A DNA stretch of 64,000 bases from Bacteroidales bacterium (GTDB taxonomy: Bacteria; Bacteroidota; Bacteroidia; Bacteroidales; FEN-979), in the NCBI GenBank assembly GCA_025355465.1, contig JANXZO010000020.1, positions 62,001 through 126,000 of the forward strand, written 5' to 3'. The notes under the pieces are model-generated. The model did not search any database and was not told the origin of the DNA. It saw nothing but the letters and a program-made list of their open reading frames with translations. Numbering within the stretch: position 1 is the first letter of the stretch; each line of letters begins with the position of its first letter. Of the stretch, positions 1 to 64,000 are shown in pieces. Position numbers and translations under genes: made by a program.

Positions 1-490
1 TCGTCTGCCACATTCCTCCGGCAGGTGCGCCGATATAGAATTTATTGGGATCAGTCGGATGAAAAGCAACGGTATTAATTCTTCCCAGGCCTTCATAGCC
101 GGCCGGACCGGGTGCCGGAATTTCTGCCGGACCCATATTGACCCATGTACCGGACGATGACCGGCTGTTTTTTTCGTACTGCTGGTATGCCTGAAAAGTG
201 GCATCAGGGGCAGGACGAGAGCCATCGGGGTTCACCCGCAGCTGCATCATATATTCCCACCGTTTGAATACCTTCCAGCCACTGCCACGCGTAACTTTAC
301 GGTCCTTCCAGTAAATGTTGAATGCACGTTGTGTTTGGAAAAAATTTGCATTCTGATCCTGCATCATCTGAATCCAGTAAGGATAGATTGCAGTATCTCC
401 TGTTGAAGGAGCAGTTGCGGGCAGGGACTGGGATTGGCCTGCGAGGTGAATACCCAGCAGAATCATGGCAAGGAGTAACGTTTTTCTCAT
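1..490 (-). CDS. Secreted beta-propeller (sortilin/BNR-like) protein, N-terminal part
   Basis: Partial gene that runs off the left edge of the window; 163 residues are visible. I translated it from the ATG at 488-490 on the minus strand. It opens with a signal peptide (MRKTLLLAMILLGIHLAG, then QSQS). After a charged, aromatic-rich stretch come WVNMGP, GRINTVAFHPTDPN and APAGGMW. This is how the first blade of the VPS10/sortilin-like beta-propeller proteins of Bacteroidetes begins. Those proteins are usually large, exported through the type IX system and carry a C-terminal sorting domain; that end lies outside the window, so export by T9SS is inference. It lies downstream of cydAB on the same strand, 53 bp away, but is probably unrelated in function. 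Confidence 0.75.
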   Translation of the reverse strand, partial: MRKTLLLAMILLGIHLAGQSQSLPATAPSTGDTAIYPYWIQMMQDQNANFFQTQRAFNIYWKDRKVTRGSGWKVFKRWEYMMQLRVNPDGSRPAPDATFQAYQQYEKNSRSSSGTWVNMGPAEIPAPGPAGYEGLGRINTVAFHPTDPNKFYIGAPAGGMWQT

Positions 491-543
491 CGGGAATTTG
501 GGTTGAATGTTAGGGTCGGTAAAGATAGCAATTTTCTGGCAAT

Positions 544-1707
544 TTAGTAGCTGTGCCCTCCCGATTCCATCTCGGCGGCATCGATCTTTTTATTATTCAT
601 CCTTCTCCAGGTGTACCATATGTAGCCAAACACCAGAGGAACCATAATGGAGACGTAGCTCATAATTGTAAGGGTATAGTGGCTTGAGGAACTGTTTTGG
701 ATGGTGAGAGAACTTTGCAGGTCGAAAGTGGAGGGATAGAATGAAGTTTTATTTAAACCTGAAACCAGGAATAGTGAAAATACAGTCAGGATGGTCCCGC
801 TGCCGGCATACCAGATGCCCTGTGACCTGTTTTTCTCGAACGACAGAAGGGGTAATAATATGCCTAACAGCACAAAAACCACCCCTGCACTGAAAAGTAA
901 CATAACCACCGGCATTTGTACAAAGTTGTGGTTGTATTTGTGAGGCTCGAAAAAAATGGCGCTGTTGTAAGGGTCGACCGAATAGCCGGGCATGGAGAGT
1001 AAAGCCCCGGTAAATAACAGGAAAAACATCAGGAAGGGAACGGCATTTATCAGCAGATGTTTTTTTGAACGGACCATCATGTTATCATCCGATACCGTGT
1101 TCATGAAATAGAGTAACCCAAGAACTCTTGCCAGGAAAAACACAGCCAGCCCCAAGGCAACATTGCGCCAGTCGAGCAACGCTTCAAGTCCGTGAGCCGG
1201 CCCCTGCCAGCGCGAAATTGTAGGATCACCGAGGTTCGTCAGACTTAACTTATGGACGGAAAACTTCGAACCAGTGAAAAATGTTGCCACCGCTACTCCG
1301 AGGAGGATGGTTCCGACAAACCCGTTGATGATGAGAAACCATTCATAAATCTTATGGCCAAGAAAATTGTTGGGCTTGCTCCTGAATTCATAGGCGACAG
1401 CCTGGATGATAAAGGCGAAAAGGATGGCCATCCATACCCAGTATGCTCCACCGAAACTGGTCGCATAGAACAACGGAAAAGCGGCAAAAAATGCGCCTCC
1501 GAAGGTAACAAGTGTGGTAAAGGTAAACTCCCATTTGCGCCCTAAAGTGTTCACCAGGATTTTTCGTTCCGGTTCGGTTTTGCCAATAGTATAAATAAAT
1601 GTCTGTCCTCCCTGCACGAACAACAGGAATACAAGCAGGCTTCCAAGAAGCGAGATGATCAGCCACCAGTATATTTGCAGTGTTTCCAGCAACATGGTTT
1701 CAAACAT
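544..1707 (-). CDS. cydB: Cytochrome bd ubiquinol oxidase subunit II
   Basis: Second subunit of the bd-type quinol oxidase, which reduces O2 to water with high affinity in the cytoplasmic membrane without pumping protons. The product is 387 aa, normal for CydB, with about eight hydrophobic helices and the family-typical N-terminal region (YWWLIISLLGSLLVFLLFVQ then GGQ). It ends in a short charged tail. The ATG at 1705-1707 overlaps the end of cydA by 8 nt, so the two are translationally coupled and co-transcribed. I see no cydX-like or cydDC gene next to it. The identification rests on its position directly after cydA and on overall family similarity. Confidence 0.97.
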   Translation of the reverse strand: MFETMLLETLQIYWWLIISLLGSLLVFLLFVQGGQTFIYTIGKTEPERKILVNTLGRKWEFTFTTLVTFGGAFFAAFPLFYATSFGGAYWVWMAILFAFIIQAVAYEFRSKPNNFLGHKIYEWFLIINGFVGTILLGVAVATFFTGSKFSVHKLSLTNLGDPTISRWQGPAHGLEALLDWRNVALGLAVFFLARVLGLLYFMNTVSDDNMMVRSKKHLLINAVPFLMFFLLFTGALLSMPGYSVDPYNSAIFFEPHKYNHNFVQMPVVMLLFSAGVVFVLLGILLPLLSFEKNRSQGIWYAGSGTILTVFSLFLVSGLNKTSFYPSTFDLQSSLTIQNSSSSHYTLTIMSYVSIMVPLVFGYIWYTWRRMNNKKIDAAEMESGGHSY

Positions 1708-3283
1708 TTTTAATTCCTCCGTCTTTGGGTCCGATTTTGATCTGCTTCAGCATGATCATGATTTCGGCGATTAGCAGGATGGTGAAGATTGCCGCAAACA
1801 ACCAGAAGGTGATTATTACTGAGGACGCATCGATTTTGGAAGCAGCAGCCATGGTCGGAAGCAGGTCCTGGATAACCCATGGTTGCCGTCCGACTTCAGC
1901 AACCACCCAGCCTGCTTGTGAGGCAAGATAGGCCAGCGGGATCGACCATATGGATGTCCACAGCAACATTCGTTTTTTGTCGAGGTTTCCGGTGTTGACG
2001 AGATACAAGATGATGATGAAAAACAGGATGAAATATAACCCGAGAAAGACCATCAGGTGAAAGCTGTAGAATGTTATTGGCACATTCGGGATGGCACTCA
2101 TCGGATCATTCAGGTAGGCATATCCGAAATAATCGAAGTTGGCGTTAAATACCGACAACGCTGAATCGCAGCGTGCCGTGTCGGAGTTTGCTTTGAAAGT
2201 CTTGTATGCCGCCAGTGAAGAAAGAGCAATTCGCCCCCGGGTGATTTTTTCGGTGACGGGCAGCGCAAGCTCTTTTTCCTGGAGATGAGTTGCACTGAAC
2301 TCAGGCTTGAACCCGCCGTTCAGCAGGTTTTCAATTCCCGGAACGAAGGCATCCTGATTCCGGTAGCCAAGGAAGGAGAGGAGCTTTGGAAATTCGACTT
2401 TCACAACAAATGCATCTTTGCCATCCCCGGCCTGCTTACCGGGAGTGAGGATACCGAATGCCACCAGCCCTGCTCCCTTCTTTCCATTATAGAGCCCTTC
2501 CATGGCGGCAAGTTTCATGGGCTGTTTCTGGCTCACCTGGTAGGCAGAACTGTCACCGGTGTAAGCAAGTAGTAGCGACGTTGCCAGTCCGAAGATAGCT
2601 GCAATGCGGATGCTCTTTCTGGCCATCTCCTGCTCACGCGATTTAAGCAAAAACCAGGAGCTGATCCCGATGACAAAAACAGCCGCAGTGATATACCCGG
2701 AAGAGACGGTATGAAGGAATTTACTGACTGCCACAGGCGAAAAAAGAATTACCCAGAAATCAACCATCTCATTACGCATGGTGTCGGGGTTGAAACTCAT
2801 GCCCGTGGGGAATTGCATCCATCCGTTCGCCACAAGGATCCACAATGCCGAAAGGTTGGCACCAATGGCGGTAAGCCAGCTGGCAGCAAGATGAAACTTC
2901 ATACTGACCTTATTCCATCCAAAAAACATCACGGCGATGAAAGTGGATTCGAGGAAGAATGCCATAATTCCTTCAATGGCCAGCGGGGCACCGAAAATGT
3001 CGCCAACAAACCATGAATAATTACTCCAGTTGGTGCCGAACTGAAACTCGAGAATGAGCCCGGTTGCCACGCCGATGGCAAAATTGACACCGAACAGCGT
3101 CATCCAGAATTTGGTGATCCTTTTCCATTCAGGTTTTCCCGTTTTCACATAGATCGATTCCATGATGGCAACGATGAAACCAAGTCCCAGTGTGAGCGGA
3201 ACGAAAAGCCAGTGATACATGGCCGTCAGGGCAAACTGGGCCCGCGACCAATCAATCAGGTGCATGTCAATCTGTGCTGGCAT
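1700..3283 (-). CDS. cydA: Cytochrome bd ubiquinol oxidase subunit I
   Basis: Heme-carrying subunit of the bd quinol oxidase. The 527-aa product has the N-terminal signature around MYHWLFVPLTLGL (including the first helix histidine) and the conserved GRQPW motif at residues 465-469. The periplasmic quinol-binding loop between the GDSSAYQ region and GRQPW is long, as in E. coli, so this looks like the long-Q-loop type. The start at 3281-3283 (MPAQIDMHLIDWSRAQFALT) is the only one that keeps the first helix; Met7 is an alternative. It is transcribed away from the cbb3 cluster across a 105-bp divergent region, so the two high-affinity oxidases could share control by oxygen. Confidence 0.97.
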   Translation of the reverse strand: MPAQIDMHLIDWSRAQFALTAMYHWLFVPLTLGLGFIVAIMESIYVKTGKPEWKRITKFWMTLFGVNFAIGVATGLILEFQFGTNWSNYSWFVGDIFGAPLAIEGIMAFFLESTFIAVMFFGWNKVSMKFHLAASWLTAIGANLSALWILVANGWMQFPTGMSFNPDTMRNEMVDFWVILFSPVAVSKFLHTVSSGYITAAVFVIGISSWFLLKSREQEMARKSIRIAAIFGLATSLLLAYTGDSSAYQVSQKQPMKLAAMEGLYNGKKGAGLVAFGILTPGKQAGDGKDAFVVKVEFPKLLSFLGYRNQDAFVPGIENLLNGGFKPEFSATHLQEKELALPVTEKITRGRIALSSLAAYKTFKANSDTARCDSALSVFNANFDYFGYAYLNDPMSAIPNVPITFYSFHLMVFLGLYFILFFIIILYLVNTGNLDKKRMLLWTSIWSIPLAYLASQAGWVVAEVGRQPWVIQDLLPTMAAASKIDASSVIITFWLFAAIFTILLIAEIMIMLKQIKIGPKDGGIKNV

Positions 3284-3300
3284 CAGTGAGGATTTTATTG

Positions 3301-3332
3301 TTGGTAAAAGTACAAAAGTTCCTTTATTTTTG
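3301..3332 (+). promoter_or_regulatory. Predicted promoter of the cco operon
   Basis: TTG at 3301-3303, a 21-nt spacer, then TATTTTTG at 3325-3332. This fits the Bacteroidetes primary sigma consensus (TTTG, 19-21 nt, TAnnTTTG). It lies in the cydA/ccoI divergent gap, 56 nt upstream of the ccoI start. Confidence 0.5.
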
Positions 3333-3388
3333 CACGCTGCGATTTCTTTCCGGCCAGTATTCTTATCCAGGCTGATTCACTGTTTATT

Positions 3389-5821
3389 ATGCAAAATCCT
3401 TCTACATATGAATCCTTCAACCCTTCATCAGCATCCTGTTTTCATTGCGGAGAACCATGCGATGTAGCGCCTGTCGATTGCGATGATAAACTCTTCTGCT
3501 GCACAGGTTGCAAAACAGTGTATGAAATCCTGAGCCAAAATGGTGCAACCGATTATTACAAACTGGAATCTCACCCGGGAAAAAAGGCGGGAAGCTATGG
3601 CTGGGGCCAAAAGTATGCATTTCTCGACAATGAGGAGATCGCCCGGGAATTGACGGAGTTTTCGGAAGCAGGCACCACGAAGGTGAAATTCTTCATCCCA
3701 GCCATTCACTGCAGTGCCTGCATCTGGCTGCTTGAGAATCTCCGGCGCATCAATCCGGGGGTGCAGCATTCAAAGGTCAATTTCGGGAAGAAAGAGGTTG
3801 TGATTACCTTCCATGACCGCGAGATCACGCTCCGCCAGTTGGTCGAATTGCTGGTCTCTTTGAATTATATCCCTGATATTTCACTCGATTCACTGCATCG
3901 TGATCTCAAACGCAATGTGAACAAGGAACTCTACTACCGGCTTGGAGTAGCCGGGTTTTGTTTTGCCAACATCATGATGTTCAGTTTTCCTGCTTACCTC
4001 AGTATGGATGAGGCCCTGGAAGCATTCCTGCGACAGAATTTCGGATTTCTGAATATCCTGCTGGGAATACCGGTGGCTTTTTATTCCGGATCCCCATTCC
4101 TGGTTTCGGCATGGAAAGGGCTCAGAAAGAGAATTATAAGCATTGATGTGCCGATTGCACTTGGTATTCTTGTCCTTTTTACCAGAAGTACCTGCGAAAT
4201 TGCTACAGGTACGGGTCACGGTTTTATGGACTCTCTTGCCGGACTTGTATTCTTCCTGCTGATTGGACGATGGTATCAGGGAAAGACCTATGAAGCTCTT
4301 TCATTTGAGCGTGATTACCGGTCATATTTTCCTGTTGCCGTTACGGTTATTTCAGACAACCTGGAGGAGAAAATCATTCCGCTGCGGAACCTTAAAACCG
4401 GGATGCGTATCATGGTGCGAAACCAGGAGCTGGTACCGGCTGATTCATTGCTTGCAGCAGGTGCCGGATACATCGACTACAGCTTTGTAACCGGTGAATC
4501 GGCGCCACTGGCAAAACATCCCGGCGATCGGATCTTTGCAGGGGGCAGACAAGTTGGCTCCTCCATCGAACTGATCATCGAAAAGGAGGTTCCGCAAAGC
4601 CGTCTCACCGAACTCTGGAATCAGGATGTTGCCGGAACCGATAAACGTGACCGCTGGGATCCCATGATCGATACCCTTGGGAAGCGTTTTACCCTGGTGA
4701 TCCTTGTGATTTCCGCCCTGGCCGGAATTTTCTGGTGTTTCCGGGATCCCTCACAGGCCATAACCGTCATCACGTCAGTTCTTATCATCGCCTGCCCCTG
4801 TGCACTGGCACTCACACTGCCATTTTCGTTTGGCGGTGTGATGCGGCTCCTTGGTAGGAACGGATTTTACCTTAAACGCACAGCTGTCGTGGAGGCACTG
4901 TCCGGCGTGGATACCGTTGTACTGGATAAGACCGGAACGATCACGCAAAATGATGTGTTTGATGTGGACTTGTCCTCCTTATTGCTCTCAGATCACGACC
5001 TTGAATTGCTGAGATCCCTTGTACGTCATTCGACCCATCCGCTCAGCGTGGCTGTTTATCGTGCTATCCCGCCCGGAGAAATTTTTACTGTTGAAGATTT
5101 TCAGGAGATTCCGGCCATGGGAGTGCAGGGAGTAATCGACGGCCACAGGATCAGGTCAGGATCGGCGGCTTTTACCGGATCACCCCAGCCTGAGCAAATC
5201 GTAAATGCAAGGGTGTTTGTCTCGGTCGATGACCAAGCTGCCGGATTTGTGCAGATAAGAAACCGCTACCGGCCAGGAATGCGTGATGTCATGCTCGTTC
5301 TCGGAAAGAGATATGAGCTGCATCTCCTTTCCGGCGACAACGATTCTGAGCTGCCGATCCTTCAGGAGTATTTTCCTTCACCTGAACACCTGAACTTCGG
5401 ACTCAGTCCGGCGGAGAAACTGCAATATGTGCGGAATCTCAAAACAGAGGGCAGGCGCGTTCTGATGATCGGCGACGGGCTGAACGACGCCGGAGCGCTT
5501 CGTGAAAGTGATTGCGGAATCTCTATTGCCGACGATGTTTACCACTTCTCTCCGGCCTGTGATGCAATTCTTGAGTCGGCAAAGTTCCATCGTCTGCCTG
5601 ACTTCCTTGACTTCAGCCGGACCGGTATCAGGATCGTATATTTAAGTCTGGCCTTTTCGCTGCTTTACAATTTGGTGGGCATCAGCTTTGCTGTTTCAGG
5701 CAAACTTACGCCGGTGATTGCCGCCATTCTCATGCCGTTAAGCTCTGTGACGGTGGTTGGGTTTATCACCCTGACAATCTGGTTGGCCGGTATCCGAAGA
5801 AAATTTTCTGTCAAGAGTTAA
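3389..5821 (+). CDS. ccoI: Cation-transporting P1B-type ATPase for cbb3 oxidase assembly
   Basis: Copper exporter of the CcoI/FixI type, which supplies copper to the CuB site of cbb3 oxidase. The 810-aa chain starts with a Cys-rich metal domain (residues 12-42, several CxxC-like pairs). A heavy-metal-associated domain follows with CSAC at 108-111, then the transport helix motif CPC at 469-471, the phosphorylation site DKTGT from Asp513, a THPLS nucleotide-domain HP motif, and GDGLNDAGAL near the C-terminus. All catalytic elements are intact. It is the first gene of the plus-strand cco cluster, with ccoS 99 bp downstream. The ATG at 3389 is chosen because it precedes the Cys-rich domain directly and follows the promoter-like element. 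Confidence 0.95.
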   Translation: MQNPSTYESFNPSSASCFHCGEPCDVAPVDCDDKLFCCTGCKTVYEILSQNGATDYYKLESHPGKKAGSYGWGQKYAFLDNEEIARELTEFSEAGTTKVKFFIPAIHCSACIWLLENLRRINPGVQHSKVNFGKKEVVITFHDREITLRQLVELLVSLNYIPDISLDSLHRDLKRNVNKELYYRLGVAGFCFANIMMFSFPAYLSMDEALEAFLRQNFGFLNILLGIPVAFYSGSPFLVSAWKGLRKRIISIDVPIALGILVLFTRSTCEIATGTGHGFMDSLAGLVFFLLIGRWYQGKTYEALSFERDYRSYFPVAVTVISDNLEEKIIPLRNLKTGMRIMVRNQELVPADSLLAAGAGYIDYSFVTGESAPLAKHPGDRIFAGGRQVGSSIELIIEKEVPQSRLTELWNQDVAGTDKRDRWDPMIDTLGKRFTLVILVISALAGIFWCFRDPSQAITVITSVLIIACPCALALTLPFSFGGVMRLLGRNGFYLKRTAVVEALSGVDTVVLDKTGTITQNDVFDVDLSSLLLSDHDLELLRSLVRHSTHPLSVAVYRAIPPGEIFTVEDFQEIPAMGVQGVIDGHRIRSGSAAFTGSPQPEQIVNARVFVSVDDQAAGFVQIRNRYRPGMRDVMLVLGKRYELHLLSGDNDSELPILQEYFPSPEHLNFGLSPAEKLQYVRNLKTEGRRVLMIGDGLNDAGALRESDCGISIADDVYHFSPACDAILESAKFHRLPDFLDFSRTGIRIVYLSLAFSLLYNLVGISFAVSGKLTPVIAAILMPLSSVTVVGFITLTIWLAGIRRKFSVKS

Positions 5822-5871
5822 TTTAATCCGGTTCTAAATATTTGCCATTCTTTATTTTTCAGAACATCTAA

Positions 5872-5904
5872 TTTGGAATTTCAATATCCAAATTCCTATT
5901 TTTG
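5872..5904 (+). promoter_or_regulatory. Predicted internal promoter before ccoS
   Basis: TTTG at 5872-5875, 21 nt, then TATTTTTG at 5897-5904, ending 16 nt before the ccoS ATG. The match to the Bacteroidetes -33/-7 consensus is complete, so the ccoS-NO-QP part may also be transcribed apart from ccoI. Confidence 0.5.
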
Positions 5905-5920
5905 CCCTGAAGTAATTCCA

Positions 5921-6133
5921 ATGAGCGTAATCCTTGTACTTATTGCCTTCAGTATTTTTGTGGCTGTTGGTTTCCTCATCGCTTTCATCTGGTCTGTCCG
6001 TAACGGTCAGTATGATGATCCGTATGGCTCCTCCGTAAGAATTCTATTCGAGGATGACAAACCTCGCGACACAACGGTTGCTGAAACCCAGTTACCGTCC
6101 GCCGGAAAGGAATCACAATCAAACCAAATATAA
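5921..6133 (+). CDS. ccoS: Cbb3-type oxidase assembly protein CcoS
   Basis: Small single-pass membrane protein of 70 aa, needed for cofactor insertion into cbb3 oxidase in proteobacterial models. I start it at the ATG at 5921 (MSVILVLIAFSIFVAVGF), which places the hydrophobic helix at the N-terminus as in the family. An upstream in-frame ATG at 5873 would add 16 residues with no family support and would lie over the promoter-like element. After the helix comes the typical short segment WSVRNGQYDDPYGSSVRIL, which contains the Gln-Tyr-Asp-Asp and Pro signature of CcoS. The stop codon is 2 nt before the ccoNO ATG. Confidence 0.9.
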   Translation: MSVILVLIAFSIFVAVGFLIAFIWSVRNGQYDDPYGSSVRILFEDDKPRDTTVAETQLPSAGKESQSNQI

Positions 6134-6135
6134 TT

Positions 6136-8286
6136 ATGGAAAATCAGACTTTTTACTACGACAACAAGATCGTGAAGTACTTTGCCTATGCGACCCTTTT
6201 CTGGGGAGTTATTGGAATGGTGGTCGGACTTCTCCTGGCACTTCAGCTGATCTGGCCGGATCTTTCGTTCGGAATCCCATACACAACCTTTGGCCGTATT
6301 CGTCCGATTCACACCAATGCCGTCATCTTCGCCTTTGTTGGAAACGGGATGTTTACCGGGATTTATTATTCCCTGCAACGTCTCTGCAAAGCGAGAATGT
6401 TCAGCGACATTCTGAGCCAGATCAACTTCTGGGGATGGCAGCTGATCATCGTTCTGGCTGCAGTATCCTTTGCCTGTGGTATGACCGTTGGTAAGGAATA
6501 CGCTGAACTGGAATGGCCGATCGATATCCTTGTCGCGCTCATCTGGGTTGTGTTTGGCTGGAACATGTTCGGAACAATTATAAAACGCCGCACCAGCCAC
6601 CTGTATGTAGCAATCTGGTTTTACATCGCCACATTTGTCACCATCGCCATTCTGCATATAACAAACTCAATTGCCATTCCGGTGAACCTTTTCAAAAGTT
6701 ACCCGGTCTATGCAGGCGTGCAGGATGCCCTCGTACAATGGTGGTATGGTCACAATGCCGTAGCTTTCTTTCTCACAACTCCTTTTCTCGGGCTTATGTA
6801 TTACTACCTGCCAAAGGCTGCAAACCGTCCGATCTATTCCTACCGCTTGTCGATCGTACATTTCTGGGCGCTTATTTTCATGTATATCTGGGCAGGTCCG
6901 CATCACCTTATTTACAGCGCCCTTCCCAATTGGGCACAGTCGCTGGGAATCGTATTCTCAGTGGCGCTCATCGCACCATCATGGGGAGGTATGGTGAATG
7001 GTTTGCTTACCCTGCGTGGAGCCTGGGACAAAGTTCGCGAGGATCCCGTTTTAAAATTCATGGTTGTGGCGGTTACCGCTTACGGGATGTCAACATTCGA
7101 AGGCCCGATGATGTCGACCAAAACGGTGAATGCGATCTCTCATTTCACCGACTGGACCGTTGGGCATGCACACATCGGAGCCCTTGGATGGAACGGCTTC
7201 ATGACATTCGCTGTCCTCTATTGGCTTCTTCCGAGGATATTCAGGACGAAGTTGTACTCTACCTCCATGGCCAACGCCCATTTCTGGATCGGGACCATCG
7301 GAATTATCTTTTATGCTGTTCCACTGTATTGGGGAGCAATCACCCAGTTTTCAATGTGGAAAGAATTTACGCAGGAAGGCTTTCTCAAATATCCAAACTT
7401 CCTCGAAACCGTTACGCAGTTGAAACCTATGTATATGGCCCGTGCCCTTGGTGGCGGACTCTATATTGTCGGAACCGTTCTGGGCCTGTATAACCTTATC
7501 CTCACAGTGAAAGGTGGTAATTTCCTGGCCGAGGAAGCCGCTTCCGCCCCTGCACTTGTGAGTACCAGCCACACCGGTGAGTCAAAGCATCGCTGGCTTG
7601 AACGCAACCCGGTTCCCTTCCTTATTGTCGCATTGTTGGCCGTGCTGGTAGGCGGTTTGATTGAGATCGTTCCACTTTATCTTATCAAGTCTAATGTACC
7701 TACCATTGCCAGCGTAAAACCGTATACTCCACTCGAACTTCAGGGGCGTGACATCTATGTTCGGGAAGGCTGCTATACCTGTCACTCACAACAGGTTCGT
7801 CCTTTCCGCTCGGAAACTGAGCGCTATGGTGAATATGCCAAAGCCGGTGAATACGTGTATGACCATCCTTTTCAATGGGGATCGAAGCGCAACGGTCCGG
7901 ATCTTTCCCGCGAAGGCGTTGTGAACGGAAAACAATACAAGCCCAACTCCTGGCATTATAACCATATGGAAAATCCGCAGAAACTGAATGCACAATCAAT
8001 TATGCCATCCTATAAATGGCTACTTGGCGATAAACTGGATATCTCAACCACGCCCAGAAAAATTCGCATTATGCAATATCTGGGGGTTCCTTATCCCGAA
8101 GGTTTCGATAAAGTTGCCAACCAGGATCTGATGAATCAGGCCCAGGGCATTGTTGATGACCTGAAAATCCAGGGGATTCAGACAACTCCTGATCGGGAGA
8201 TCATCGCGGTAATTGCCTATTTGCAAAGGCTTGGTAAGGATGTTCATGCTGCCGATCAAACAGCAGGTATCGCACCTTTAAAATAA
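6136..8286 (+). CDS. ccoNO: Cbb3-type cytochrome c oxidase, fused subunits I and II
   Basis: Single 716-aa chain joining the catalytic subunit CcoN (about residues 1-480, twelve helices, heme b and b3-CuB) to the mono-heme subunit CcoO (about 490-716). CcoN-type histidine motifs are visible, for example HTNAVIFAF, WWYGHNAVAFF and WTVGHAHIGALGWNGF. The CcoO part begins with a membrane anchor (PFLIVALLAVLVGGLIEIV) and carries the heme c site CYTCH at 546-550, with MPSYKWL near the axial Met region. In Proteobacteria ccoN and ccoO are separate genes; fused forms are known in Bacteroidetes. The reading frame is continuous through the junction, so this is a true fusion and not an assembly error. 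Confidence 0.96.
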   Translation: MENQTFYYDNKIVKYFAYATLFWGVIGMVVGLLLALQLIWPDLSFGIPYTTFGRIRPIHTNAVIFAFVGNGMFTGIYYSLQRLCKARMFSDILSQINFWGWQLIIVLAAVSFACGMTVGKEYAELEWPIDILVALIWVVFGWNMFGTIIKRRTSHLYVAIWFYIATFVTIAILHITNSIAIPVNLFKSYPVYAGVQDALVQWWYGHNAVAFFLTTPFLGLMYYYLPKAANRPIYSYRLSIVHFWALIFMYIWAGPHHLIYSALPNWAQSLGIVFSVALIAPSWGGMVNGLLTLRGAWDKVREDPVLKFMVVAVTAYGMSTFEGPMMSTKTVNAISHFTDWTVGHAHIGALGWNGFMTFAVLYWLLPRIFRTKLYSTSMANAHFWIGTIGIIFYAVPLYWGAITQFSMWKEFTQEGFLKYPNFLETVTQLKPMYMARALGGGLYIVGTVLGLYNLILTVKGGNFLAEEAASAPALVSTSHTGESKHRWLERNPVPFLIVALLAVLVGGLIEIVPLYLIKSNVPTIASVKPYTPLELQGRDIYVREGCYTCHSQQVRPFRSETERYGEYAKAGEYVYDHPFQWGSKRNGPDLSREGVVNGKQYKPNSWHYNHMENPQKLNAQSIMPSYKWLLGDKLDISTTPRKIRIMQYLGVPYPEGFDKVANQDLMNQAQGIVDDLKIQGIQTTPDREIIAVIAYLQRLGKDVHAADQTAGIAPLK

Positions 8287-8295
8287 ATATCGGGT

Positions 8296-8487
8296 ATGCT
8301 TCGTCAGGTATTTGCCTCGTTAGGTGGAATGGATGGATTCGGGATTGTCTCAATGATGATGTTCATTCTTTTCTTTACGCTTGTGATAATCAGGGTTGTA
8401 AAGCTGGAAAAAACAAAAGCTGACGAATTCAGCAGGATTCCTTTTGATGAATCCATTAAAGAATCGGAGAATAACGTTCAATGCTAA
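8296..8487 (+). CDS. ccoQ: CcoQ-like small membrane subunit
   Basis: 63-aa protein with one central hydrophobic helix (GIVSMMMFILFFTLVIIRVV) followed by a charged tail. It sits 9 nt after ccoNO and 12 nt before ccoP, exactly where ccoQ is found in cbb3 operons. CcoQ stabilises the interaction of CcoP with the catalytic core in model species. The sequence is too short for a confident family call, so the name rests on size, topology and position. Confidence 0.8.
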   Translation: MLRQVFASLGGMDGFGIVSMMMFILFFTLVIIRVVKLEKTKADEFSRIPFDESIKESENNVQC

Positions 8488-8499
8488 AAATATTTATCC

Positions 8500-9090
8500 A
8501 TGGAAATCAATGACAATAAATCCATCGAAATGGATGAGTTGACCAATGAGAAGCTGCTTTCAGGTCATGAATATGATGGTATCCGCGAACTGGATAACCG
8601 GCTGCCGCGATGGTGGGTATGGCTTTTTATTACCTCCATTGTTTGGGCTGTAGTATATGTTTTCGTTTATGATGTGTTTAAGGTAGCACCTCACCAGCAG
8701 GAAGAATATAAAAATGAAATGGCAGCCATCGGTGGCGGGTCACAGGCACAGCAGGCAATGGCTGCCGATACGGCCGGATTGGTTCAACTTACGGCACAGG
8801 CTAACCTCGACGCGGGAAAAGCGACCTGGAACAGACTTTGCATTGCCTGTCATCTGGCTGGCGGACAGGGTCTTGTGGGGCCAAATCTTACGGATAACTT
8901 TTCTATTCACGGATGTGGTTACAAAGACATCGTGAATATTATCACCGTTGGGCAACCCGACAAGGGGATGATCTCCTGGAAAGCACAACTTACGCGCGAT
9001 CAGATCCTCGATGTTGCAAGCTTTGTTGCTACGCTCAGTGGAACAAACCCCCCGAACCCAAAAGCACCGCAAGGAGACCCTTGTAAATAA
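8500..9090 (+). CDS. ccoP: Cbb3-type oxidase subunit III, mono-heme form
   Basis: Membrane-anchored cytochrome c subunit that passes electrons to CcoO/CcoN. The 196-aa product has an N-terminal cytoplasmic segment ending in the family signature DGIRELDNRLPRWW, then a helix (WVWLFITSIVWAVVYVFVY), then one cytochrome c domain with CIACH at residues 114-118 and a likely axial Met in KGMISWK. Classical CcoP proteins are about 300 aa with two heme c domains; this one has a single domain, as seen in many Bacteroidetes, so the electron path is shorter. It is followed 2 nt later by ccoG. Confidence 0.93.
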   Translation: MEINDNKSIEMDELTNEKLLSGHEYDGIRELDNRLPRWWVWLFITSIVWAVVYVFVYDVFKVAPHQQEEYKNEMAAIGGGSQAQQAMAADTAGLVQLTAQANLDAGKATWNRLCIACHLAGGQGLVGPNLTDNFSIHGCGYKDIVNIITVGQPDKGMISWKAQLTRDQILDVASFVATLSGTNPPNPKAPQGDPCK

Positions 9091-9092
9091 CC

Positions 9093-10499
9093 ATGCAAAC
9101 TCAGGAGCCAACTACACCCAACTTCCGTGACCGGCTATACACAATCGATGAAATGGGTAACCGGCTTTGGGTTTACGCCAAGAAACCCAAGGGAAAACTC
9201 ACCACTGCGAGAAATATCGTAGGAATTTTGTTGTTGCTGTTTTTTTTTACAGCGCCATTTTTAAAGATCAATGGACAGCATCTGCTGCTCCTTGACTTTA
9301 TAAACCGTTCCTTCATTATTTTCGGAGTCCACTTCTGGCCTCAGGACTTCCACCTCTTCTTTATCGGGATGATTGCCCTGTTCGTATTTATCATCTTGTT
9401 TACGGCTACTTACGGACGAATATGGTGCGGTTGGGCTTGTCCCCAGACGATTTTTATGGAACTTGTATTCCGCAGGATTGAATACTGGATCGACGGCGAT
9501 CACAATAAACAAAAAGCGATGGCCTCAGGTCCTTGGAATACAGCGCGGATCTCGAAAATGGTGGCTAAACAGGGAATATTCTACCTGATCTCATTTATTA
9601 TCAGCAATTATTTTCTGATGTACGTTATCGGGGCGCCAGCCTGTATCCATTTGGTTACCGATAATCCTTCAAATCATGTTGTTGGCTTGACTATCATGGC
9701 CGTTTTCTCATTCGTGTTTTTCTTTGTGTTCTCATGGTTTCGCGAACAGGTCTGTACCATCGTGTGTCCGTATGGGAGACTGCAAGGGGTGTTGCTTGAT
9801 AACCAGAGTATTGTCATCTCGTATGATTATCATCGGGGAGAATTGCGTGCACCCATAAAGAAGGGCGAAAACCGCAGTGAAGCGGGCAAAGGCGATTGTG
9901 TCGACTGCCGGCAATGCATTGCTGTTTGTCCTACCGGCGTTGATATCCGGAACGGTACCCAACTCGAGTGCATCAATTGCACTTGTTGTATCGATGCATG
10001 CGATCAGGTGATGAAACGTGTCGGACTCAAACCCGGACTGATACGGTATGCCTCTGAAAAAATGATTAACGAGAAGCTACCCTGGCACTTCCCATTGCGC
10101 TCAAAGGCATATACTTTGCTACTGGTGGTTTTGTCTTTTGCAGGTGTCTATTTTTTGGCTAACCGCAGTACCGTGGAAGCTACCGTGTTAAGAGCGCCAG
10201 GAATGCTTTTTCAGGATCAGGGCGATGGCAGGATAAGTAATCTGTATGATATTAAAGTAGTAAATAAATCCGGACATGATCTACCCCTCGAGGTACGTCT
10301 CCTTTCTCATAAAGGGAGTATCCTGGTCATCGGGAACAAACTTGTGGTTCCTAAGGAATCTGTAGGAGAGGGGGTCTTTTTTGTATATATTAGCAAGGCT
10401 GATCTGATGACTGATAAGATTGAACTTGAAATGGGGATTTATTCAGGGGGGAAATTGCTGGATAAGACCAAAGCATCTTTTATTGGACCCGGAAAATGA
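9093..10499 (+). CDS. ccoG: Cbb3 oxidase accessory ferredoxin-like protein CcoG
   Basis: 468-aa membrane iron-sulfur protein of the CcoG/FixG/RdxA family; in Rhodobacter it acts as a copper reductase during cbb3 assembly. Several membrane helices carry the conserved WCGWACPQT and CTIVCPYGRLQG motifs. A two-cluster ferredoxin region follows with CVDCRQCIAVCPTG and CINCTCCIDACD. The C-terminal 120 residues are a soluble immunoglobulin-like domain, as expected for the family. It overlaps ccoH by 4 nt (ATGA), so the two are translationally coupled. Confidence 0.95.
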   Translation: MQTQEPTTPNFRDRLYTIDEMGNRLWVYAKKPKGKLTTARNIVGILLLLFFFTAPFLKINGQHLLLLDFINRSFIIFGVHFWPQDFHLFFIGMIALFVFIILFTATYGRIWCGWACPQTIFMELVFRRIEYWIDGDHNKQKAMASGPWNTARISKMVAKQGIFYLISFIISNYFLMYVIGAPACIHLVTDNPSNHVVGLTIMAVFSFVFFFVFSWFREQVCTIVCPYGRLQGVLLDNQSIVISYDYHRGELRAPIKKGENRSEAGKGDCVDCRQCIAVCPTGVDIRNGTQLECINCTCCIDACDQVMKRVGLKPGLIRYASEKMINEKLPWHFPLRSKAYTLLLVVLSFAGVYFLANRSTVEATVLRAPGMLFQDQGDGRISNLYDIKVVNKSGHDLPLEVRLLSHKGSILVIGNKLVVPKESVGEGVFFVYISKADLMTDKIELEMGIYSGGKLLDKTKASFIGPGK

Positions 10500-10948
10500 G
10501 TAAGATTAAATTTACATGGGGCACAGGCATCTTCCTGTTTATTGTGCTGTTTGTTGCAGTCGGCCTGTTTTTTTTGTGGTACACCTTCACCATTCATATC
10601 AGCATGGTTGAAGAGGATTACTATCCAAAAGAATTGCGCCATGAGGAACAACTTAATAAAATCAGGAATGCCAATGCACTCCAACATCAGATCCTGATTG
10701 TAATTGACAATGAACTCGTTACGGTGACAATGCCAATGGAGATGCAAGGAAAGCATCTCATTGGCCAGATCCATGTGTATCGTCCATCCGACGAAACCCT
10801 GGATTTGATTTTGCCCCTGGTACCAGATACTGCCGGCAATCAGACGATAGCCAGGTCAAAACTGGTTAAGGGAAAATACATTTTCAAGGTTGACTGGGCC
10901 TTGGGTAATGTCAAATATTATCAGGAACAAGAAATATTTATTCCCTGA
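10496..10948 (+). CDS. ccoH: FixH/CcoH family protein
   Basis: 150-aa protein with one N-terminal membrane helix (GIFLFIVLFVAVGLFFLWYT) and a periplasmic beta domain. The segment MVEEDYYPKELRHEEQLNKI matches the YYxxG/D-type signature that follows the helix in FixH proteins. FixH/CcoH is required for stable assembly of cbb3 oxidase. The start overlaps the stop of ccoG by 4 nt, and the next gene begins 1 nt after its stop, so it belongs to the same transcript. Confidence 0.9.
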   Translation: MSKIKFTWGTGIFLFIVLFVAVGLFFLWYTFTIHISMVEEDYYPKELRHEEQLNKIRNANALQHQILIVIDNELVTVTMPMEMQGKHLIGQIHVYRPSDETLDLILPLVPDTAGNQTIARSKLVKGKYIFKVDWALGNVKYYQEQEIFIP

Positions 10949-10949
10949 G

Positions 10950-11648
10950 ATGGAGTATTTTCAGGCATTGCTTATCGGTATCATTGGCAGTTTTCATTGC
11001 GCCGGAATGTGCGGGCCACTTGCTTTGGCAATTCCACTTAACCGAATATCCCGGGAAACCCATATTCTCAGTGCAGTGGTTTACAATGTCGGACGACTCT
11101 TTACCTATGCGTTGCTGGGTGCGCTTTTCGGGTTTCTCGGTTTCGGGCTTGCTTTCTGGGGATTGCAAAGATGGGTTTCAATCGGAATGGGTATCATCAT
11201 GATCGCCGGGGTTGTATTTCCATTCCTTTTGCGGAGATTTAATGTGGAATCATATGTCGACAAAGGGCTTGTTACAATAAAAGGGCATCTCGGCCGGCTC
11301 TTTGCTTTCCAGACCTATACTGCTGTATTCCTTATCGGGTTCCTGAATGGACTTTTACCCTGCGGGCTGGTGTATATCGCACTGGCCGGGGCTGTAGTTT
11401 CTAACGGACCAACGGCGGGTGCAGTCTGGATGTTTGCCTTTGGTCTGGGTACAATTCCTGTAATGCTTTCGATACCCCTGCTCGGAAATTTTATTAGTTT
11501 AAATTTTAGAAAAACAGTCCGGAAGATCATCCCTTTCGTCATCATCGCCATTGGAGTAATGTTTATCCTGCGGGGGCTGAACCTTGGTATCCCTTACCTC
11601 AGTCCGAAAATAGAACAAGGCCAGGTTACTCCCAAATGCTGCGAATGA
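10950..11648 (+). CDS. SafE/TauE-like membrane protein of the cbb3 cluster
   Basis: 232-aa protein with about six membrane helices and the motif SFHCAGMCGPLALAIP near the N-terminus, where the His-Cys-x3-Cys pair is conserved among the copper-related 'sulfite exporter TauE/SafE family' (CcoA2/CcoH2-like) proteins next to cbb3 genes. A second conserved element is GFLNGLLPCGLVYIALA. I start it at the ATG at 10950, one nt after the ccoH stop; an ATG 60 nt upstream lies inside ccoH and would add a non-membrane extension. The C-terminus ends TPKCCE, a possible extra metal ligand pair. The role in copper delivery is inference from the motif and context. Confidence 0.85.
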   Translation: MEYFQALLIGIIGSFHCAGMCGPLALAIPLNRISRETHILSAVVYNVGRLFTYALLGALFGFLGFGLAFWGLQRWVSIGMGIIMIAGVVFPFLLRRFNVESYVDKGLVTIKGHLGRLFAFQTYTAVFLIGFLNGLLPCGLVYIALAGAVVSNGPTAGAVWMFAFGLGTIPVMLSIPLLGNFISLNFRKTVRKIIPFVIIAIGVMFILRGLNLGIPYLSPKIEQGQVTPKCCE

Positions 11649-11733
11649 ATAACCTGGTTTACTATTTTGCCGGGATTGAAAAGTACCGTATTTTTGTAAT
11701 AAATAAAGATAACACTAACCCAAACTTTGACAC

Positions 11734-12213
11734 ATGAAAAAATTATCACTCGTACTGATGTCGCTGATTGCCATCAGCTTCATGATCACATCCTGTGGCG
11801 GCGGAAGTCAGCCAGCTGCTACCGAACAAAAGGGCCCAAATGCACTTCCGGCCGATGTCGTGGCCATGATGCCGAAAGGTGAAGCAATTTACAAGGCAAA
11901 ATGTATCGTTTGCCACCAGGCCACGGCCGTAGGGATCGAGAATGTTTTCCCGCCGCTGGCCAATGCCGATTATCTGTTAACTGACAAGGTTCGCGCAGTT
12001 GCACAGACGCTTAACGGATCGAAAATTGAGATGATTGTGAACGGAAAGAAGTACACGCAGGAAATGGTTCCCCAGGTTGATACCAAGGAAGATGCTGTAG
12101 CCGTGATCAACTACGTTCTCAACAACTTTGGAAACAAGGCAGGTTATGTAACACTTGCAGAGGTGCAGGGTGTGGAGATCAAACCCCGTACGGCTCCTCC
12201 GGCAGCAAAATAA
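11734..12213 (+). CDS. Cytochrome c lipoprotein
   Basis: 159-aa lipoprotein: signal peptide with lipobox MITSC (Cys21), then a single class I cytochrome c domain with heme site CIVCH at 57-61 and a probable axial Met in EMVPQVD. It would sit on the outer face of a membrane and could feed electrons to the cbb3 oxidase encoded just upstream. The gap of 85 bp from the previous gene, and the absence of a terminator in it, are compatible with the same transcript or a separate one. A strong terminator follows at 12226-12267. Confidence 0.9.
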   Translation: MKKLSLVLMSLIAISFMITSCGGGSQPAATEQKGPNALPADVVAMMPKGEAIYKAKCIVCHQATAVGIENVFPPLANADYLLTDKVRAVAQTLNGSKIEMIVNGKKYTQEMVPQVDTKEDAVAVINYVLNNFGNKAGYVTLAEVQGVEIKPRTAPPAAK

Positions 12214-12225
12214 TAAGAAATCCAT

Positions 12226-12267
12226 AAAAAGCAGGGGGCGACTTTTCTGGTCAGCCCCCTGCTTTTT
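12226..12267. terminator. Bidirectional intrinsic terminator
   Basis: AAAAAGCAGGGGGC (12226-12239), 14-nt loop, GCCCCCTGCTTTTT (12254-12267). A 9-bp GC stem is flanked by A5 and T5, so it works on both strands. It separates the plus-strand cytochrome c gene from the minus-strand TPM gene that converges on it. Confidence 0.9.
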
Positions 12268-12279
12268 AATTTTCAGTCG

Positions 12280-13095
12280 TTACCAGCTCCCGCCGGCTCC
12301 GCCACCACCGAAGCTTCCACCTCCGAAACCGCCAAAGCCGCCGCCGCCACCACCGAACCCTCCGGACCCACCGGAGAAATCTCCCCAGTTTCCACGGTTG
12401 CTGCCACCCATCGAGCCAAGCATCCACAAGGCTGTCCAGAAAGGCAGTTTTTTACCTATCGAATGGCTGTTCCCACGGCTTCCCCTCATCATGGTAAACA
12501 CAACAACCAGGATGATCAGCGGTATCAACAGCGCATAAGGACTTGACTTCCCTTTGGCTCTTTTTGAATACTGGTCGGCAGTGTATTCTCCCTTAACAAG
12601 CGCAAACATTACGTTTGTGGCATCATCAATCCCTTTGTAATAGTTTCCGTCCCTGAAATTGGGGATCATCTCATTATCCACAATGCGTTTTGCCAAAGCA
12701 TCCGGAATTGCTCCTTCAAGTCCGTAACCGGTCTGAATGCTGGCTTCACCCTTCTCATTCGGGTATTTGGGTTTCACAAGTACGACGGCTCCGTTGTTTT
12801 TTCCCTTCTGACCAACACCCCACCTCTGTCCGAGCCGGTTGGCAAAGTCGTTCTTGTCATAACCGTTCAGTGACTTTACAATGACGACAACGATTTGGGT
12901 CGATGTTGAATCATTGTAATCAACAAGTTTGCGTTCAAGTTGCTGCACCTGGTCTGGCGTGAGTATACCGGCGAGATCATTCACCAGCCTTGGTGGTTCG
13001 GGCCGGGCAGGAATATCCTGTGCCTCAGCGTTGATGAATCCTCCCAAAAGAAGAACCCAAAGTAAAAAATTAGCAATGCTCCGGTGAGTTTTCAT
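12280..13095 (-). CDS. TPM-domain membrane protein (YgcG family)
   Basis: 271 aa when started at the ATG at 13093-13095 (MKTHRSIANFLLWVLLLGGF), which gives a clean signal peptide cut near INAEAQ. An upstream in-frame ATG at 13185 would bury this signal and overlap the neighbouring gene. The TPM domain (about residues 30-165) contains RLVNDLAGILTPDQ and the GYGLEGAIPDALAKRI signature. A transmembrane helix follows (YALLIPLIILVVVFTM), then a C-terminal tail made almost only of Gly, Phe and Ser, typical of YgcG-like proteins. Function is unknown; the family is linked to lemA, as here. It is the last gene of the minus-strand lemA operon. Confidence 0.9.
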   Translation of the reverse strand: MKTHRSIANFLLWVLLLGGFINAEAQDIPARPEPPRLVNDLAGILTPDQVQQLERKLVDYNDSTSTQIVVVIVKSLNGYDKNDFANRLGQRWGVGQKGKNNGAVVLVKPKYPNEKGEASIQTGYGLEGAIPDALAKRIVDNEMIPNFRDGNYYKGIDDATNVMFALVKGEYTADQYSKRAKGKSSPYALLIPLIILVVVFTMMRGSRGNSHSIGKKLPFWTALWMLGSMGGSNRGNWGDFSGGSGGFGGGGGGFGGFGGGSFGGGGAGGSW

Positions 13096-13138
13096 AACCC
13101 TGTTTTTCCCAATTCTCAATTCTGCATCAGCAGAATTT

Positions 13139-13585
13139 TCAGTCTTTCCCAAACGAAACATCATCCTGAAGTTCATTGATGTCATTTTTCGACCGGGGAA
13201 AGTGTTTTTTCAAATGGATTCCGCTGCTGGCAATGGCTTGAATGAGTCCTTCTGTGAATCGGTCCTCCCGGAAATGATCCATCATCTTTGCCTTGATGTC
13301 ATCCCAGAAATTATCCGGGACCACAGCATGGATCCCTTTGTCGCCGATAATGGCAAACCGTCTGTTTTTTACAGCCAGATAAATCAGGACTCCGTTTCGC
13401 AGTTGCGTCTTGTTCATTCCGAGTTGTTTGAAAACGAATGCAGCCCGGTCCAAAACATCGTCTGAACACCGGTTCTCAATATGAACCCTTATTTCACCGG
13501 ATGTATCCAGTTCAGCGCTCATGATAGCCTCTTTAATCTCTTGCTGCTCCTGCGCAGTGAAGAAATCTCTAGCCGTTGTTCCCAT
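13139..13585 (-). CDS. TPM-domain protein, short cytoplasmic form
   Basis: 148-aa protein with one TPM-type domain: TSGEIRVHIENRC, GVLIYLAVKNRRFAIIGDKG and VPDNFWDDIKAKM are the conserved blocks. Unlike the downstream paralogue it has no signal peptide and no membrane helix, so the domain would face the cytoplasm. It lies between lemA (23 bp) and the YgcG-like gene (43 bp) on one strand. This lemA-TPM-TPM order is common in Bacteroidetes. The biochemical role is unknown. Confidence 0.9.
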   Translation of the reverse strand: MGTTARDFFTAQEQQEIKEAIMSAELDTSGEIRVHIENRCSDDVLDRAAFVFKQLGMNKTQLRNGVLIYLAVKNRRFAIIGDKGIHAVVPDNFWDDIKAKMMDHFREDRFTEGLIQAIASSGIHLKKHFPRSKNDINELQDDVSFGKD

Positions 13586-13608
13586 CGGTTTGCTAAGGTA
13601 GAGCGTGT

Positions 13609-14205
13609 TTAGAATTGAACCTGCGGGGCTTTTTCAGCACCTTTTTCCGATGAGAAATAGGCCTTCTTCTGGAATCCGAACATGCCTGCAAAAATGTTGG
13701 CTGGAAACCTCCGCAGGTAGGTATTGTAGGCCATTGCCGATTCATTAAAATTCCGGCGCTCCACCGTGATACGATTTTCAGTTCCTTCAAGCTGTGCCTG
13801 CAACTCGGAGAAGTTTGCAGTGGCTTTTAACTGGGGATATTGCTCAACCACCACCATCAGCCTCCCGAGCGCTGAACTAACTCCATTCTGCGCCTCCTGG
13901 AATTTCTGCAACGAACCTTCATCGAGGTTCTTAGGATTTATCTGAACACTGGTGGCTTTGGCACGCGCTTCAATTACTGCGGTGAGTGTCCCCTTCTCAA
14001 AATTGGCGACTCCCTTCACTGTGTTTACAAGGTTGGGGATCAGGTCGAGTCTCCGCTGGTAAACATTCTCGACGTTGGCCCATGCCTGGTTTACGCCCTC
14101 CTCCTGGCTTACCAGTTTGTTGTAAATTCCGCTTCCCCACGAAAAGAGGATAAAAATCACGACAACTACTACGATCAGGATGATCCAGCCTTTACCGATT
14201 TTCAT
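13609..14205 (-). CDS. lemA: LemA family protein
   Basis: 198-aa membrane-anchored protein. An N-terminal helix (GWIILIVVVVVIFILFSW) is followed by the LemA core: YNKLVSQEEGVNQAWANVEN, QRRLDLIPNLVNTVKG and YPQLKATANFSELQAQLEGT, with AYNTYLRRFP and an aromatic FGFQKKAYF near the end. The fold is an all-helical bundle; the molecular function is not established. First gene of the operon with two TPM-domain genes. The start at 14203-14205 is the only ATG directly preceding the helix. Confidence 0.95.
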   Translation of the reverse strand: MKIGKGWIILIVVVVVIFILFSWGSGIYNKLVSQEEGVNQAWANVENVYQRRLDLIPNLVNTVKGVANFEKGTLTAVIEARAKATSVQINPKNLDEGSLQKFQEAQNGVSSALGRLMVVVEQYPQLKATANFSELQAQLEGTENRITVERRNFNESAMAYNTYLRRFPANIFAGMFGFQKKAYFSSEKGAEKAPQVQF

Positions 14206-14290
14206 GTTAATTAAGTTTAAGATTTGTGTTGCTAAGTTACTTATTATCCAATGGTAATTTCTAAAACATTTTATTCGTGAATGCTATGAA

Positions 14291-16198
14291 TTACATCTTC
14301 TCAGTCGTCCTCCGGATAAATTCAGCCAGTTCTTTGCCCTTCAGCAGGTTTTGTGCCAGTAGCGACAGATCAAACAGTTGCCGTACGGTCTCGCCTTGCT
14401 TCACATTGTCACTTTCAAGGAGCAGCCGTCCGATCACAGGATTGTTTGAATTTACCACAAGATTGTAGTTTTCTGGCATTTCTCCCATGAAACTGTAACC
14501 TCCCCCGCCTCCAAGGGCCGACATATCCTTCATCCGACGCATAAACTCATTTTGCGTTACGAGTAATGGCAATTCTTTTTCGCTCAGACTCTCAAAAGTA
14601 ATGGTGAATTTTTTGGCGTCGATCTGTGTTTCCATCAAATCTTTCAGGACCTTCTGCTGATCCTCAGTGAGTTTTGAAGGAAGTACATCATCTTTCTTGA
14701 TCAGTTTATCAACGGTGTCTGAATCCACACGGGTGAAACGCGTCTTCTCGAATTTCTGTTCCAGGGTATTGATGAAATGAGCTTCAATGATACCATCCAT
14801 CAGCAACACATCATAACCGCGTTCCTTTACCGATTGAATGAAACTGTATTGATCCTGTTCATTGGTCGCGTAAAGGTAAATCAATTGCCCGTCTTTGTCT
14901 TTCTGGGAAGGGCCGACATGTTTTTCGTATTCTTCAAAGGTGAAGTACTTACTGTCCGTGGTTTTCAGAAGACAGAATTTTTTCGCACGATCATAAAATT
15001 CCGTCTCCGAAATCACTCCGTACTCAATGAAAACCTTGATGTCATCCCATTTTTTCTCAAAATCCTCCCTGTTTTCCTTGAAAAGAGATTCCATTTTGTC
15101 GGCTACCTTCTTTGTAATGTGGTTGGATATCTTCTTCACATTCGGATCGCTCTGAAGGTAACTCCGGGAGACATTCAGCGGAATATCAGGTGAATCGATC
15201 ACTCCATGCAGCAAGGTCAGAAAGTCGGGTACGATACCTTCCACCGAATCAGTAACAAAGACCTGATTGCAATAAAGCTGGATCTTATTTTTCTGCACCT
15301 CCAGATTGCGTTTAACTTTCGGAAAATATAAGATCCCCGTAAGATTGAACGGGTAATCTACATTGAGATGAATCCAGAATAACGGATCTTCATAGGTATA
15401 TGGGTAAAGTTCGCGGTAAAAACTTTTGTAGTCCTCTTCCTTCAGATCGGCAGGTTTCTTTTTCCACAGCGGTGAGGTATTGTTGATGATGCGGGGTTTC
15501 TCTACTTCAACCTGTTTTGGATTTCCATCTTTATCGGTTTCGCCTTCAACGGTTTCCCACACTTTTTCATCGCCAAACCGGATCGGTACCGGAAGGAATT
15601 TACAATACTTGTTAAGGATCTCCAGCAATTTCGACTCTTCCAGGTAATCTTTGGAATCGTCGGCAACATGAAGGATTACTTCAGTTCCACGATCTTTCTT
15701 ATCACTCTCGTCCATGCTGTAATCCGGACTGCCATCGCATTCCCAGTAAACAGCCTTGGTATTTCCGCGCGACTGGTAGGTCTTTGTAAAGATCTCTACC
15801 TTGTCAGAAACCATAAAACTTGAGTAAAATCCAAGTCCGAAGTGACCAATGATCGTATTCATCTCTGATTCAGACTTGGTTTTGAATTTTTTGATAAACT
15901 CTTCTGCACTCGAAAACGCAATCTGGTTGATATATTTATCCACCTCCTCAGAATTCATCCCTATACCCTTATCCTTGACGGTAATGGTTTTTTTCTTCTT
16001 ATTCAGGGAAACTTCAATGGTGAGATCACTGATGTCGCCGTTGTATTTGCCAAGTGAAGCAAGCGTTTTTAACTTTTGTGTGGCATCTACAGCATTGGAA
16101 ATCAACTCACGAAGAAAGATTTCATGCTCTGAATAGAGGAATTTCTTGATAATTGGAAAAATATTCTCAGTCTGAACGTTAATTTTACCTTTTTGCAT
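14291..16198 (-). CDS. htpG: Molecular chaperone HtpG (Hsp90)
   Basis: 635-aa Hsp90 homologue: ATP-dependent dimeric chaperone of the cytoplasm. GHKL ATPase motifs are present: LRELISNAVDATQK, VKDKGIGMN and IGHFGLGFYSSFMVSD. The middle domain with NVDYPFNLTGILYFPK and the C-terminal dimerisation region are also present. I use the ATG at 16196-16198 (MQKGKINVQTENIFPI), the usual Hsp90 N-terminus; a longer frame starting at 16294 only adds 32 non-family residues. A repeated CTGACAAAwT element lies upstream at 16264-16277 and 16321-16329 and resembles one upstream of grpE, a possible heat-shock site. Confidence 0.97.
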   Translation of the reverse strand: MQKGKINVQTENIFPIIKKFLYSEHEIFLRELISNAVDATQKLKTLASLGKYNGDISDLTIEVSLNKKKKTITVKDKGIGMNSEEVDKYINQIAFSSAEEFIKKFKTKSESEMNTIIGHFGLGFYSSFMVSDKVEIFTKTYQSRGNTKAVYWECDGSPDYSMDESDKKDRGTEVILHVADDSKDYLEESKLLEILNKYCKFLPVPIRFGDEKVWETVEGETDKDGNPKQVEVEKPRIINNTSPLWKKKPADLKEEDYKSFYRELYPYTYEDPLFWIHLNVDYPFNLTGILYFPKVKRNLEVQKNKIQLYCNQVFVTDSVEGIVPDFLTLLHGVIDSPDIPLNVSRSYLQSDPNVKKISNHITKKVADKMESLFKENREDFEKKWDDIKVFIEYGVISETEFYDRAKKFCLLKTTDSKYFTFEEYEKHVGPSQKDKDGQLIYLYATNEQDQYSFIQSVKERGYDVLLMDGIIEAHFINTLEQKFEKTRFTRVDSDTVDKLIKKDDVLPSKLTEDQQKVLKDLMETQIDAKKFTITFESLSEKELPLLVTQNEFMRRMKDMSALGGGGGYSFMGEMPENYNLVVNSNNPVIGRLLLESDNVKQGETVRQLFDLSLLAQNLLKGKELAEFIRRTTEKM

Positions 16199-16353
16199 AG
16201 TGTTATCGTTTATGGGTTTTGTTGCGTGTAAGCTTTCACAAACAGGATGCCAACGCCCGGTTGCTGACAAAATGACAACCCGGAGGATTGCCATTTGAAT
16301 AAACGAAGGATTTCAGCAAAATTTGTCAGACTTCGGTGGCAGAAAAACCTTGG

Positions 16354-16485
16354 TTAAAGGGCAAACCACAAGGCGAGCAGGACTCCGATGAGGATAGAGA
16401 TGAAAATAAAGACTGAATTTTTTATAACAGGCAGATTATCATTTGGCTGAGGATCTTCCTGGTTTGGGGAATGCACATTGTCCAT
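16354..16485 (-). CDS. Micro-gene for a 43-aa single-pass membrane peptide
   Basis: Short open frame read from the ATG at 16483-16485 to TAA at 16354-16356. It encodes a polar, acidic N-terminal half (MDNVHSPNQEDPQPNDN) and one C-terminal helix (SVFIFISILIGVLLALWFAL). A TATATTTG -7 box lies 18 nt upstream on the same strand (16504-16511). Too short for any family assignment. The composition is that of a real tail-anchored peptide, and a second gene of the same design follows upstream, which supports both. Confidence 0.5.
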   Translation of the reverse strand: MDNVHSPNQEDPQPNDNLPVIKNSVFIFISILIGVLLALWFAL

Positions 16486-16570
16486 GATTGGAAATTTGAT
16501 GTGCAAATATACATCAGAAATACCAATTCGACTAAGATACGAAAGGCATTTACTTTAATTCAGAGAATGG

Positions 16571-16693
16571 TTACGGCCAGAATTTTATTAACACCAAAAT
16601 CACGAAAGCGGTATCAAAAATAAACAGGCCGACCGTTGTCAGTGTGAATAATGAATTGTCCTGATCCTCGAAATTTTCTGTATCTGTATACAT
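16571..16693 (-). CDS. Micro-gene for a 40-aa single-pass membrane peptide
   Basis: Open frame from the ATG at 16691-16693 to TAA at 16571-16573. Like its neighbour it has a short acidic head (MYTDTENFEDQDNS) and one C-terminal hydrophobic helix (GLFIFDTAFVILVLIKFWP). It is preceded by a full Bacteroidetes promoter (16712-16742), which is strong support that it is expressed. No known family recognised. The peptides may be small inner-membrane proteins of a general kind; I cannot assign a function. Confidence 0.5.
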   Translation of the reverse strand: MYTDTENFEDQDNSLFTLTTVGLFIFDTAFVILVLIKFWP

Positions 16694-16711
16694 GGTAATA
16701 TTTTATTTCTA

Positions 16712-16742
16712 CAAAAATACCCTGCGATGTACCCTGTAACAA
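16712..16742 (-). promoter_or_regulatory. Predicted promoter of the 40-aa membrane peptide gene
   Basis: On the minus strand: TTG (16742-16740), 20-nt spacer, TATTTTTG (16719-16712), 18 nt before the ATG. Complete match to the -33/-7 consensus. Confidence 0.55.
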
Positions 16743-16844
16743 TCAGGAATAAGTAACTGTGGTTGTTAAACTCGTAACTGTATCAAAACTGATCGTTTTT
16801 AAAGATTTCAATTATGCACATGGCCATGATTATTTTTCCCGAAG

Positions 16845-16876
16845 TTGCCACAGCAGGTAGAATATTTTTAATTTTA
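16845..16876 (+). promoter_or_regulatory. Predicted ilvE promoter
   Basis: TTG (16845-16847), 21 nt, TAATTTTA (16869-16876), one mismatch from TAnnTTTG. Located 41 nt upstream of the ilvE start in an otherwise featureless gap. Confidence 0.4.
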
Positions 16877-16917
16877 CGAAGTCTTTCCACTGAAACCATA
16901 AACTAATAATATTCTAT

Positions 16918-17937
16918 ATGAACCCGATCGATTGGAAGAATCTGCCCTTTGGTTATTTTAAGACGGATTACAATGTCCGCTGCTATTTTAAAGATGGAAA
17001 ATGGGGCAAACCAGAGGTTACTGACGATGAAAACATTACCATTCATATGGCTGCAACTTGTTTGCACTATGGTCAGGAGGCATTTGAAGGATTAAAGGCC
17101 TTTACCGGCAAAGATGGAAAGATCCGCATTTTCCGGCTGGAAGAAAATGCCAAACGAATGATTAACTCTGCCAGGGGAGTGATGATGGCCGAAGTTCCTG
17201 TTGACCTGTTTACAGAAGTGGTGCTCATGGCTGTTAAGTTGAATTTAAAGTATGTACCTCCCTATGGTGAAGGTGCTTCACTGTACATCCGCCCGTTGCT
17301 GATTGGTACCGGCGCCCAGGTTGGGGTAAAGGCTGCCAAAGAATACATGTTCATGGTGTTTGTTGGTCCGGTAGGGCCCTATTTCAAAGAGGGTTTTAAT
17401 CCGGTCAAAATGCAGATTGTGCGCGACTTCGACCGCGCAGCTCCGCTGGGTACCGGACACATCAAGGTGGGGGGCAATTATGCTGCCAGTCTTCGTGCCG
17501 GCGACCGTGCACACCAGGATGGTTTTGCCTCGTGTATTTTCCTTGATGCACGTGAAAAGAGATTTATTGATGAAGCCGGTCCTGCCAATTTTTTCGGGAT
17601 AAAAAACAATACCTATATTACACCCGATTCAACATCGATTCTTCCTTCAATTACCAACATGTCGCTGAGGGTTCTGGCAGAAGAGATGGGTATGAAAGTT
17701 GAAAAACGCCAGGTTCATGTTGATGAACTCGATACCTTCGAGGAGGTTGGCGCCTGTGGAACGGCGGCGGTTATTTCACCAATATTTTTAATTCACGACC
17801 GCGACACAGGGAAGGAATATAAATATTGTACAGACGGCCAGCCCGGTTCCATCTCGAAAAAACTATACTCAAAATTAAAGGGAATTCAGGAAGGAATTGA
17901 GCCTGACTCCCATGGATGGATTACTATTGTTGAGTAG
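16918..17937 (+). CDS. ilvE: Branched-chain amino acid aminotransferase
   Basis: 339-aa class IV PLP enzyme that transfers the amino group between glutamate and Leu/Ile/Val. Length and motifs fit the larger (eukaryote-like) BCAT subgroup: [13 protein letters not shown] near the N-terminus, a likely PLP lysine in [14 protein letters not shown] (Lys after HI), and the [10 protein letters not shown]-like block ([16 protein letters not shown]). The C-terminal [12 protein letters not shown] motif contributes the phosphate-binding loop. The gene stands alone on the plus strand, and its last 14 nt overlap the end of the convergent pyrF. Confidence 0.95.
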
Positions 17938-18760
17938 CGAGTAATTCCTCCATTTCCTTTTGCACTTTTAGTGCCTCTTCTCTGGATTTAGTCGCAAAAT
18001 CCTCATCTTTAGCGGCGTAGATGATGTTGCGGCTGGAATTTACCAGGAGTCCGCACTCCTTCGTCATGCCATACCTGGCAACTTCCTGCAGACTTCCACC
18101 CTGGGCTCCGACGCCGGGAACAAGCAGAAAATGGTCTCTTACCACACTTCGCACCTGGGTGAGCATCTCGGCTTTGGTAGCGCCTACAACGTACATCATA
18201 TTTTCATTGGAACCCCATTGCGACGATGTGGAAAGTACCTTTTCAAAGAGATTTACTCCGTCGTTGCTAAAGTACTGAAAATCCTCCGCCCCTTTGTTTG
18301 AGGTCAGGGCAAGCACAATGATCCATTTGCCAGAGTATGAGAGGAATGGTTTAACCGAATCTTCACCCATGTAAGGGGCAACCGTAACTGCGTCAAAATC
18401 CAGACCGGATGAAGTCGGGTCGAACATGGCCCGGGCATATTGCTGGGAGGTGTTGCCAATATCGCCGCGTTTTGCGTCTGCAATGGTGAAATGCTGTCCG
18501 GCATACGTCGAATTAAGATATTGGATGGTTCTCGCAAGACTTGACCATCCTTTCGTTCCATAGCATTCGTAAAATGCGAAATTGGGTTTATACGCAACTG
18601 CCACGTCGTGCGTTGCGTCAATAATTGCTTTGTTGAACTCAAATATCGGGTCAGCCGTTGTGAGCAAATGCTGAGGGATCTTTGTCAAATCCGAATCTAG
18701 CCCGATACACAGAAACGATTTTTTTCGCCGTATCAGATCAATTAGTTCCTGTCTCTTCAT
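17924..18760 (-). CDS. pyrF: Orotidine 5'-phosphate decarboxylase (subfamily 2)
   Basis: 278-aa enzyme of the last step of UMP synthesis (OMP to UMP plus CO2). [12 protein letters not shown] and the active-site block [15 protein letters not shown] (the Asp-x-Lys catalytic pair) are present, with the phosphate-binding [11 protein letters not shown] near the end. The length and [10 protein letters not shown] form place it in the longer subfamily 2, not the short E. coli type. It ends convergently with ilvE with a 14-bp overlap. It begins 9 nt after prfA, so prfA-pyrF are probably one transcript. Confidence 0.96.
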
Positions 18761-18769
18761 GATGATTTA

Positions 18770-19855
18770 TTATTGGCTATTCTGTTCATTTCCAGCCTCT
18801 TTAAGCCTTTCGGCGTTTTCGGCAAGCTGCAAGGCGTCTATCAGACCCTGTACATCACCGTCAAGAACAACGGGAAGATTATAAAGTGTCATGTTGATCC
18901 GATGATCGGTGACCCGGCTTTGCGGGTAGTTATAGGTACGTATTTTGGCCGACCGGTCTCCTGTGGAGACCATGGTTTTGCGTTTCTTGGAGATGGCGTC
19001 AAGATACTTCTGGTGTTCCATTTCGTAAAGGCGTGACCGAAGCACTTTCATGGCTTTTTCAAAATTCTTGATCTGGGATTTCTCGTCCTGGCAGGTTACC
19101 ACAATATTTGAAGGAATGTGTGTGAGACGGATGGCTGAGTAGGTTGTATTTACCGATTGTCCACCCGGTCCGGAGGAACAAAAAGTGTCTTTTCTGATGT
19201 CTGATTGTTTAATCTCAACATCGAATTCATCAGCCTCAGGAAGAATGGCCACCGTAGCAGCTGATGTATGCACCCTTCCCTGGGTTTCGGTTTGCGGAAC
19301 TCTCTGCACCCTGTGAACACCCGATTCATACTTCATCTGACCGTAAACACCCTCTCCGGAGATATTGAAGATGATCTCCTTATAGCCGCCCATCGTGCCT
19401 TCTGTACAATCGACTAGTTCAACTTTCCAGCGCTTTGCCTCGCAAAACTTACTGTACATCCTGTATAGATCGCCGGCAAATATGCTGGCCTCATCCCCTC
19501 CGGTACCGGCACGGATCTCAACAACGGCGTTCTTGTTATCTTCCGGGTCAGCCGGAACGAGCATCATGCGGATATCCTCCTCCATAATATCACGCTCGGC
19601 GACCAGTGCATTCAATTCCTCTTTCGCCATCGACCGGAATTCCTCATCTTTTTCGTTGTGGATGATCGATTTCGCTCCATCGATGTTCGCAAGCACATTC
19701 TTATATTTTTCGTAGGCTTCGATAATCGGATTAAGCTCTTTGTAATCTTTGTTGAGCTGAATATACCGCTTCATATCGCTAACCACGGCAGGATCGTTCA
19801 TTTGCTCCTGCAATCCTTCAAAACGCTGCTTGATGGCTTCTAATTTGTCTAACAT
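18770..19855 (-). CDS. prfA: Peptide chain release factor 1
   Basis: 361-aa class I release factor that reads UAA and UAG in the ribosomal A site and triggers peptide release. The catalytic GGQ lies in [20 protein letters not shown]. The N-terminal coiled-coil domain and the codon-recognition region [20 protein letters not shown] are normal. A release-factor-1 length and the lack of the RF2 programmed frameshift confirm RF1. A -7 box (TATCTTTG, 19885-19878) overlaps the T-tract of the terminator of the preceding gene and probably starts this transcript. Confidence 0.97.
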
Positions 19856-19885
19856 TGTTATCCTTCAAATAAGGGTGCAAAGATA

Positions 19886-19914
19886 AGAAAAAAGCCGGTC
19901 CCTGGGAACCGGCC
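19886..19914 (-). terminator. Intrinsic terminator of the NmrA-like gene
   Basis: On the minus strand: GCCGGT, an 8-nt loop (19900-19907), ACCGGC, then T6. It lies 22 nt past the stop of the 19936-20826 gene and directly ahead of the prfA -7 box. Confidence 0.8.
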
Positions 19915-19935
19915 TAAACCTGGTACAGATAAGCT

Positions 19936-20826
19936 TTAGTTCTGGTATACAAACTTGAACATCTGGGCAAACTCTTCAATACTGGTTGGCGTTGTATTCT
20001 CCGGAGTTCTTAAGGTCTCTTCCATAACCCTGCCCTCATTCAAAGCCCTGACAAATTCAACGAGCCTTGTGGCAACGCTTTGCCCCATGCCCATCATCAC
20101 CATTGCGTTTTTCGCATCTTCATAGCTCACGGTATTGTACTTCAGGTCTGGCATGCCAATGGCTTCTCCAAAAACACGGGCGATTTCATGGTATGTTACA
20201 TCGCGCTGACCAAGGATGTATTCATGGCTCTTTCCACTGAACGAGCGCGAAAGAAGCCTTTTCAGGGCAACGGCAGCAATATCTCCCGTAGTCACCATGG
20301 CGACTTTAAGCTCGCCCGACACCGGAGATGCCATGGCTCCCATGAATTTTATGGTCTGGACCTGGGCCAGGGTATTCTCCATGAAATAGGTTGAACGCAG
20401 ATGAAGAACATTGAGGCCAGAAATGGAATTCATGATCTTTTCCATGCGTTCAAGACCCTGCACAACACCTGCACCTTCAGTGAGGTGTGCTCCAACACTG
20501 CTGAGTGTGACTGCATACCTGACACTGCTGCCGGCGAGTGCCGCTCCGATGGCAGTTGCGTTGGCTACCTGCATGGCGGTGTAGTCTGGAGTGGCCAAGT
20601 CGAATGGGATTATTACGTAGGCTGCTTCTGCTCCGTCGAAGACCTTCTTAAGGAATTCCACATTCGTGGTATCTCCGATGAAAAGAAGGGCCCCCTTGTC
20701 GGTCAGCTCTCTTGCTTTTTCAGCATTTCTGCTGATGATCCTCACGGTATGACCCTTTTCAAGGAGTCCGAGGGCAATTGGTTTTCCGGTATGGCCTGTG
20801 GCACCGGTGATCACATATGTACTCAT
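19936..20826 (-). CDS. NmrA-like NAD(P)-binding oxidoreductase
   Basis: 296-aa atypical short-chain dehydrogenase with an N-terminal Rossmann fold (TYVITGATGHTGKPIALGLL), the GxxGxxG dinucleotide loop and RIISRNAEKA after beta-2. It resembles the QorB/NmrA group of NAD(P)H:quinone reductases or redox sensors, which lack the usual YxxxK; the substrate cannot be read from sequence. It lies 23 nt downstream of another NAD(P)-binding gene and both follow a MarR regulator, so it probably belongs to a small stress- or electrophile-responsive unit. Confidence 0.85.
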   Translation of the reverse strand: MSTYVITGATGHTGKPIALGLLEKGHTVRIISRNAEKARELTDKGALLFIGDTTNVEFLKKVFDGAEAAYVIIPFDLATPDYTAMQVANATAIGAALAGSSVRYAVTLSSVGAHLTEGAGVVQGLERMEKIMNSISGLNVLHLRSTYFMENTLAQVQTIKFMGAMASPVSGELKVAMVTTGDIAAVALKRLLSRSFSGKSHEYILGQRDVTYHEIARVFGEAIGMPDLKYNTVSYEDAKNAMVMMGMGQSVATRLVEFVRALNEGRVMEETLRTPENTTPTSIEEFAQMFKFVYQN

Positions 20827-20849
20827 AAAATTATCAGTTTAAGTATGAT

Positions 20850-21500
20850 TTATTGTTTTAATAATTTGAATGCATGATTCCACTCGTTTTTTGTTAGACC
20901 CGGGATACACCAAAGCATACACAATGGCTCTATAGCCCTGGCAGCTTCGGCTTTGCCCATGTCTTCTGCTTCCCAGCCAAATATTTCCGTGATCGCAGCG
21001 ACCTCCTGTTTAGCCTTGTCCGAATTTCCACAAATAAACATTGTTGGTTTAACCCCCTTAAAATCCGGATTTATCATGAAACCATTCCCAACGGAATTGA
21101 AGGCTTTAACGAAATGCGCTTCTGGAATAATTACCTGAAGTCGTTCCAGCAGTGATTCACCATAGGAGGTAAAGTACTGAAGTACTCCATTTACAGGCAC
21201 TACATCCGCGATCGGGTTGGTGGTGTCGATGATTGTTTTCCCGATAAAATTGGATTTTTCCAGCTTTTTTATGGCAGATTCGACAGCTGATCCTTTGGTT
21301 GCCAGCACGATAATGTCGCTAAATCGCGCGGCTTCGTTAAAATTGCCTATGGCTGCCTTCCCAAAAGTCTGCGTTTTCAGCAAAGCATGTTTATCGGGAT
21401 CATTGGTACCGATCATCACGGTGTACCCGTGTTTTATAAATCCATTTGCCAGAACTTGTCCGACAACTCCTGATCCGAGTATTCCGATTTTTTGTTTCAT
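20850..21500 (-). CDS. F420-dependent-type NADP oxidoreductase family protein
   Basis: 216-aa Rossmann protein of the NADPH-dependent F420 reductase family: KIGILGSGVVGQVLANGFIKHG at the N-terminus, IIDTTNPIAD, and HFVKAFNSVGNGFM, a family block. In Bacteroidetes these proteins act on substrates other than F420, since F420 synthesis is absent; the true substrate is unknown. The promoter region carries a 12-bp palindrome (21513-21524) that is also found upstream of the adjacent marR gene. It is likely co-transcribed with the NmrA-like gene 23 nt downstream. Confidence 0.85.
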   Translation of the reverse strand: MKQKIGILGSGVVGQVLANGFIKHGYTVMIGTNDPDKHALLKTQTFGKAAIGNFNEAARFSDIIVLATKGSAVESAIKKLEKSNFIGKTIIDTTNPIADVVPVNGVLQYFTSYGESLLERLQVIIPEAHFVKAFNSVGNGFMINPDFKGVKPTMFICGNSDKAKQEVAAITEIFGWEAEDMGKAEAARAIEPLCMLWCIPGLTKNEWNHAFKLLKQ

Positions 21501-21512
21501 GATATTTTAAGT

Positions 21513-21524
21513 TTGTATATACAA
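21513..21524. promoter_or_regulatory. Predicted MarR operator, oxidoreductase side
   Basis: Perfect palindrome TTGTATATACAA, 13 nt upstream of the oxidoreductase start codon. The 16-nt sequence AATTGTATATACAAAC that includes it recurs upstream of the marR gene (21990-22005). Confidence 0.65.
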
Positions 21525-21540
21525 TTGATTATTTAGTTGA

Positions 21541-21972
21541 TCAATCCTCCGGTAATCTGCATGAGGCGTGATATATCCCGGTGGTAATGTTTACAGCCTC
21601 CTCTTCGCCAAGCAGTGAAGAATATGCATGGTAGAGTGAAAGCCAGGCTTCCTTTAATTCATTTTCCATGATCTGTGCACGCCGAAGCGGATATACCGCA
21701 ACAAATTTTCCTTCAGGTACCCGCTGAAGGTACTTTTCCTTTTCGAGTTTCTGTATGAACCTTGTAACTGTGGATGGCTGCAATTGTATGATTGATGCCA
21801 GCTCTCCTGCTGTTACCCCGGGTTTGCGAATAACGGTCATTAAAATGAATGCGTACGAAGGTGCCATGCCCAAAGGCTTATATGCCTTTTCCGCCATTCG
21901 TGTAATCTTTCGCGACAGGGCATTGGAGGCATAGTATAAACATTTACAATATATTTCCCGCTCACAATTCAT
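21541..21972 (-). CDS. MarR family transcriptional regulator
   Basis: 143-aa winged-helix repressor of the MarR type. The recognition region is visible in GVTAGELASIIQLQPSTVTRFIQKLEKEKYLQRV, read here as helix 3, the Ser-Thr-Val-Thr-Arg recognition helix and the wing that follows. Three cysteines crowd the N-terminus (Cys3, Cys9, Cys11), so thiol-based sensing of oxidants or electrophiles is plausible, as in related OhrR/SarZ-like proteins; this is inference. It lies upstream of two NAD(P)-dependent oxidoreductase genes on the same strand, and identical palindromes flank it. Confidence 0.92.
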   Translation of the reverse strand: MNCEREIYCKCLYYASNALSRKITRMAEKAYKPLGMAPSYAFILMTVIRKPGVTAGELASIIQLQPSTVTRFIQKLEKEKYLQRVPEGKFVAVYPLRRAQIMENELKEAWLSLYHAYSSLLGEEEAVNITTGIYHASCRLPED

Positions 21973-21990
21973 AATGCAAAAGTACTATAA

Positions 21991-22002
21991 TTGTATATAC
22001 AA
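21991..22002. promoter_or_regulatory. Predicted MarR operator, autoregulatory copy
   Basis: TTGTATATACAA palindrome 18 nt upstream of the marR start codon. Same core as 21513-21524, with four further identical flanking bases. Confidence 0.65.
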
Positions 22003-22119
22003 ACGTTAAATGACTTGAAATATTTTTATCGATTATGAAATTTCAGGGCAACAGGGTATTAGCGTAACAGGTGCCAGGGCAGCAGGATTGGGGCCTGCAA
22101 TTTCGTCCCGGGTTAGTAA

Positions 22120-23286
22120 TTAATAGGAGAATTCACCATGTTCCGAACGTATGGTGAGTTTTTTGGAGCCGAAGTGTTTCACATGTCCGATTATTTGGGC
22201 GTCGATACCGAACTCCTTCGAGATTTCGACGACAGAAGCTGCAAGATGTTCCGGGAGGTAAAATTCCATGCGGTGACCCATGTTGAAGACTTTATACATC
22301 TCCTGCCAGGGTGTTCCCGACTGCTCCTGGATAAGTGTAAACAGTGGTGGGGTCGGGAACAGGTTGTCTTTGACAACGTGCAGATTATCAATAAAATGTA
22401 GGATCTTGGTTTGAGCGCCGCCACTGCAATGAACCATCCCATGGATGAGTCCGCGATGGTGGTTAAGGACTTTCCTTACAACAGGGGCATAAGTACGGGT
22501 AGGGGATAGTATGAGTTTTCCGATGGTCACTCCGGGTATGGCAGAGGGGTTGGTAAGCATCTTATTCCCATTATAAATCAACGATTCGGGAATCGCATTA
22601 TCAAAACTCTCCGGATAACTGAGTGCATATGCTTTATGAAGAACATCATGGCGGGCAGAGGTTAGTCCGTTACTGCCCATCCCACCATTGTATGCATTTT
22701 CGTAAACAGCCTTACCGAAGGAAGCCAGGCCAACAATAACATCGCCTTCACGAATATTTGCATTGTCGATCACGCGGCTGCGCTCCATCCGGCAGGTCAC
22801 TGTCGAATCTACAATAATGGTACGTACCAGGTCGCCAACATCAGCCGTTTCCCCACCGGTAGACCATATGCCGACACCCCATTTGCGCAACTCGGCAAGA
22901 AATTCCTCGGTTCCATTGATAATGGCAGAGATCACTTCACCGGGTATCAGGTTCCTGTTCCTCCCGATAGTGGAAGACAGGAGGATGTTGTCGGTGGCTC
23001 CCACACACACAAGGTCGTCGAGGTTCATGACCACAGCATCCTGTGCAATTCCGCTCCAAACAGAGATGTCACCCGTTTCTCTCCAGTATAGATAGGCCAG
23101 GGATGATTTTGTTCCCGCACCATCAGCATGCATAATATTGCACCAGGCAGGGTTGGCACCGAGGACGTCCGGAACGATCTTGCAGAATGCCTTTGGGTAA
23201 AGACCTTTATCAAGGCCCTTTATGGCAGCATGAACATCTTCTTTGGAAGATGAAACACCACGCAGTTCATACCGGCCTGACTTCAT
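22120..23286 (-). CDS. purM: Phosphoribosylformylglycinamidine cyclo-ligase (AIR synthase)
   Basis: 388-aa PurM-type ATP-dependent enzyme that closes the imidazole ring of AIR in purine synthesis. The N-terminal ATP and phosphate region contains MHADGAGTKSSLAYLYW and NLDDLVCVGATDNILL, the variant form found in Bacteroidetes and about 40 residues longer than E. coli PurM. ETADVGDLVRTIIVDST and GDVIVGLASFGKAVYEN are further PurM-fold blocks. The gene is separate from the rest of the pur pathway. The 147-bp gap between it and marR shows only the MarR palindrome. Confidence 0.9.
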   Translation of the reverse strand: MKSGRYELRGVSSSKEDVHAAIKGLDKGLYPKAFCKIVPDVLGANPAWCNIMHADGAGTKSSLAYLYWRETGDISVWSGIAQDAVVMNLDDLVCVGATDNILLSSTIGRNRNLIPGEVISAIINGTEEFLAELRKWGVGIWSTGGETADVGDLVRTIIVDSTVTCRMERSRVIDNANIREGDVIVGLASFGKAVYENAYNGGMGSNGLTSARHDVLHKAYALSYPESFDNAIPESLIYNGNKMLTNPSAIPGVTIGKLILSPTRTYAPVVRKVLNHHRGLIHGMVHCSGGAQTKILHFIDNLHVVKDNLFPTPPLFTLIQEQSGTPWQEMYKVFNMGHRMEFYLPEHLAASVVEISKEFGIDAQIIGHVKHFGSKKLTIRSEHGEFSY

Positions 23287-23289
23287 CCG

Positions 23290-25752
23290 CTATTTATCTT
23301 CGAAAATGATCAATTTATTGGTCTCATCAACTGTAAAGTTGCCGAATTTTTTCAGGGTGTTCTCCCCGAATAGCAGGGTCGTGGTGATTTTCTTGTTAAC
23401 CGTGACTTTGATATCTTTCACGATGTTCCTGCCAATTCTTACCTCTTTGAGGTTTAATACCGCTTTATCGGCGATGGTGCCTTCTCCAAGTATCTTGGTG
23501 GCGTCACCGTCAAAACTCGACTTGTCGATCACTCCGTCTTTCAGCAGTTTAAGCGCAGCTGCCGGGGAAATAAAAATCTCTTTTTCTTTCACGTTATAGG
23601 TGAAGGTAAGTGTGATGCCATTGACATAACTGGTTCCTTCGGCATAGCCCTCTTTGGTAAAAGATACGGGAATCGTGTTTTCTTCCGGTTTTACAACGAT
23701 CTCAACCTTCGATGGAACCACTTTACCAGGTTTTGATTTGGGAATAAAATCATTGCGAAGGATGGTGAATTCTGTCCGGCGATTCATCTGGTGCGCAGCT
23801 TCCTTTATAGCGGTGTTGGGTAACAGGTTGATGACTGAATCAGTAAGTTCAGTCCCTGCTTTGAAAGTATATCCTTCTCTGATATATTGACGGTTCAGGG
23901 TACGGGGCATGCGTTCACCATAACCGCGGGCTACCAGCCTGTCTGGGTCAATACCGCGCGATATCAGGTAGTCCACTACGCTTTGAGCACGTTTCTGCGA
24001 CAGTATGTCATTTCGTTCGTCACTGTCACGCGAGTCGGTGTGCGAGGCCAGTTCAATGACCATGTTTTCATTGGCATCAAGGGTTTCGATCAGGCCTTGG
24101 AGCGAATCACGGTATTGGGGTTTAAGATCCCATTTGGCCAGGTCATACAGTATATCAGGCAATACAACCGGCTTTTTCGGAATGGGTCTGAGCACGAAAT
24201 TATGTGTTAGATCTTTGCTTTTCTCAAGTCCCACCGTGGTCTCTTTTCCTTTCTCATTGAAATAATCCTTTTTCGTTACCAGAATTTCATAGGTGGTGTT
24301 AACCGATATCTGCATTTTGTTGAATCCATAATGACCTTTGTCGTCAGTATTGTCTTCAATGGCCCGTCCGTTGGTACCAACGATCCTGACTTTGGCTCCG
24401 GGCACTGGCTGCAGGGTTCGGTCATCGGTCACATTTCCTTCAAGCGTAAAATACACTGGCGGGATCACAAACGAATAAATATCATCACGTCCTTTTCCGC
24501 CGGGCCTGTTTGACGTAAATAGCCCTTGCTCGGATTCCTCCCCGTTGAATACCATCCCGAAATCATCAGCCGGAGTGTTGATCGGATATTTCATGTTCTC
24601 CGGACGGCTCCATTTGCCATTGGATTTAACGGTCATAAAGATATCAAGTCCCCCCATCCCCGGTAGTCCGTTGGATGCGTAGTAAAGAATGCTGTCGTGC
24701 CGGATAAATGGGAAAAGTTCATCTCCGGCTGTGTTAATTTCAGGTCCCAGGTTTTCTTTGATGTACCCTTTGCCGCTTTTGGCTTTTTTCGCTACCCAGA
24801 TGTCTTTACCGCCATAACCCCCTGGAAGATCTGCGGAAATATATATGCTCTCATCACCAGCCACTGACGGATGACCCATCACCGTTGAACTGTCGCCACC
24901 CAGATCAACACGCTCGGGCTCGCCCCAGGTTGTACCGCCCTGCCTGCTTACTTTGTATATTGCACATCCATTCTTGCGACGATCTGAATTCCAGCATCGT
25001 GTAAAATAGAAAGAGGAGAACCTTGGATTAAATTGGCCAACTCCGTCGTTGGCTTTTGAATTGATCATACCCGCCTCGTCGGCAAGCACAGGTTTGCTCC
25101 AGTCTCCTTTGCGGTCGATCCGGGAAAAGAAAAAATCTGAAAATTCAAGCCCTGTCCAGTTGTCGATATCTCTGCCGGTTGAGGCATCTCTGTCGGAGGT
25201 GAAAATGACCGAGATGAATTTACGATCAGCGTATGCCGGGGCAAAATCATCCTCCTTGGAATTCAGTAATTTTTCCCATTTTACCGAATATTTACTCGGG
25301 TTAGCGATCCATTCCTTTGCCTGCTTACAGGTCTCAATCCCAATATCGGCACGCGGGTCGCCCGGCGATTTTTCCTTATAGGCCTGGTATTGCTTCTGAG
25401 CCTCTTCGTAATTGCCATTGGTTTTGAGCATGTCTGCATAATACAGCAGGACTTTGGGCTCGTCTTTGATATATTTGGCGTTGGTGATTAGTCGTTTGTA
25501 TGCTGCTTCCGCTTTCTTCGTGTTGTTCATCATCCGGTAACATTCTGCCTGCCGGAAGGAGATGCGGTCGCGCTCAGCCTTATTTTTCTTGACTTTGGTA
25601 TAAGCCTTTTGATATTTCTGCAATGCCAGAAGGTACATCTGGTCGGCAAAGGCATCATCAGCCGCCTTTGAGAACTTATTCTGGGCACTGACGGAAAAAA
25701 CAGAGATGAAAAAAATAAAGGAGATAAGCAGAAATCGGGTCGGATGGCTCAT
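23290..25752 (-). CDS. OmpA-family envelope protein with a C-terminal retropepsin-like domain
   Basis: 820-aa exported protein. Order: signal peptide (to SVSAQ), TPR-like repeats (about 25-150), PD40/WD40-like beta-propeller segments (about 175-420), a carboxypeptidase-regulatory-like beta-sandwich starting FTLEGNVTDDRTLQPVPGAK (about 430-530), and an OmpA peptidoglycan-binding domain (about 540-665) with ELASHTDSRDSDERN and KRAQSVVDYLISRGID. An unusual last domain (709-820) follows: YVNGITLTF, GRNIVKDIKV and LLFGENTLKKFG match the clan AA aspartic-protease fold, but the catalytic Asp-Thr/Ser-Gly is replaced by Asn720-Val-Lys. It would anchor to peptidoglycan and probably act in the periplasm. 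Likely monocistronic; a -7 box TAATTTTG lies at 25782-25775. Confidence 0.88.
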   Translation of the reverse strand: MSHPTRFLLISFIFFISVFSVSAQNKFSKAADDAFADQMYLLALQKYQKAYTKVKKNKAERDRISFRQAECYRMMNNTKKAEAAYKRLITNAKYIKDEPKVLLYYADMLKTNGNYEEAQKQYQAYKEKSPGDPRADIGIETCKQAKEWIANPSKYSVKWEKLLNSKEDDFAPAYADRKFISVIFTSDRDASTGRDIDNWTGLEFSDFFFSRIDRKGDWSKPVLADEAGMINSKANDGVGQFNPRFSSFYFTRCWNSDRRKNGCAIYKVSRQGGTTWGEPERVDLGGDSSTVMGHPSVAGDESIYISADLPGGYGGKDIWVAKKAKSGKGYIKENLGPEINTAGDELFPFIRHDSILYYASNGLPGMGGLDIFMTVKSNGKWSRPENMKYPINTPADDFGMVFNGEESEQGLFTSNRPGGKGRDDIYSFVIPPVYFTLEGNVTDDRTLQPVPGAKVRIVGTNGRAIEDNTDDKGHYGFNKMQISVNTTYEILVTKKDYFNEKGKETTVGLEKSKDLTHNFVLRPIPKKPVVLPDILYDLAKWDLKPQYRDSLQGLIETLDANENMVIELASHTDSRDSDERNDILSQKRAQSVVDYLISRGIDPDRLVARGYGERMPRTLNRQYIREGYTFKAGTELTDSVINLLPNTAIKEAAHQMNRRTEFTILRNDFIPKSKPGKVVPSKVEIVVKPEENTIPVSFTKEGYAEGTSYVNGITLTFTYNVKEKEIFISPAAALKLLKDGVIDKSSFDGDATKILGEGTIADKAVLNLKEVRIGRNIVKDIKVTVNKKITTTLLFGENTLKKFGNFTVDETNKLIIFEDK

Positions 25753-25841
25753 GTTTATCGGCGAAAATCTTTTACAAAATTAGTAAAAACGGGGATTATA
25801 TTAACGAAACTTTTCGCTCCTTAGCATGTTTTAGAAGGACC

Positions 25842-25877
25842 AAAAAAAAATCCCGGGTTTTCCCGGGATTTTTTTTT
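25842..25877 (-). terminator. Intrinsic terminator of secDF
   Basis: Stem ATCCCGGG / CCCGGGAT with a TTTT loop, flanked by A9 and T9, so it could act in both directions. It sits 15 nt beyond the secDF stop. Confidence 0.9.
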
Positions 25878-25892
25878 CAATCGTTTGCAGTT

Positions 25893-28800
25893 TTATTTGA
25901 TCTTCCTGCCTGCGGCCAGCTCTTTCTTTTCTTTGCGGTGTTGTTGCCACATGATTATATCGTAGGCAATTGGCGTAGCATTGAATACTGAGGAGTAAGT
26001 ACCGGAAACAACCCCGATGATAAGTGCAAATGTAAATCCGCGGAGGACTTCACCACCAAAGATGAAAATGGTGATAAGAACAACCAATGTTACACCCGAC
26101 GTGTTGATGGTTCGTCCGAGGGTACTGTTGATAGCTGCATTGATATTTTGCGAGAGTTCACGTTTGGGGTAGAGGGCGCGATATTCACGGATCCTGTCAA
26201 AGATGATAACGGTATCCATGATGGAGTAACCGATGATCGTTAACAGCGCTGCGATAAAATGCTGATCTATCTCCATTCCGAAAGGGAGTATGCCGTGGAA
26301 CAGGGTAAACATGGTAATAATGATCAGTGAGTCGTGGGCCAGTGAGATAACCCCTCCGATTCCGAATTGCCAGTTTTTGAAACGTAAGGCAATGTAAACG
26401 AAGATGATGATCAGAGAGAAGAACACTGCCATGACTGCCCGCCAGATTAAGGTGTAGGAAATGGTCGGGTCAACGCGCTGCGAGCTGAGTTCCCCAACTA
26501 TTTTTGTCGGGTCGTTGGAGTTGAACTGTGTATAGGTGACCGGAGTCTTGTAGAATCCTTTCACGCCTTCGAAAAGCCTTGTATTGACAACCGAATCGGA
26601 TTTGTCGCCGCGCTCATTAATCATGAACTTGGTGGTGATCTTAATCTGGTTTTTCGGTCCAAAGGTTTTTACTTCAGGAGATTCGCCAAAGACTTTTCGC
26701 AACGATTCACGAACCTGCGTAGTGTTTACACCCTGATCAAAACGAACGATATAGCTCCGTCCTCCCGTGAAGTCAAGTCCCGGATCAAGTCCGCGTACAA
26801 AAATACTGACCACCCCGGGCAGGATAATGGCGATAGAGAGGATGTACATCTTTTTACGAAGTCCGATGAAATCGATGTTGATGTGCTGGAAAAGATTCAT
26901 GGTGTATTTGTTCCCGGTCGTGATATTCATATTGCGATCGAGCATCCATTCGAATACCAGACGTGCAATGAAGATCGATGAGAACAGTGACAAAACAAGT
27001 CCGATTACCAGGGTAGTTGCGAAGCCCTGAACAGGACCTGAGCCGAAAATGTAAAGGACGATACCTGTAAGAATTGTCGTAACGTGTCCGTCAATAATCG
27101 CCGAGAGGGCATGATGGAAGCCATCTTTCACAACCAGCCGCATTCCTTTTCCTGCCCGCATCTCCTCTCGCATTCGCTCGTAAATGATAACGTTCGAGTC
27201 AACAGCCATAGCAAGGGTTAGCACAATACCGGCAATACCGGGCATTGTGAGAACCGCGCCAATGGAAGCCAGAACGCCGAACAAGAAGAATACGTTGGCA
27301 AAAAGAGCAACATCAGCCACGTGTCCTGCGCGTCCATAGTAAAGCGACATATAAAGGAGTACACCAATAAAGGCGATGATAAATGAGAGCAGACCGGCAT
27401 CAATGGATTCCTGACCCAGTGAAGGTCCGACAATTTCCTCTGCAACAATACGTGCAGGAGCCGGGAGTTTACCGGCTTTGAGAATATTGGCAAGGTCCTG
27501 CGCCTCTTCAACCGTCATGTTTCCTCCGGTGATGGATGACATTCCATTTGGGATTTCACCATTGACGTTTGGATAGCTGTAAACATAGCCATCGAGAACA
27601 ATGGCAACTTGTTTCCCGATGTTGTCGCCGGTAAGCCGTTTCCAGATGCGGGCTCCTTCCGAATTCATGGACATGGTAACCTCAACACGGCCATTAGGGT
27701 CGTAATCCTGACGGGCAGTGGTGATCACATCTCCGCCAAGAGCAGGGCTGCCGTCGCGTGAAGTGATTTTTAAAGCAACCAGTTCAAGGATGTCTTTTGC
27801 ACCTTCATCGCGTGGCTTTACAGTCCAGGCCAATTTCATGTCGCGCGGAAATACGTTTTTTACTATGCGCAGCATGTGGTTAACCCGCGCTGTATCCTTG
27901 ATAAAGGCACGACCTACCATGGCAGTTTTTCCAGGAACATACTGGTTGTCTTTGGTCTGGTAAATTGCCGGATTTAAATATGCGAAGAGGGGATTGGTTT
28001 TTGCATACTGTTCGAAATTTTCATTCTTTTTCGCAGCGGTGTTGGCAGCGGAGGTATCTTTGCCAATCTGCTTCAATAGTGCGTTGGCTTTGGAAGTGTC
28101 TTTTTTGGAAGTGTCTTTGGCTGCGGCCAGTATTGGCTTGGCATTCTCTTTCTTCTTCTCTTTTTTCTCCTTCAGTGTTTGTTTCGATGCGATGGCTTTT
28201 GTCGTTGCTGCCGTGTCAGCCTTCAGGGTGCTGTCAGCCTTCAGGGTATCCAGTTCAGAATTCATGATGGCACCCAATTTCTTGTTTGCTTCTGCAAAGT
28301 AGCTGTAAATGTCGGGATACTGGTAGGTTTCCCAGAATTCAAGCTGGGCAGTTCCCTGTAGCAGTTTTCGTACACGTTCGGGGTCCTTAATGCCAGGAAG
28401 TTCGATAAGAATACGCCCGGCTGTTTGTAAACGTTGGATGTTGGGCTGAACTACACCGAAACGGTCGATACGAGTTCTCAGGATGTTGTAGGTGCGGTCG
28501 ATGGCATCGTTGCTCTCTTTGCGGATGACGGCGATAACCTCATTGTTGGTCGAGTTGAAGTTAATCTTGTCTTTCAACTCAACAGTGTTGAAAATTGCAG
28601 CCAGTTTGGCATTCGGATCGGTCTCCTTGAAGGATTCGTAAAAGAGGTCAACGAAATCGCGGGTACTGGTCTTTTCTTTATCTATTGCTTTCTGAAGAGC
28701 TTTGTTAAAGGTAGGGTCCTGGTTATAGCCCGAAAGTGCGCGGATCACATCCGGAACGGATACCGCCATCGTTACGTTCATCCCGCCTTTCAGGTCAAGG

Positions 28801-29111
28801 CCGAGGTTGATTTCGCGCTCTCTCACATCCTTCAGGGTATATTTCTTGAGAAGTATGTTGTAAACATCAACGTTCGCCATCGAATCGTTGAAATATTCCA
28901 GGCGGGCCTTGGAAATAGAATCATAATAATATTCCAGTTTAATGGGGTCTCCCTTGGCCATCTTGTCTGCCATCTGCTGCACTGCGGGTGCTGTTGAATA
29001 ATCCTCAGCCTTGCCGGCGTAACGGTAGCTGATGAAGGTAAACGACAATTGGAACAAACACACCAAAATGAACGTGATCGCAAAAAACTTTATAACACCT
29101 TTGTTCTGCAT
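25893..29111 (-). CDS. secDF: Fused protein-export protein SecDF
   Basis: 1072-aa single-chain SecD-SecF, an RND-type proton-driven factor that helps pull proteins through SecYEG from the periplasmic side. SecD part: LGLDLKGGMNVTMAVS, the P1 domain with GRILIELPGIKDPERVRKLL, and helix region AMAVDSNVIIYERMREE. SecF part: LDPGLDFTGGRSYIVRFD and YSIMDTVIIFDRIRE. Both Asp-containing proton-path motifs are intact. Fusion is usual in Bacteroidetes. Residues about 284-360 are a low-complexity Lys/Ala/Thr/Asp insertion in the P1 domain. A perfect promoter lies at 29163-29193. Confidence 0.97.
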   Translation of the reverse strand: MQNKGVIKFFAITFILVCLFQLSFTFISYRYAGKAEDYSTAPAVQQMADKMAKGDPIKLEYYYDSISKARLEYFNDSMANVDVYNILLKKYTLKDVREREINLGLDLKGGMNVTMAVSVPDVIRALSGYNQDPTFNKALQKAIDKEKTSTRDFVDLFYESFKETDPNAKLAAIFNTVELKDKINFNSTNNEVIAVIRKESNDAIDRTYNILRTRIDRFGVVQPNIQRLQTAGRILIELPGIKDPERVRKLLQGTAQLEFWETYQYPDIYSYFAEANKKLGAIMNSELDTLKADSTLKADTAATTKAIASKQTLKEKKEKKKENAKPILAAAKDTSKKDTSKANALLKQIGKDTSAANTAAKKNENFEQYAKTNPLFAYLNPAIYQTKDNQYVPGKTAMVGRAFIKDTARVNHMLRIVKNVFPRDMKLAWTVKPRDEGAKDILELVALKITSRDGSPALGGDVITTARQDYDPNGRVEVTMSMNSEGARIWKRLTGDNIGKQVAIVLDGYVYSYPNVNGEIPNGMSSITGGNMTVEEAQDLANILKAGKLPAPARIVAEEIVGPSLGQESIDAGLLSFIIAFIGVLLYMSLYYGRAGHVADVALFANVFFLFGVLASIGAVLTMPGIAGIVLTLAMAVDSNVIIYERMREEMRAGKGMRLVVKDGFHHALSAIIDGHVTTILTGIVLYIFGSGPVQGFATTLVIGLVLSLFSSIFIARLVFEWMLDRNMNITTGNKYTMNLFQHINIDFIGLRKKMYILSIAIILPGVVSIFVRGLDPGLDFTGGRSYIVRFDQGVNTTQVRESLRKVFGESPEVKTFGPKNQIKITTKFMINERGDKSDSVVNTRLFEGVKGFYKTPVTYTQFNSNDPTKIVGELSSQRVDPTISYTLIWRAVMAVFFSLIIIFVYIALRFKNWQFGIGGVISLAHDSLIIITMFTLFHGILPFGMEIDQHFIAALLTIIGYSIMDTVIIFDRIREYRALYPKRELSQNINAAINSTLGRTINTSGVTLVVLITIFIFGGEVLRGFTFALIIGVVSGTYSSVFNATPIAYDIIMWQQHRKEKKELAAGRKIK

Positions 29112-29162
29112 GAGATTTGAATTTTAATAGAATATATTTCTAACCTTCTTTTTTTGAGGGTG

Positions 29163-29193
29163 CAAAATTAGAATAAATCATTGAAAAAACCAA
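29163..29193 (-). promoter_or_regulatory. Predicted secDF promoter
   Basis: Minus strand: TTG (29193-29191), 20 nt, TAATTTTG (29170-29163), followed by CACCC. Full match to the Bacteroidetes -33/-7 consensus, 52 nt before the secDF ATG. Confidence 0.65.
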
Positions 29194-29260
29194 TATAATA
29201 TTAGTACCGGACAAGGAATCGGACTTTTTATTTCAAACACAGGTCCTGGCGGTCCTTTTG

Positions 29261-29689
29261 CTATTGTTTGAACGTAATGGTTCCTGTGGTGGTTCCTGGT
29301 TTTAGCCGCATCATCCTGAACTTGTACCACTCAAGTGCCGGGTGGGCATCTGCAACTTCTTTTTTATCGGCAGGCTGAATGTTGAATTTTTCGTCGGGGT
29401 GAACAAGCAGTGGTTTTGTTCCTTCAAAAATGTCGTTCGACAGGGTGGTCATGCACCAGTATCCGATACTGTCGTTCGGCCCCGGATTTTCGTATGCCAG
29501 GTGGGTTCTGCCCGGGTTTACTGTCCACCATCCCTTTGTTTGCCACGTACCACCCGAGGGTTTGATGACATATTGTGCAAATGCGACATAAACTGGTTCA
29601 GTATTGTTGTTTTTGAAATAGATCTGGCATTTTAGATTGGTTATCACAGATAACAATACGAATGTCAGTATCGCAAAGCGTCTTTTCAT
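29261..29689 (-). CDS. DUF1036-like exported protein
   Basis: 142-aa protein with a cleavable N-terminal signal (MKRRFAILTFVLLSVITNLK, cut near CQ) and a short beta-rich domain. The core YFKNNNTEPVYVAFAQYV ... TKGWWTVNPGRTHL matches the layout of DUF1036 proteins (a 'CNxT' start, then GWW, then a Pro-Gly turn). No enzymatic motif is visible and the family function is unknown. It is followed by about 70 bp without a clear terminator before the secDF promoter. It starts 5 nt after the stop of the next gene upstream, so the two share a transcript. Confidence 0.75.
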   Translation of the reverse strand: MKRRFAILTFVLLSVITNLKCQIYFKNNNTEPVYVAFAQYVIKPSGGTWQTKGWWTVNPGRTHLAYENPGPNDSIGYWCMTTLSNDIFEGTKPLLVHPDEKFNIQPADKKEVADAHPALEWYKFRMMRLKPGTTTGTITFKQ

Positions 29690-29694
29690 GGGGT

Positions 29695-30234
29695 TTATTT
29701 GTTTGGCAGATTTATCTCCCTGAGTAATTTACCGAGTATTTTCCGGCCCCGGATCCTGAAGCCTGGTGTACCTTCGTTCATTCTCCATTCTATGGAATCG
29801 GCAAGTTCCATTTTCAGATCCGGTTCAATTTCCGAGATCCGGTAAAGGAGTTCCATACAGAAAACCTTGGGGGCAGCAGGAATCGATGGTGAAGTAAACC
29901 AGTCAAAGCATATATTGATGATTCCTCCAAGCAATTCTGTCTCAGGGAGTGGAGACCGTGCTAGGATCCGTAAAGTATGTCTTTTTAATGCGTTGTGACC
30001 CGGAATTGACAACCCCGCCGCGAGTTTGTGAAGATGAGGTCTCATCAGATCGGGCCTTTTTTCTGAAACTATATCGGCAACCCAGGCAGCACGCCGGTTT
30101 GCCGGGTCGGGGCCGGTAAGAAAAATGGACATGAGTTCGTCAAATAGCTCAGGTTTTTGAAAGATGATATTCGCGATGAGGTCTGTGTTTCGCCGCGACA
30201 TTTCAATCAATAACAACTCCGTTAGGCTCGACAT
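29695..30234 (-). CDS. Alpha-helical HEAT-repeat-like hypothetical protein
   Basis: 179-aa soluble protein with no signal peptide. It is made of paired helices with repeated LL/IA and Arg-Arg-Ala-Ala-Trp patterns (ANRRAAWVADIVSEKRPDL, KRHTLRILARSPL), which suggests an ARM/HEAT-like solenoid. I recognise no named family. Similar short HEAT-like proteins are common in Bacteroidetes without known function. It lies 5 nt upstream of the DUF1036-like gene on the same strand and diverges from the arginine decarboxylase gene. Confidence 0.7.
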   Translation of the reverse strand: MSSLTELLLIEMSRRNTDLIANIIFQKPELFDELMSIFLTGPDPANRRAAWVADIVSEKRPDLMRPHLHKLAAGLSIPGHNALKRHTLRILARSPLPETELLGGIINICFDWFTSPSIPAAPKVFCMELLYRISEIEPDLKMELADSIEWRMNEGTPGFRIRGRKILGKLLREINLPNK

Positions 30235-30346
30235 GGCTGAAAAATGACGATTATCACGATCCGGGGTGCAATATCAGATTCAAAATTACACCAAGTTTGT
30301 CAATTGAGAAATTATTTTGATCAGGAATTCATAAGAATAAATGCAT

Positions 30347-30354
30347 TAAATTTG
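30347..30354 (+). promoter_or_regulatory. Candidate -7 box upstream of speA
   Basis: TAAATTTG at 30347-30354, about 78 nt upstream of the speA start. No TTG lies at the proper -33 distance, so it may need an activator. Confidence 0.35.
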
Positions 30355-30366
30355 CAGTTATAAATA

Positions 30367-30417
30367 AATCCGTGTGACTTACATCAGGAAAAATTAATCA
30401 ATTCGTGTAATTTACAT
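30367..30417 (+). repeat. Direct repeat in the speA leader
   Basis: Two 18-nt copies, 30367-30384 and 30400-30417, consensus AATYCGTGTRAYTTACAT, identical at 15 of 18 positions and offset by 33 nt (three helical turns). They fall between the -7 box and the ATG, 14 nt before the latter. Confidence 0.6.
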
Positions 30418-30431
30418 GTAATAAAAATATC

Positions 30432-31826
30432 ATGAAAAATAAGTATATTGATCTGATAGAACAGACCTTTGATTTTCCTCAGCAGGAGTTTGAGGTAATT
30501 GATAATGAACTTTATTTTCATAAAGTCTCCTTAATGGACATCATTAAGCAATACGGAACACCACTCAAAATAAGTTACCTGCCTAAAATAAGTTCCCAGA
30601 TTCAGCGTGCAAAAAGACTTTTCAACGTTGCCATGGCAAAGGTGGATTACCAGGGTGACTACCATTATTGTTATTGCACAAAAAGTTCACACTTCAGCTT
30701 TGTGTTAGAGGAGGTACTCAAAAATGATGTCCATCTTGAGACCTCGTCGGCCTTCGATATCAACCTGATTGAAGACCTGACCGAACGCGGTTTGTTCAGC
30801 AAGGACCGTTATATAATTTGCAACGGTTTCAAGCGTCCCATGTATATTGAGAACATCGTAAACCTTGTCAATAATGGGTTTACCAACGTGATACCTGTCC
30901 TGGATAACATTTTTGAATTGGAAAAAATTGAAGCCGGTATCCAGCATAAACTTAAACTTGGCATTCGCATTGCCTCTGAAGAGGAACCAAAATTTGATTT
31001 CTATACTTCGCGGCTTGGGATCCGGTATAACGACATTATTCCCTATTTTCAGGAGAAGATCAAAGATAATCCCAAGTTTGAGTTGAAGATGCTACACTTC
31101 TTTATCAACACCGGGATGAAGGATAAAGCGTATTATTGGAATGAGTTAACCAAGAGTGTGCAGGTTTATTGCGACTTGAAAAAAATCTGTCCGGAGTTAA
31201 CAGCTTTAAACATTGGTGGGGGGCTTCCAATTAAAAACTCACTCGACTTTGTGTACGATTATGAGTATATGGCTGAGGAGATCATTGCTCAGATACAGAG
31301 TATATGTGAACGTAATGAAGTGCCTGATCCGGATATATTTACTGAATTCGGATCATTTACAGTTGGTGAAAGTGGCGCTGTATTATTCTCTATTATTGAC
31401 CAGAAGCGGCAGAATGACCGAGAAATCTGGAACATGATTGACAGCTCATTTATGAATACTTTACCTGATACGTGGGCCATCAACCAGAAATTTATTCTAC
31501 TTGCAATTAACAACTGGGATGTGGAGTATGAACGTGTGTTTCTGGGTGGACTTACCTGCGACAGCGAGGATTTTTACAATGCAGAAGAACATAGCAATGC
31601 GGTTTACCTCCCAAAATTCGATCAGACTGAACCGCAGTATATAGGAATGTTCCATACCGGGGCATACCAGGAGGCGATCGGCGGTTACGGAGGAATTCAG
31701 CATTGCCTTATCCCTGCTCCAAAGCATGTACTGATTGATCTTGATGAGGAGACTGATGAGATTACCACCAAACTGTTTTCAAAAGAGCAAAGTTTCAAGT
31801 CTATGCTTAAAATTTTAGGATATTAG
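30432..31826 (+). CDS. speA: Arginine decarboxylase (short Bacteroidetes type)
   Basis: 464-aa PLP enzyme of the alanine-racemase-fold decarboxylases. YHYCYCTKSSHFSFVLEE holds the position of the PLP lysine (Lys in CTKSSH); ETSSAFDINLIEDL, NGFKRPMY and LNIGGGLPIK (the phosphate-binding glycine loop) follow the family order, and GGLTCDSEDFY contains the active-site Cys-Asp. It is shorter than proteobacterial SpeA (about 630 aa) and matches the form found across Bacteroidetes. The expected reaction is arginine to agmatine, the entry to polyamines. A related activity such as carboxyspermidine decarboxylation is less likely but cannot be excluded. The next gene is a deoxyhypusine-synthase-like gene. 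Confidence 0.85.
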   Translation: MKNKYIDLIEQTFDFPQQEFEVIDNELYFHKVSLMDIIKQYGTPLKISYLPKISSQIQRAKRLFNVAMAKVDYQGDYHYCYCTKSSHFSFVLEEVLKNDVHLETSSAFDINLIEDLTERGLFSKDRYIICNGFKRPMYIENIVNLVNNGFTNVIPVLDNIFELEKIEAGIQHKLKLGIRIASEEEPKFDFYTSRLGIRYNDIIPYFQEKIKDNPKFELKMLHFFINTGMKDKAYYWNELTKSVQVYCDLKKICPELTALNIGGGLPIKNSLDFVYDYEYMAEEIIAQIQSICERNEVPDPDIFTEFGSFTVGESGAVLFSIIDQKRQNDREIWNMIDSSFMNTLPDTWAINQKFILLAINNWDVEYERVFLGGLTCDSEDFYNAEEHSNAVYLPKFDQTEPQYIGMFHTGAYQEAIGGYGGIQHCLIPAPKHVLIDLDEETDEITTKLFSKEQSFKSMLKILGY

Positions 31827-31893
31827 TTACTTTTGTGCCAGGCGACAACTTTTTTTTGGCGCTTCCTGTAGGCAATAATCAAATAAACGAAAA

Positions 31894-32913
31894 ATGAAGA
31901 AGAAGGAGTTATTGAAAGAGGTTGTAAAGCATATTGATGTGAAATCTTTTGATTCCACCCCCATAATCAATGCGATGCGGGATATGTCATTTACTTCGCG
32001 TGATACGGCGGCTGCAGCCGATATCCTTAACATGATGATCAGGGATAAAGGTTGTACCGTGTTTTTAACCCTTGCCGGAAGTACCAGCGCCGGTGGCTGT
32101 ATGCAGGTTTACGTTGACATGGTAAAAAACAACATGGTCGACACCATCGTTGCAACCGGTGCCTCCATCGTTGATATGGATTTCTTTGAAGCGCTTGGGT
32201 ATAAGCATTACAAGGGAAGTTATAATGTTGATGACCATTTGCTTCGCGACAACTATATCGACCGGATCTACGATACCTACATTGATGAACAGGAACTGCA
32301 AGCGTGCGATATGACAATTAACAAAATTGCCAATGCACTGGAACCTAGACCTTACTCTTCCCGCGAATTTATTCGCGAAATGGGAAAGTGGTTAGTGAAG
32401 AATTCCAAAAAGAAGGACTCTCTGATTCAGGCATGCTACGAAAATAACGTTCCTATTTTCTGCCCTGCTTTCAGTGACAGCAGTGCCGGTTTTGGCCTCG
32501 TCAAACACCAGTGGGACAATCCCAAAAAGCATGTATCCATTGATTCTGTTGCAGATTTTCTTGAACTTACGAAAATCAAAATGGCTGCCAAGGGTAGTGG
32601 TTTGTTCATGATTGGCGGTGGAGTGCCGAAAAATTTCGTTCAGGATACGGTGATATGCGCCGAAGTCCTGGGCAAAGAGGTGCCGATGCATAAATATGCC
32701 ATCCAGATAACTGTTGCTGATCCGCGCGACGGAGCCTGCTCAAGTTCAACGCTGAAAGAGGCATCATCATGGGGCAAGGTGGACACGGAGTATGAAAAAA
32801 TGGTTTATGCCGAAGCCACAAGCGTGCTGCCTCTGATCATCAGCTATGTGTATCATAAGAAAGACTGGAAAAAGAGGAAAAAATACGAATGGACGAAAAT
32901 GCTCGATAAGTAA
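31894..32913 (+). CDS. Deoxyhypusine synthase-like protein
   Basis: 339-aa NAD-dependent homologue of deoxyhypusine synthase. TVFLTLAGSTSAGGCMQVY, VATGASIVDMDF and NVPIFCPAFSDSSAGFG are family blocks, and the catalytic lysine is present in SSWGKV (Lys295). Bacteria lack the eIF5A substrate, and bacterial members are thought to move the aminobutyl group of spermidine or putrescine to a small polyamine, giving products such as homospermidine. Placement 67 bp after the arginine decarboxylase on the same strand supports a polyamine role. The exact acceptor is not known. Confidence 0.88.
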   Translation: MKKKELLKEVVKHIDVKSFDSTPIINAMRDMSFTSRDTAAAADILNMMIRDKGCTVFLTLAGSTSAGGCMQVYVDMVKNNMVDTIVATGASIVDMDFFEALGYKHYKGSYNVDDHLLRDNYIDRIYDTYIDEQELQACDMTINKIANALEPRPYSSREFIREMGKWLVKNSKKKDSLIQACYENNVPIFCPAFSDSSAGFGLVKHQWDNPKKHVSIDSVADFLELTKIKMAAKGSGLFMIGGGVPKNFVQDTVICAEVLGKEVPMHKYAIQITVADPRDGACSSSTLKEASSWGKVDTEYEKMVYAEATSVLPLIISYVYHKKDWKKRKKYEWTKMLDK

Positions 32914-32952
32914 ATGACCTTTACCTGGTATCAAAAACGACGCTGAGGTCAA

Positions 32953-34326
32953 TCATTTATAACGGATCCATTTCCACAACTCCTTATAATTTACTTTTTT
33001 ACCGTACATCAGAATTCCGGTGCGGTATATTTTTGCTGCCATCCAGGTAGTGCCGATGAACCCGAGAAGAAGGAGGACCATAGACAGTGCGACCTCCAGT
33101 GTGGGAACACCAAAAGGAATGCGTATCATCATCACAACAGGCGAGGTTAAAGGGAAGATCGAGAACCAGAACGCGACAGGGCCTCCCGGATCCTGAATAA
33201 TATACTGTGAGATAACGATGGCAAGAATTAATGGCATGGTAACCGGTAGCATAAATTGCTGAGTGTCTGCTTCACTATCCACAGCCCCGCCAATCGCTGC
33301 AAACAAAGAACCATACATCAGGTAGCCAAAGAGGAAGAAAAAGAGAAACGAACCTATCATCACAGGAAAATTCACCGTATTCAGAGCTTCCATTACCTCA
33401 TTTACGCCATTGTCTGATTGGCCTTTAGGCTCAACAGCAAGGGCTTGTGCCTGTTGTGATATGGCCGGATTTTGCTTTATAAATTGTTCACTGACCGATT
33501 GTTTGCCTGCTGAGTTACGTGTCATGGTTGTCGTTACCGCCGTAATGATCACGAAGGTGAGTACCACCCATAACAGAAATTGAGTCAGCCCCACCAACCC
33601 AACACCAATGATCTTGCCCATCATCAGCTGAAAAGGTTTTACCGACGAAATGATAACCTCAACAATACGGCTTGTTTTTTCCTCAATTACCCCCCGCATT
33701 ACCTGTGAACCAAACATGAAAATGAAGAAGTAGATCAGGATACCGGCAAACATACCAAGTACCATACTGATCTCTGTATAACTTTTTTCTTCTTTTCCGT
33801 TTTCGCCGATCTTTAAAGTTGTGATATCGATATTGGTTTTTATGGAACGAAGGATATCGTCGACTGCTATCGGATTTGCTTTGTCAGGCTGAAGGTCGTT
33901 CAACTTTGCTTCCAGTTTCAGCTCTTCCACCTGTTTGCTCATCACGTTACGTATGTAAGATTTAACATTGATGTTCACGTTTCCGGAGGCGTAAAGGATC
34001 GCATTTGATGGAAGGCTCACGCTGGGTTTGGGGATATATAGCAGGGCATGGTCTCCGCTTTTTGTGAAACCGGCTTTTGCGGAAGCAAGATCACTTACGA
34101 GATAATGGAATTTCAGATCGTCGGAATCTTTGAATTTTTCGAAGAAGATGCCTGTTTCGTCTATTACGGCTACGGTTTTCAACTCGTTGTTCCGGGTTGC
34201 CAGGAACATTGGTACAACCACAATTGCAGCCATCAAAAGCGGACCGAGGATCGTCATGATGATGAAAGAGCGTTTCTTGACCCGTGTCAGGTACTCACGC
34301 TGTATGATAAGCAGAACCTTGTTCAT
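32953..34326 (-). CDS. ABC transporter permease (NatB-like)
   Basis: 457-aa membrane protein of the ABC-2 exporter type. An N-terminal helix after MNKVLLIIQREYLTRVKKRSF, a large extracytoplasmic domain of about 150 residues, then five further helices including VIEEKTSRIVEVIISSVKPF, the cytoplasmic coupling segment typical of NatB/YhaP permeases. It overlaps the ATPase gene by 4 nt (ATGA). The pair is often annotated as sodium or multidrug efflux, but the substrate cannot be told from sequence. It converges with the deoxyhypusine synthase-like gene across 39 bp. Confidence 0.9.
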   Translation of the reverse strand: MNKVLLIIQREYLTRVKKRSFIIMTILGPLLMAAIVVVPMFLATRNNELKTVAVIDETGIFFEKFKDSDDLKFHYLVSDLASAKAGFTKSGDHALLYIPKPSVSLPSNAILYASGNVNINVKSYIRNVMSKQVEELKLEAKLNDLQPDKANPIAVDDILRSIKTNIDITTLKIGENGKEEKSYTEISMVLGMFAGILIYFFIFMFGSQVMRGVIEEKTSRIVEVIISSVKPFQLMMGKIIGVGLVGLTQFLLWVVLTFVIITAVTTTMTRNSAGKQSVSEQFIKQNPAISQQAQALAVEPKGQSDNGVNEVMEALNTVNFPVMIGSFLFFFLFGYLMYGSLFAAIGGAVDSEADTQQFMLPVTMPLILAIVISQYIIQDPGGPVAFWFSIFPLTSPVVMMIRIPFGVPTLEVALSMVLLLLGFIGTTWMAAKIYRTGILMYGKKVNYKELWKWIRYK

Positions 34327-35267
34327 CGTAGTGGCGTGGTTAGAGTTTGGGCATTCTGGCTGGTAACGGCCTGAATAAAGATGTCGTTCATGTCAGGAAT
34401 CAGTTCGGTGAAGGAATAAATGGTTGCATGTGGGATCATTGCCTTCAAAAGGTCGTTTGGCGTACTTTCTTTGGGCAACCGGATGCGTGCATGGCGATGA
34501 TCGGCATCATGGCTTTCGCTTAAAACGCTAAAGGTGGAAGGCAACAATGGTTCAAGTGCCCCATCAAATGAGTTATAACTAACCTCGAACGTATTGGTCT
34601 TAAAAGTCTTCTTTATCTCCCGTACGAGTCCGTTCAGGATCACCTTTGATCGGTTTATGAGCGCGATGTGATCGCAAAGTTCTTCAACGGATGACATGTT
34701 GTGGGTGGAAAAGATAATGGTTGCCCCTTTCTGCTTCAGGGAAATGATCTCCTCCTTAAGCATGTTGGCATTGATCGGGTCAAAGCCACTGAAGGGTTCA
34801 TCAAAGATCAGCAATTTCGGCTCATGAATGATGGTGACAAGGAATTGTACTTTCTGCTGCATCCCTTTGGACAACTCTTCTACCTTTTTATTCCACCACC
34901 CCTTGATTTCGAATTTCTCGAACCAGTAGTTCAGTTTTTTTTTGGCCTCGGCTTTACTTAATCCTTTCAGTTGAGCCAGATACAAGGATTGCTCGCCGAC
35001 CGTCATTTTTTTATAAAGACCCCGTTCTTCGGGAAGATAACCAATCCTGGCAATATCGTTTGGTTGAAGGTTCCGTCCCTCGAAGATCAGTTCCCCTTCG
35101 TCAGGTGCGATGATCTGGTTGATAATGCGGATCAGTGTGGTCTTGCCGGCTCCGTTTGGTCCGAGCAGGCCGAAAATGGTACCTTCCGGAACACTGATAC
35201 TAACGTCATCGAGGGCCTTGTGGTTAGCAAATTGCTTGGATACATTTCGGGCAATAAAAAGGTCCAT
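34323..35267 (-). CDS. ABC transporter ATP-binding protein (NatA-like)
   Basis: 314-aa ATPase with all nucleotide-binding motifs: Walker A GLLGPNGAGKTTL, signature ELSKGMQQKVQ, Walker B LLIFDEPFSGFDP and a switch His in IIFSTHNMS. A C-terminal regulatory extension of about 90 residues is typical of NatA/YhaQ-like ATPases. It partners the NatB-like permease whose start codon overlaps its stop. dnaJ ends 7 nt upstream, so grpE-dnaJ-ABC may be one transcript. Confidence 0.94.
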   Translation of the reverse strand: MDLFIARNVSKQFANHKALDDVSISVPEGTIFGLLGPNGAGKTTLIRIINQIIAPDEGELIFEGRNLQPNDIARIGYLPEERGLYKKMTVGEQSLYLAQLKGLSKAEAKKKLNYWFEKFEIKGWWNKKVEELSKGMQQKVQFLVTIIHEPKLLIFDEPFSGFDPINANMLKEEIISLKQKGATIIFSTHNMSSVEELCDHIALINRSKVILNGLVREIKKTFKTNTFEVSYNSFDGALEPLLPSTFSVLSESHDADHRHARIRLPKESTPNDLLKAMIPHATIYSFTELIPDMNDIFIQAVTSQNAQTLTTPLR

Positions 35268-35274
35268 GTGTTAA

Positions 35275-36444
35275 TTATTGGTCAAAATAGTCTTTCATGC
35301 GTGAAAAGAAGCTCTTGTCTTTGGTTCCCGGTGCCGGCTGAAAATTGGCTGCCTTCCCCAGTTTTTCGAGGATGGATTTTTCCTCCTTGTTAAGCGTCTT
35401 CGGTGTCCAGACGTGAACTGTAATGAGCAGGTCACCCTTGCCTTCATAAGCATTTACACTGGGGAGTCCTTTGCCTCTTAATCGCATCACCTTCCCGCTT
35501 TGTGTACCGGGTTCAACCTTTACCTTGACTTTTCCGTCAATTGCAGGAATTTCGATGCTGGTACCTAATGCCGCATCCGTAAAGGTAATAAAATGTTCGT
35601 AGTGAAGGTTGTTTCCATCACGGTCGAACAGGTCGTGACTTATCTCCTCGATCTGGATAAGCAAGTCCCCAGCTACACCGCCCCTGGCAGCTGCATTGCC
35701 TTTGCCACCCATGGACAGTTGCATCCCTTCGGCAACACCAGCAGGTATCCGGATGGCAATAACCTCTTCACCCTTCACAATGCCATTTCCTGCACAATCA
35801 GTACATTTATCCGTGATGATTTGTCCCTCGCCTCCACAATGCGGACAGGTTGACGTAGTTTGCATCTGGCCTAAAAAAGTGGAGGTAACTTTGGTCACAT
35901 GGCCGGAACCTTTGCATGTGGAGCAGGTAGTAAAGGAACTTCCTCCTTTGGCACCCGTTCCCTGGCAGGTATTGCAGGCAACAAACTTATTTACTTTGAT
36001 CTTCTTCTCAACACCGTTGGCAATTTCCTCAAGGGTGAGTTTTACTTTCACCCGCAGGTTGGATCCGCGGTTCACGGTCTTTCCACGACGACCTCCTCCG
36101 CCGCCAAAAAACGAGCTGAATGGGTCATTGCCCATCCCTCCGCCAAAAATATCCCCGAAATGGCTGAAAATGTCTTCCATCGACATTCCACCACCGCCAA
36201 ATCCACCATGCCCATTGTTCCCAAGGCCTGCATGACCATACTGGTCGTAACGGCTCCTTTTGTTGGGATCATTCAGCACTTCATAGGCTTCAGCAGCCTC
36301 CTTGAATTTATCCTCGGACGCATGGTCACCGGGATTTTTATCAGGATGGTATCTTAATGCCTGTTTCCGATAGGCTTTTTTCAACTCGTCCGGTGTAGCA
36401 TTCTTGCTTACTTCCAGAATCTCGTAGTAATCACGTTTTGTCAT
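35275..36444 (-). CDS. dnaJ: Chaperone protein DnaJ
   Basis: 389-aa type I Hsp40 co-chaperone. The J domain has the essential HPD in [12 protein letters not shown] Gly/Phe-rich linker follows ([19 protein letters not shown]), then four zinc-binding repeats [24 protein letters not shown] and CTDCAGNG, and two beta-domains for substrate binding. All eight zinc cysteines are intact. It is 6 nt downstream of grpE; the two act together on DnaK, whose gene is not in this window. Confidence 0.97.
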
Positions 36445-36450
36445 AACTTA

Positions 36451-37035
36451 TTAATTTCCAACTACGACCTTGGCGTATCGAATTACCTTACCTCCCAGGA
36501 GATAACCCTTTTCTATTTCATCCAGAATTTTACCCTTCATTTCAGGGTCAGAAGCCGGGATGTTGGTAATGGCTTCATGGAAATCTGTATCAAAATTTTC
36601 GCCGATGGTGCGCATCTGCTCAAGACCTTGCTGATTCAGTGCGGAAAGAAATTTATTGAAGATAAGGATCAGTCCGTCTTTCAACGCCTGGTTTGCTTCT
36701 CCTGCAGTATCAAAGGCTTTTAATGCACGTTCAAAATCATCAAGAACCGGCAACAGTTTTGTGATCACATCTGCTGCGGCAAATTTGCTTTGCTCGATCT
36801 TCTCTTTCAGCGTGCGCTTCCTGTAATTGTCGAATTCAGAATATAACCTGAGGAAACGATCGTTCAGGTCTGCAACCTGTGCTTCGAGTTGTTCCTCTTT
36901 TGATCTTCCATCTGTTGTTTCCCGCGTCGCTTCCGCATTATCTTTGATCTCTGCCGGGCTCTCATCCAGGTCATGTTTCGCTTCTTCGTGTTTTTTCATG
37001 TTCTCTTCGGCTTCCTTTTTTCGTTTCCGTATCAT
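36451..37035 (-). CDS. grpE: Nucleotide exchange factor GrpE
   Basis: 194-aa exchange factor for DnaK. The long N-terminal charged coiled coil (EEQLEAQVADLNDRFLRLYS) and the family signature DNYRKRTLKEKIEQSKFAA are clear, with a C-terminal beta-wing ending VIRYAKVVVGN. I use the ATG at 37033-37035 (MIRKRKKEAEENM); a second Met 12 codons later is an equal alternative. The longer open frame that starts at 37236 lies inside murA on the same strand and has no GrpE similarity. A CGACAAATTGTCAG near-palindrome upstream (37102-37115) resembles an element before htpG. Confidence 0.93.
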   Translation of the reverse strand: MIRKRKKEAEENMKKHEEAKHDLDESPAEIKDNAEATRETTDGRSKEEQLEAQVADLNDRFLRLYSEFDNYRKRTLKEKIEQSKFAAADVITKLLPVLDDFERALKAFDTAGEANQALKDGLILIFNKFLSALNQQGLEQMRTIGENFDTDFHEAITNIPASDPEMKGKILDEIEKGYLLGGKVIRYAKVVVGN

Positions 37036-37111
37036 AACAAATTTATGCTTCGAATAGTATTCGTTTCGCTGTTGACAAAAAACCTGCCAGTTAATGATTT
37101 GCGACAAATTG

Positions 37112-38422
37112 TCAGCCGGAAATCCTTCGGATTTCGGCACCGAGTCGCCGCAAACGGGTATCGATATCCTGGTATCCGCGGTCGATCTGTTCAATGTTGT
37201 CGATAATGCTTTTTCCTTTGGCGGAAAGTGCAGCAATTAGTAACGCAACTCCCGCCCGGATATCTGGGGATGACATGCGGATACCGCGGAGGGGATACTG
37301 GTGGTCAAGTCCGATAACCGTTGCACGGTGGGGATCGCAAAGAATGATTTTAGCACCCATATCGATGATTTTATCCACAAAAAAGAGACGGCTTTCAAAC
37401 ATTTTCTGATGGATAAGCACACTACCCCGCGCCTGGGTTGCAACGACGAGGACAATACTGATAAGGTCGGGGGTAAATCCCGGCCAGGGTGCATCGGCGA
37501 TGGTCATGATGGAGCCATCCATGAAATTTTCCACTTCATAGTGTTCCTGAGCGGGGACATAGATATCATCGCCTTTTTTTTCGAGCCTGATCCCCAGCCT
37601 TCGGAATACATCCGGGATCAGGCCGAGGCGCTGGTAGTCAACATTTTTAATACAAATTTCCGAGCCTGTCATGGCTGCAAGTCCGATAAAACTTCCCACT
37701 TCGATCATGTCAGACAAAAGCGTGTGGGTGCAACCGTGAAGTTCTTCAACCCCTTGAATTGTAATCAGGTTTGAGCCAATGCCTTCAATCCGCGCACCCA
37801 TTTGCACGAGCATGGTGCACAACTGAAACAGATAAGGTTCGCAGGCTGCATTGAAAATGGTCGTGGTTCCTTTCGCCATTACGGCAGCCATAACAATGTT
37901 TGCTGTACCGGTCACGGAAGCTTCATCGAGCAGCATATAGGTCCCTTCCAGTTTTGGAGCGGTCACGGTGAATTGCTGATCGTCTGCATTGTAATCGAAC
38001 CGTGCCCCGAGTTTCTGCAGACCCAAAAAATGGGTGTCAAGTCTGCGCCGGCCAATTTTATCCCCGCCGGGCACATACACGAACCCTTTTCTGAACCTGG
38101 CGAGCATGGGGCCCAGGATCATAATTGAACCCCGAAGGCTTGCAACTTTATCCCGGAAATCTTTGGTGAGCAGGTAATCAAAGTTGACTTCCCTGGCTTC
38201 AAATGAAAAGGTAGAGGTACCGCTTTTGGTAACAATTACACCTACCGATTGAAGAAGTTCAATCAGTTTGTTAACATCAAGAATATTGGGAATATTATGA
38301 ATGGTAACCTTTTCGGGCGTTAAAAGCACTGCACAAATTACCTGCAGTGCCTCATTTTTGGCTCCCTGCGGGGTGATCTCACCCGTTAGTTTTCTTCCTC
38401 CGATGATCTCGAAAGAACTCAT
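37112..38422 (-). CDS. murA: UDP-N-acetylglucosamine 1-carboxyvinyltransferase, Asp active-site form
   Basis: 436-aa enzyme of the first committed step of peptidoglycan synthesis (enolpyruvyl transfer to UDP-GlcNAc). The inside-out alpha/beta-barrel signatures are present: PQGAKNEALQVICA, ASLRGSIMILGPMLARF and VTGTANIVMAAVMAKGT. In the mobile active-site loop the sequence is VPGGDKIGRRRLDTH: Asp121 replaces the Cys (E. coli Cys115) that fosfomycin alkylates. Asp at this site occurs in Mycobacterium, Chlamydia and other lineages and keeps activity while giving intrinsic fosfomycin resistance. It overlaps the upstream DUF4290 gene by 4 nt. Confidence 0.96.
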   Translation of the reverse strand: MSSFEIIGGRKLTGEITPQGAKNEALQVICAVLLTPEKVTIHNIPNILDVNKLIELLQSVGVIVTKSGTSTFSFEAREVNFDYLLTKDFRDKVASLRGSIMILGPMLARFRKGFVYVPGGDKIGRRRLDTHFLGLQKLGARFDYNADDQQFTVTAPKLEGTYMLLDEASVTGTANIVMAAVMAKGTTTIFNAACEPYLFQLCTMLVQMGARIEGIGSNLITIQGVEELHGCTHTLLSDMIEVGSFIGLAAMTGSEICIKNVDYQRLGLIPDVFRRLGIRLEKKGDDIYVPAQEHYEVENFMDGSIMTIADAPWPGFTPDLISIVLVVATQARGSVLIHQKMFESRLFFVDKIIDMGAKIILCDPHRATVIGLDHQYPLRGIRMSSPDIRAGVALLIAALSAKGKSIIDNIEQIDRGYQDIDTRLRRLGAEIRRISG

Positions 38423-39096
38423 TGAGGCTTGTTGCGCCCGCGTTGGTTAAAATCAGGTTTATTGAAGGAAGGTTTGTTGAAGTTGCCGTTGGGGTTGGGT
38501 CTGAATTGTTTTCTTTTTACCGGTGTATTTCGTGCAAGAATATCATTTGTGTGGGCAAACCTGAAATCCTGATGGAGTTTGAGACGATCCTGTGAAAGCA
38601 CTTTAAGGTGCAGTTCAATCAGTTCGTCATTTACAGATTCACGGTTCCAGTTCAGGTAGGATTTTTTCATGTGGTTTGCTATGGAAATCACCAGGGCGTC
38701 TTTCTCCGGACCATCCTCATATTCAGTGGCTTTTTCGATCATCAGCGCGATGTTCTTGCCATAATGTTTGAATTCGATCTCCTTATCGTGGTAAGAAAGC
38801 GTTTCAGGTTTCGTGCTCAGCGAGAGGGGAGGGGGAGGGGGGTATGGAGCATCCACGTCAAGCTTAAAATCTGCAATGATATATAAATGATCCCAGAGCT
38901 TATGTTTATAATCGCCCGATTCTTTGACAGCAGGGTTTAGCTGCCCCATGACATTAATGATAAATTTAGCTGCTTTATTTCGCTGCTCGCGGTCTTCGAT
39001 GGTACAGGCAAACTGGATCATCCGCTGGACGTTCCGACCATACTCCGGGATGACCATCATCTCACGGGTGGTATTGTATTCCATTGTTTCGTTCAC
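38419..39096 (-). CDS. DUF4290 family protein
   Basis: 225-aa protein conserved in Bacteroidetes next to murA. Family blocks: EYNTTREMMVIPEYGRNVQR, KFIINVMGQLNPAV and KHKLWDHLYIIADFKLD. The last 35 residues are basic and Asn/Phe/Pro-rich (NGNFNKPSFNKPDFNQRG) and are probably disordered; they could bind nucleic acid or a partner. The function is unknown. The four-nt overlap with murA suggests coupled translation and a possible link to envelope growth. Confidence 0.88.
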   Translation of the reverse strand: MNETMEYNTTREMMVIPEYGRNVQRMIQFACTIEDREQRNKAAKFIINVMGQLNPAVKESGDYKHKLWDHLYIIADFKLDVDAPYPPPPPLSLSTKPETLSYHDKEIEFKHYGKNIALMIEKATEYEDGPEKDALVISIANHMKKSYLNWNRESVNDELIELHLKVLSQDRLKLHQDFRFAHTNDILARNTPVKRKQFRPNPNGNFNKPSFNKPDFNQRGRNKPQ

Positions 39097-39154
39097 TATA
39101 AAATTTTTTACAAAGATACAAATCTCCGCTCGATATCCCGATATTTTTATCCGT

Positions 39155-41476
39155 TCAGCTTACGATCGTGAGTTTGGCAAATCGCAGAAGAAGCTGTTTG
39201 TTGCCCACTCCGGGGAAAAAAACGGTAGCTTTTTTGTTGGGTCCCGCCCCTTCAAGGTTAATTACTTTTCCTTTACCAAACCGCTCGTGCATTACCTCCA
39301 TGCCATTTTGGATATCCTCTACTTCCGATGGTGGTCCGGATGGAGTAAAAGCTTGTGTTTGATGGGGTAATTTTTCTATCTTCTGGAAATTTTTGGGCAG
39401 GGTCACTTTTTTTGGAGGAAGGTCGAGCCCCGGCAATGTAGCCGACCAGTTAAGCTGGTTTGAGAAGCTCTCCTTCTTAATTGTTGCTTTCTTCGGGAAA
39501 TCGATAAACCTTTCCGGGATCTCCCGGATGAACCTGCTGGGCTCGCACATCGTCGGAGTTCCCCAACGGTAGCGGTTTTCGGCGTAACTTAACGTTAGTT
39601 TTCGTTCGGCCCGAGTGATGGCTACGTAAAAAAGCCTTCGCTCCTCCTCCAGGTCGGCCCGGGAGTTAAGCGATTGAATGGAGGGGAACAGGTTCTCTTC
39701 CATGCCTACGACATAAACATAAGGGAACTCCAGCCCTTTTGCCGAATGAACGGTCATCAGGGTAACACGGTCTTTGTCATCTTCATCACCTTTGTCGGCA
39801 TCCGTGATGAGCGCTATATCCTGCATGAATTCGTCGAGGGTCCGCATCACATTTTCTTCGATTTCACCCGTTTCGGGGTTAGATCTTGGTGTATCTGTGA
39901 AATCTTTGATCGCATTGAGCAACTCCTCAAGGTTCTCAAACCGGCTCACACCTTCCGGTGTTTTATCTTCGTAGAGTTCCTTCATCAGTCCGCTTGAACC
40001 CGCGATATGCTTTGCCATCTCAAAGGCATTCTTGGTCTTCATCATGGCTCCAAAACTCCTGATCATGGTCACAAAAGCATAGATTTTCTGCGCTGTTGCA
40101 TCTGCCAATCTGATATTGTTAGCAGCCGGATTGTCGATAATCTCGAACAGACTTTTCTTCTTCTCATCTGCCAGTATGATCAGTTTTTCGAGGGTGGTTT
40201 TTCCTATTCCCCGCGCTGGATAATTTATGATTCTCAGAAGCGCATCTTCATCGCGCTGGTTTATCGAAAGTCGGAAATAGGCAAGAATGTCTTTGACCTC
40301 TTTTCGCTGATAGAAGGACTGACCACCATAGATCCTGCATGGGATATTAAGTCGTCTTAATGCTTCTTCATGGGTCCGCGACTGGGCATTAGTACGGTAG
40401 AGAATGGCAATATCGGAATTGGCCAACCGCTGGTGCATTTTGTTTTCGAATATCGATTGCGCCACAAGGTTCGCTTCTTCATTGTCGGTTGATGCCCTGA
40501 TCAGAGGTATCATCGGGCCTTCCTCATTTTCAGTCCAGATCTCTTTATATATCTGGTTTTTATTATTGGCAATAATGCTATTGGCGGCTTCAACAATCGT
40601 TTTGGTCGAACGGTAATTCTGTTCAAGTTTAAAAACCTGGTGATCAGGGTAGTCGCTTCTGAAATTCAGGATATTCTGAATGTTGGCCCCCCGGAAACCA
40701 TAAATGCTCTGGGCGTCATCGCCTACGACACAAAGGTTTTCGTTGTTTGCTGCCAGTTTCTTGACGATAAGATACTGTGCATAGTTGGTGTCCTGATACT
40801 CATCAACGAGGATATAATGAAATTTCTGCTGGTATTTGTAAAGTACATCCGGAAAGTCGCGTAATAACACATTCATGTTGAACAACAGGTCATCGAAATC
40901 CATGGCAGAGGCACGGCGCAAACGGTTCTGGTACTGCAGGTAAAGCTTTCCTGTCAAAGGTTTACCCGAGAAGGAGTCATATTCAGTGAGTTCCGGGTTG
41001 GCGTTGTAATCCTCAGCCGACAAAAGGCTGGTTTTGGCAGAAGATATCCGATGCAGGATATAGCCAGGCTGATATACCTTGTCGTCAAGGTTATTTTCCT
41101 TGATCAGGTTTTTCATTACCCGTTTGGTGTCGTCGGTATCATATATAGTGTAATTCGAAGGATACCCGAGCAAATGTCCTTCAATCCGCAACACCCTGGC
41201 AAAAACAGAATGGAAGGTTCCCATCCATACATTCTGTGCTTCCGGACCTACAAGCGGTATGATACGGTCTTTCATTTCCCGGGCTGCCTTATTGGTAAAT
41301 GTCAGAGCCAGAATGTGGAAAGGATCCACACCTTTTTCAACAAGGTAGGCCACCCGGTAGGTGAGTACCCGGGTTTTTCCGGATCCGGCACCGGCAATGA
41401 CCATCACCGGACCATTGGTAGCAATCACGGCATTGCGCTGCGCTTCATTAAGTTCATTAAGAATGTTGGAGGACAT
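39155..41476 (-). CDS. UvrD/PcrA-type DNA helicase
   Basis: 773-aa superfamily 1A 3'-5' helicase. Motif I AGAGSGKTRVLTYR, motif II DEYQDTNYAQY, motif III VGDDAQSIYGFRGA, motif IV EQNYRSTKTI, motif V TLMTVHSAKGLEFPYV and motif VI RRLFYVAITRAERK are all present. Length and motif spacing fit PcrA/UvrD more than Rep. The C-terminal 60 residues carry a Tudor-like GMEVMHERFGKGKVINLEG segment, the RNA-polymerase-binding module of PcrA/UvrD. Role: repair and removal of stalled polymerases. It stands alone, 58 bp from the DUF4290 gene. Confidence 0.95.
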   Translation of the reverse strand: MSSNILNELNEAQRNAVIATNGPVMVIAGAGSGKTRVLTYRVAYLVEKGVDPFHILALTFTNKAAREMKDRIIPLVGPEAQNVWMGTFHSVFARVLRIEGHLLGYPSNYTIYDTDDTKRVMKNLIKENNLDDKVYQPGYILHRISSAKTSLLSAEDYNANPELTEYDSFSGKPLTGKLYLQYQNRLRRASAMDFDDLLFNMNVLLRDFPDVLYKYQQKFHYILVDEYQDTNYAQYLIVKKLAANNENLCVVGDDAQSIYGFRGANIQNILNFRSDYPDHQVFKLEQNYRSTKTIVEAANSIIANNKNQIYKEIWTENEEGPMIPLIRASTDNEEANLVAQSIFENKMHQRLANSDIAILYRTNAQSRTHEEALRRLNIPCRIYGGQSFYQRKEVKDILAYFRLSINQRDEDALLRIINYPARGIGKTTLEKLIILADEKKKSLFEIIDNPAANNIRLADATAQKIYAFVTMIRSFGAMMKTKNAFEMAKHIAGSSGLMKELYEDKTPEGVSRFENLEELLNAIKDFTDTPRSNPETGEIEENVMRTLDEFMQDIALITDADKGDEDDKDRVTLMTVHSAKGLEFPYVYVVGMEENLFPSIQSLNSRADLEEERRLFYVAITRAERKLTLSYAENRYRWGTPTMCEPSRFIREIPERFIDFPKKATIKKESFSNQLNWSATLPGLDLPPKKVTLPKNFQKIEKLPHQTQAFTPSGPPSEVEDIQNGMEVMHERFGKGKVINLEGAGPNKKATVFFPGVGNKQLLLRFAKLTIVS

Positions 41477-41564
41477 CGGTCAGGATAAGGAAGGCAAAAT
41501 TAACCATTTTGAGAACATTAAGATTTTCTGGCAGAGATAATATATTAACAAAGCAGGTAAAGAT

Positions 41565-41594
41565 GCACTTACTTATTTGAAGTATACAGTTACC
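41565..41594 (+). promoter_or_regulatory. Pair of 21-nt-phased direct-repeat boxes upstream of the surface cluster
   Basis: Two 9-nt boxes, GCACTTACT (41565-41573) and ACAGTTACC (41586-41594), 21 nt apart start to start. The same element precedes two other genes of this cluster. The second box resembles the core bound by LytTR regulators (ACnGTTAnn). A candidate -7 TACATTTG lies at 41648-41655. Confidence 0.55.
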
Positions 41595-41680
41595 CGCGAT
41601 ATCGCCACAGATGCTAATTCCTCCTTTCCTTGTCAATTGCATGGTTTTACATTTGTGGTGAATTTGGAAAATTGGGGAAA

Positions 41681-42082
41681 ATGAAAACTTATTTTACTTG
41701 TGTGTCTGGGATGACCCGAAGGTTACTTTTCGGTCTTGCTATCTTGATGATGTCTCAGGCAGGGTGCAAGAAGGAGATAGATTCTGCTATCCCTGCAAGT
41801 AATCCGGAATCAGTTAATTCGATGGTGGAACTGAAAGTGGCCCCGGACTTTAACTGGAAAACCACGCGGGATGTGTCAATAAGCCTGACTGCTGCAAAGC
41901 ATGGAGCAGTTATTATTAAATCCTCCGCGGGGAGTATTTATGAAAAGGCGATGCTTTTACCCGGAGAGCTGTATTTAACGATGCTGGCAATACCGTCATC
42001 GGAGCAATTTGTGATTCTGGTTTTTGGTGGAAAAAGCTACGAGGTGAAAATTGCCGGGGATAAAATATCATATACTTTTTAA
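41681..42082 (+). CDS. Small lipoprotein related to the N-terminus of LruC proteins
   Basis: 133 aa when started at the ATG at 41681, which follows a GGGGAAA run; a later ATG at 41711 is also possible, and an upstream ATG at 41630 overlaps the promoter. The signal peptide ends in the lipobox SQAGC (Cys29). The mature part (SMVELKVAPDFNWKTTRDV) aligns with the start of the LruC protein at 47441 (STLDLKVSSGFNWETTLEV); both also share ELYLxxL and a final YTF. So it is the detached N-terminal domain of the LruC family. Its stop overlaps the next start by one nt (TAATG), so the two are coupled. Confidence 0.75.
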   Translation: MKTYFTCVSGMTRRLLFGLAILMMSQAGCKKEIDSAIPASNPESVNSMVELKVAPDFNWKTTRDVSISLTAAKHGAVIIKSSAGSIYEKAMLLPGELYLTMLAIPSSEQFVILVFGGKSYEVKIAGDKISYTF

Positions 42083-43824
42083 TGCCCAGGATCATGAAAT
42101 TTCAAAGTCATTGTATGCGGAATTTTGCATTGCAGGTATTCTTTGTTATGCTGGTTTCTTTGAATGGTTTCGCTCAGGATCAGGTTTGCGATGTGACGAA
42201 ATCTAATGGTGGTGGCTTCACCACAACCATCCAATCGGTCATCTGCAATAATACGAACAACACACATACAATAGTTCTGAGTGTTGAGCATAACGGTTGT
42301 GGTGGAAATTTATGCAAAGCACTCACTTGTTATGCTATTCAGGCCGTGCCGGGAACCTACTCAAATGTAAGTGTACAGGTGATTTCAGGCACAATGACGT
42401 ATTCAAACATCTCAATGGGTCCCGACCTTGGCGGATCAATCCCATTCCAGGGTTTCAAGATCGACGGTACACAGGGAATAGGAAATGGGCAGGCCGGGAT
42501 GTTCACAGTAACCTATACCCTCACGGGAGGTTTGCAGGCACAACAAACATCGGCAAAGGCAAATTTGATGCTCCAGATCGCCAGTTTTAATGTAACCGAT
42601 TTTATCACTGTGATGAATTGCTACAACACAGGGTGTAACGGAGGAAATCCGACAGGACCAGATGCAATCAATGATAACTGTTCGACAGTCATCAACACAC
42701 AGGTAAATATCAATGTTTTGGCCAATGATATAGCAGGTTCAGGTACACTAGTTGCATCCTCAGTTGCATTTGTGGCAGGAACAGCCCCTTCTGTAACAAT
42801 CGGGGTATTCACCAAAAATAATTCTGGTGTTGTAACCTTTACTCCAGCCCTAAATTATTCAGGAACTGCAACTATCAACTACCAGGTGTGCGATATTAAT
42901 GCATTTTGTGACGTGGCAACCATAACCGTAACAATTTCAGCTCCGGGAAATGATTCTGATGGTGATGGCTGCCCGGACGATGTTGACGACTATCCAAACG
43001 ACCCAACCCGGTGCTTTGACAATTATTTCCCTGCCACCGGAAATGGAACCCTGGCCTTTGAGGACCTTTGGCCAGGTCAGGGTGACTATGATTTTAATGA
43101 CCTTGTATGTGATTACCGGTTTAAAACGGTAACCAACAGTTCAAACAAAATTGTGGAAATATTCGGAACATTCACTATAAAAGCTTTCGGAGCTTCACTT
43201 CACAATGGTTTTGGATTCCAGTTTCCGAATAATATCATACAGTCAGGCGATATGACTATCACTGGTTTTGACCTTCAGGAGGGTTATATCTCCCTTAATG
43301 CTCAAGGGTTGGAAACTGGACAGAATAAACCCACAGTCATAGTTTTTGATGATGTTTTTAACCTGATGAAGGCACCAGGGGTGGGAATCGGTGTCAATAC
43401 TACACCTGGAGCGCCCTATGTTACACCTGCTTCCGTTACTGTTCATATGATTTTTCCCACACCTAAATATACCATGAATCAGGTGAATCTTTCCAATTTT
43501 AATCCATTCCTGATCGTCGGTTTGAATCGCGGTATTGAAGTGCACCTGCCTGATTATTTGCCAACCGGCCTTGCCAGTGCTGATTATTTTGGTAAAGCCC
43601 AGGACCGTTCGATTCCCTCCCAGGGCCGTTATTACCGTACAGAGAATAACCTGCCATGGGCGATCAATATCTGCCAGAATTTTGCATACCCGAAAGAGAC
43701 CATCGATATTGTGAATACATACAACCATTTTGTTCCATGGGCAATTTCCGGTGGGCTTTCATTTCCTGACTGGTACATGGACAAACCGGGTTATAGAAAT
43801 GCGGAAAATGTTTATCAGCCATGA
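42082..43824 (+). CDS. Secreted LruC-domain protein with Ig/cadherin-like module
   Basis: 580-aa exported protein. Start options are 42082, 42094 and 42115; all keep the signal peptide (FALQVFFVMLVSLNGFAQ). After a 150-residue beta domain (DVTKSNGGGFTTTIQSVICN) comes a cadherin- or Big-like module (PDAINDNCSTVINTQ, TFTPALNYSGTATINYQVCD), then a Ca-binding-like Asp-rich stretch (DSDGDGCPDDVDDYPNDP). The LruC domain (about 320-580) begins AFEDLWPGQGDYDFNDLV. It lacks a lipobox, unlike the second LruC protein of the cluster. LruC proteins are secreted or surface proteins of poorly known role. Confidence 0.85.
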   Translation: MPRIMKFQSHCMRNFALQVFFVMLVSLNGFAQDQVCDVTKSNGGGFTTTIQSVICNNTNNTHTIVLSVEHNGCGGNLCKALTCYAIQAVPGTYSNVSVQVISGTMTYSNISMGPDLGGSIPFQGFKIDGTQGIGNGQAGMFTVTYTLTGGLQAQQTSAKANLMLQIASFNVTDFITVMNCYNTGCNGGNPTGPDAINDNCSTVINTQVNINVLANDIAGSGTLVASSVAFVAGTAPSVTIGVFTKNNSGVVTFTPALNYSGTATINYQVCDINAFCDVATITVTISAPGNDSDGDGCPDDVDDYPNDPTRCFDNYFPATGNGTLAFEDLWPGQGDYDFNDLVCDYRFKTVTNSSNKIVEIFGTFTIKAFGASLHNGFGFQFPNNIIQSGDMTITGFDLQEGYISLNAQGLETGQNKPTVIVFDDVFNLMKAPGVGIGVNTTPGAPYVTPASVTVHMIFPTPKYTMNQVNLSNFNPFLIVGLNRGIEVHLPDYLPTGLASADYFGKAQDRSIPSQGRYYRTENNLPWAINICQNFAYPKETIDIVNTYNHFVPWAISGGLSFPDWYMDKPGYRNAENVYQP

Positions 43825-43889
43825 TACTTTGATAAATTGAATACATTGAAAAGGAAGATGTGGTTTTTTCGTACATGGAGAATTAGATT

Positions 43890-45356
43890 ATGCAAATGAA
43901 CCGAATATTCGTACTTGGATTCTTTGTTTGGGGATTTATTGTTTTAACCGGCTGTAATAAGCTCGAAATCGATAAAACAAATCAGTCTAACCAGGGTGTG
44001 ATATTCTCCATTGCACCCGGAGCAAATCTGGGTAACCTTAAATCTACGGATACCATTAATTGCATCAATTCATCAGCCGATTATGCAACGGCCGTCATCG
44101 ATGACTCAACTTACCATATCGATGTGTTTTATATCGGCGGCATGCCTTATACAAACTCACTGTTTCTTCTTGCCGGTTACCACACTCTTAAAGAGTTCAC
44201 GCTGTGGAATGACAACAATACACCAAATAATGTAACTGACGATGTGATGTTGTCGGCTTCACCCCATGCAGGAAGCAACTATGCTCCTTATGTGGTTTCA
44301 CCATTGAATATTCCATTTACCATTGAATCTTTCAAAAAGGTTGAGTTACCGGTAGAGGTAATATGTTACGAAATGGATCACTTTACCGATTTTGGGTTCA
44401 CTTATTTCCAAATACATCAGGTAGTTGTGCGGGAAGAGACATTTTTCGGGGATCTCTGCATCAAGAGTACAGCCGATTATGTAGGTTCGCTCTATGCGGG
44501 GCAGTCAGGCGGACTAAAACTCGATATGCCAGCTATTTTTAAAATTGAAGTTTACAGGAATGGGACTTTACAGCAAACCTTCAGTAATGAAACCTGGAAA
44601 GGTGAAGGCCAGCCATTAAAAGTCACTTATGGAGACTATCTGAACCAGGTCGACCATTTTGAATTCAAACTATATGTCTTATTAAGAAAGGATGCTGCAT
44701 TTTATTACACTTATCTTTATAGCTGGGCCTTTGACGACGACCAGATTATCCCCCAGGGAAATGATGGAATTGTTGATTTTACGGTTGGCAATTGTAATCC
44801 TTCTTCAGATATTTTACTCCCTAGCTGGTTGAATCTGCCAGCAACATGCAATTATAAATTTAGTTCCAATTACGCCCCTGGTTCAAAGGGAGGCTATGTA
44901 GATGCTACCCTCTCCGGCTTCAGTAATGTATATGATATCACTACCGGAACGTATGCTTCATATGGCGCAGACCACACCACAAGCATCCCTTTCGGACAAA
45001 CCCTGGCAATGGCCGTATACTCCTCCCTTTACCAGAACTTGTTACCTACAGGTTTGAAAAATACAAAATGGGCAAAAATCAATTGGATCATGAACCACCT
45101 TACTCTCTATCCTGGATATAAATGGTATGATGTACAAGGGGCAATATGGTTGATGGACACCCCGGCATGGAACGGACAAGCTTTTATGGGTGTTCCGGCA
45201 CTTAGTACAATGCATTGGGCCCAACAAATGTATAATGATGCCTTGATAAACGGTGTCAATTACAATGTGCCTGCAGGTGGCACAGCGGCGCTGATATTGT
45301 TGCCATCTAACCAATCGAACATGGTCCAGATCGTCTTTGTCAAGACGGGCAGCTGA
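43890..45356 (+). CDS. Lipoprotein with degenerate thioester-like domain
   Basis: 488-aa lipoprotein (lipobox VLTGC, Cys22). The N-terminal 340 residues are two beta-rich parts shared with the 45714 protein (SIAPGANLGNLKSTDTINC, FEFKLYVLLRKDAAFYY). The C-terminal 160 residues follow the order of thioester domains: SNVYDITTGTYASYGADH, KWAKINWIMNHL, YDVQGAIWLMD, ending in a QIVFVKTG strand. The position of the reactive Cys is Gly359 (YGADH), while the partner Gln416 remains, so no thioester can form. It lies 65 bp after the first LruC gene without a terminator between, so it is probably co-transcribed. Otherwise a family I do not recognise by name. Confidence 0.75.
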   Translation: MQMNRIFVLGFFVWGFIVLTGCNKLEIDKTNQSNQGVIFSIAPGANLGNLKSTDTINCINSSADYATAVIDDSTYHIDVFYIGGMPYTNSLFLLAGYHTLKEFTLWNDNNTPNNVTDDVMLSASPHAGSNYAPYVVSPLNIPFTIESFKKVELPVEVICYEMDHFTDFGFTYFQIHQVVVREETFFGDLCIKSTADYVGSLYAGQSGGLKLDMPAIFKIEVYRNGTLQQTFSNETWKGEGQPLKVTYGDYLNQVDHFEFKLYVLLRKDAAFYYTYLYSWAFDDDQIIPQGNDGIVDFTVGNCNPSSDILLPSWLNLPATCNYKFSSNYAPGSKGGYVDATLSGFSNVYDITTGTYASYGADHTTSIPFGQTLAMAVYSSLYQNLLPTGLKNTKWAKINWIMNHLTLYPGYKWYDVQGAIWLMDTPAWNGQAFMGVPALSTMHWAQQMYNDALINGVNYNVPAGGTAALILLPSNQSNMVQIVFVKTGS

Positions 45357-45713
45357 TCCTCCTTTTATTTAAACGATAGCAACCATTATTCCTTCATTTT
45401 CTTGATTTGATCTGAAAATCTGGTTCCCAGGGGAGTCAGGTTTTTGTGTCTTTGTTAAAGTTATTTATAATCAATTGATTACGTTTGTTTTGTTAGTTAA
45501 TTTTTGGGGTAACGCTTACGAATTCAAAGTCGACACTTACCCGGCCTTTTGCTACACTTACTTATTCCTGCTTTTTATGGCGCTAATCGTGCTGTATTTT
45601 TGTTTAACGTTTGATTAAGGACTAGTTAGCACTGAATTGATTTCAATATATATCGACAGAATTATTCAATAGTATTAATAATTAACAGTCAACAAATCTA
45701 AATCCAAAGGAAA
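45357..45713 (+). promoter_or_regulatory. Long leader with three phased boxes and a -7 element
   Basis: 357-bp non-coding stretch. It holds boxes ACGCTTACG (45512-45520), ACACTTACC (45533-45541) and ACACTTACT (45554-45562), each exactly 21 nt from the next, and a -7 box TATTTTTG at 45595-45602, 32 nt after the last box. No good -33 TTG is present, which fits activator dependence. The 111-nt untranslated leader that follows shows no clear hairpin. The first 150 bp show no feature I can name. Confidence 0.6.
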
Positions 45714-47204
45714 ATGAAAACAATGAAAACAATGAAAAATTACCTGATCCTGGTTTTGACCGTCGTGGGATTTTTTGCAGTTACAAGCTGTAATAAAATC
45801 GACAGCACTGACCAGTCACTTGGCTCACAAGGTGTCAGTTTTTCCATTACTCCCGGTGCTAACCTCGGAAACCTGAAATCAACCGACACGATCAACTGTT
45901 ACACGGTCACAGCAGACTATGTAAAAGCAACCATCGATGATTCGACGTATAAAATTGACGTCTTTTACATTAATGGCTCCCCATATTCAAATACGTTGAA
46001 ACTGAATCCGGGAACACACATGCTAAAAGAATTCACATTGTGGAGCGACAACAACACGCCCAACAATACTGCAGACGATATCATGCTTGCAGCAACTCCA
46101 CATGCAGGCAGTGCATATGCTCCTTATGTTATCTCATCTCTCAATATTCCTTTTGTGGTTGAATCATTTAAAAAGGTTGAATTGCCAGTTGAGGTCGTAT
46201 GCTATGAAGAGGATCATTTCTCTAATTTCGGATTTACTTATTTCCAGATCAGTCAGGTAGTAATCCGCGAAGAGACTTTCTTCGGCGACATTTGTATCAA
46301 GCAGCTTAGTGATTATACCGGTTCACTCTATGCCCAACAATCTAACGGCCTTCAACTTGATATGCCCGCCATCGCAAAGATCGAAGTGTACCGGAATGGT
46401 ATTTTGCAGCAGACTTTCAGTAATGAAGCCTGGAAAGGTGAAGGACAGCCTTTGAAAGTTACTTACGGGGATTATCTCAATGAAGTTGATCATTTTGAAT
46501 TCAAACTCTACATCCTTGTCCGGAAAGATGCTGGCTTCTCGTACGTATATTTCCATAGCTGGACATTTGATGACGCACAGGTAATTCCCCAGGGTACAGA
46601 CGGTATTGTCGACTTCGTTCTTGGCAATTGTGTTCCCGGCGCCGACCTCGTAATTCCGCCCTGGATGAACCTTCCGTCGACCTGTACTTACCAGATTACT
46701 GGTAACTATGCTCCGGGAGCAAAAGGTGGGTACGTTGATGCCAGCCTCACAGGCTTCAATAATGTATATGATATTACAACCGGGCTTTGGGCATCTTTCT
46801 GCGCCGACCATGCAACGAACATTAACACGAGCCCTTATTCTATGACCGTATATTCATCACTTTACCAGAATAAGTTGCCGGTTTTTGCACAGAGCACTAA
46901 GTGGGCCAAGATCAACTGGATCATGAACCATCTCGACTGGTATCCCGGTTACAAATGGTACGATCTTCAGGGTGCCATCTGGTTATTCGACGTTCCTGCG
47001 TGGACCGGTGTAGCCGAAGGGGGTGTTCCTGCAATCAGTACGATGCAGTGGGCGCAAAAAATGCACGATGATGCCAATACTTACGGAGATAATTATAAAG
47101 TTCCTTCCGGTGGATGGGCATCCGTAATATTCATTCCTGCCGGAACCCCCGGCGGCCAGTTGGCTCCAACAGTACAAACCATGTTTGTGCGTGTTGACCC
47201 CTGA
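45714..47204 (+). CDS. Lipoprotein with predicted intact internal-thioester domain
   Basis: 496-aa lipoprotein (lipobox AVTSC, Cys26), paralogue of the 43890 product. Start is uncertain among three in-frame ATGs at 45714, 45723 and 45732, which form a MKTMKTMK repeat. The N-terminal 340 residues are beta-rich and unnamed. The C-terminal domain fits the internal-thioester (TED) surface domains of Gram-positive adhesins: reactive-type motif SFCADH with Cys363, then TKWAKINWIMNH, then LQGAIWLFD with Gln419, and a closing segment with SGGWASVIF and VQTMFVRV. The Cys-to-Gln distance of 56 residues and the F-C-A and L-Q-x-A-I contexts match the known signatures. Inferred role: covalent attachment to a partner surface. 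An own regulated promoter and two downstream hairpins delimit the gene. Confidence 0.78.
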   Translation: MKTMKTMKNYLILVLTVVGFFAVTSCNKIDSTDQSLGSQGVSFSITPGANLGNLKSTDTINCYTVTADYVKATIDDSTYKIDVFYINGSPYSNTLKLNPGTHMLKEFTLWSDNNTPNNTADDIMLAATPHAGSAYAPYVISSLNIPFVVESFKKVELPVEVVCYEEDHFSNFGFTYFQISQVVIREETFFGDICIKQLSDYTGSLYAQQSNGLQLDMPAIAKIEVYRNGILQQTFSNEAWKGEGQPLKVTYGDYLNEVDHFEFKLYILVRKDAGFSYVYFHSWTFDDAQVIPQGTDGIVDFVLGNCVPGADLVIPPWMNLPSTCTYQITGNYAPGAKGGYVDASLTGFNNVYDITTGLWASFCADHATNINTSPYSMTVYSSLYQNKLPVFAQSTKWAKINWIMNHLDWYPGYKWYDLQGAIWLFDVPAWTGVAEGGVPAISTMQWAQKMHDDANTYGDNYKVPSGGWASVIFIPAGTPGGQLAPTVQTMFVRVDP

Positions 47205-47220
47205 TAGTTTCTTAAAATGG

Positions 47221-47250
47221 AGAAAGGAGCCTGTGCACAGGAGCCTTTCT
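47221..47250 (+). terminator. First of two tandem hairpins after the thioester-domain gene
   Basis: AGAAAGG (47221-47227) pairs with CCTTTCT (47244-47250), with an AG/AG internal loop and a palindromic CCTGTGCACAGG core. There is no strong T-run, so it may protect the 3' end more than it terminates. Confidence 0.55.
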
Positions 47251-47264
47251 TCATTGTTTTCCCG

Positions 47265-47299
47265 AGCGATGATTCAAAACCTGAATCATCGCTTTTTTT
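47265..47299 (+). terminator. Intrinsic terminator of the thioester-domain lipoprotein gene
   Basis: 11-bp perfect stem AGCGATGATTC / GAATCATCGCT, 7-nt loop, then T7. It separates the gene from the second LruC unit. Confidence 0.9.
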
Positions 47300-47308
47300 G
47301 TCTTCCTC

Positions 47309-47400
47309 CTACTTACGAATTTCCCGGATACATTTTGCTGCTTTTAATCGACACTTACTAATTCATGATTGATTACAGCTATCTGATAATCATATATTTG
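47309..47400 (+). promoter_or_regulatory. Phased boxes and promoter of the second LruC gene
   Basis: Boxes CTACTTACG (47309-47317) and ACACTTACT (47351-47359) are 42 nt apart, twice the 21-nt period; the midpoint (47330-47338, ACATTTTGC) is a weak third copy. Promoter: TTG 47369-47371, 21 nt, TATATTTG 47393-47400. The distance from the last box to the -7 (33 nt) is within one nt of that at the 45714 gene (32 nt). Confidence 0.55.
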
Positions 47401-47440
47401 TGATGATTCAGTTAAAGTTTGCCTGTTTTTAACCAAAAAT

Positions 47441-49621
47441 ATGATCATGAAATCCTCGAAGATCTTTTTAAGTGCCTTTCTGCTGCTCTTTGGGTTCCTG
47501 TTTACCGGATGTAAAAAAGAGTTGCTGACAGATGCTGCCGAACCTGGATCCAATGTTAACTCTACGCTTGACCTTAAAGTTTCTTCAGGTTTCAACTGGG
47601 AGACCACCCTTGAAGTGAACCTTGCCCTCGGTATGAACCTTCCCGTGGTAACCTACGAGTTTAATGTTATCAATGTTTACGAAGGAGACCCTTCCAAAGG
47701 CGGGAAGCTGGTATTCACCGGTTATGCTGCAAATGATTTCGCCATGGTTGCCAGCGTTAGAATTCCAACGGCAGTTTCCGAACTTTACCTTCAGCTTACG
47801 CCGCTCAACGCAGCCACCCAGATTGTAATTGTGCCCGTTGCGGCGAATATCAATTATACATTCACGGAACAAGGTGTCGGAAAAAGCCTGAATAATTCAG
47901 ATTCCGGACCCAACTGCGGAGCCGCAACGCTTGCCTATACACTGTCCGGAACGCAAAATAAAACGATCAACGACGGACAGACCTATTATATAACAGGTTC
48001 TGCATCCGGTTCAATTGATGTAAAGCACGGAACACTGCAGATTTGTGGCACCTACAATGGAATACTAAATATGGGTGACAACAAAGATGAAAGTACTGTA
48101 ATTATTTCATCAACGGGCACAGCAACCTTGTCTTCCATGTCGAAGGATGATCATTCAACCCTTGATAATTATGGCACCCTCTCCATCTCCGGAAACTTCT
48201 CACCGAAAGACCTGGTCCGCAATTTCGGAACCATGTCTGTCGGCAGTTCTTACCTCATGAACAGCGGCGGGCCGCACAATCCTGAGCTTATCAATTCCGG
48301 TTTGCTTACCATCGGTAATGAATTCAATGTTCATGAACAGCTGACCAATAACGGAACAATTGAAGTGACGGGGCATATGAATTGCAACAACAGTCATGTT
48401 TTTAATGGTTGCAAAATTATTGTACACCTCGATTTTCACCTCAATAATGCCGAATTCACCAATCAGTCAGGATACCTGAAGGTTTACCAGGAAACATTTA
48501 TTCAGGGCGGACAATCATTCATGAAGCTGATTGACCAGTCGATGATCTCTACCTATGATCTGTCGATGAACGCCGACATTACCGGAAGTACTACAAACGC
48601 TACAAAGAATGAAGTGAAAGTGACTCATGACCTTCGGTTTGACGGACCTAATGTGGTCAAGGGACCGGTGGAAGTGGCCCAAACCAATGGCGTACTTGCC
48701 AATGGCAGCGCTTCCAATTTTACAAACGGGGCTACCTTCGTAAGCTTTGCAAATATTCTCAACACCATCGACGCTTCACAGTGCAACCCTGAAGGCGTTA
48801 ATCCTCCTCCACCGCCACCTCCTTCGCTCACCGACAACATTACTACCGGTACCCTGGTGTATGAAGACCTGTGGCCAAGCAAAGGTGATTATGATCTTAA
48901 CGACCTTGTTGTGTACTATAACTATAATCTCAGAACCAATAGCCAGAACAAGGTAGTGGACATCATTGCCAAATTCTATGTGAAGGCTGCCGGTGCAGGC
49001 CTAAAGAGCGGCTTTGGATTCCAAATAAACGCGCTTACTCCCGCTCAAATCGAATCAGTTAGCGGAGCCAGTCTCACGCAGGGTTATATCGCCCTTAACG
49101 CAAACGGAACCGAGGCAGGTCAGGGCAAAGCTGTTGTGATAGCCTGGGACAATACCGATAATGTGATCAATCGGGTGGCTCCTTCCAGTTTTTTCAATAC
49201 GCTTCCTGGTACGGGTGTTGGCACTGCTGATACGGTTACTATGATAATACATCTTACGACCCCGCTGTTGACAACGGTGGTTGGCACTGCTCCTTTTAAT
49301 CCCTTCCTGATAAAGGGAATGGATCGCGGTTTAGAAATTCACTTACCTGATTATATACCGACTTCGTTGGCCGATCAAACCTATTTTGGAACTTCCGACG
49401 ACAACTCAAACAGTGGAATTGGCAGATATTATAAAACATCCTCCAATCTTCCCTGGGCCCTGAACATCCCTGTAGCCTTCGATTATCCCTTCGAATACAT
49501 TGATGTAACTCAAGCTTATACACATTTTGCTGCCTGGGCACAGTCCGGTGGCACCTCTTATCCGCAGTGGTATTCCAATAATGCCGGTTACCGTGATTTA
49601 AGCAAGATCTGGCAACCTTGA
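47441..49621 (+). CDS. LruC-domain lipoprotein
   Basis: 726-aa lipoprotein (lipobox LFTGC, Cys24; the ATG at 47447 is an alternative start). The N-terminal domain (STLDLKVSSGFNWETTLEV) matches the separate 133-aa lipoprotein at 41681. Residues about 170-440 form a repetitive, beta-helix-like region rich in Asn, Gly and Ser with alternating short strands (TLDNYGTLSISGNF, ELINSGLLTIGNEF, QLTNNGTIEVTGHM). A seven-proline linker (GVNPPPPPPPSLTD) leads to the LruC domain from about 473 (VYEDLWPSKGDYDLNDLV), which aligns with that of the 42082 protein to the end. A surface or outer-membrane-attached role is likely; binding partner unknown. Confidence 0.85.
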   Translation: MIMKSSKIFLSAFLLLFGFLFTGCKKELLTDAAEPGSNVNSTLDLKVSSGFNWETTLEVNLALGMNLPVVTYEFNVINVYEGDPSKGGKLVFTGYAANDFAMVASVRIPTAVSELYLQLTPLNAATQIVIVPVAANINYTFTEQGVGKSLNNSDSGPNCGAATLAYTLSGTQNKTINDGQTYYITGSASGSIDVKHGTLQICGTYNGILNMGDNKDESTVIISSTGTATLSSMSKDDHSTLDNYGTLSISGNFSPKDLVRNFGTMSVGSSYLMNSGGPHNPELINSGLLTIGNEFNVHEQLTNNGTIEVTGHMNCNNSHVFNGCKIIVHLDFHLNNAEFTNQSGYLKVYQETFIQGGQSFMKLIDQSMISTYDLSMNADITGSTTNATKNEVKVTHDLRFDGPNVVKGPVEVAQTNGVLANGSASNFTNGATFVSFANILNTIDASQCNPEGVNPPPPPPPSLTDNITTGTLVYEDLWPSKGDYDLNDLVVYYNYNLRTNSQNKVVDIIAKFYVKAAGAGLKSGFGFQINALTPAQIESVSGASLTQGYIALNANGTEAGQGKAVVIAWDNTDNVINRVAPSSFFNTLPGTGVGTADTVTMIIHLTTPLLTTVVGTAPFNPFLIKGMDRGLEIHLPDYIPTSLADQTYFGTSDDNSNSGIGRYYKTSSNLPWALNIPVAFDYPFEYIDVTQAYTHFAAWAQSGGTSYPQWYSNNAGYRDLSKIWQP

Positions 49622-49628
49622 TAATATA

Positions 49629-49650
49629 CCGGTGGAGTGGTTACCACCGG
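49629..49650 (+). other. Hairpin after the second LruC gene
   Basis: CCGGTGG / CCACCGG stem of 7 bp with an 8-nt loop, 7 nt after the stop codon, without a T-run. It precedes the true terminator. Confidence 0.5.
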
Positions 49651-49674
49651 CTTCTGTTGACATGGTTTATTTGC

Positions 49675-49704
49675 AGTGGCATCCTTCGGGGTGCCACTTT
49701 TTTT
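49675..49704 (+). terminator. Intrinsic terminator with UUCG tetraloop
   Basis: AGTGGCATCC (49675-49684), TTCG loop, GGGTGCCACT (49689-49698), then a T7 run to 49704. The stem is 10 bp with one G-T pair. It ends the surface-protein cluster, and it lies inside the false upstream extension of the next gene. Confidence 0.92.
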
Positions 49705-49745
49705 ACAGCCCAGGATATTTTTTTTATTTTTACTTTCGCGTAACA

Positions 49746-50489
49746 ATGATGAACCTAACCGTTTTTCAGGTAATAAACTATTCCCTGATAATCACCGCCC
49801 TGGTGATGCTGATTTACTATATGTGGGACCTGTTTTTTGGTCAAAATTACCAACCTGTTTCCTGGATGCATGCTGTGAAGCAGGGTCAGGTTTCCAGGGT
49901 TCTGAAAATGCTGGAAAGGCATTATCCCGATAAGGTGCGGTTTTTCAACTGGTGGTTTCAGGTGCGGCGTCTTAACGATGAACAAATTCCCGGAGTGTTT
50001 GCAGAACTTGGGGTCTACAAAGGGGAAAGTGCACGGATATTGCACGCAATGGACCCACTGAGGATTTTTCATCTTTTCGACACATTTGATGGATTTACCG
50101 CGATCGATCTGAAAGAGGAGCGCGGAGAGGCAGCAACCTATACGCCTGACAATTTTTCTGACACTGACATATCGCGGGTGGTTCATTATATCGGCGGAAA
50201 TGAAAATATCAAACTATATCCCGGGTATTTTCCTGAAACGGCTTCAATCGTATCGGATGTACGATTTGCCCTAGTAAATATAGACGCCGATCTCTACCGG
50301 CCGACCCGTGCCGGCCTTGAATTTTTTTATCCCCGGCTCTCACCGGGCGGAGTCCTTCTTGTTCATGATTATAATCCTAAGTGGGAGGGTGTTATAACGG
50401 CAGTTAACGATTTCATGAAGACAATCCCGGAAAGTCTGGTAATTCTTCCCGATATGTATGGCACCGCAATGATTATCAGGAACAAATAA
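49746..50489 (+). CDS. TylF/MycF-type SAM-dependent methyltransferase
   Basis: 247-aa class I methyltransferase fold. Start at 49746 (MMNLTVFQVINYSLIITALV) gives an N-terminal membrane helix; the longer frame from 49632 runs through the terminator and is rejected. Family signatures: VFAELGVYKGESARIL (SAM loop), HLFDTFDGF, VNIDADLYRPT (the metal- and substrate-site Asp residues) and GGVLLVHDYNPKW. TylF/MycF enzymes O-methylate sugars of macrolides or of surface glycans; here no glycan genes are near, so the substrate is unknown. It is membrane-tethered, which suggests a substrate at the inner face of the membrane. No operon partner. Confidence 0.85.
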   Translation: MMNLTVFQVINYSLIITALVMLIYYMWDLFFGQNYQPVSWMHAVKQGQVSRVLKMLERHYPDKVRFFNWWFQVRRLNDEQIPGVFAELGVYKGESARILHAMDPLRIFHLFDTFDGFTAIDLKEERGEAATYTPDNFSDTDISRVVHYIGGNENIKLYPGYFPETASIVSDVRFALVNIDADLYRPTRAGLEFFYPRLSPGGVLLVHDYNPKWEGVITAVNDFMKTIPESLVILPDMYGTAMIIRNK

Positions 50490-50515
50490 TTATTTAACAT
50501 TTTTTCACATTTTTC

Positions 50516-50545
50516 TTGTACGGGTCAAAAATAGTTGTACTTTTG
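50516..50545 (+). promoter_or_regulatory. Strong promoter P1 upstream of rpsL
   Basis: TTG (50516-50518), 19 nt, TACTTTTG (50538-50545), followed by CACCC. Full consensus match. It drives either a long rpsL leader or a separate small RNA. Confidence 0.7.
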
Positions 50546-50735
50546 CACCCTCGAAAATATGTTTTGTTTTCGTAGGGCATAAAAGCCGGAAACGGCAAGG
50601 AAACCTGATAAAGTGAGACAGCTATAGGTTTCAATCGCATTCAGAACGATGAATACGGTAGAAAGTCTCGCAAAAATATCTCCTTCCTTTGCTTTCCGTC
50701 CCATATCCCGGGTCAGTTTTCTGACAATCATTTTA
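50546..50735 (+). ncRNA. Candidate structured RNA or leader upstream of rpsL
   Basis: This is the 190-nt part of a 386-bp gap (50490-50875) that has no convincing gene. From just after the P1 -7 box I find hairpins in series: 50548-50557 with 50567-50577 (10 bp, one bulge); 50585-50596 (GCCG-GAAA-CGGC, a GNRA tetraloop); 50600-50606 with 50626-50632 (GAAACCT/AGGTTTC); 50636-50642 with 50651-50657; 50670-50674 with 50688-50692; and 50712-50716 with 50721-50725 (GTCAG-TTTT-CTGAC). A second promoter follows. It could be an independent small RNA or a ribosomal-protein leader. I cannot assign it to a known RNA family. Confidence 0.4.
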
Positions 50736-50757
50736 TTGAAGTTTTTGACTGAATTTG

Positions 50758-50787
50758 TTGGTAGTGTAAATATTATTTGTACTTTTG
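50758..50787 (+). promoter_or_regulatory. Strong promoter P2 of the ribosomal operon
   Basis: TTG (50758-50760), 19 nt, TACTTTTG (50780-50787), then CACTCCC. It is nearly the same as P1 (TTGTACTTTTGCAC in both). The transcript would start with a CCCTT-TTTC-AAGGG hairpin (about 50792-50805) and have an 80-nt leader to rpsL. Confidence 0.7.
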
Positions 50788-50875
50788 CACTCCCTTTTTC
50801 AAGGGTATAATTGTTAAATAGTGCGCTGGAAACCGCGGACAGACAGAGAAAAAGAAGTTAATTAAATTATCAGAT

Positions 50876-51259
50876 ATGCCAACGATTTCGCAATTGGTTC
50901 GCAAGGGAAGAAAAAAATTAGTAGACAAAAGTAAGTCACCCGCTTTGGATTCTTGTCCGCAACGGCGTGGCGTTTGTGTGCGTGTCTACACTACGACCCC
51001 TAAAAAGCCGAATTCGGCTATGCGTAAAGTAGCCAGGGTTCGCCTCACCAACGGCAAGGAAGTAAATGCATACATTCCGGGCGAAGGACATAACCTGCAG
51101 GAGCACTCCATCGTAATGATTCGCGGTGGTCGTGTCAAGGACCTTCCCGGTGTGCGTTATCACATCATCCGTGGTGCCCTTGACACATCCGGTGTTGAAG
51201 GCCGTAAGCAGCGCAGGAGCAAATACGGAGCAAAGCGTCCAAAAGAAAAGAAATCGTAA
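50876..51259 (+). CDS. rpsL: 30S ribosomal protein S12
   Basis: 127-aa decoding-centre protein of the small subunit. [18 protein letters not shown] holds the loop with the equivalent of E. coli Lys43, and [12 protein letters not shown] that of Lys88; both are wild type, so no streptomycin-resistance change is visible at these sites. First gene of the fused str-S10-spc operon, behind promoters P1 and P2. A hairpin lies in the 57-bp gap to rpsG. Confidence 0.98.
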
Positions 51260-51271
51260 ATATATTAGTAA

Positions 51272-51292
51272 GGGCGACCTGACAGGCCGCCC
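51272..51292 (+). repeat. Intergenic hairpin, rpsL-rpsG
   Basis: GGGCG and CGCCC arms around a CCT-GAC-AGG inner stem, one A/C mismatch. Lies 12 nt after the rpsL stop. Sequence unlike the GAGACGCG family found in the later gaps. Confidence 0.6.
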
Positions 51293-51316
51293 ATGCACGT
51301 ATAAGAGTCAAAGCAA

Positions 51317-51784
51317 ATGAGAAAAGCAAAACCAAAGAAAAGACCCCTTCTCCCGGATCCGAAATTCAGCGATACGCTGGTGACGAAATTCGTCAATAAT
51401 GTAATGTTGCGGGGAAAGAAAAACATCGCCTACGATGTCTTTTACGATGCTATCGGAATTGTCTCAGAAAAGACGAAAGAAGATGGCCTTGAGGTTTTCA
51501 AAAAGGCACTTACCAATGTAACTCCTTCGGTGGAAGTAAGAAGCCGCCGTATCGGCGGAGCTACTTTTCAGATCCCTTCTGAAATCCGGCCAAGTCGCAA
51601 GCAGTCGATTGGCATGAAGTCACTCGTAAACTACGCCCGCAAGCGTCATGAAAAGAGTTTCAGTCAGAAACTGGCCTCTGAGATTATGGCGGCATACAAG
51701 GAAGAAGGCGCTGCTTACAAACGTAAAGAGGATACACACAGGATGGCCGAAGCCAATAAAGCTTTTAGCCACTTCCGCTTCTAA
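51317..51784 (+). CDS. rpsG: 30S ribosomal protein S7
   Basis: 155-aa primary binding protein of the 16S rRNA 3' domain, at the mRNA exit and next to S11. The start [17 protein letters not shown] and the block [23 protein letters not shown] are standard; the beta-hairpin and C-terminal helix regions are complete. In other bacteria S7 represses this operon through the rpsL-rpsG gap, which here contains a hairpin (51272-51292); whether that is the S7 site is open. Confidence 0.98.
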
Positions 51785-51793
51785 TTTGTGTAC

Positions 51794-51813
51794 AGACGCG
51801 CGACAGCGCGTCT
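51794..51813 (+). repeat. Palindromic element, rpsG-fusA gap
   Basis: Perfect 8-bp stem AGACGCGC / GCGCGTCT with GACA loop. Best-preserved member of the family of GAGACGCG-type palindromes found in this operon. Confidence 0.75.
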
Positions 51814-51827
51814 CGGCTAAGAAAAAT

Positions 51828-53933
51828 ATGACAGAGAAACTGGAAAATACAAGGAACATTGGCATCATGGCGCACATCGACGCGGGTAAAACCACGACGA
51901 CTGAGCGGATCCTGTATTATACCGGTATCAACTATAAACTCGGGGAGGTTCATGATGGTACTGCTACCATGGACTGGATGATCCAGGAACAGGAGCGCGG
52001 GATCACAATTACTTCTGCGGCCACTACTGTTTACTGGGATTACGACACCGAAAAATACCGAATAAACATAATAGATACTCCGGGCCACGTGGATTTCACC
52101 GTTGAGGTGGAACGCTCACTCCGGGTTCTTGATGGTGCAGTTGCTATTTTCTGTGCTGTTGGAGGGGTAGAGCCACAGTCGGAAACTGTTTGGAGACAAG
52201 CTGACAAATACCATGTGCCCCGTATCAGTTATATCAATAAAATGGACCGTACCGGTGCTGATTTTTTTCATGTGGTAGATCAGATCCGTGAGAAACTTGG
52301 AGCCAGGCCAGTGCCCATTCAACTTCCGATTGGTGCGGAAGAGGAGTTTACCGGCATTGTCGACTTGATTTCCAATAAAGCTTACATGTGGGATGAAACC
52401 ACGTTGGGCAAAGACTATCAAGAGGTAGCCATTCCTTCAGACATGCTGGAGATTGTAGCAGAATACAGATTAAAACTCATCGAAGGAGCTGCTGAGGAGA
52501 GTGACATCCTTTTACATAAGTTTATGGATGATCCCAATTCTATCACAGAAGCTGAGATCATTGCTCAAATTCGTAAAGCGACGGTAGAGAGCCGCATAAC
52601 CCCGGTTATTTGCGGAGCTTCCTTTAAGAATAAGGGAGTTCAGTTGCTCATCGATGACATTGTGAAGTTTTTACCATCTCCTTTTGAGATGCCTGCTGTT
52701 ACCGGAATCAATCCCTATACAGAAAAGGAAGAGAGCCGCCGTCCTGATGCTGCTGAACCTTTCAGTGCTCTTGCTTTTAAAATTGCGACGGATCCTTTTG
52801 TCGGACGAATTGCTTTCTTCCGTGTCTATTCGGGATCCCTTGAAGCAGGTGAAGTAGTTTTAAATACCCGTACGGACAAAAAGGAACGTTTGCTGCGCAT
52901 CATGCTGATGCATGCCAACAAGCAAAACCCGCTGAAGCATATCGAAGCCGGCGAAATTGCCGCCGCTGTGGGTTTTAAGGATATCCGCACCGGTGACACA
53001 CTTTGTGATCTCAAACATCCGATCACCCTTGAGACGATGGTGTTCCCGGAACCCGTTATCAATATGGCCGTTGAGCCAAAAACACAGGATGACGTTGAAA
53101 AACTTGCCATTGCCCTGAACAAACTCGCAGAGGAAGATCCTACTTTCCAGGTCAGGGTTGATGACGAGACCGGTCAAACCCTTATCAGCGGAATGGGCGA
53201 GCTTCACCTGGAGATCATTACCGACCGCATGCGTCGTGAATTTAATATCGAAGTGAACCGTGGAAATCCGCAGGTTGCCTATAAGGAAGCCATTGTCAAT
53301 CCGGTCATGCATCATGAAGTTTACAAGAAACAAACAGGTGGCAAAGGCCGCTTCGCTGATCTTGTCATTGAAGTGGGACCTGCCGACAAGGGCGTCAAAG
53401 GACTGCAGTTTGTCAATGAAATCAAGGGAGGGAACATTCCGAAGGAGTTTATCCCTTCGATTGAAAAGGGCTTGAAAGCCGCCATGACCAACGGACCCAT
53501 CATCGGGTTACCGATGGACAGTGTGAAGGTTCGCCTTATCGATGGATCCTATCACAGCGTTGATTCAGATGCACTTGCATTCCAGATTGCGGCAGGGATT
53601 GCCTTCCGTGAAGCTTGTCGCAAGACAAAGGCAGTTATACTGGAGCCAATTATGAAATTTGAAGTAGTAACCCCAAGCGATTATATGGGCGAAGTTACCG
53701 GCGATATCACCAAACGCCGTGGACATGTTGAGGAAGTTGATTCCCGGATTGGGAATCAGGTCATTCGCGGAAAGGTGCCATTGGCAGAAATGTTTGGTTA
53801 TGTAACCACCCTCCGCAGTCTGTCTTCGGGCAGGGCTACGGAAATGCTGGAGTTTTCGCATTATGCGGCCACTCCTTTGGATGTACAGAATGAAATTTTA
53901 TATAAAATCAGGGGATACGTTCCCGCATACTAA
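51828..53933 (+). CDS. fusA: Elongation factor G
   Basis: 701-aa translational GTPase that drives translocation. The ATG at 51828 ([20 protein letters not shown]) is the family start; an open frame extends upstream to 51648 through rpsG and the palindrome but is not EF-G. G1 [14 protein letters not shown]2 region ITSAATT, G3 DTPGHVDFT and G4 NKMDRTGAD are intact, followed by domains II-V with [18 protein letters not shown]. It lies 43 bp after rpsG. No tufA follows; as in other Bacteroidetes, rpsJ comes next. Confidence 0.98.
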
Positions 53934-53939
53934 AAGTAA

Positions 53940-53959
53940 AGACGCGATGCATCGTGTCT
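53940..53959 (+). repeat. Palindromic element, fusA-rpsJ gap
   Basis: 20-nt inverted repeat, AGACGCGATG then CATCGTGTCT, with one G-T pair. It starts 6 nt after the fusA stop. Confidence 0.75.
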
Positions 53960-53978
53960 AACCTAAAAACAAGAAAAC

Positions 53979-54284
53979 GTGAGCCAGAGAATTAGAATTA
54001 AACTGAAGTCTTACGATTACAACCTGGTTGACAAATCAGCCGAGAAGATCGTGAAAACCGTTAAGGCTACCGGTGCTGTTGTTAGCGGACCGATTCCCTT
54101 ACCTACGGACAAGAAGATCTTCACAGTGCTTCGTTCGACATTTGTGAATAAAAAATCACGTGAACAGTTTCAGCTTTGCACTTACAAGCGGTTGCTCGAC
54201 ATTTACAGCACCACTTCAAAGACGATCGATGCACTGATGAAACTTGAACTGCCGAGCGGAGTGGAAGTTGAGATCAAGGTTTGA
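53979..54284 (+). CDS. rpsJ: 30S ribosomal protein S10 (NusE)
   Basis: 101-aa small-subunit head protein that also acts in transcription antitermination. It uses a GTG start (53979-53981; translated [20 protein letters not shown]). The conserved loop with [17 protein letters not shown] is present. No ATG gives a full-length product. In a lineage with weak Shine-Dalgarno use, the GTG start is notable. First S10-operon gene, joined directly to fusA. Confidence 0.97.
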
Positions 54285-54332
54285 TAATTGAAAGATTGAC
54301 GAGTTAAGTTACAAACGTAAGAAACGTAAGAA

Positions 54333-54962
54333 ATGTCTGGATTAATTGGGAAAAAAGTCGGAATGACCAGTATATACGATGCAAACGGGAAGAATGTTCC
54401 GTGCACTGTTATCGAAGCTGGTCCTTGCGTGGTAACGCAGGTCCGATCCAAAGAAAAAGAGGGATATGATGCCATCCAGCTGGCTTTTGAGGACAAGAAG
54501 GAAAAACACACAACCAAAGCCATGAAGGGTCATTTTGCCAAGGCTGGCATTACGCCCAAAAAGGTTGTTGCTGAGTTTACCCGTTTTGAAGCCGACCACC
54601 AGAAGGTATTCGGTGATGTCCTTAAAGTTGACATCTTTGCTGAAGGCGAATTTATTGATGTTGTGGGTGTTTCCAAAGGGAAGGGTTTCCAGGGCGTTGT
54701 CAAGCGGCACCATTTTAAAGGTGTGGGTGAAGCAACCCATGGACAACATAACCGTCTCAGGGCTCCCGGTTCGGTAGGTGCTTCATCATGGCCTTCAAGG
54801 GTTATGAAAGGTCTTCGCATGGCCGGCCGCATGGGTGGCGACCGTGTAAAAGTTGTCAACCTACAGGTATTGAAAATTATTATGGAGAAGAACCTTATCC
54901 TTGTGAAAGGTGCTATCCCGGGACACAATGGTTCATATGTAATTATCGAGAGATGGAAGTAG
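54333..54962 (+). CDS. rplC: 50S ribosomal protein L3
   Basis: 209-aa early assembly protein near the peptidyl transferase centre. [19 protein letters not shown] at the start and the loop [19 protein letters not shown], with the conserved central Gln (site of methylation in E. coli), are present, followed by [20 protein letters not shown]. The gap to rpsJ (48 bp) has a direct repeat ACGTAAGAA twice but no hairpin. Its end overlaps rplD by 10 nt. Confidence 0.98.
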
Positions 54963-55582
54963 CAATTTTTAACATAAAAGGTACACAGACGAGTCGGAAC
55001 GCAAGTCTTGACGACACTGTTTTCGGGATTGAGCCGAACGATCACGCGATTTATCTCGATGTGAAACAGTATCAGGCTAATCAACGGCAGGGGACACACA
55101 GCTCCAAGGAGAAGTCGACGGTATCGGGCAGTACAAAAAAGCTTCACAAGCAAAAGGGAACAGGTGGCTCACGTAAAGGAAGCATCAAGAACCCGCTATT
55201 CCGTGGCGGAGCCCGTATTTTCGGACCGCTGCCAAGGGATTATAGCTTTAAGTTGAACAAAAAGCTGAAGAGACTTGCCCGTAAATCTGCGCTTAGTTAT
55301 AAATTCAAGGACAACAACCTGACAATTCTGGAAGATTTTTCGTTCGAGAATCCCAAAACTAAGAATATCAGTGAGCTGCTTAAAAGCTTTCAGTTGACCG
55401 GAAAAAAGACTCTTCTGGTATTGGCAAAACAGGATGAGAATATTATTCTTGCGGCCAGGAACCTGAAACGTATCAAAGTGGTTCAGGCTTCTGATATCAA
55501 CACATACGAAATCCTTGATGCAACTCAGCTTCTTTTGACGGAAAGCTCAGTGAAGGAAATTGAAAAGATCCACCAGAATTAA
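54953..55582 (+). CDS. rplD: 50S ribosomal protein L4
   Basis: 209-aa protein lining the exit tunnel with an extended loop. I use the ATG at 54953 ([20 protein letters not shown]), inside the rplC tail, because a longer frame from 54788 reads rplC in another frame. The conserved loop [20 protein letters not shown] is present. The 10-nt overlap with rplC implies translational coupling. L4 represses the S10 operon in E. coli; the leader needed for that is not evident here. Confidence 0.97.
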
Positions 55583-55601
55583 CTGAATAATTCGATACGA
55601 C

Positions 55602-55892
55602 ATGACAGTCATAATGAAGCCGATCATTACCGAAAAAATGACCCAGATGGGCGAAAAGCTCAACCGTTATGGGTTCATGGTAGACCTGAGGGCAAATAAA
55701 CTCCAGATCAAACAGGCCATAAAAGACCTTTATGGTGTGGATGTTGCCTCTGTCAACACCTTGGTGTTTTCCGGTAAGAACAAAACACGCTTTACGAAAA
55801 GCGGAGTTATCTCGGGCAGAACAAGTACATATAAAAAGGCCATCGTCACATTGGCTAAAGGTGAAACTATTGATTTTTACAGCAATATTTAA
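55602..55892 (+). CDS. rplW: 50S ribosomal protein L23
   Basis: 96-aa protein at the tunnel exit, docking site of trigger factor and SRP. KPIITEKMTQMGEKLNRYGF and LYGVDVASVNTLVFSGKNK are the family blocks. Met5 is a possible alternative start (MKPIITEK). Tight spacing to rplB (4 nt). Confidence 0.97.
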   Translation: MTVIMKPIITEKMTQMGEKLNRYGFMVDLRANKLQIKQAIKDLYGVDVASVNTLVFSGKNKTRFTKSGVISGRTSTYKKAIVTLAKGETIDFYSNI

Positions 55893-55896
55893 CTAA

Positions 55897-56721
55897 ATGG
55901 CGCTTAAGAAATACAAACCGACAACACCGGGTCAGCGGTTCAAAGTCATCAGCACGTATGATGAAATTACTTCTGACGTTCCTGAGAAGAGCCTGTTGGC
56001 TCCTGCGAGGAGATCAGGTGGGAGAAACAATGAAGGAAAAATGACCATGCGCTACCTCGGTGGCGGTCATAAACAGAAGTATCGTATCATCGACTTCAAA
56101 CGCGACAAGGAGGATATTCCTGCCGTTGTGAAGTCCATCGAATATGACCCGAACCGTACCTCGCGTATTGCTTTGGTTACTTATAACGATGGCGAGAAAC
56201 GTTACATCATTGCTCCTCATGGATTAAAATTAGGACAGATTGTTCTGTCAGGGAAAGGCGTTCCTCCCGAAATCGGAAACACATTGTACCTGAGTGAAAT
56301 TCCTTTTGGTACCGTGATCCACAACGTTGAATTACGGCCGGGTCAGGGTGCAAAACTGGTTAGAAGCGCCGGGTCACATGCACAGCTTATGTCGAGAGAT
56401 GGCAAATTTGCCATCTTGAAGATGCCTTCCGGCGAGACGCGCATGATTCTGCAAACCTGCAAAGCTACTGTAGGAATGGTTTCCAATACAGACCATAACC
56501 TCGAGTCGCATGGTAAAGCTGGTCGCAGACGCTGGTTAGGTCGTCGTCCGCGTAACCGCGGGGTCGCCATGAATCCGGTAGATCATCCCATGGGTGGAGG
56601 AGAAGGCCGTGCATCAGGAGGTCATCCGAGATCGCGCAAAGGAACTCCGTCAAAAGGTTACAAGACCCGGGCCCGGAAGAACCAGTCCAACAAGTATATC
56701 ATCGAACGCAGGAAGAAGTAA
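55897..56721 (+). CDS. rplB: 50S ribosomal protein L2
   Basis: 274-aa protein essential for subunit joining and peptidyl transfer. [38 protein letters not shown] and the C-terminal [19 protein letters not shown], which carries the conserved His next to the peptidyl-transferase region, are intact. Length equals the E. coli protein within two residues. Confidence 0.98.
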
Positions 56722-56739
56722 TCGTAAATAAATTTCTAT

Positions 56740-57018
56740 ATGAGCCGATCACTGAAAAAAGGTCCGTATATCCATCATAAACTGGAGAAAAAAGTTCTGG
56801 AAATCCAGGATTCGAAAAAGAAGAACGTCATCAAGACCTGGTCGCGCGGGTCTATGATCTCTCCTGATTTTGTTGGGCAGACTATTGCAGTTCACAATGG
56901 CAACAAATTTATCCCGGTCTATGTAACCGAGAACATGGTGGGCCATAAGTTAGGTGAATTTGCGCCAACCCGTATTTTCCGGGGACATGCCGGAAATAAA
57001 GACAAAGGTAAGAAGTAA
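56740..57018 (+). CDS. rpsS: 30S ribosomal protein S19
   Basis: 92-aa small-subunit head protein that contacts S13 and the A-site t[21 protein letters not shown] and the block [17 protein letters not shown] are canonical. It lies 18 bp from each neighbour. Confidence 0.98.
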
Positions 57019-57036
57019 CGTCAACACAGAAAGACA

Positions 57037-57468
57037 ATGGGAGTTAGAACACGCACCAGAGCCGAAAACCGGAAAGAGGCAAAGAAGAACGTCGCTTTTG
57101 CAAAATGGAATAATGTACCCTCATCCCCTCGTAAAATGAGGCTCATTGCAGACCTTATTCGTGGTAAAAGGGTAGAATTTGCGCTGCACACTTTGAAAAA
57201 CACCTCAAAGCAACCTGCTGAAGGGCTGCGTAAATTGTTACTTTCAGCTATTGCCAACTGGCAGGCCAAAAACGAAGGCAAAAGAATCGAAGAGAGCGAT
57301 TTGTACGTAAAGGAGATATTTGTTGATGCCGGTCGCCAGCTAAAACGTATTCTTACTGCACCCCAGGGAAGAGCACATCGTATAAGGAAACGGTCTAATC
57401 ATGTGACCATCCTTCTCGATAGCCGCACCAAGGGTGAAACGGAAACTAAAGAACAAACTGAAAACTAA
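57037..57468 (+). CDS. rplV: 50S ribosomal protein L22
   Basis: 143-aa protein with a beta-hairpin reaching into the exit tunnel. WNNVPSSPRKMRLIADLIRG and GRQLKRILTAPQGRAHRIRK (hairpin region) are typical. It is about 30 residues longer than E. coli L22, by an N-terminal extension and an acidic, Glu/Thr-rich tail (TKGETETKEQTEN), which is normal for Bacteroidetes. Confidence 0.97.
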   Translation: MGVRTRTRAENRKEAKKNVAFAKWNNVPSSPRKMRLIADLIRGKRVEFALHTLKNTSKQPAEGLRKLLLSAIANWQAKNEGKRIEESDLYVKEIFVDAGRQLKRILTAPQGRAHRIRKRSNHVTILLDSRTKGETETKEQTEN

Positions 57469-57493
57469 TAAGCATTTTTAAACCGCATTATTA

Positions 57494-58288
57494 ATGGGAA
57501 ATAAGACCAATCCGATTTCTAACAGGTTAGGCATCGTTCGCGGCTGGGATTCAAACTGGTTTGGCGGAAAGAATTTTGAGCCAAAACTGGTTGAGGACGA
57601 CAAGATCCGTAAGTATCTGAATGCCCGTCTCTCTAAAGCAGGTATTGCCAAGATTGTGATCGAGCGTACGTTGAAACTCGTTACGGTGACCATTCACACT
57701 GCCCGCCCGGGTATCATTATTGGTAAAGGTGGTCAGGAAGTTGACAAATTAAAGGAGGAGTTGAAGAAGATCACCAAAAAGGAGATTCAGATCAACATTT
57801 CTGAGATTAAACGTCCTGAACTGGATGCTGTTATTGTAGCTAATACGGTTGCCAGCCAGATTGAAGGTCGTATCTCATACCGCCGTGCCATCAAGACCTC
57901 CATTGCCTCGGCAATGCGTATCGGTGCCGAAGGTATCAAGGTGATGATCTCCGGCCGTGTTGGTGGTGCTGAAATGGCGCGTCGCGAACAGTATAAGGAG
58001 GGACGTATTCCCCTTCACACCTTTCGCGCTGACATTGACTATGCAACTGCAGAAGCCCATACAACCTACGGACGTATTGGCATCAAGGTTTGGATTTGCA
58101 AGGGAGACATTTATGGTCGCCCGGATCTTATGCCAGCCGCTGTGAGCACAAAGATGAAACCCTCCACCCAGCAAGGTGGTGGTGATAGCAGGGGAGGCCG
58201 ACCCAAAGGAGATCGTGACCGTGATCGTGACCGTGGACCTCGTCCGGGTGGCGGCGACAGAAAGCCACACAGCGGTCCGCGCAAGTAA
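57494..58288 (+). CDS. rpsC: 30S ribosomal protein S3
   Basis: 264-aa mRNA-entry protein with a KH domain ([20 protein letters not shown]; the GKGG loop). [20 protein letters not shown] and [15 protein letters not shown] are family blocks. The last 40 residues are an unusual basic/acidic tail of Gly, Arg, Asp and Pro ([16 protein letters not shown]), with a 12-bp DNA repeat (58211-58222 and 58223-58234), and are probably disordered. The remainder matches E. coli S3. Confidence 0.97.
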
Positions 58289-58297
58289 TTGTTTGTA

Positions 58298-58318
58298 GCG
58301 ACGCATGCCATGCGGCGC
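58298..58318 (+). repeat. Palindromic element, rpsC-rplP gap
   Basis: GCGACGCATG and CATGCGGCGC arms around one central base; 9 paired positions with one A/G mismatch. Belongs loosely to the same family as 51794-51813. Confidence 0.6.
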
Positions 58319-58351
58319 GTTTAAAGAGGTAACCTATAATATATCATCATA

Positions 58352-58780
58352 ATGTTACAGCCAAAGAAAACCAAGTACAGGAAACAGCAGAAAGGCAAGA
58401 TGAAAGGCAACGCAGGTCGTGGTCACCAGCTCGCTTTCGGCTCGTTTGGCATCAAAACCATGGAAGAAGCCTGGATGACTGGTCGTCAGATCGAAGCTGC
58501 CCGTCAGGCTATCACCCGCCATATGAAACGTGAAGGTCAGCTCTGGATCAGGATCTTCCCCGACAAGCCGGTTACAAAGAAACCTGCTGAAGTTCGTATG
58601 GGTAAAGGTAAAGGTGCACCCGAGTATTTCGTAGCCAGGATCACCCCGGGTCGCATCCTTTTTGAGATCGAAGGTGTTCCCTTAGCGATTGCCAAGGAAG
58701 CCCTTCGGCTCGGAGCGCAGAAACTCCCGGTGGCTACCAAGACAGTTGTTCGCAGAGATTACGTAGAAGAAGTATTATAA
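58352..58780 (+). CDS. rplP: 50S ribosomal protein L16
   Basis: 142-aa protein near the A site, helping to position t[22 protein letters not shown] and [20 protein letters not shown] match the family, and the conserved Arg region in [19 protein letters not shown] is intact. It follows a 63-bp gap that carries a palindrome. Confidence 0.98.
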
Positions 58781-58791
58781 TACTGTAAAAA

Positions 58792-59016
58792 ATGGAACAG
58801 AAAGTAATCAGAGAATTAACATCGGGAGAGATCCTTGAGCGGCTGGATGAAGAGAAGCGTCAACTCACAAAGCTGAAGCTGAATCATGCTGTTTCACCGT
58901 TGGAAAATCCTAACAAGATCAAGGCATACCGCAAAACGATTGCCCGTCTTGAAACCGAATTGCGTAGCAGGGTAAAGGGCGGTGAGATAATTACAAAGAC
59001 AGTTAAGAAATCTTAA
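58792..59016 (+). CDS. rpmC: 50S ribosomal protein L29
   Basis: 74-aa two-helix protein at the tunnel exit. The central block KLKLNHAVSPLENPNKIKA contains the KxNHA-like turn of L29, and helix 2 has KTIARLETELRSR. It is slightly longer than E. coli L29 (63 aa). Start MEQKVIRELTSGEILERLDE. Confidence 0.95.
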   Translation: MEQKVIRELTSGEILERLDEEKRQLTKLKLNHAVSPLENPNKIKAYRKTIARLETELRSRVKGGEIITKTVKKS

Positions 59017-59031
59017 AGTAATTGCAAGGAA

Positions 59032-59048
59032 GCGGTAAGCCGCGTCTC
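59032..59048 (+). repeat. Partial palindromic element, rpmC-rpsQ gap
   Basis: GCGG-TAAG-CCGC hairpin (59032-59043) followed by GTCTC and CCACAAA. The right arm CCGCGTCTCC matches the family; the left arm is degenerate. Confidence 0.5.
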
Positions 59049-59062
59049 CACAAAGTGATAAT

Positions 59063-59320
59063 ATGGAAACAAGACAATTAAGAAAAGAGAAGATCGGGTT
59101 CGTGGTCAGCAATAAGATGGAAAAGTCCATAGTTGTTGCAGTCGAGCGCAAGGTAAAACATCCCAAGTATGGGAAGTTTGTAAAAAAGTCTTCCCGTTTT
59201 ATGGCCCAGGATGATAAGAATGAATGCAGCGAGGGCGATAAAGTGCGGATTGCTGAAACCAGACCACTCAGTAAGAATAAGTGTTGGAGACTTGTCGAAA
59301 TCATTGAAAAGGTTAAATAG
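59063..59320 (+). CDS. rpsQ: 30S ribosomal protein S17
   Basis: 85-aa OB-fold protein of early 30S assembly. [20 protein letters not shown] and [20 protein letters not shown] are the family blocks, and [20 protein letters not shown] is the conserved C-terminal strand region. Two nt separate it from rplN. Confidence 0.98.
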
Positions 59321-59322
59321 CC

Positions 59323-59691
59323 ATGATACAACAAGAGTCAAGATTAACAGTAGCAGATAACAGCGGAGCAAAGGAAGTCCTTTGTATCAAAGTCCTCGGT
59401 GGAACCCGTAAGCGGTATGCCCGGGTTGGCGACCGTATCATTGTGACGGTAAAACATGCGCTTCCTTCTGGAAACATTAAGAAGGGAACTGTTTCCAAAG
59501 CCGTTGTGGTAAGAACCAAGAAAGAGATGCGTCGTGCCGACGGTTCCTATATCCGTTTCGACGACAATGCCGTCGTTCTTCTCAATAACGCGGGTGAAAT
59601 GATAGGTACCCGTATTTTCGGCCCTGTTGCCAGGGAATTACGCGAAAAACAGTTCATGAAAATCGTATCGTTGGCACCTGAAGTGCTCTAA
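59323..59691 (+). CDS. rplN: 50S ribosomal protein L14
   Basis: 122-aa protein at the subunit interface. [20 protein letters not shown], a [15 protein letters not shown] block and the C-terminal [20 protein letters not shown] are canonical, and the length equals E. coli L14. Confidence 0.99.
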
Positions 59692-59708
59692 GCATATACA
59701 ATAATATC

Positions 59709-60032
59709 ATGCAGAAGAAATTACATATCCGAAAAGGCGACACGGTGATGATCATCGCCGGTGATTCGAGAGGCCAGCAAGGCAAGGTTCTCGCAATAAA
59801 TACCGAGAAATTCAGTGCTATTGTTGAAGGGGTAAACCTGGTGTCGAAACATACCAAACCCAACGCCAAAAGTCCGCAGGGCGGGATCGTTAAAAAGGAG
59901 GCCCCGGTAGATATTTCCAACCTGATGGTGGTAGACAATTCGGGCAAACCGACACGTACCGGAAGGAAACTGGACAGCAAAACGGAAAAAATGGTTCGTT
60001 ATTCTAAAAAATCAGGGGAGGTTATAAAGTAA
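59709..60032 (+). CDS. rplX: 50S ribosomal protein L24
   Basis: 107-aa assembly-initiating protein with a KOW motif ([19 protein letters not shown]). [20 protein letters not shown] is the conserved second block. The last base of its stop is the first base of the rplE start (TAATG), so translation is coupled. Confidence 0.97.
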
Positions 60033-60583
60033 TGGCTTATACACCGAGATTAAAAGACAAGTACTTAAAAGAGGTCGTTCCTGCGCTGATGAAGCAGTTC
60101 GATTACAGCAGTCCCATGCAGGTGCCTCGCATCAGCAAAATCTGCCTGAACCAGGGCCTTGGTATTGCCAACACAGACCGTAAGTTTATTGATAACGGCA
60201 TCAATGAGATGACGATGATCAGCGGACAGAAGGCAGTTTCTACCAAATCCCGTAAAGATATCTCAAACTTCAAACTGAGAAAAGGCAATCCCATCGGAGT
60301 ACGCGTAACCCTGCGTGGTGAGCGTATGTTCGATTTCCTGGATCGGCTGATTTCCGTTGCCCTTCCCCGGGTAAGAGATTTCCGTGGGGTGAATGACAAA
60401 GGATTTGACGGTCGTGGAAATTACACACTGGGAGTTACGGAACAGATTATCTTTCCGGAGATAGACATTGACAAAGTGACCCGCATGAACGGGGTGGACA
60501 TAACTTTTGTGACCACAGCCCGCAATGACCGCGAAGCTCACGCCCTGTTAAAAGAATTTGGAATTCCATTTAAAACAAAGTAA
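60032..60583 (+). CDS. rplE: 50S ribosomal protein L5
   Basis: 183-aa 5S rRNA-binding protein. [40 protein letters not shown] and [18 protein letters not shown] cover the conserved fold. Starts by a one-nt overlap with rplX and ends 4 nt before rpsN. Confidence 0.98.
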
Positions 60584-60587
60584 AGAT

Positions 60588-60857
60588 ATGGCAAAAGAAT
60601 CGATGAAAGCCAGAGAAGTCAAACGTGAACGCATGGTTGCTCAGTTTGCTGACAAGCGTAAAGCGCTTAAAGAGGCCGGAGATTACATTGGACTGCAGAA
60701 ATTGCCGAAGAATGCTTCTCCCGTAAGACTGCACAACCGTTGCAAATTGACAGGCCGTCCCAAAGGTTACATGCGCCTTTTCGGAGTTTCCCGAATTAAC
60801 TTCCGCGAAATGGCCAGCAATGGTCTTATTCCCGGTGTAAGGAAATCAAGCTGGTAA
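60588..60857 (+). CDS. rpsN: 30S ribosomal protein S14
   Basis: 89-aa protein of the 3' domain. Start at 60588 ([20 protein letters not shown]); the open frame begins at 60558 inside rplE, but that part is not S14. [20 protein letters not shown] and [18 protein letters not shown] are the family blocks. It is the zinc-free long form (only one Cys, no CxxC pair). Confidence 0.97.
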
Positions 60858-60870
60858 CAGATATGTCGAA

Positions 60871-60890
60871 GAGACACGGCAGCGTGTTTC
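60871..60890 (+). repeat. Palindromic element, rpsN-rpsH gap
   Basis: GAGACACG / CGTGTTTC, 8-bp stem with one G-T pair and a GCAG loop, followed by CCACAAAA. An open frame reads through it into rpsH. Confidence 0.7.
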
Positions 60891-60925
60891 CACAAAAGAT
60901 AAATAAACATACAAAAGCAGAACAA

Positions 60926-61324
60926 ATGGTTACGGATCCCATTGCAGATTTTTTGACAAGAATAAGGAATGCCGTTATGGCCAACCACAGGGTTGTTGAA
61001 ATTCCTAAATCGAAAATCAAGGAAGATATTACCCGCATCCTTTTTGAAAAGGGTTACATTTTGAATTACAAAGTTGAAGATGAACCCCGGCCAGGAAATA
61101 TTAAAATTGCGCTCAAGTACCATCCTGTTTCGAAGGTTTCAGCGATCAACAGCCTGGTAAGGGTTTCAAAGCCGGGACTTCGGAAATATGTCGATATTGA
61201 CCACCTCCCGCGTGTGCTCAACGGACTTGGAATTGCGATCCTGTCAACTTCCCACGGTGTTATGACCGATAAGGAAGCCCGGGCCCAGAAGGTTGGCGGG
61301 GAGGTATTATGTTACATCAGTTAA
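60926..61324 (+). CDS. rpsH: 30S ribosomal protein S8
   Basis: 132-aa central-domain protein. I use the ATG at 60926 ([20 protein letters not shown]), the normal S8 N-terminus; an in-frame ATG at 60863 would translate the palindrome and give 21 extra residues unlike S8. The C-terminal signature [20 protein letters not shown] is intact. S8 represses the spc operon in E. coli. Confidence 0.97.
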
Positions 61325-61340
61325 TTAGGAGATTTCAATC

Positions 61341-61898
61341 ATGTCAAGAATAGGAAAACTACCGATTACTTTACCCAGTGGTGTGCAGGTTACCGTTTCT
61401 GATACTAACCTGGTAACAGTTAAAGGAGCACTTGGACAACTTCACCAGCAGGTTGATCCGAAAATTACTTTGAGAATTGAGGCAACCTCAGTCACTGTTG
61501 AGCGCCATAGTGAAGAACGCGATGATCGTTCGAAACACGGGCTTTACCGGTCACTGATTGCCAACATGATCAAAGGCGTTTCTGAAGGATTCACCATCAC
61601 CCAGGAACTTATCGGAGTTGGATACAAAGCAACGGCTACCGGACAGCAGATCGAACTCGCCCTCGGGTATTCGCATAACATCATATTGGAGGTACCTGAA
61701 GCGATAATCGTTAAGACTACGGCAGAAAAAGGAAAGACCAACACGATCATCCTGAAGTCGGCCGATAAGCAGCTGCTTGGACAGGTTGCTGCGAAAATCC
61801 GTTCAATGCGGAAACCTGAGCCTTATAAGGGTAAAGGTATTCGTTTTATGGGTGAAGAGATCAAGAAGAAAGCTGGAAAATCAGCAGCCGGACAATAA
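61341..61898 (+). CDS. rplF: 50S ribosomal protein L6
   Basis: 185-aa protein near the sarcin-ricin loop, formed by two related domains. MSRIGKLPITLPSGVQVTVS starts the first and KPEPYKGKGIRFMGEEIKKK ends the second with the family's conserved PEPYKGKG. Length is slightly above E. coli L6 (177 aa). Confidence 0.98.
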   Translation: MSRIGKLPITLPSGVQVTVSDTNLVTVKGALGQLHQQVDPKITLRIEATSVTVERHSEERDDRSKHGLYRSLIANMIKGVSEGFTITQELIGVGYKATATGQQIELALGYSHNIILEVPEAIIVKTTAEKGKTNTIILKSADKQLLGQVAAKIRSMRKPEPYKGKGIRFMGEEIKKKAGKSAAGQ

Positions 61899-61938
61899 TA
61901 TGGAGGTGCGATCTGAGAGGTCGTTCATTCGATAAACA

Positions 61939-61959
61939 GGGTGATATTTTATATTGCCC
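61939..61959 (+). other. Hairpin in the rplF-rplR gap
   Basis: GGGTGATAT / ATATTGCCC stem with TTT loop and two wobble pairs, inside an 83-bp gap, the widest between rpsL and secY. Sequence differs from the GAGACGCG palindromes. Confidence 0.5.
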
Positions 61960-61981
61960 CAACCGATAAAAAAAAAGAAAA

Positions 61982-62344
61982 ATGGCAATCAAGAGCAGAA
62001 AAGAATTCCGCAGGTTCAGGATCAAAAAAAGGATACGTAAGATCGTATCAGGGACACCTGACAGGCCTCGCATGACCGTATTCCGCAGCAGTAAAGCAAT
62101 CTATGTACAGCTGATCGATGATCAGGCTGCAAAGACCCTGGTGGCTGCTTCATCCGTGGAAAAAGGGATGAAGGACAGCAAAGGTACCAAGACTGATATT
62201 GCAAAGCTGGTTGGAAAGCTGATCGCTGAAAAATCGATCCAGGCAGGTATCGAAAAGGTAGTTTTTGATCGTAATGGGTATTTATATCACGGCAGGGTTA
62301 AAGCTTTGGCTGATGCAGCCAGAGAAGGTGGCCTTAAATTCTAA
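61982..62344 (+). CDS. rplR: 50S ribosomal protein L18
   Basis: 120-aa 5S rRNA-binding protein. [39 protein letters not shown] and [20 protein letters not shown] are the family blocks; the length is close to E. coli L18 (117 aa). Confidence 0.98.
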
Positions 62345-62351
62345 GTAAGAT

Positions 62352-62870
62352 ATGACAAACGTTAATGTAAAAAGAGTAAAATCGAGCGAAATCGAATTCA
62401 AGGATCGCCTGGTCAGCATACAACGTGTTACCAAAGTTACCAAAGGTGGACGTACCTTCAGTTTTTCAGCTATTGTTGTGGTTGGAAATGAGAATGGTGT
62501 TGTCGGCTATGGCTTAGGTAAGGCGAAGGAAGTAACAGCCGCTATTGCCAAAGGAATCGATGATGCCAAGAAGAACCTTATTAAAGTGCCCATTCTCAAA
62601 GGAACAATTCCCCATGAACAATTGGGTAAATACAGTGGTGCTCTTGTTTACCTGAAACCAGCTGCTCCCGGTACCGGTGTAATTGCCGGTGGTGCAATGC
62701 GTGCTGTTCTTGAGAGCGTTGGTGTTCATGATGTGCTGGCAAAGTCGAAAGGTTCGTCTAACCCACACAGTGTTGTTAAAGCCACTATCGATGCACTGAC
62801 CAGATTGCGTGATCCGTATACGATTGCACAGCTGAGAGGTATTGAACTGAATCAAGTATTTAACGGTTAA
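62352..62870 (+). CDS. rpsE: 30S ribosomal protein S5
   Basis: 172-aa fidelity protein at the mRNA entry site. The double-stranded RNA-binding-like domain includes [20 protein letters not shown], and the C-terminal part [20 protein letters not shown] and [16 protein letters not shown] is typical. The Val-Thr-Lys-Gly-Gly-Arg loop linked to spectinomycin response is intact. Confidence 0.98.
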
Positions 62871-62898
62871 GAATTTCATTTAAAGGCTGTCATAAGCA

Positions 62899-63078
62899 AT
62901 GAAGAAAATTAGAATTACACAGGTTCGCAGTGGTATTGGCAGAACATTACGTCAGAAACGTACCCTCGAAGCATTGGGTCTGAAAAGGATCCGTCACACC
63001 GTGGAACACGAAGCTACACCTCAGATTCTGGGCATGGTAGGTAAAGTGAATCACCTGGTTATTGTAGAAGAAGTTTAA
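62899..63078 (+). CDS. rpmD: 50S ribosomal protein L30
   Basis: 59-aa protein, read from the ATG at 62899 to TAA at 63076-63078. MKKIRITQVRSGIGRTLRQK, then a block with TLEALGLKRIRHTV and the C-terminal GMVGKVNHLVIVEEV, give a full match to L30. It stands between rpsE (28 bp) and rplO (21 bp), its usual place. Confidence 0.97.
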   Translation: MKKIRITQVRSGIGRTLRQKRTLEALGLKRIRHTVEHEATPQILGMVGKVNHLVIVEEV

Positions 63079-63099
63079 CAAACGATAAACGAAACTGAA

Positions 63100-63546
63100 A
63101 TGGATTTAAGCAATCTTAGACCGGCAAAAGGTTCGACCAAAAAAGTGAAACGCATTGGCAGGGGCCAGGGTTCAGGTCACGGAGGTACATCAACCCGTGG
63201 TCATAAAGGTGCACAATCGCGCTCGGGCTACTCCAGAAAAGCAGGCTTTGAAGGCGGACAGATGCCCCTTGTACGACGTGTTCCCAAATTTGGATTCAAG
63301 AATTTCAACCGTGTTGAATATAAAGGTATCAATCTTGATGTTTTGGCCTCAGTTGCTGAAAAACTGAATGTTACGGTTATAACGCCGACAGTTCTTGTAG
63401 AAAGTGGTTTTGCTTCCAAGAATGACCGGATCAAGATTCTTGGCCGCGGTGAACTTAAAAGCAAGCTGGAAGTCACAGCACATGGTTTCTCTGCAACCGC
63501 AAAGAAGGCCATTGAAGAAGTTGGTGGAGTTGCTAATATACTTTAA
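63100..63546 (+). CDS. rplO: 50S ribosomal protein L15
   Basis: 148-aa late-assembly protein. The Gly-rich N-terminus [20 protein letters not shown], then [20 protein letters not shown] and [15 protein letters not shown], are canonical. It lies 10 nt before secY. Confidence 0.98.
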
Positions 63547-63556
63547 ACCTGTTTGA

Positions 63557-64000
63557 ATGAAAAAATTGATTCAAACCCTGCGTAATATTTGGAAGATCGA
63601 GGACCTTCGCAAAAGGATCCTGTATACGATCGGGATCATCCTGATATATCGTCTGGGGTCATATGTAGTACTCCCCGGAGTGAACCCGAGCATGCTGGCC
63701 AACCTTCAGAACCAGACGAGCGGTGGTTTGCTTGGCCTGTTGAATATGTTTTCAGGCGGTGCTTTTTCAAATGCATCGGTGTTTGCACTCGGAATCATGC
63801 CTTATATCTCTGCTTCCATCGTGATGCAGCTCTTGGGTATGGCCATTCCATATTTCCAGAAATTACAGAAAGAGGGTGAAAGCGGACGGAAGAAGATTAA
63901 CCAGATGACGCGTTATCTGACTGTTGTGATCCTTATTTTCCAGTCACCTGCCTATATTGCAAATCTTGCATCCCAGCTTCCGGCAGAAGCGATTTACCCG
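63557..64000 (+). CDS. secY: Protein translocase subunit SecY, N-terminal part
   Basis: 148 residues visible before the right edge. MKKLIQTLRNIWKIEDLRKR, then the first helix ILYTIGIILIYRLGSYVVLP with the conserved Arg, the plug region GGLLGLLNMFSGGAFSNASV, and helix 2 with GIMPYISASIVMQLLGMAIP. ESGRKKINQMTRY begins the next cytoplasmic loop. It is the pore of the Sec translocon and closes the spc part of the operon. Confidence 0.98.
   Translation, partial: MKKLIQTLRNIWKIEDLRKRILYTIGIILIYRLGSYVVLPGVNPSMLANLQNQTSGGLLGLLNMFSGGAFSNASVFALGIMPYISASIVMQLLGMAIPYFQKLQKEGESGRKKINQMTRYLTVVILIFQSPAYIANLASQLPAEAIYP

Follow-up and report, generated by a model that had tools for sequence, protein, structure and literature searches.

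A candidate thioester domain, divergent from known families, in a Bacteroidota lipoprotein

Results

Overall architecture of P0001

P0001, a lipoprotein encoded in the window (the whole 64,000-nucleotide stretch of DNA analyzed here), probably ends in a divergent class-I-like thioester domain (TED), in which a thioester between Cys363 and Gln488 would serve covalent adhesion. We put the probability of this reading at about 0.8; the bond, the exposure of the protein, the adhesion and its target are what we infer. We consider the formation of the thioester itself quite probable, and covalent attachment as the function of P0001 somewhat better than an even bet. The preliminary description had already read the C-terminal domain of this Bacteroidota lipoprotein, its free end, as TED-like, and this assignment is backed by motifs, profile comparison and fold comparison. 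The relevant features of P0001 are listed below.

45714..47204, + strand: P0001, open reading frame (ORF) of 496 aa (ORF call and translation)
46641..47201, + strand: TED-like domain, residues 310-496 (AlphaFold model, structural comparison and profile-profile match)
46800..46802, + strand: Cys363, codon TGC, motif F-C-A-D, proposed thioester Cys, kept in 61/63 domains
46968..46970, + strand: Gln419, codon CAG, helical motif LQGAIWLFD, not the predicted bond former, kept in 63/63 domains
47175..47177, + strand: Gln488, codon CAA, strand motif V-Q-T-M-F, proposed thioester Gln, kept in 62/63 domains

By eye, the N terminus of P0001 reads as a signal peptide and a lipobox (TSC26NK, with Cys26), and no clear acidic export signal follows the lipobox. 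A β-rich region spans residues ~40-305, with strands seen in a poor full-length model. P0001 is predicted to be an outer-surface lipoprotein, and its exposure at the surface is likewise a prediction. The translation contains SFCADH, KINWIMNH, LQGAIW and VQTMFVRV. The first three, with Cys363, Gln419 and the 56 residues between these two, had been reported earlier and all are present. VQTMF had been recorded merely as part of a β-rich end; the motif is there, but its status as a key motif was overlooked.

Gln488 is the predicted partner of Cys363

Passages of PMC4450167 describe the TED motifs: the Cys lies in [YFL]CΦζ, and the bond-forming Gln in a weak strand motif, ΦQζΦΦ. They also give a helical motif, TQxxΦWΦxζ, whose Gln and Trp are both dispensable for bond formation. 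The P0001 motifs follow the TED order. FCAD fits the Cys motif. LQGAIWLFD fits the helical motif at all positions except the T and sits in a helix of the predicted model. VQTMF fits the strand motif, and residues 488-493 form a strand in the model. The distance from Cys363 to Gln488 is 125 residues, within a family range of 120-168 (median 126, 53 domains). Corresponding spacings given in the same passages are 129 for CpTIE, 152 for SfbI and 153 for PnTIE, and an excerpt of PMC6194298 gives 195 for the class II BaTIE (Cys71-Gln266). The 56-residue gap is an ordinary spacing between the Cys and the helical motif, because this distance is 51-57 residues in 12 Pfam-detected TEDs of the phylum.

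Judged from the motifs, the thioester partner of Cys363 should be Gln488, not Gln419. The preliminary description had proposed a bond between Cys363 and Gln419 and had offered a large distance between them as a refutation. That distance is the wrong test, because LQGAIWLFD is the helical motif and VQTMF the strand motif. Gln419 is invariant (63/63), as expected if it formed the bond. However, the helical Gln is dispensable for the bond in the TEDs covered by the passages of PMC4450167, and the 56 residues fall in the usual Cys-to-helix range. One relative, L121:807-2411, lacks both the Cys and the strand Gln (TATYNLDH, with Asn for Cys; PNLIVTF, with Ile for Gln) and keeps the helix with its Gln intact (DIQGALW). 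This joint loss, a single case, points to the Cys and strand Gln pairing known from TEDs. A Cys363-Gln419 thioester is thus very improbable, and the residue to mutate is corrected from Gln419 to Gln488.

The three residues are conserved across the family

In our first alignment (A1), which contains 21 non-duplicate members with the C-terminal domain, the Cys is kept in 20 and both Gln residues in all 21. The sole exception is the window paralogue P0002, with Gly359. A1 left out L015 and L021-L024 (other C-terminal domain), L025 (short N-terminal fragment), and L027 and L028, which share their contigs with L008 and L014. A wider alignment of 53 domains, the most distant of them 14-24% identical to P0001, has both Gln residues, in the helix and in the last strand, in all 53 rows and the Cys in 52; P0002 is again the Cys exception. 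Outside this set are duplicates (L048, L050, L051, L062), cut pieces (L071:1-921, L061:3187-3588) and L047 (genome G250, E 0.009, two internal stops). Ten domains found later and unused before, from seven further genomes of the order plus one more domain of family f48, keep the Cys in 9/10, the helix Gln in 10/10 and the strand Gln in 9/10. They remain from 19 new rows, of which eight were already among the 53 and one, L104, was removed; L104 (genome G372, long repeat protein, E 6.6e-5) is a false match in which neither Gln is aligned.

Counted over all 63 domains, which come from several families of the phylum, 61 keep the Cys, all 63 keep the helix Gln and 62 keep the strand Gln; the register of the last Gln is uncertain in L066 and L072 (SSQNGG). 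Of 36 phylum matches of a 24-row profile, 32 are within the 53 domains and one is L117, read afterwards; the other three (G326:C1:269400, G271:C14:22587 and G381:C5:203346) are left out of the domain counts, as is G365:C105:1471, a match of the 40-domain profile. The residue before the Cys is W in 39/53 domains and Y, F or L in 11/53. Other Cys positions in A1 are partial (10/21, 8/21 and 7/21), and none is conserved throughout. Because the Cys and both Gln residues are conserved across the family, the motifs of P0001 are real and constrained, far beyond chance.

The domain is a distant relative of PF08341

Neither P0001 nor P0002 has a PF08341 match in a Pfam search (E up to 1). PF08341 is also without a match in the 21 close domains (E up to 10), in ten more distant relatives and in the genome of the window. 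The NCBIfam TQXA model (TIGR03934) missed nine distant relatives; among the ten proteins tested it matched only L030, a Pfam-TED control. No Pfam or NCBIfam family scores above its cut-off for P0001 or P0002. A sequence search of the PDB gave no match to any TED, and the PDB matches of a 40-domain profile are unrelated. PF22374 (Clospo_01618-like) aligns with residues 375-422 of P0001 below its cut-off (E 0.0048, 17.5 bits vs 27); its match in the same genome is also below the cut-off, with a better score elsewhere. An NCBIfam RepE match to a window protein (E 0.17) is noise.

PF08341 itself scores above its cut-off in 22/296 phylum genomes and 0/14 control genomes, with 27 domains in total. 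Twelve of the 27 were compared. They contain FYCID, ITYILNN and VQLAIWHF, and their last-strand Gln is not clear. An alignment of these Bacteroidota domains reaches PDB TEDs weakly (5dcq, E 0.034; 6fwv, 0.063; 4c0z, 0.17). The proteins L030-L041 are large putative adhesins, and the region downstream of the TED resembles intimin Ig-like domains (weak PDB matches, E 0.002).

Profile-profile comparison connects the two groups. With hhalign, 40 of the 53 family domains (profile A5) match the 12 Pfam-detected TEDs with a probability of 82.3, an E-value of 1e-5 and a score of 41.0. In control runs, 300 column shuffles scored 12.7 on average (sd 2.4, maximum 22.2) and the reversed profile 15.0. In this match the Cys residues of the two groups coincide, as do the helical Gln residues; the aligned region does not include the last-strand Gln. 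Shallower profiles, run against a longer version of the TED alignment, gave weaker matches (21 rows, probability 2.0; 24 rows, probability 31.8, E 4.9e-4), and the Cys and helical Gln were aligned each time. In sequence terms, the P0001 domain is a divergent relative of PF08341. We set it beside that family rather than in it because no score exceeds the gathering threshold.

The predicted fold resembles that of TEDs

The full-length AlphaFold model of P0001, based on six sequences, is poor (mean pLDDT 49). With the same six sequences, residues 310-496 gave a mean pLDDT of 71.7 and a pTM of 0.69. In local numbering, strands at 14-24, 31-37, 48-53 and 66-72 are followed by helices at 87-96, 106-117 and 138-148 and by strands at 159-166 and 179-184. 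Cys363 is residue 54, Gln419 residue 110, in the helix 106-117 (415-426), and Gln488 residue 179. The model is weakest around Cys363, with pLDDT <50 at local positions 51-57. Its order of strands, three helices and strands is the one that passages of PMC4450167 describe for TEDs, and the structural scores are moderate.

Foldseek alone found nothing significant; its best TED, 5a0n, ranked fifth (E 2.9, TM 0.36). VIA-align was run on the top 1000 Foldseek entries, of which 994 were aligned and 18 listed. The best nine of these 18 are 5a0d (Z 5.3), 2xic (5.2), 4bug (5.2), 5dcq (5.0), 2xid (5.0), 4c0z (5.0), 5a0g (4.7), 5a0n (4.4) and 5a0l (4.0); the next entry, at 2.7, is unrelated. The nine align over 125-149 residues with an rmsd of 4.0-5.1 and 7-12% identity. 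They represent five proteins: the C. perfringens TED, Cpa, FNE, PnTIE and SfbI. Four of the nine titles say thioester domain. FNE (5dcq) we take to be a TED protein, and Cpa (2xic, 2xid, 4bug, 4c0z) is one according to an excerpt of PMC6194298. A Z below 8 is weak alone, but nine of nine best entries from one kind of domain is not weak. Comparison of a predicted structure with TED structures had been suggested as a check, and with nine TED-bearing entries ahead of all others among the 18 listed (Z 4.0-5.3) its outcome favors the TED assignment. If the last strand is assumed to align without gaps, Gln488 is offset by two residues from the bond Gln of CpTIE, SfbI and PnTIE, as judged from alignment end points only.

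P0001 lies in a conserved surface-protein locus beside a Cys-less paralogue

The neighbors of P0001 in the window include the following.

41630..42082, + strand: small putative lipoprotein, first gene of the cluster, without a family match, similar ORF in 7/12 regions
42082..43824, + strand: surface protein with an LruC domain (TIGR04456 / DUF4842) and a Big_9 Ig-like domain (Pfam, NCBIfam)
43890..45356, + strand: P0002, tandem paralogue in which Gly359 (GGC) replaces the Cys and both Gln are kept (alignment, codon)
47441..49621, + strand: lipoprotein with an LruC domain (TIGR04456 / DUF4842) (Pfam, NCBIfam)

The gene order is the small ORF, the first LruC gene, P0002, P0001, the second LruC gene, an ORF at 49632, rpsL, rpsG and fusA, with uvrD divergent upstream. 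The ORF at 49632 is presumably methyltransferase-like, and we assign the names rpsL, rpsG, fusA and uvrD to the housekeeping genes. Among 12 regions of relatives, some of which end at contig ends or at the limits of the chosen stretch, LruC-like genes are found near the TED gene in 10 and uvrD in 9; the small ORF and the methyltransferase-like gene are each present in 7, and rpsL in 5. The L089 and L090 regions contain none of these neighbors. These comparisons suggest that a conserved locus of surface proteins is the usual setting of the TED lipoproteins. In the window, the TED pair has an LruC-domain (DUF4842) surface protein on either side, and both are conserved neighbors.

P0002 is 68% identical to P0001 over residues 7-478. 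It should be unable to form a thioester, because Gly replaces the Cys. The Cys-less L121:807-2411 also has a downstream neighbor, L121:2480-3970, with all three residues: Cys, helix Gln and strand Gln. In both pairs, the Cys is missing from the upstream copy, and P0002 has lost the Cys only. Next to an apparently active copy, a Cys-less one might act as a decoy or a co-receptor, or it might simply have decayed. Tandem TED pairs are found in 5 of the 12 regions (L081, L082, L083, L087, L088). We counted the loss of the Cys in P0002 against the TED reading, since the locus tolerates a dead copy.

Distribution of the family

Full-length P0001 has matches in 14/61 near genomes, counting its own, where the adjoining ORF 43890-45356 is the one further copy at E ≤0.001. 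Named MAG records also contain matches to P0001, at four loci; the record titles say Bacteroidales for three and Alphaproteobacteria for one. The locus in the Alphaproteobacteria record (L026, SACF01000006.1) is very similar to L027 of a Bacteroidales MAG, and the record is probably a mislabelled MAG.

A profile of 21 rows has matches in four of 395 phylum genomes at E ≤0.01, including that of the window. Two of the four belong to family f48 and encode single-domain lipoproteins (E 1e-4 to 5e-4). These are 17-21% identical to P0001 and contain WCIDW/WCIEW, NYLLN, an LQIAIW-like helix and VQTVF/GQIIV ends. Adding three f48 domains (24 rows) gave matches in 12/394 phylum genomes. The A5 profile matches 14/395 phylum genomes, own included and one of them the false match in G372, and 9/295 genomes of the order, own included. 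Its members in the order include those of seven further genomes outside the window's own family. Viral contigs searched with the 24-row alignment gave 93 stretches, none of which is a relative.

The f48 genomes contain one to six TED-like matches each. In some f48 proteins the TED is joined to HAF repeats (L065), to an SdrD_B-like region below its cut-off (L066) or to a region that by eye resembles a von Willebrand A domain (L073). The P0001-type N-terminal region is itself fused to a quite different C-terminal domain in L015 and L021-L024, which we take to resemble the Fibrobacter major paralogous domain. Such a combination would be expected if the P0001 TED is an exchangeable head. At L085, L086 and L091, the alternative-head version is found right beside the TED version, an apparent swapping of heads.

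Discussion

Alternative explanations

The domain may adopt the TED fold and form no thioester, with Cys363 in a structural, disulfide or metal-binding role and the domain acting as a non-covalent binding head. The thioester of P0001 is an inferred bond, Cys-less P0002 and P0003 keep an intact reading frame, and some members have a Cys at other positions (10, 8 and 7 of 21). However, none of these further positions is shared by the whole family, the most frequent reaching 10/21, and the Cys and strand Gln are kept jointly down to 14-24% identity and were lost jointly once. We regard a TED fold with no thioester as improbable. That the resemblance to TEDs is convergent or accidental, arising from a chance Cys/Gln pattern on a common α/β arrangement, fits the weak Foldseek scores and the absence of a Pfam match to P0001. 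We give it very little credence, since 300 column shuffles reach at most 22.2 against 41.0 and the nine top structural entries of the 18 listed are all TED proteins. A complement-type thioester was set aside; an excerpt of PMC6194298 states that bacterial TEDs have neither sequence nor structural kinship with complement proteins.

A different question is what the thioester would bind. Instead of mediating adhesion to a host, it might cross-link surface proteins of its own cluster (the LruC neighbors, for example), cells in a biofilm or partners in conjugation. LruC-like genes lie near in 10/12 regions, and conjugation in Bacillus subtilis benefits from a class II TED adhesin, according to a passage of PMC8092201. 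The gene neighbors may, however, be merely co-regulated surface proteins, and we judge such cross-linking unlikely, if less so than the alternatives above.

Model of covalent attachment and its implications

For adhesion through a Cys363-Gln488 thioester, we propose the following model. The exported domain would fold, and the side chains of Cys363 and Gln488 would condense with loss of ammonia, creating an internal thioester between the helical and β parts. The helix with Gln419 and Trp423 would hold the Cys backbone, as in known TEDs. A suitable amine (an amino group of lysine, glycan or polyamine) would then receive the acyl group of Gln488, and the resulting isopeptide-type bond would tie the cell to its target. 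The TED would be at the C terminus because the lipid anchor is at the N terminus, which puts it far from the anchor. This mirrors the Gram-positive arrangement of a C-terminal LPXTG and an N-terminal TED.

In a 2015 survey, TED candidates occur 'exclusively in Gram-positive bacteria' (passages of PMC4450167). Excerpts of a 2021 survey of fibrillar adhesins report that Bacteroidetes share many adhesive domains with Gram-positives, and name the TED for Firmicutes and Actinobacteria (PMC8286594). Parts of later studies extend TEDs in Firmicutes (2022; PMC9210967) and report isopeptide domains in Bacteroidota (2025; PMC12617251). PMC5817068 contains 'thioester domain', 'adhesin' and 'Bacteroidetes', and in its excerpts Bacteroidetes are named only for LysM. 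Among the matches listed from the open-licence literature, we found no paper describing a lipoprotein of Bacteroidota with a TED. The earlier suggestion of a new or little described Bacteroidota version holds only in part, since TEDs detectable by Pfam are already present in 22/296 phylum genomes.

There is an even chance, in our estimate, that P0001 represents a branch of Bacteroidota TEDs that Pfam and NCBIfam miss, carried by lipid-anchored outer-surface proteins in a conserved LruC locus and at least twice arranged as a tandem pair of dead and active copies. Covalent adhesion through a thioester would then not be a Gram-positive speciality, and the dead copies may modulate it as decoys or co-receptors. 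If true, a lipid-anchored TED in Gram-negative Bacteroidota would extend covalent adhesion to another type of cell envelope. The presumably active copy and its naturally Cys-less neighbor make a ready-made test pair.

Comparison with known thioester domains

P0001 shares with Gram-positive TEDs (PF08341, TIGR03934; SfbI, Cpa, CpTIE) the order and spacing of the motifs, the strand/three-helix/strand layout and a position at the end far from the anchor. Unlike them, it falls below Pfam and NCBIfam detection, has an N-terminal lipid anchor instead of LPXTG, carries the TED at its C terminus and belongs to a Gram-negative-type bacterium. Gram-positive TIE proteins differ further, as P0001 has no match to an isopeptide- or ester-domain family in Pfam or NCBIfam. 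Class II TEDs have a large β-sandwich insertion before the Gln, whereas the spacing in P0001 is 125 residues.

Within the phylum, the Pfam-detectable TEDs (L030-L041) have motifs (FYCID, ITYILNN, VQLAIWHF) that align with the family profile. Unlike P0001, they are parts of large proteins, with open frames of 490 to 2,263 aa, and the A4 family profile has no match in G069 and G079, two genomes with such TEDs. The short TED-like lipoproteins of f48 (L045, L046, L049, L052-L059, L063, L064) resemble P0001 in having WCID, NYLLN, LQIAIW and VQTVF or similar motifs, and a lipobox by eye. In contrast to P0001, their TED lies close behind the lipid anchor, with no equivalent of the P0001 N-terminal region, and in the longer f48 proteins other domains follow it.
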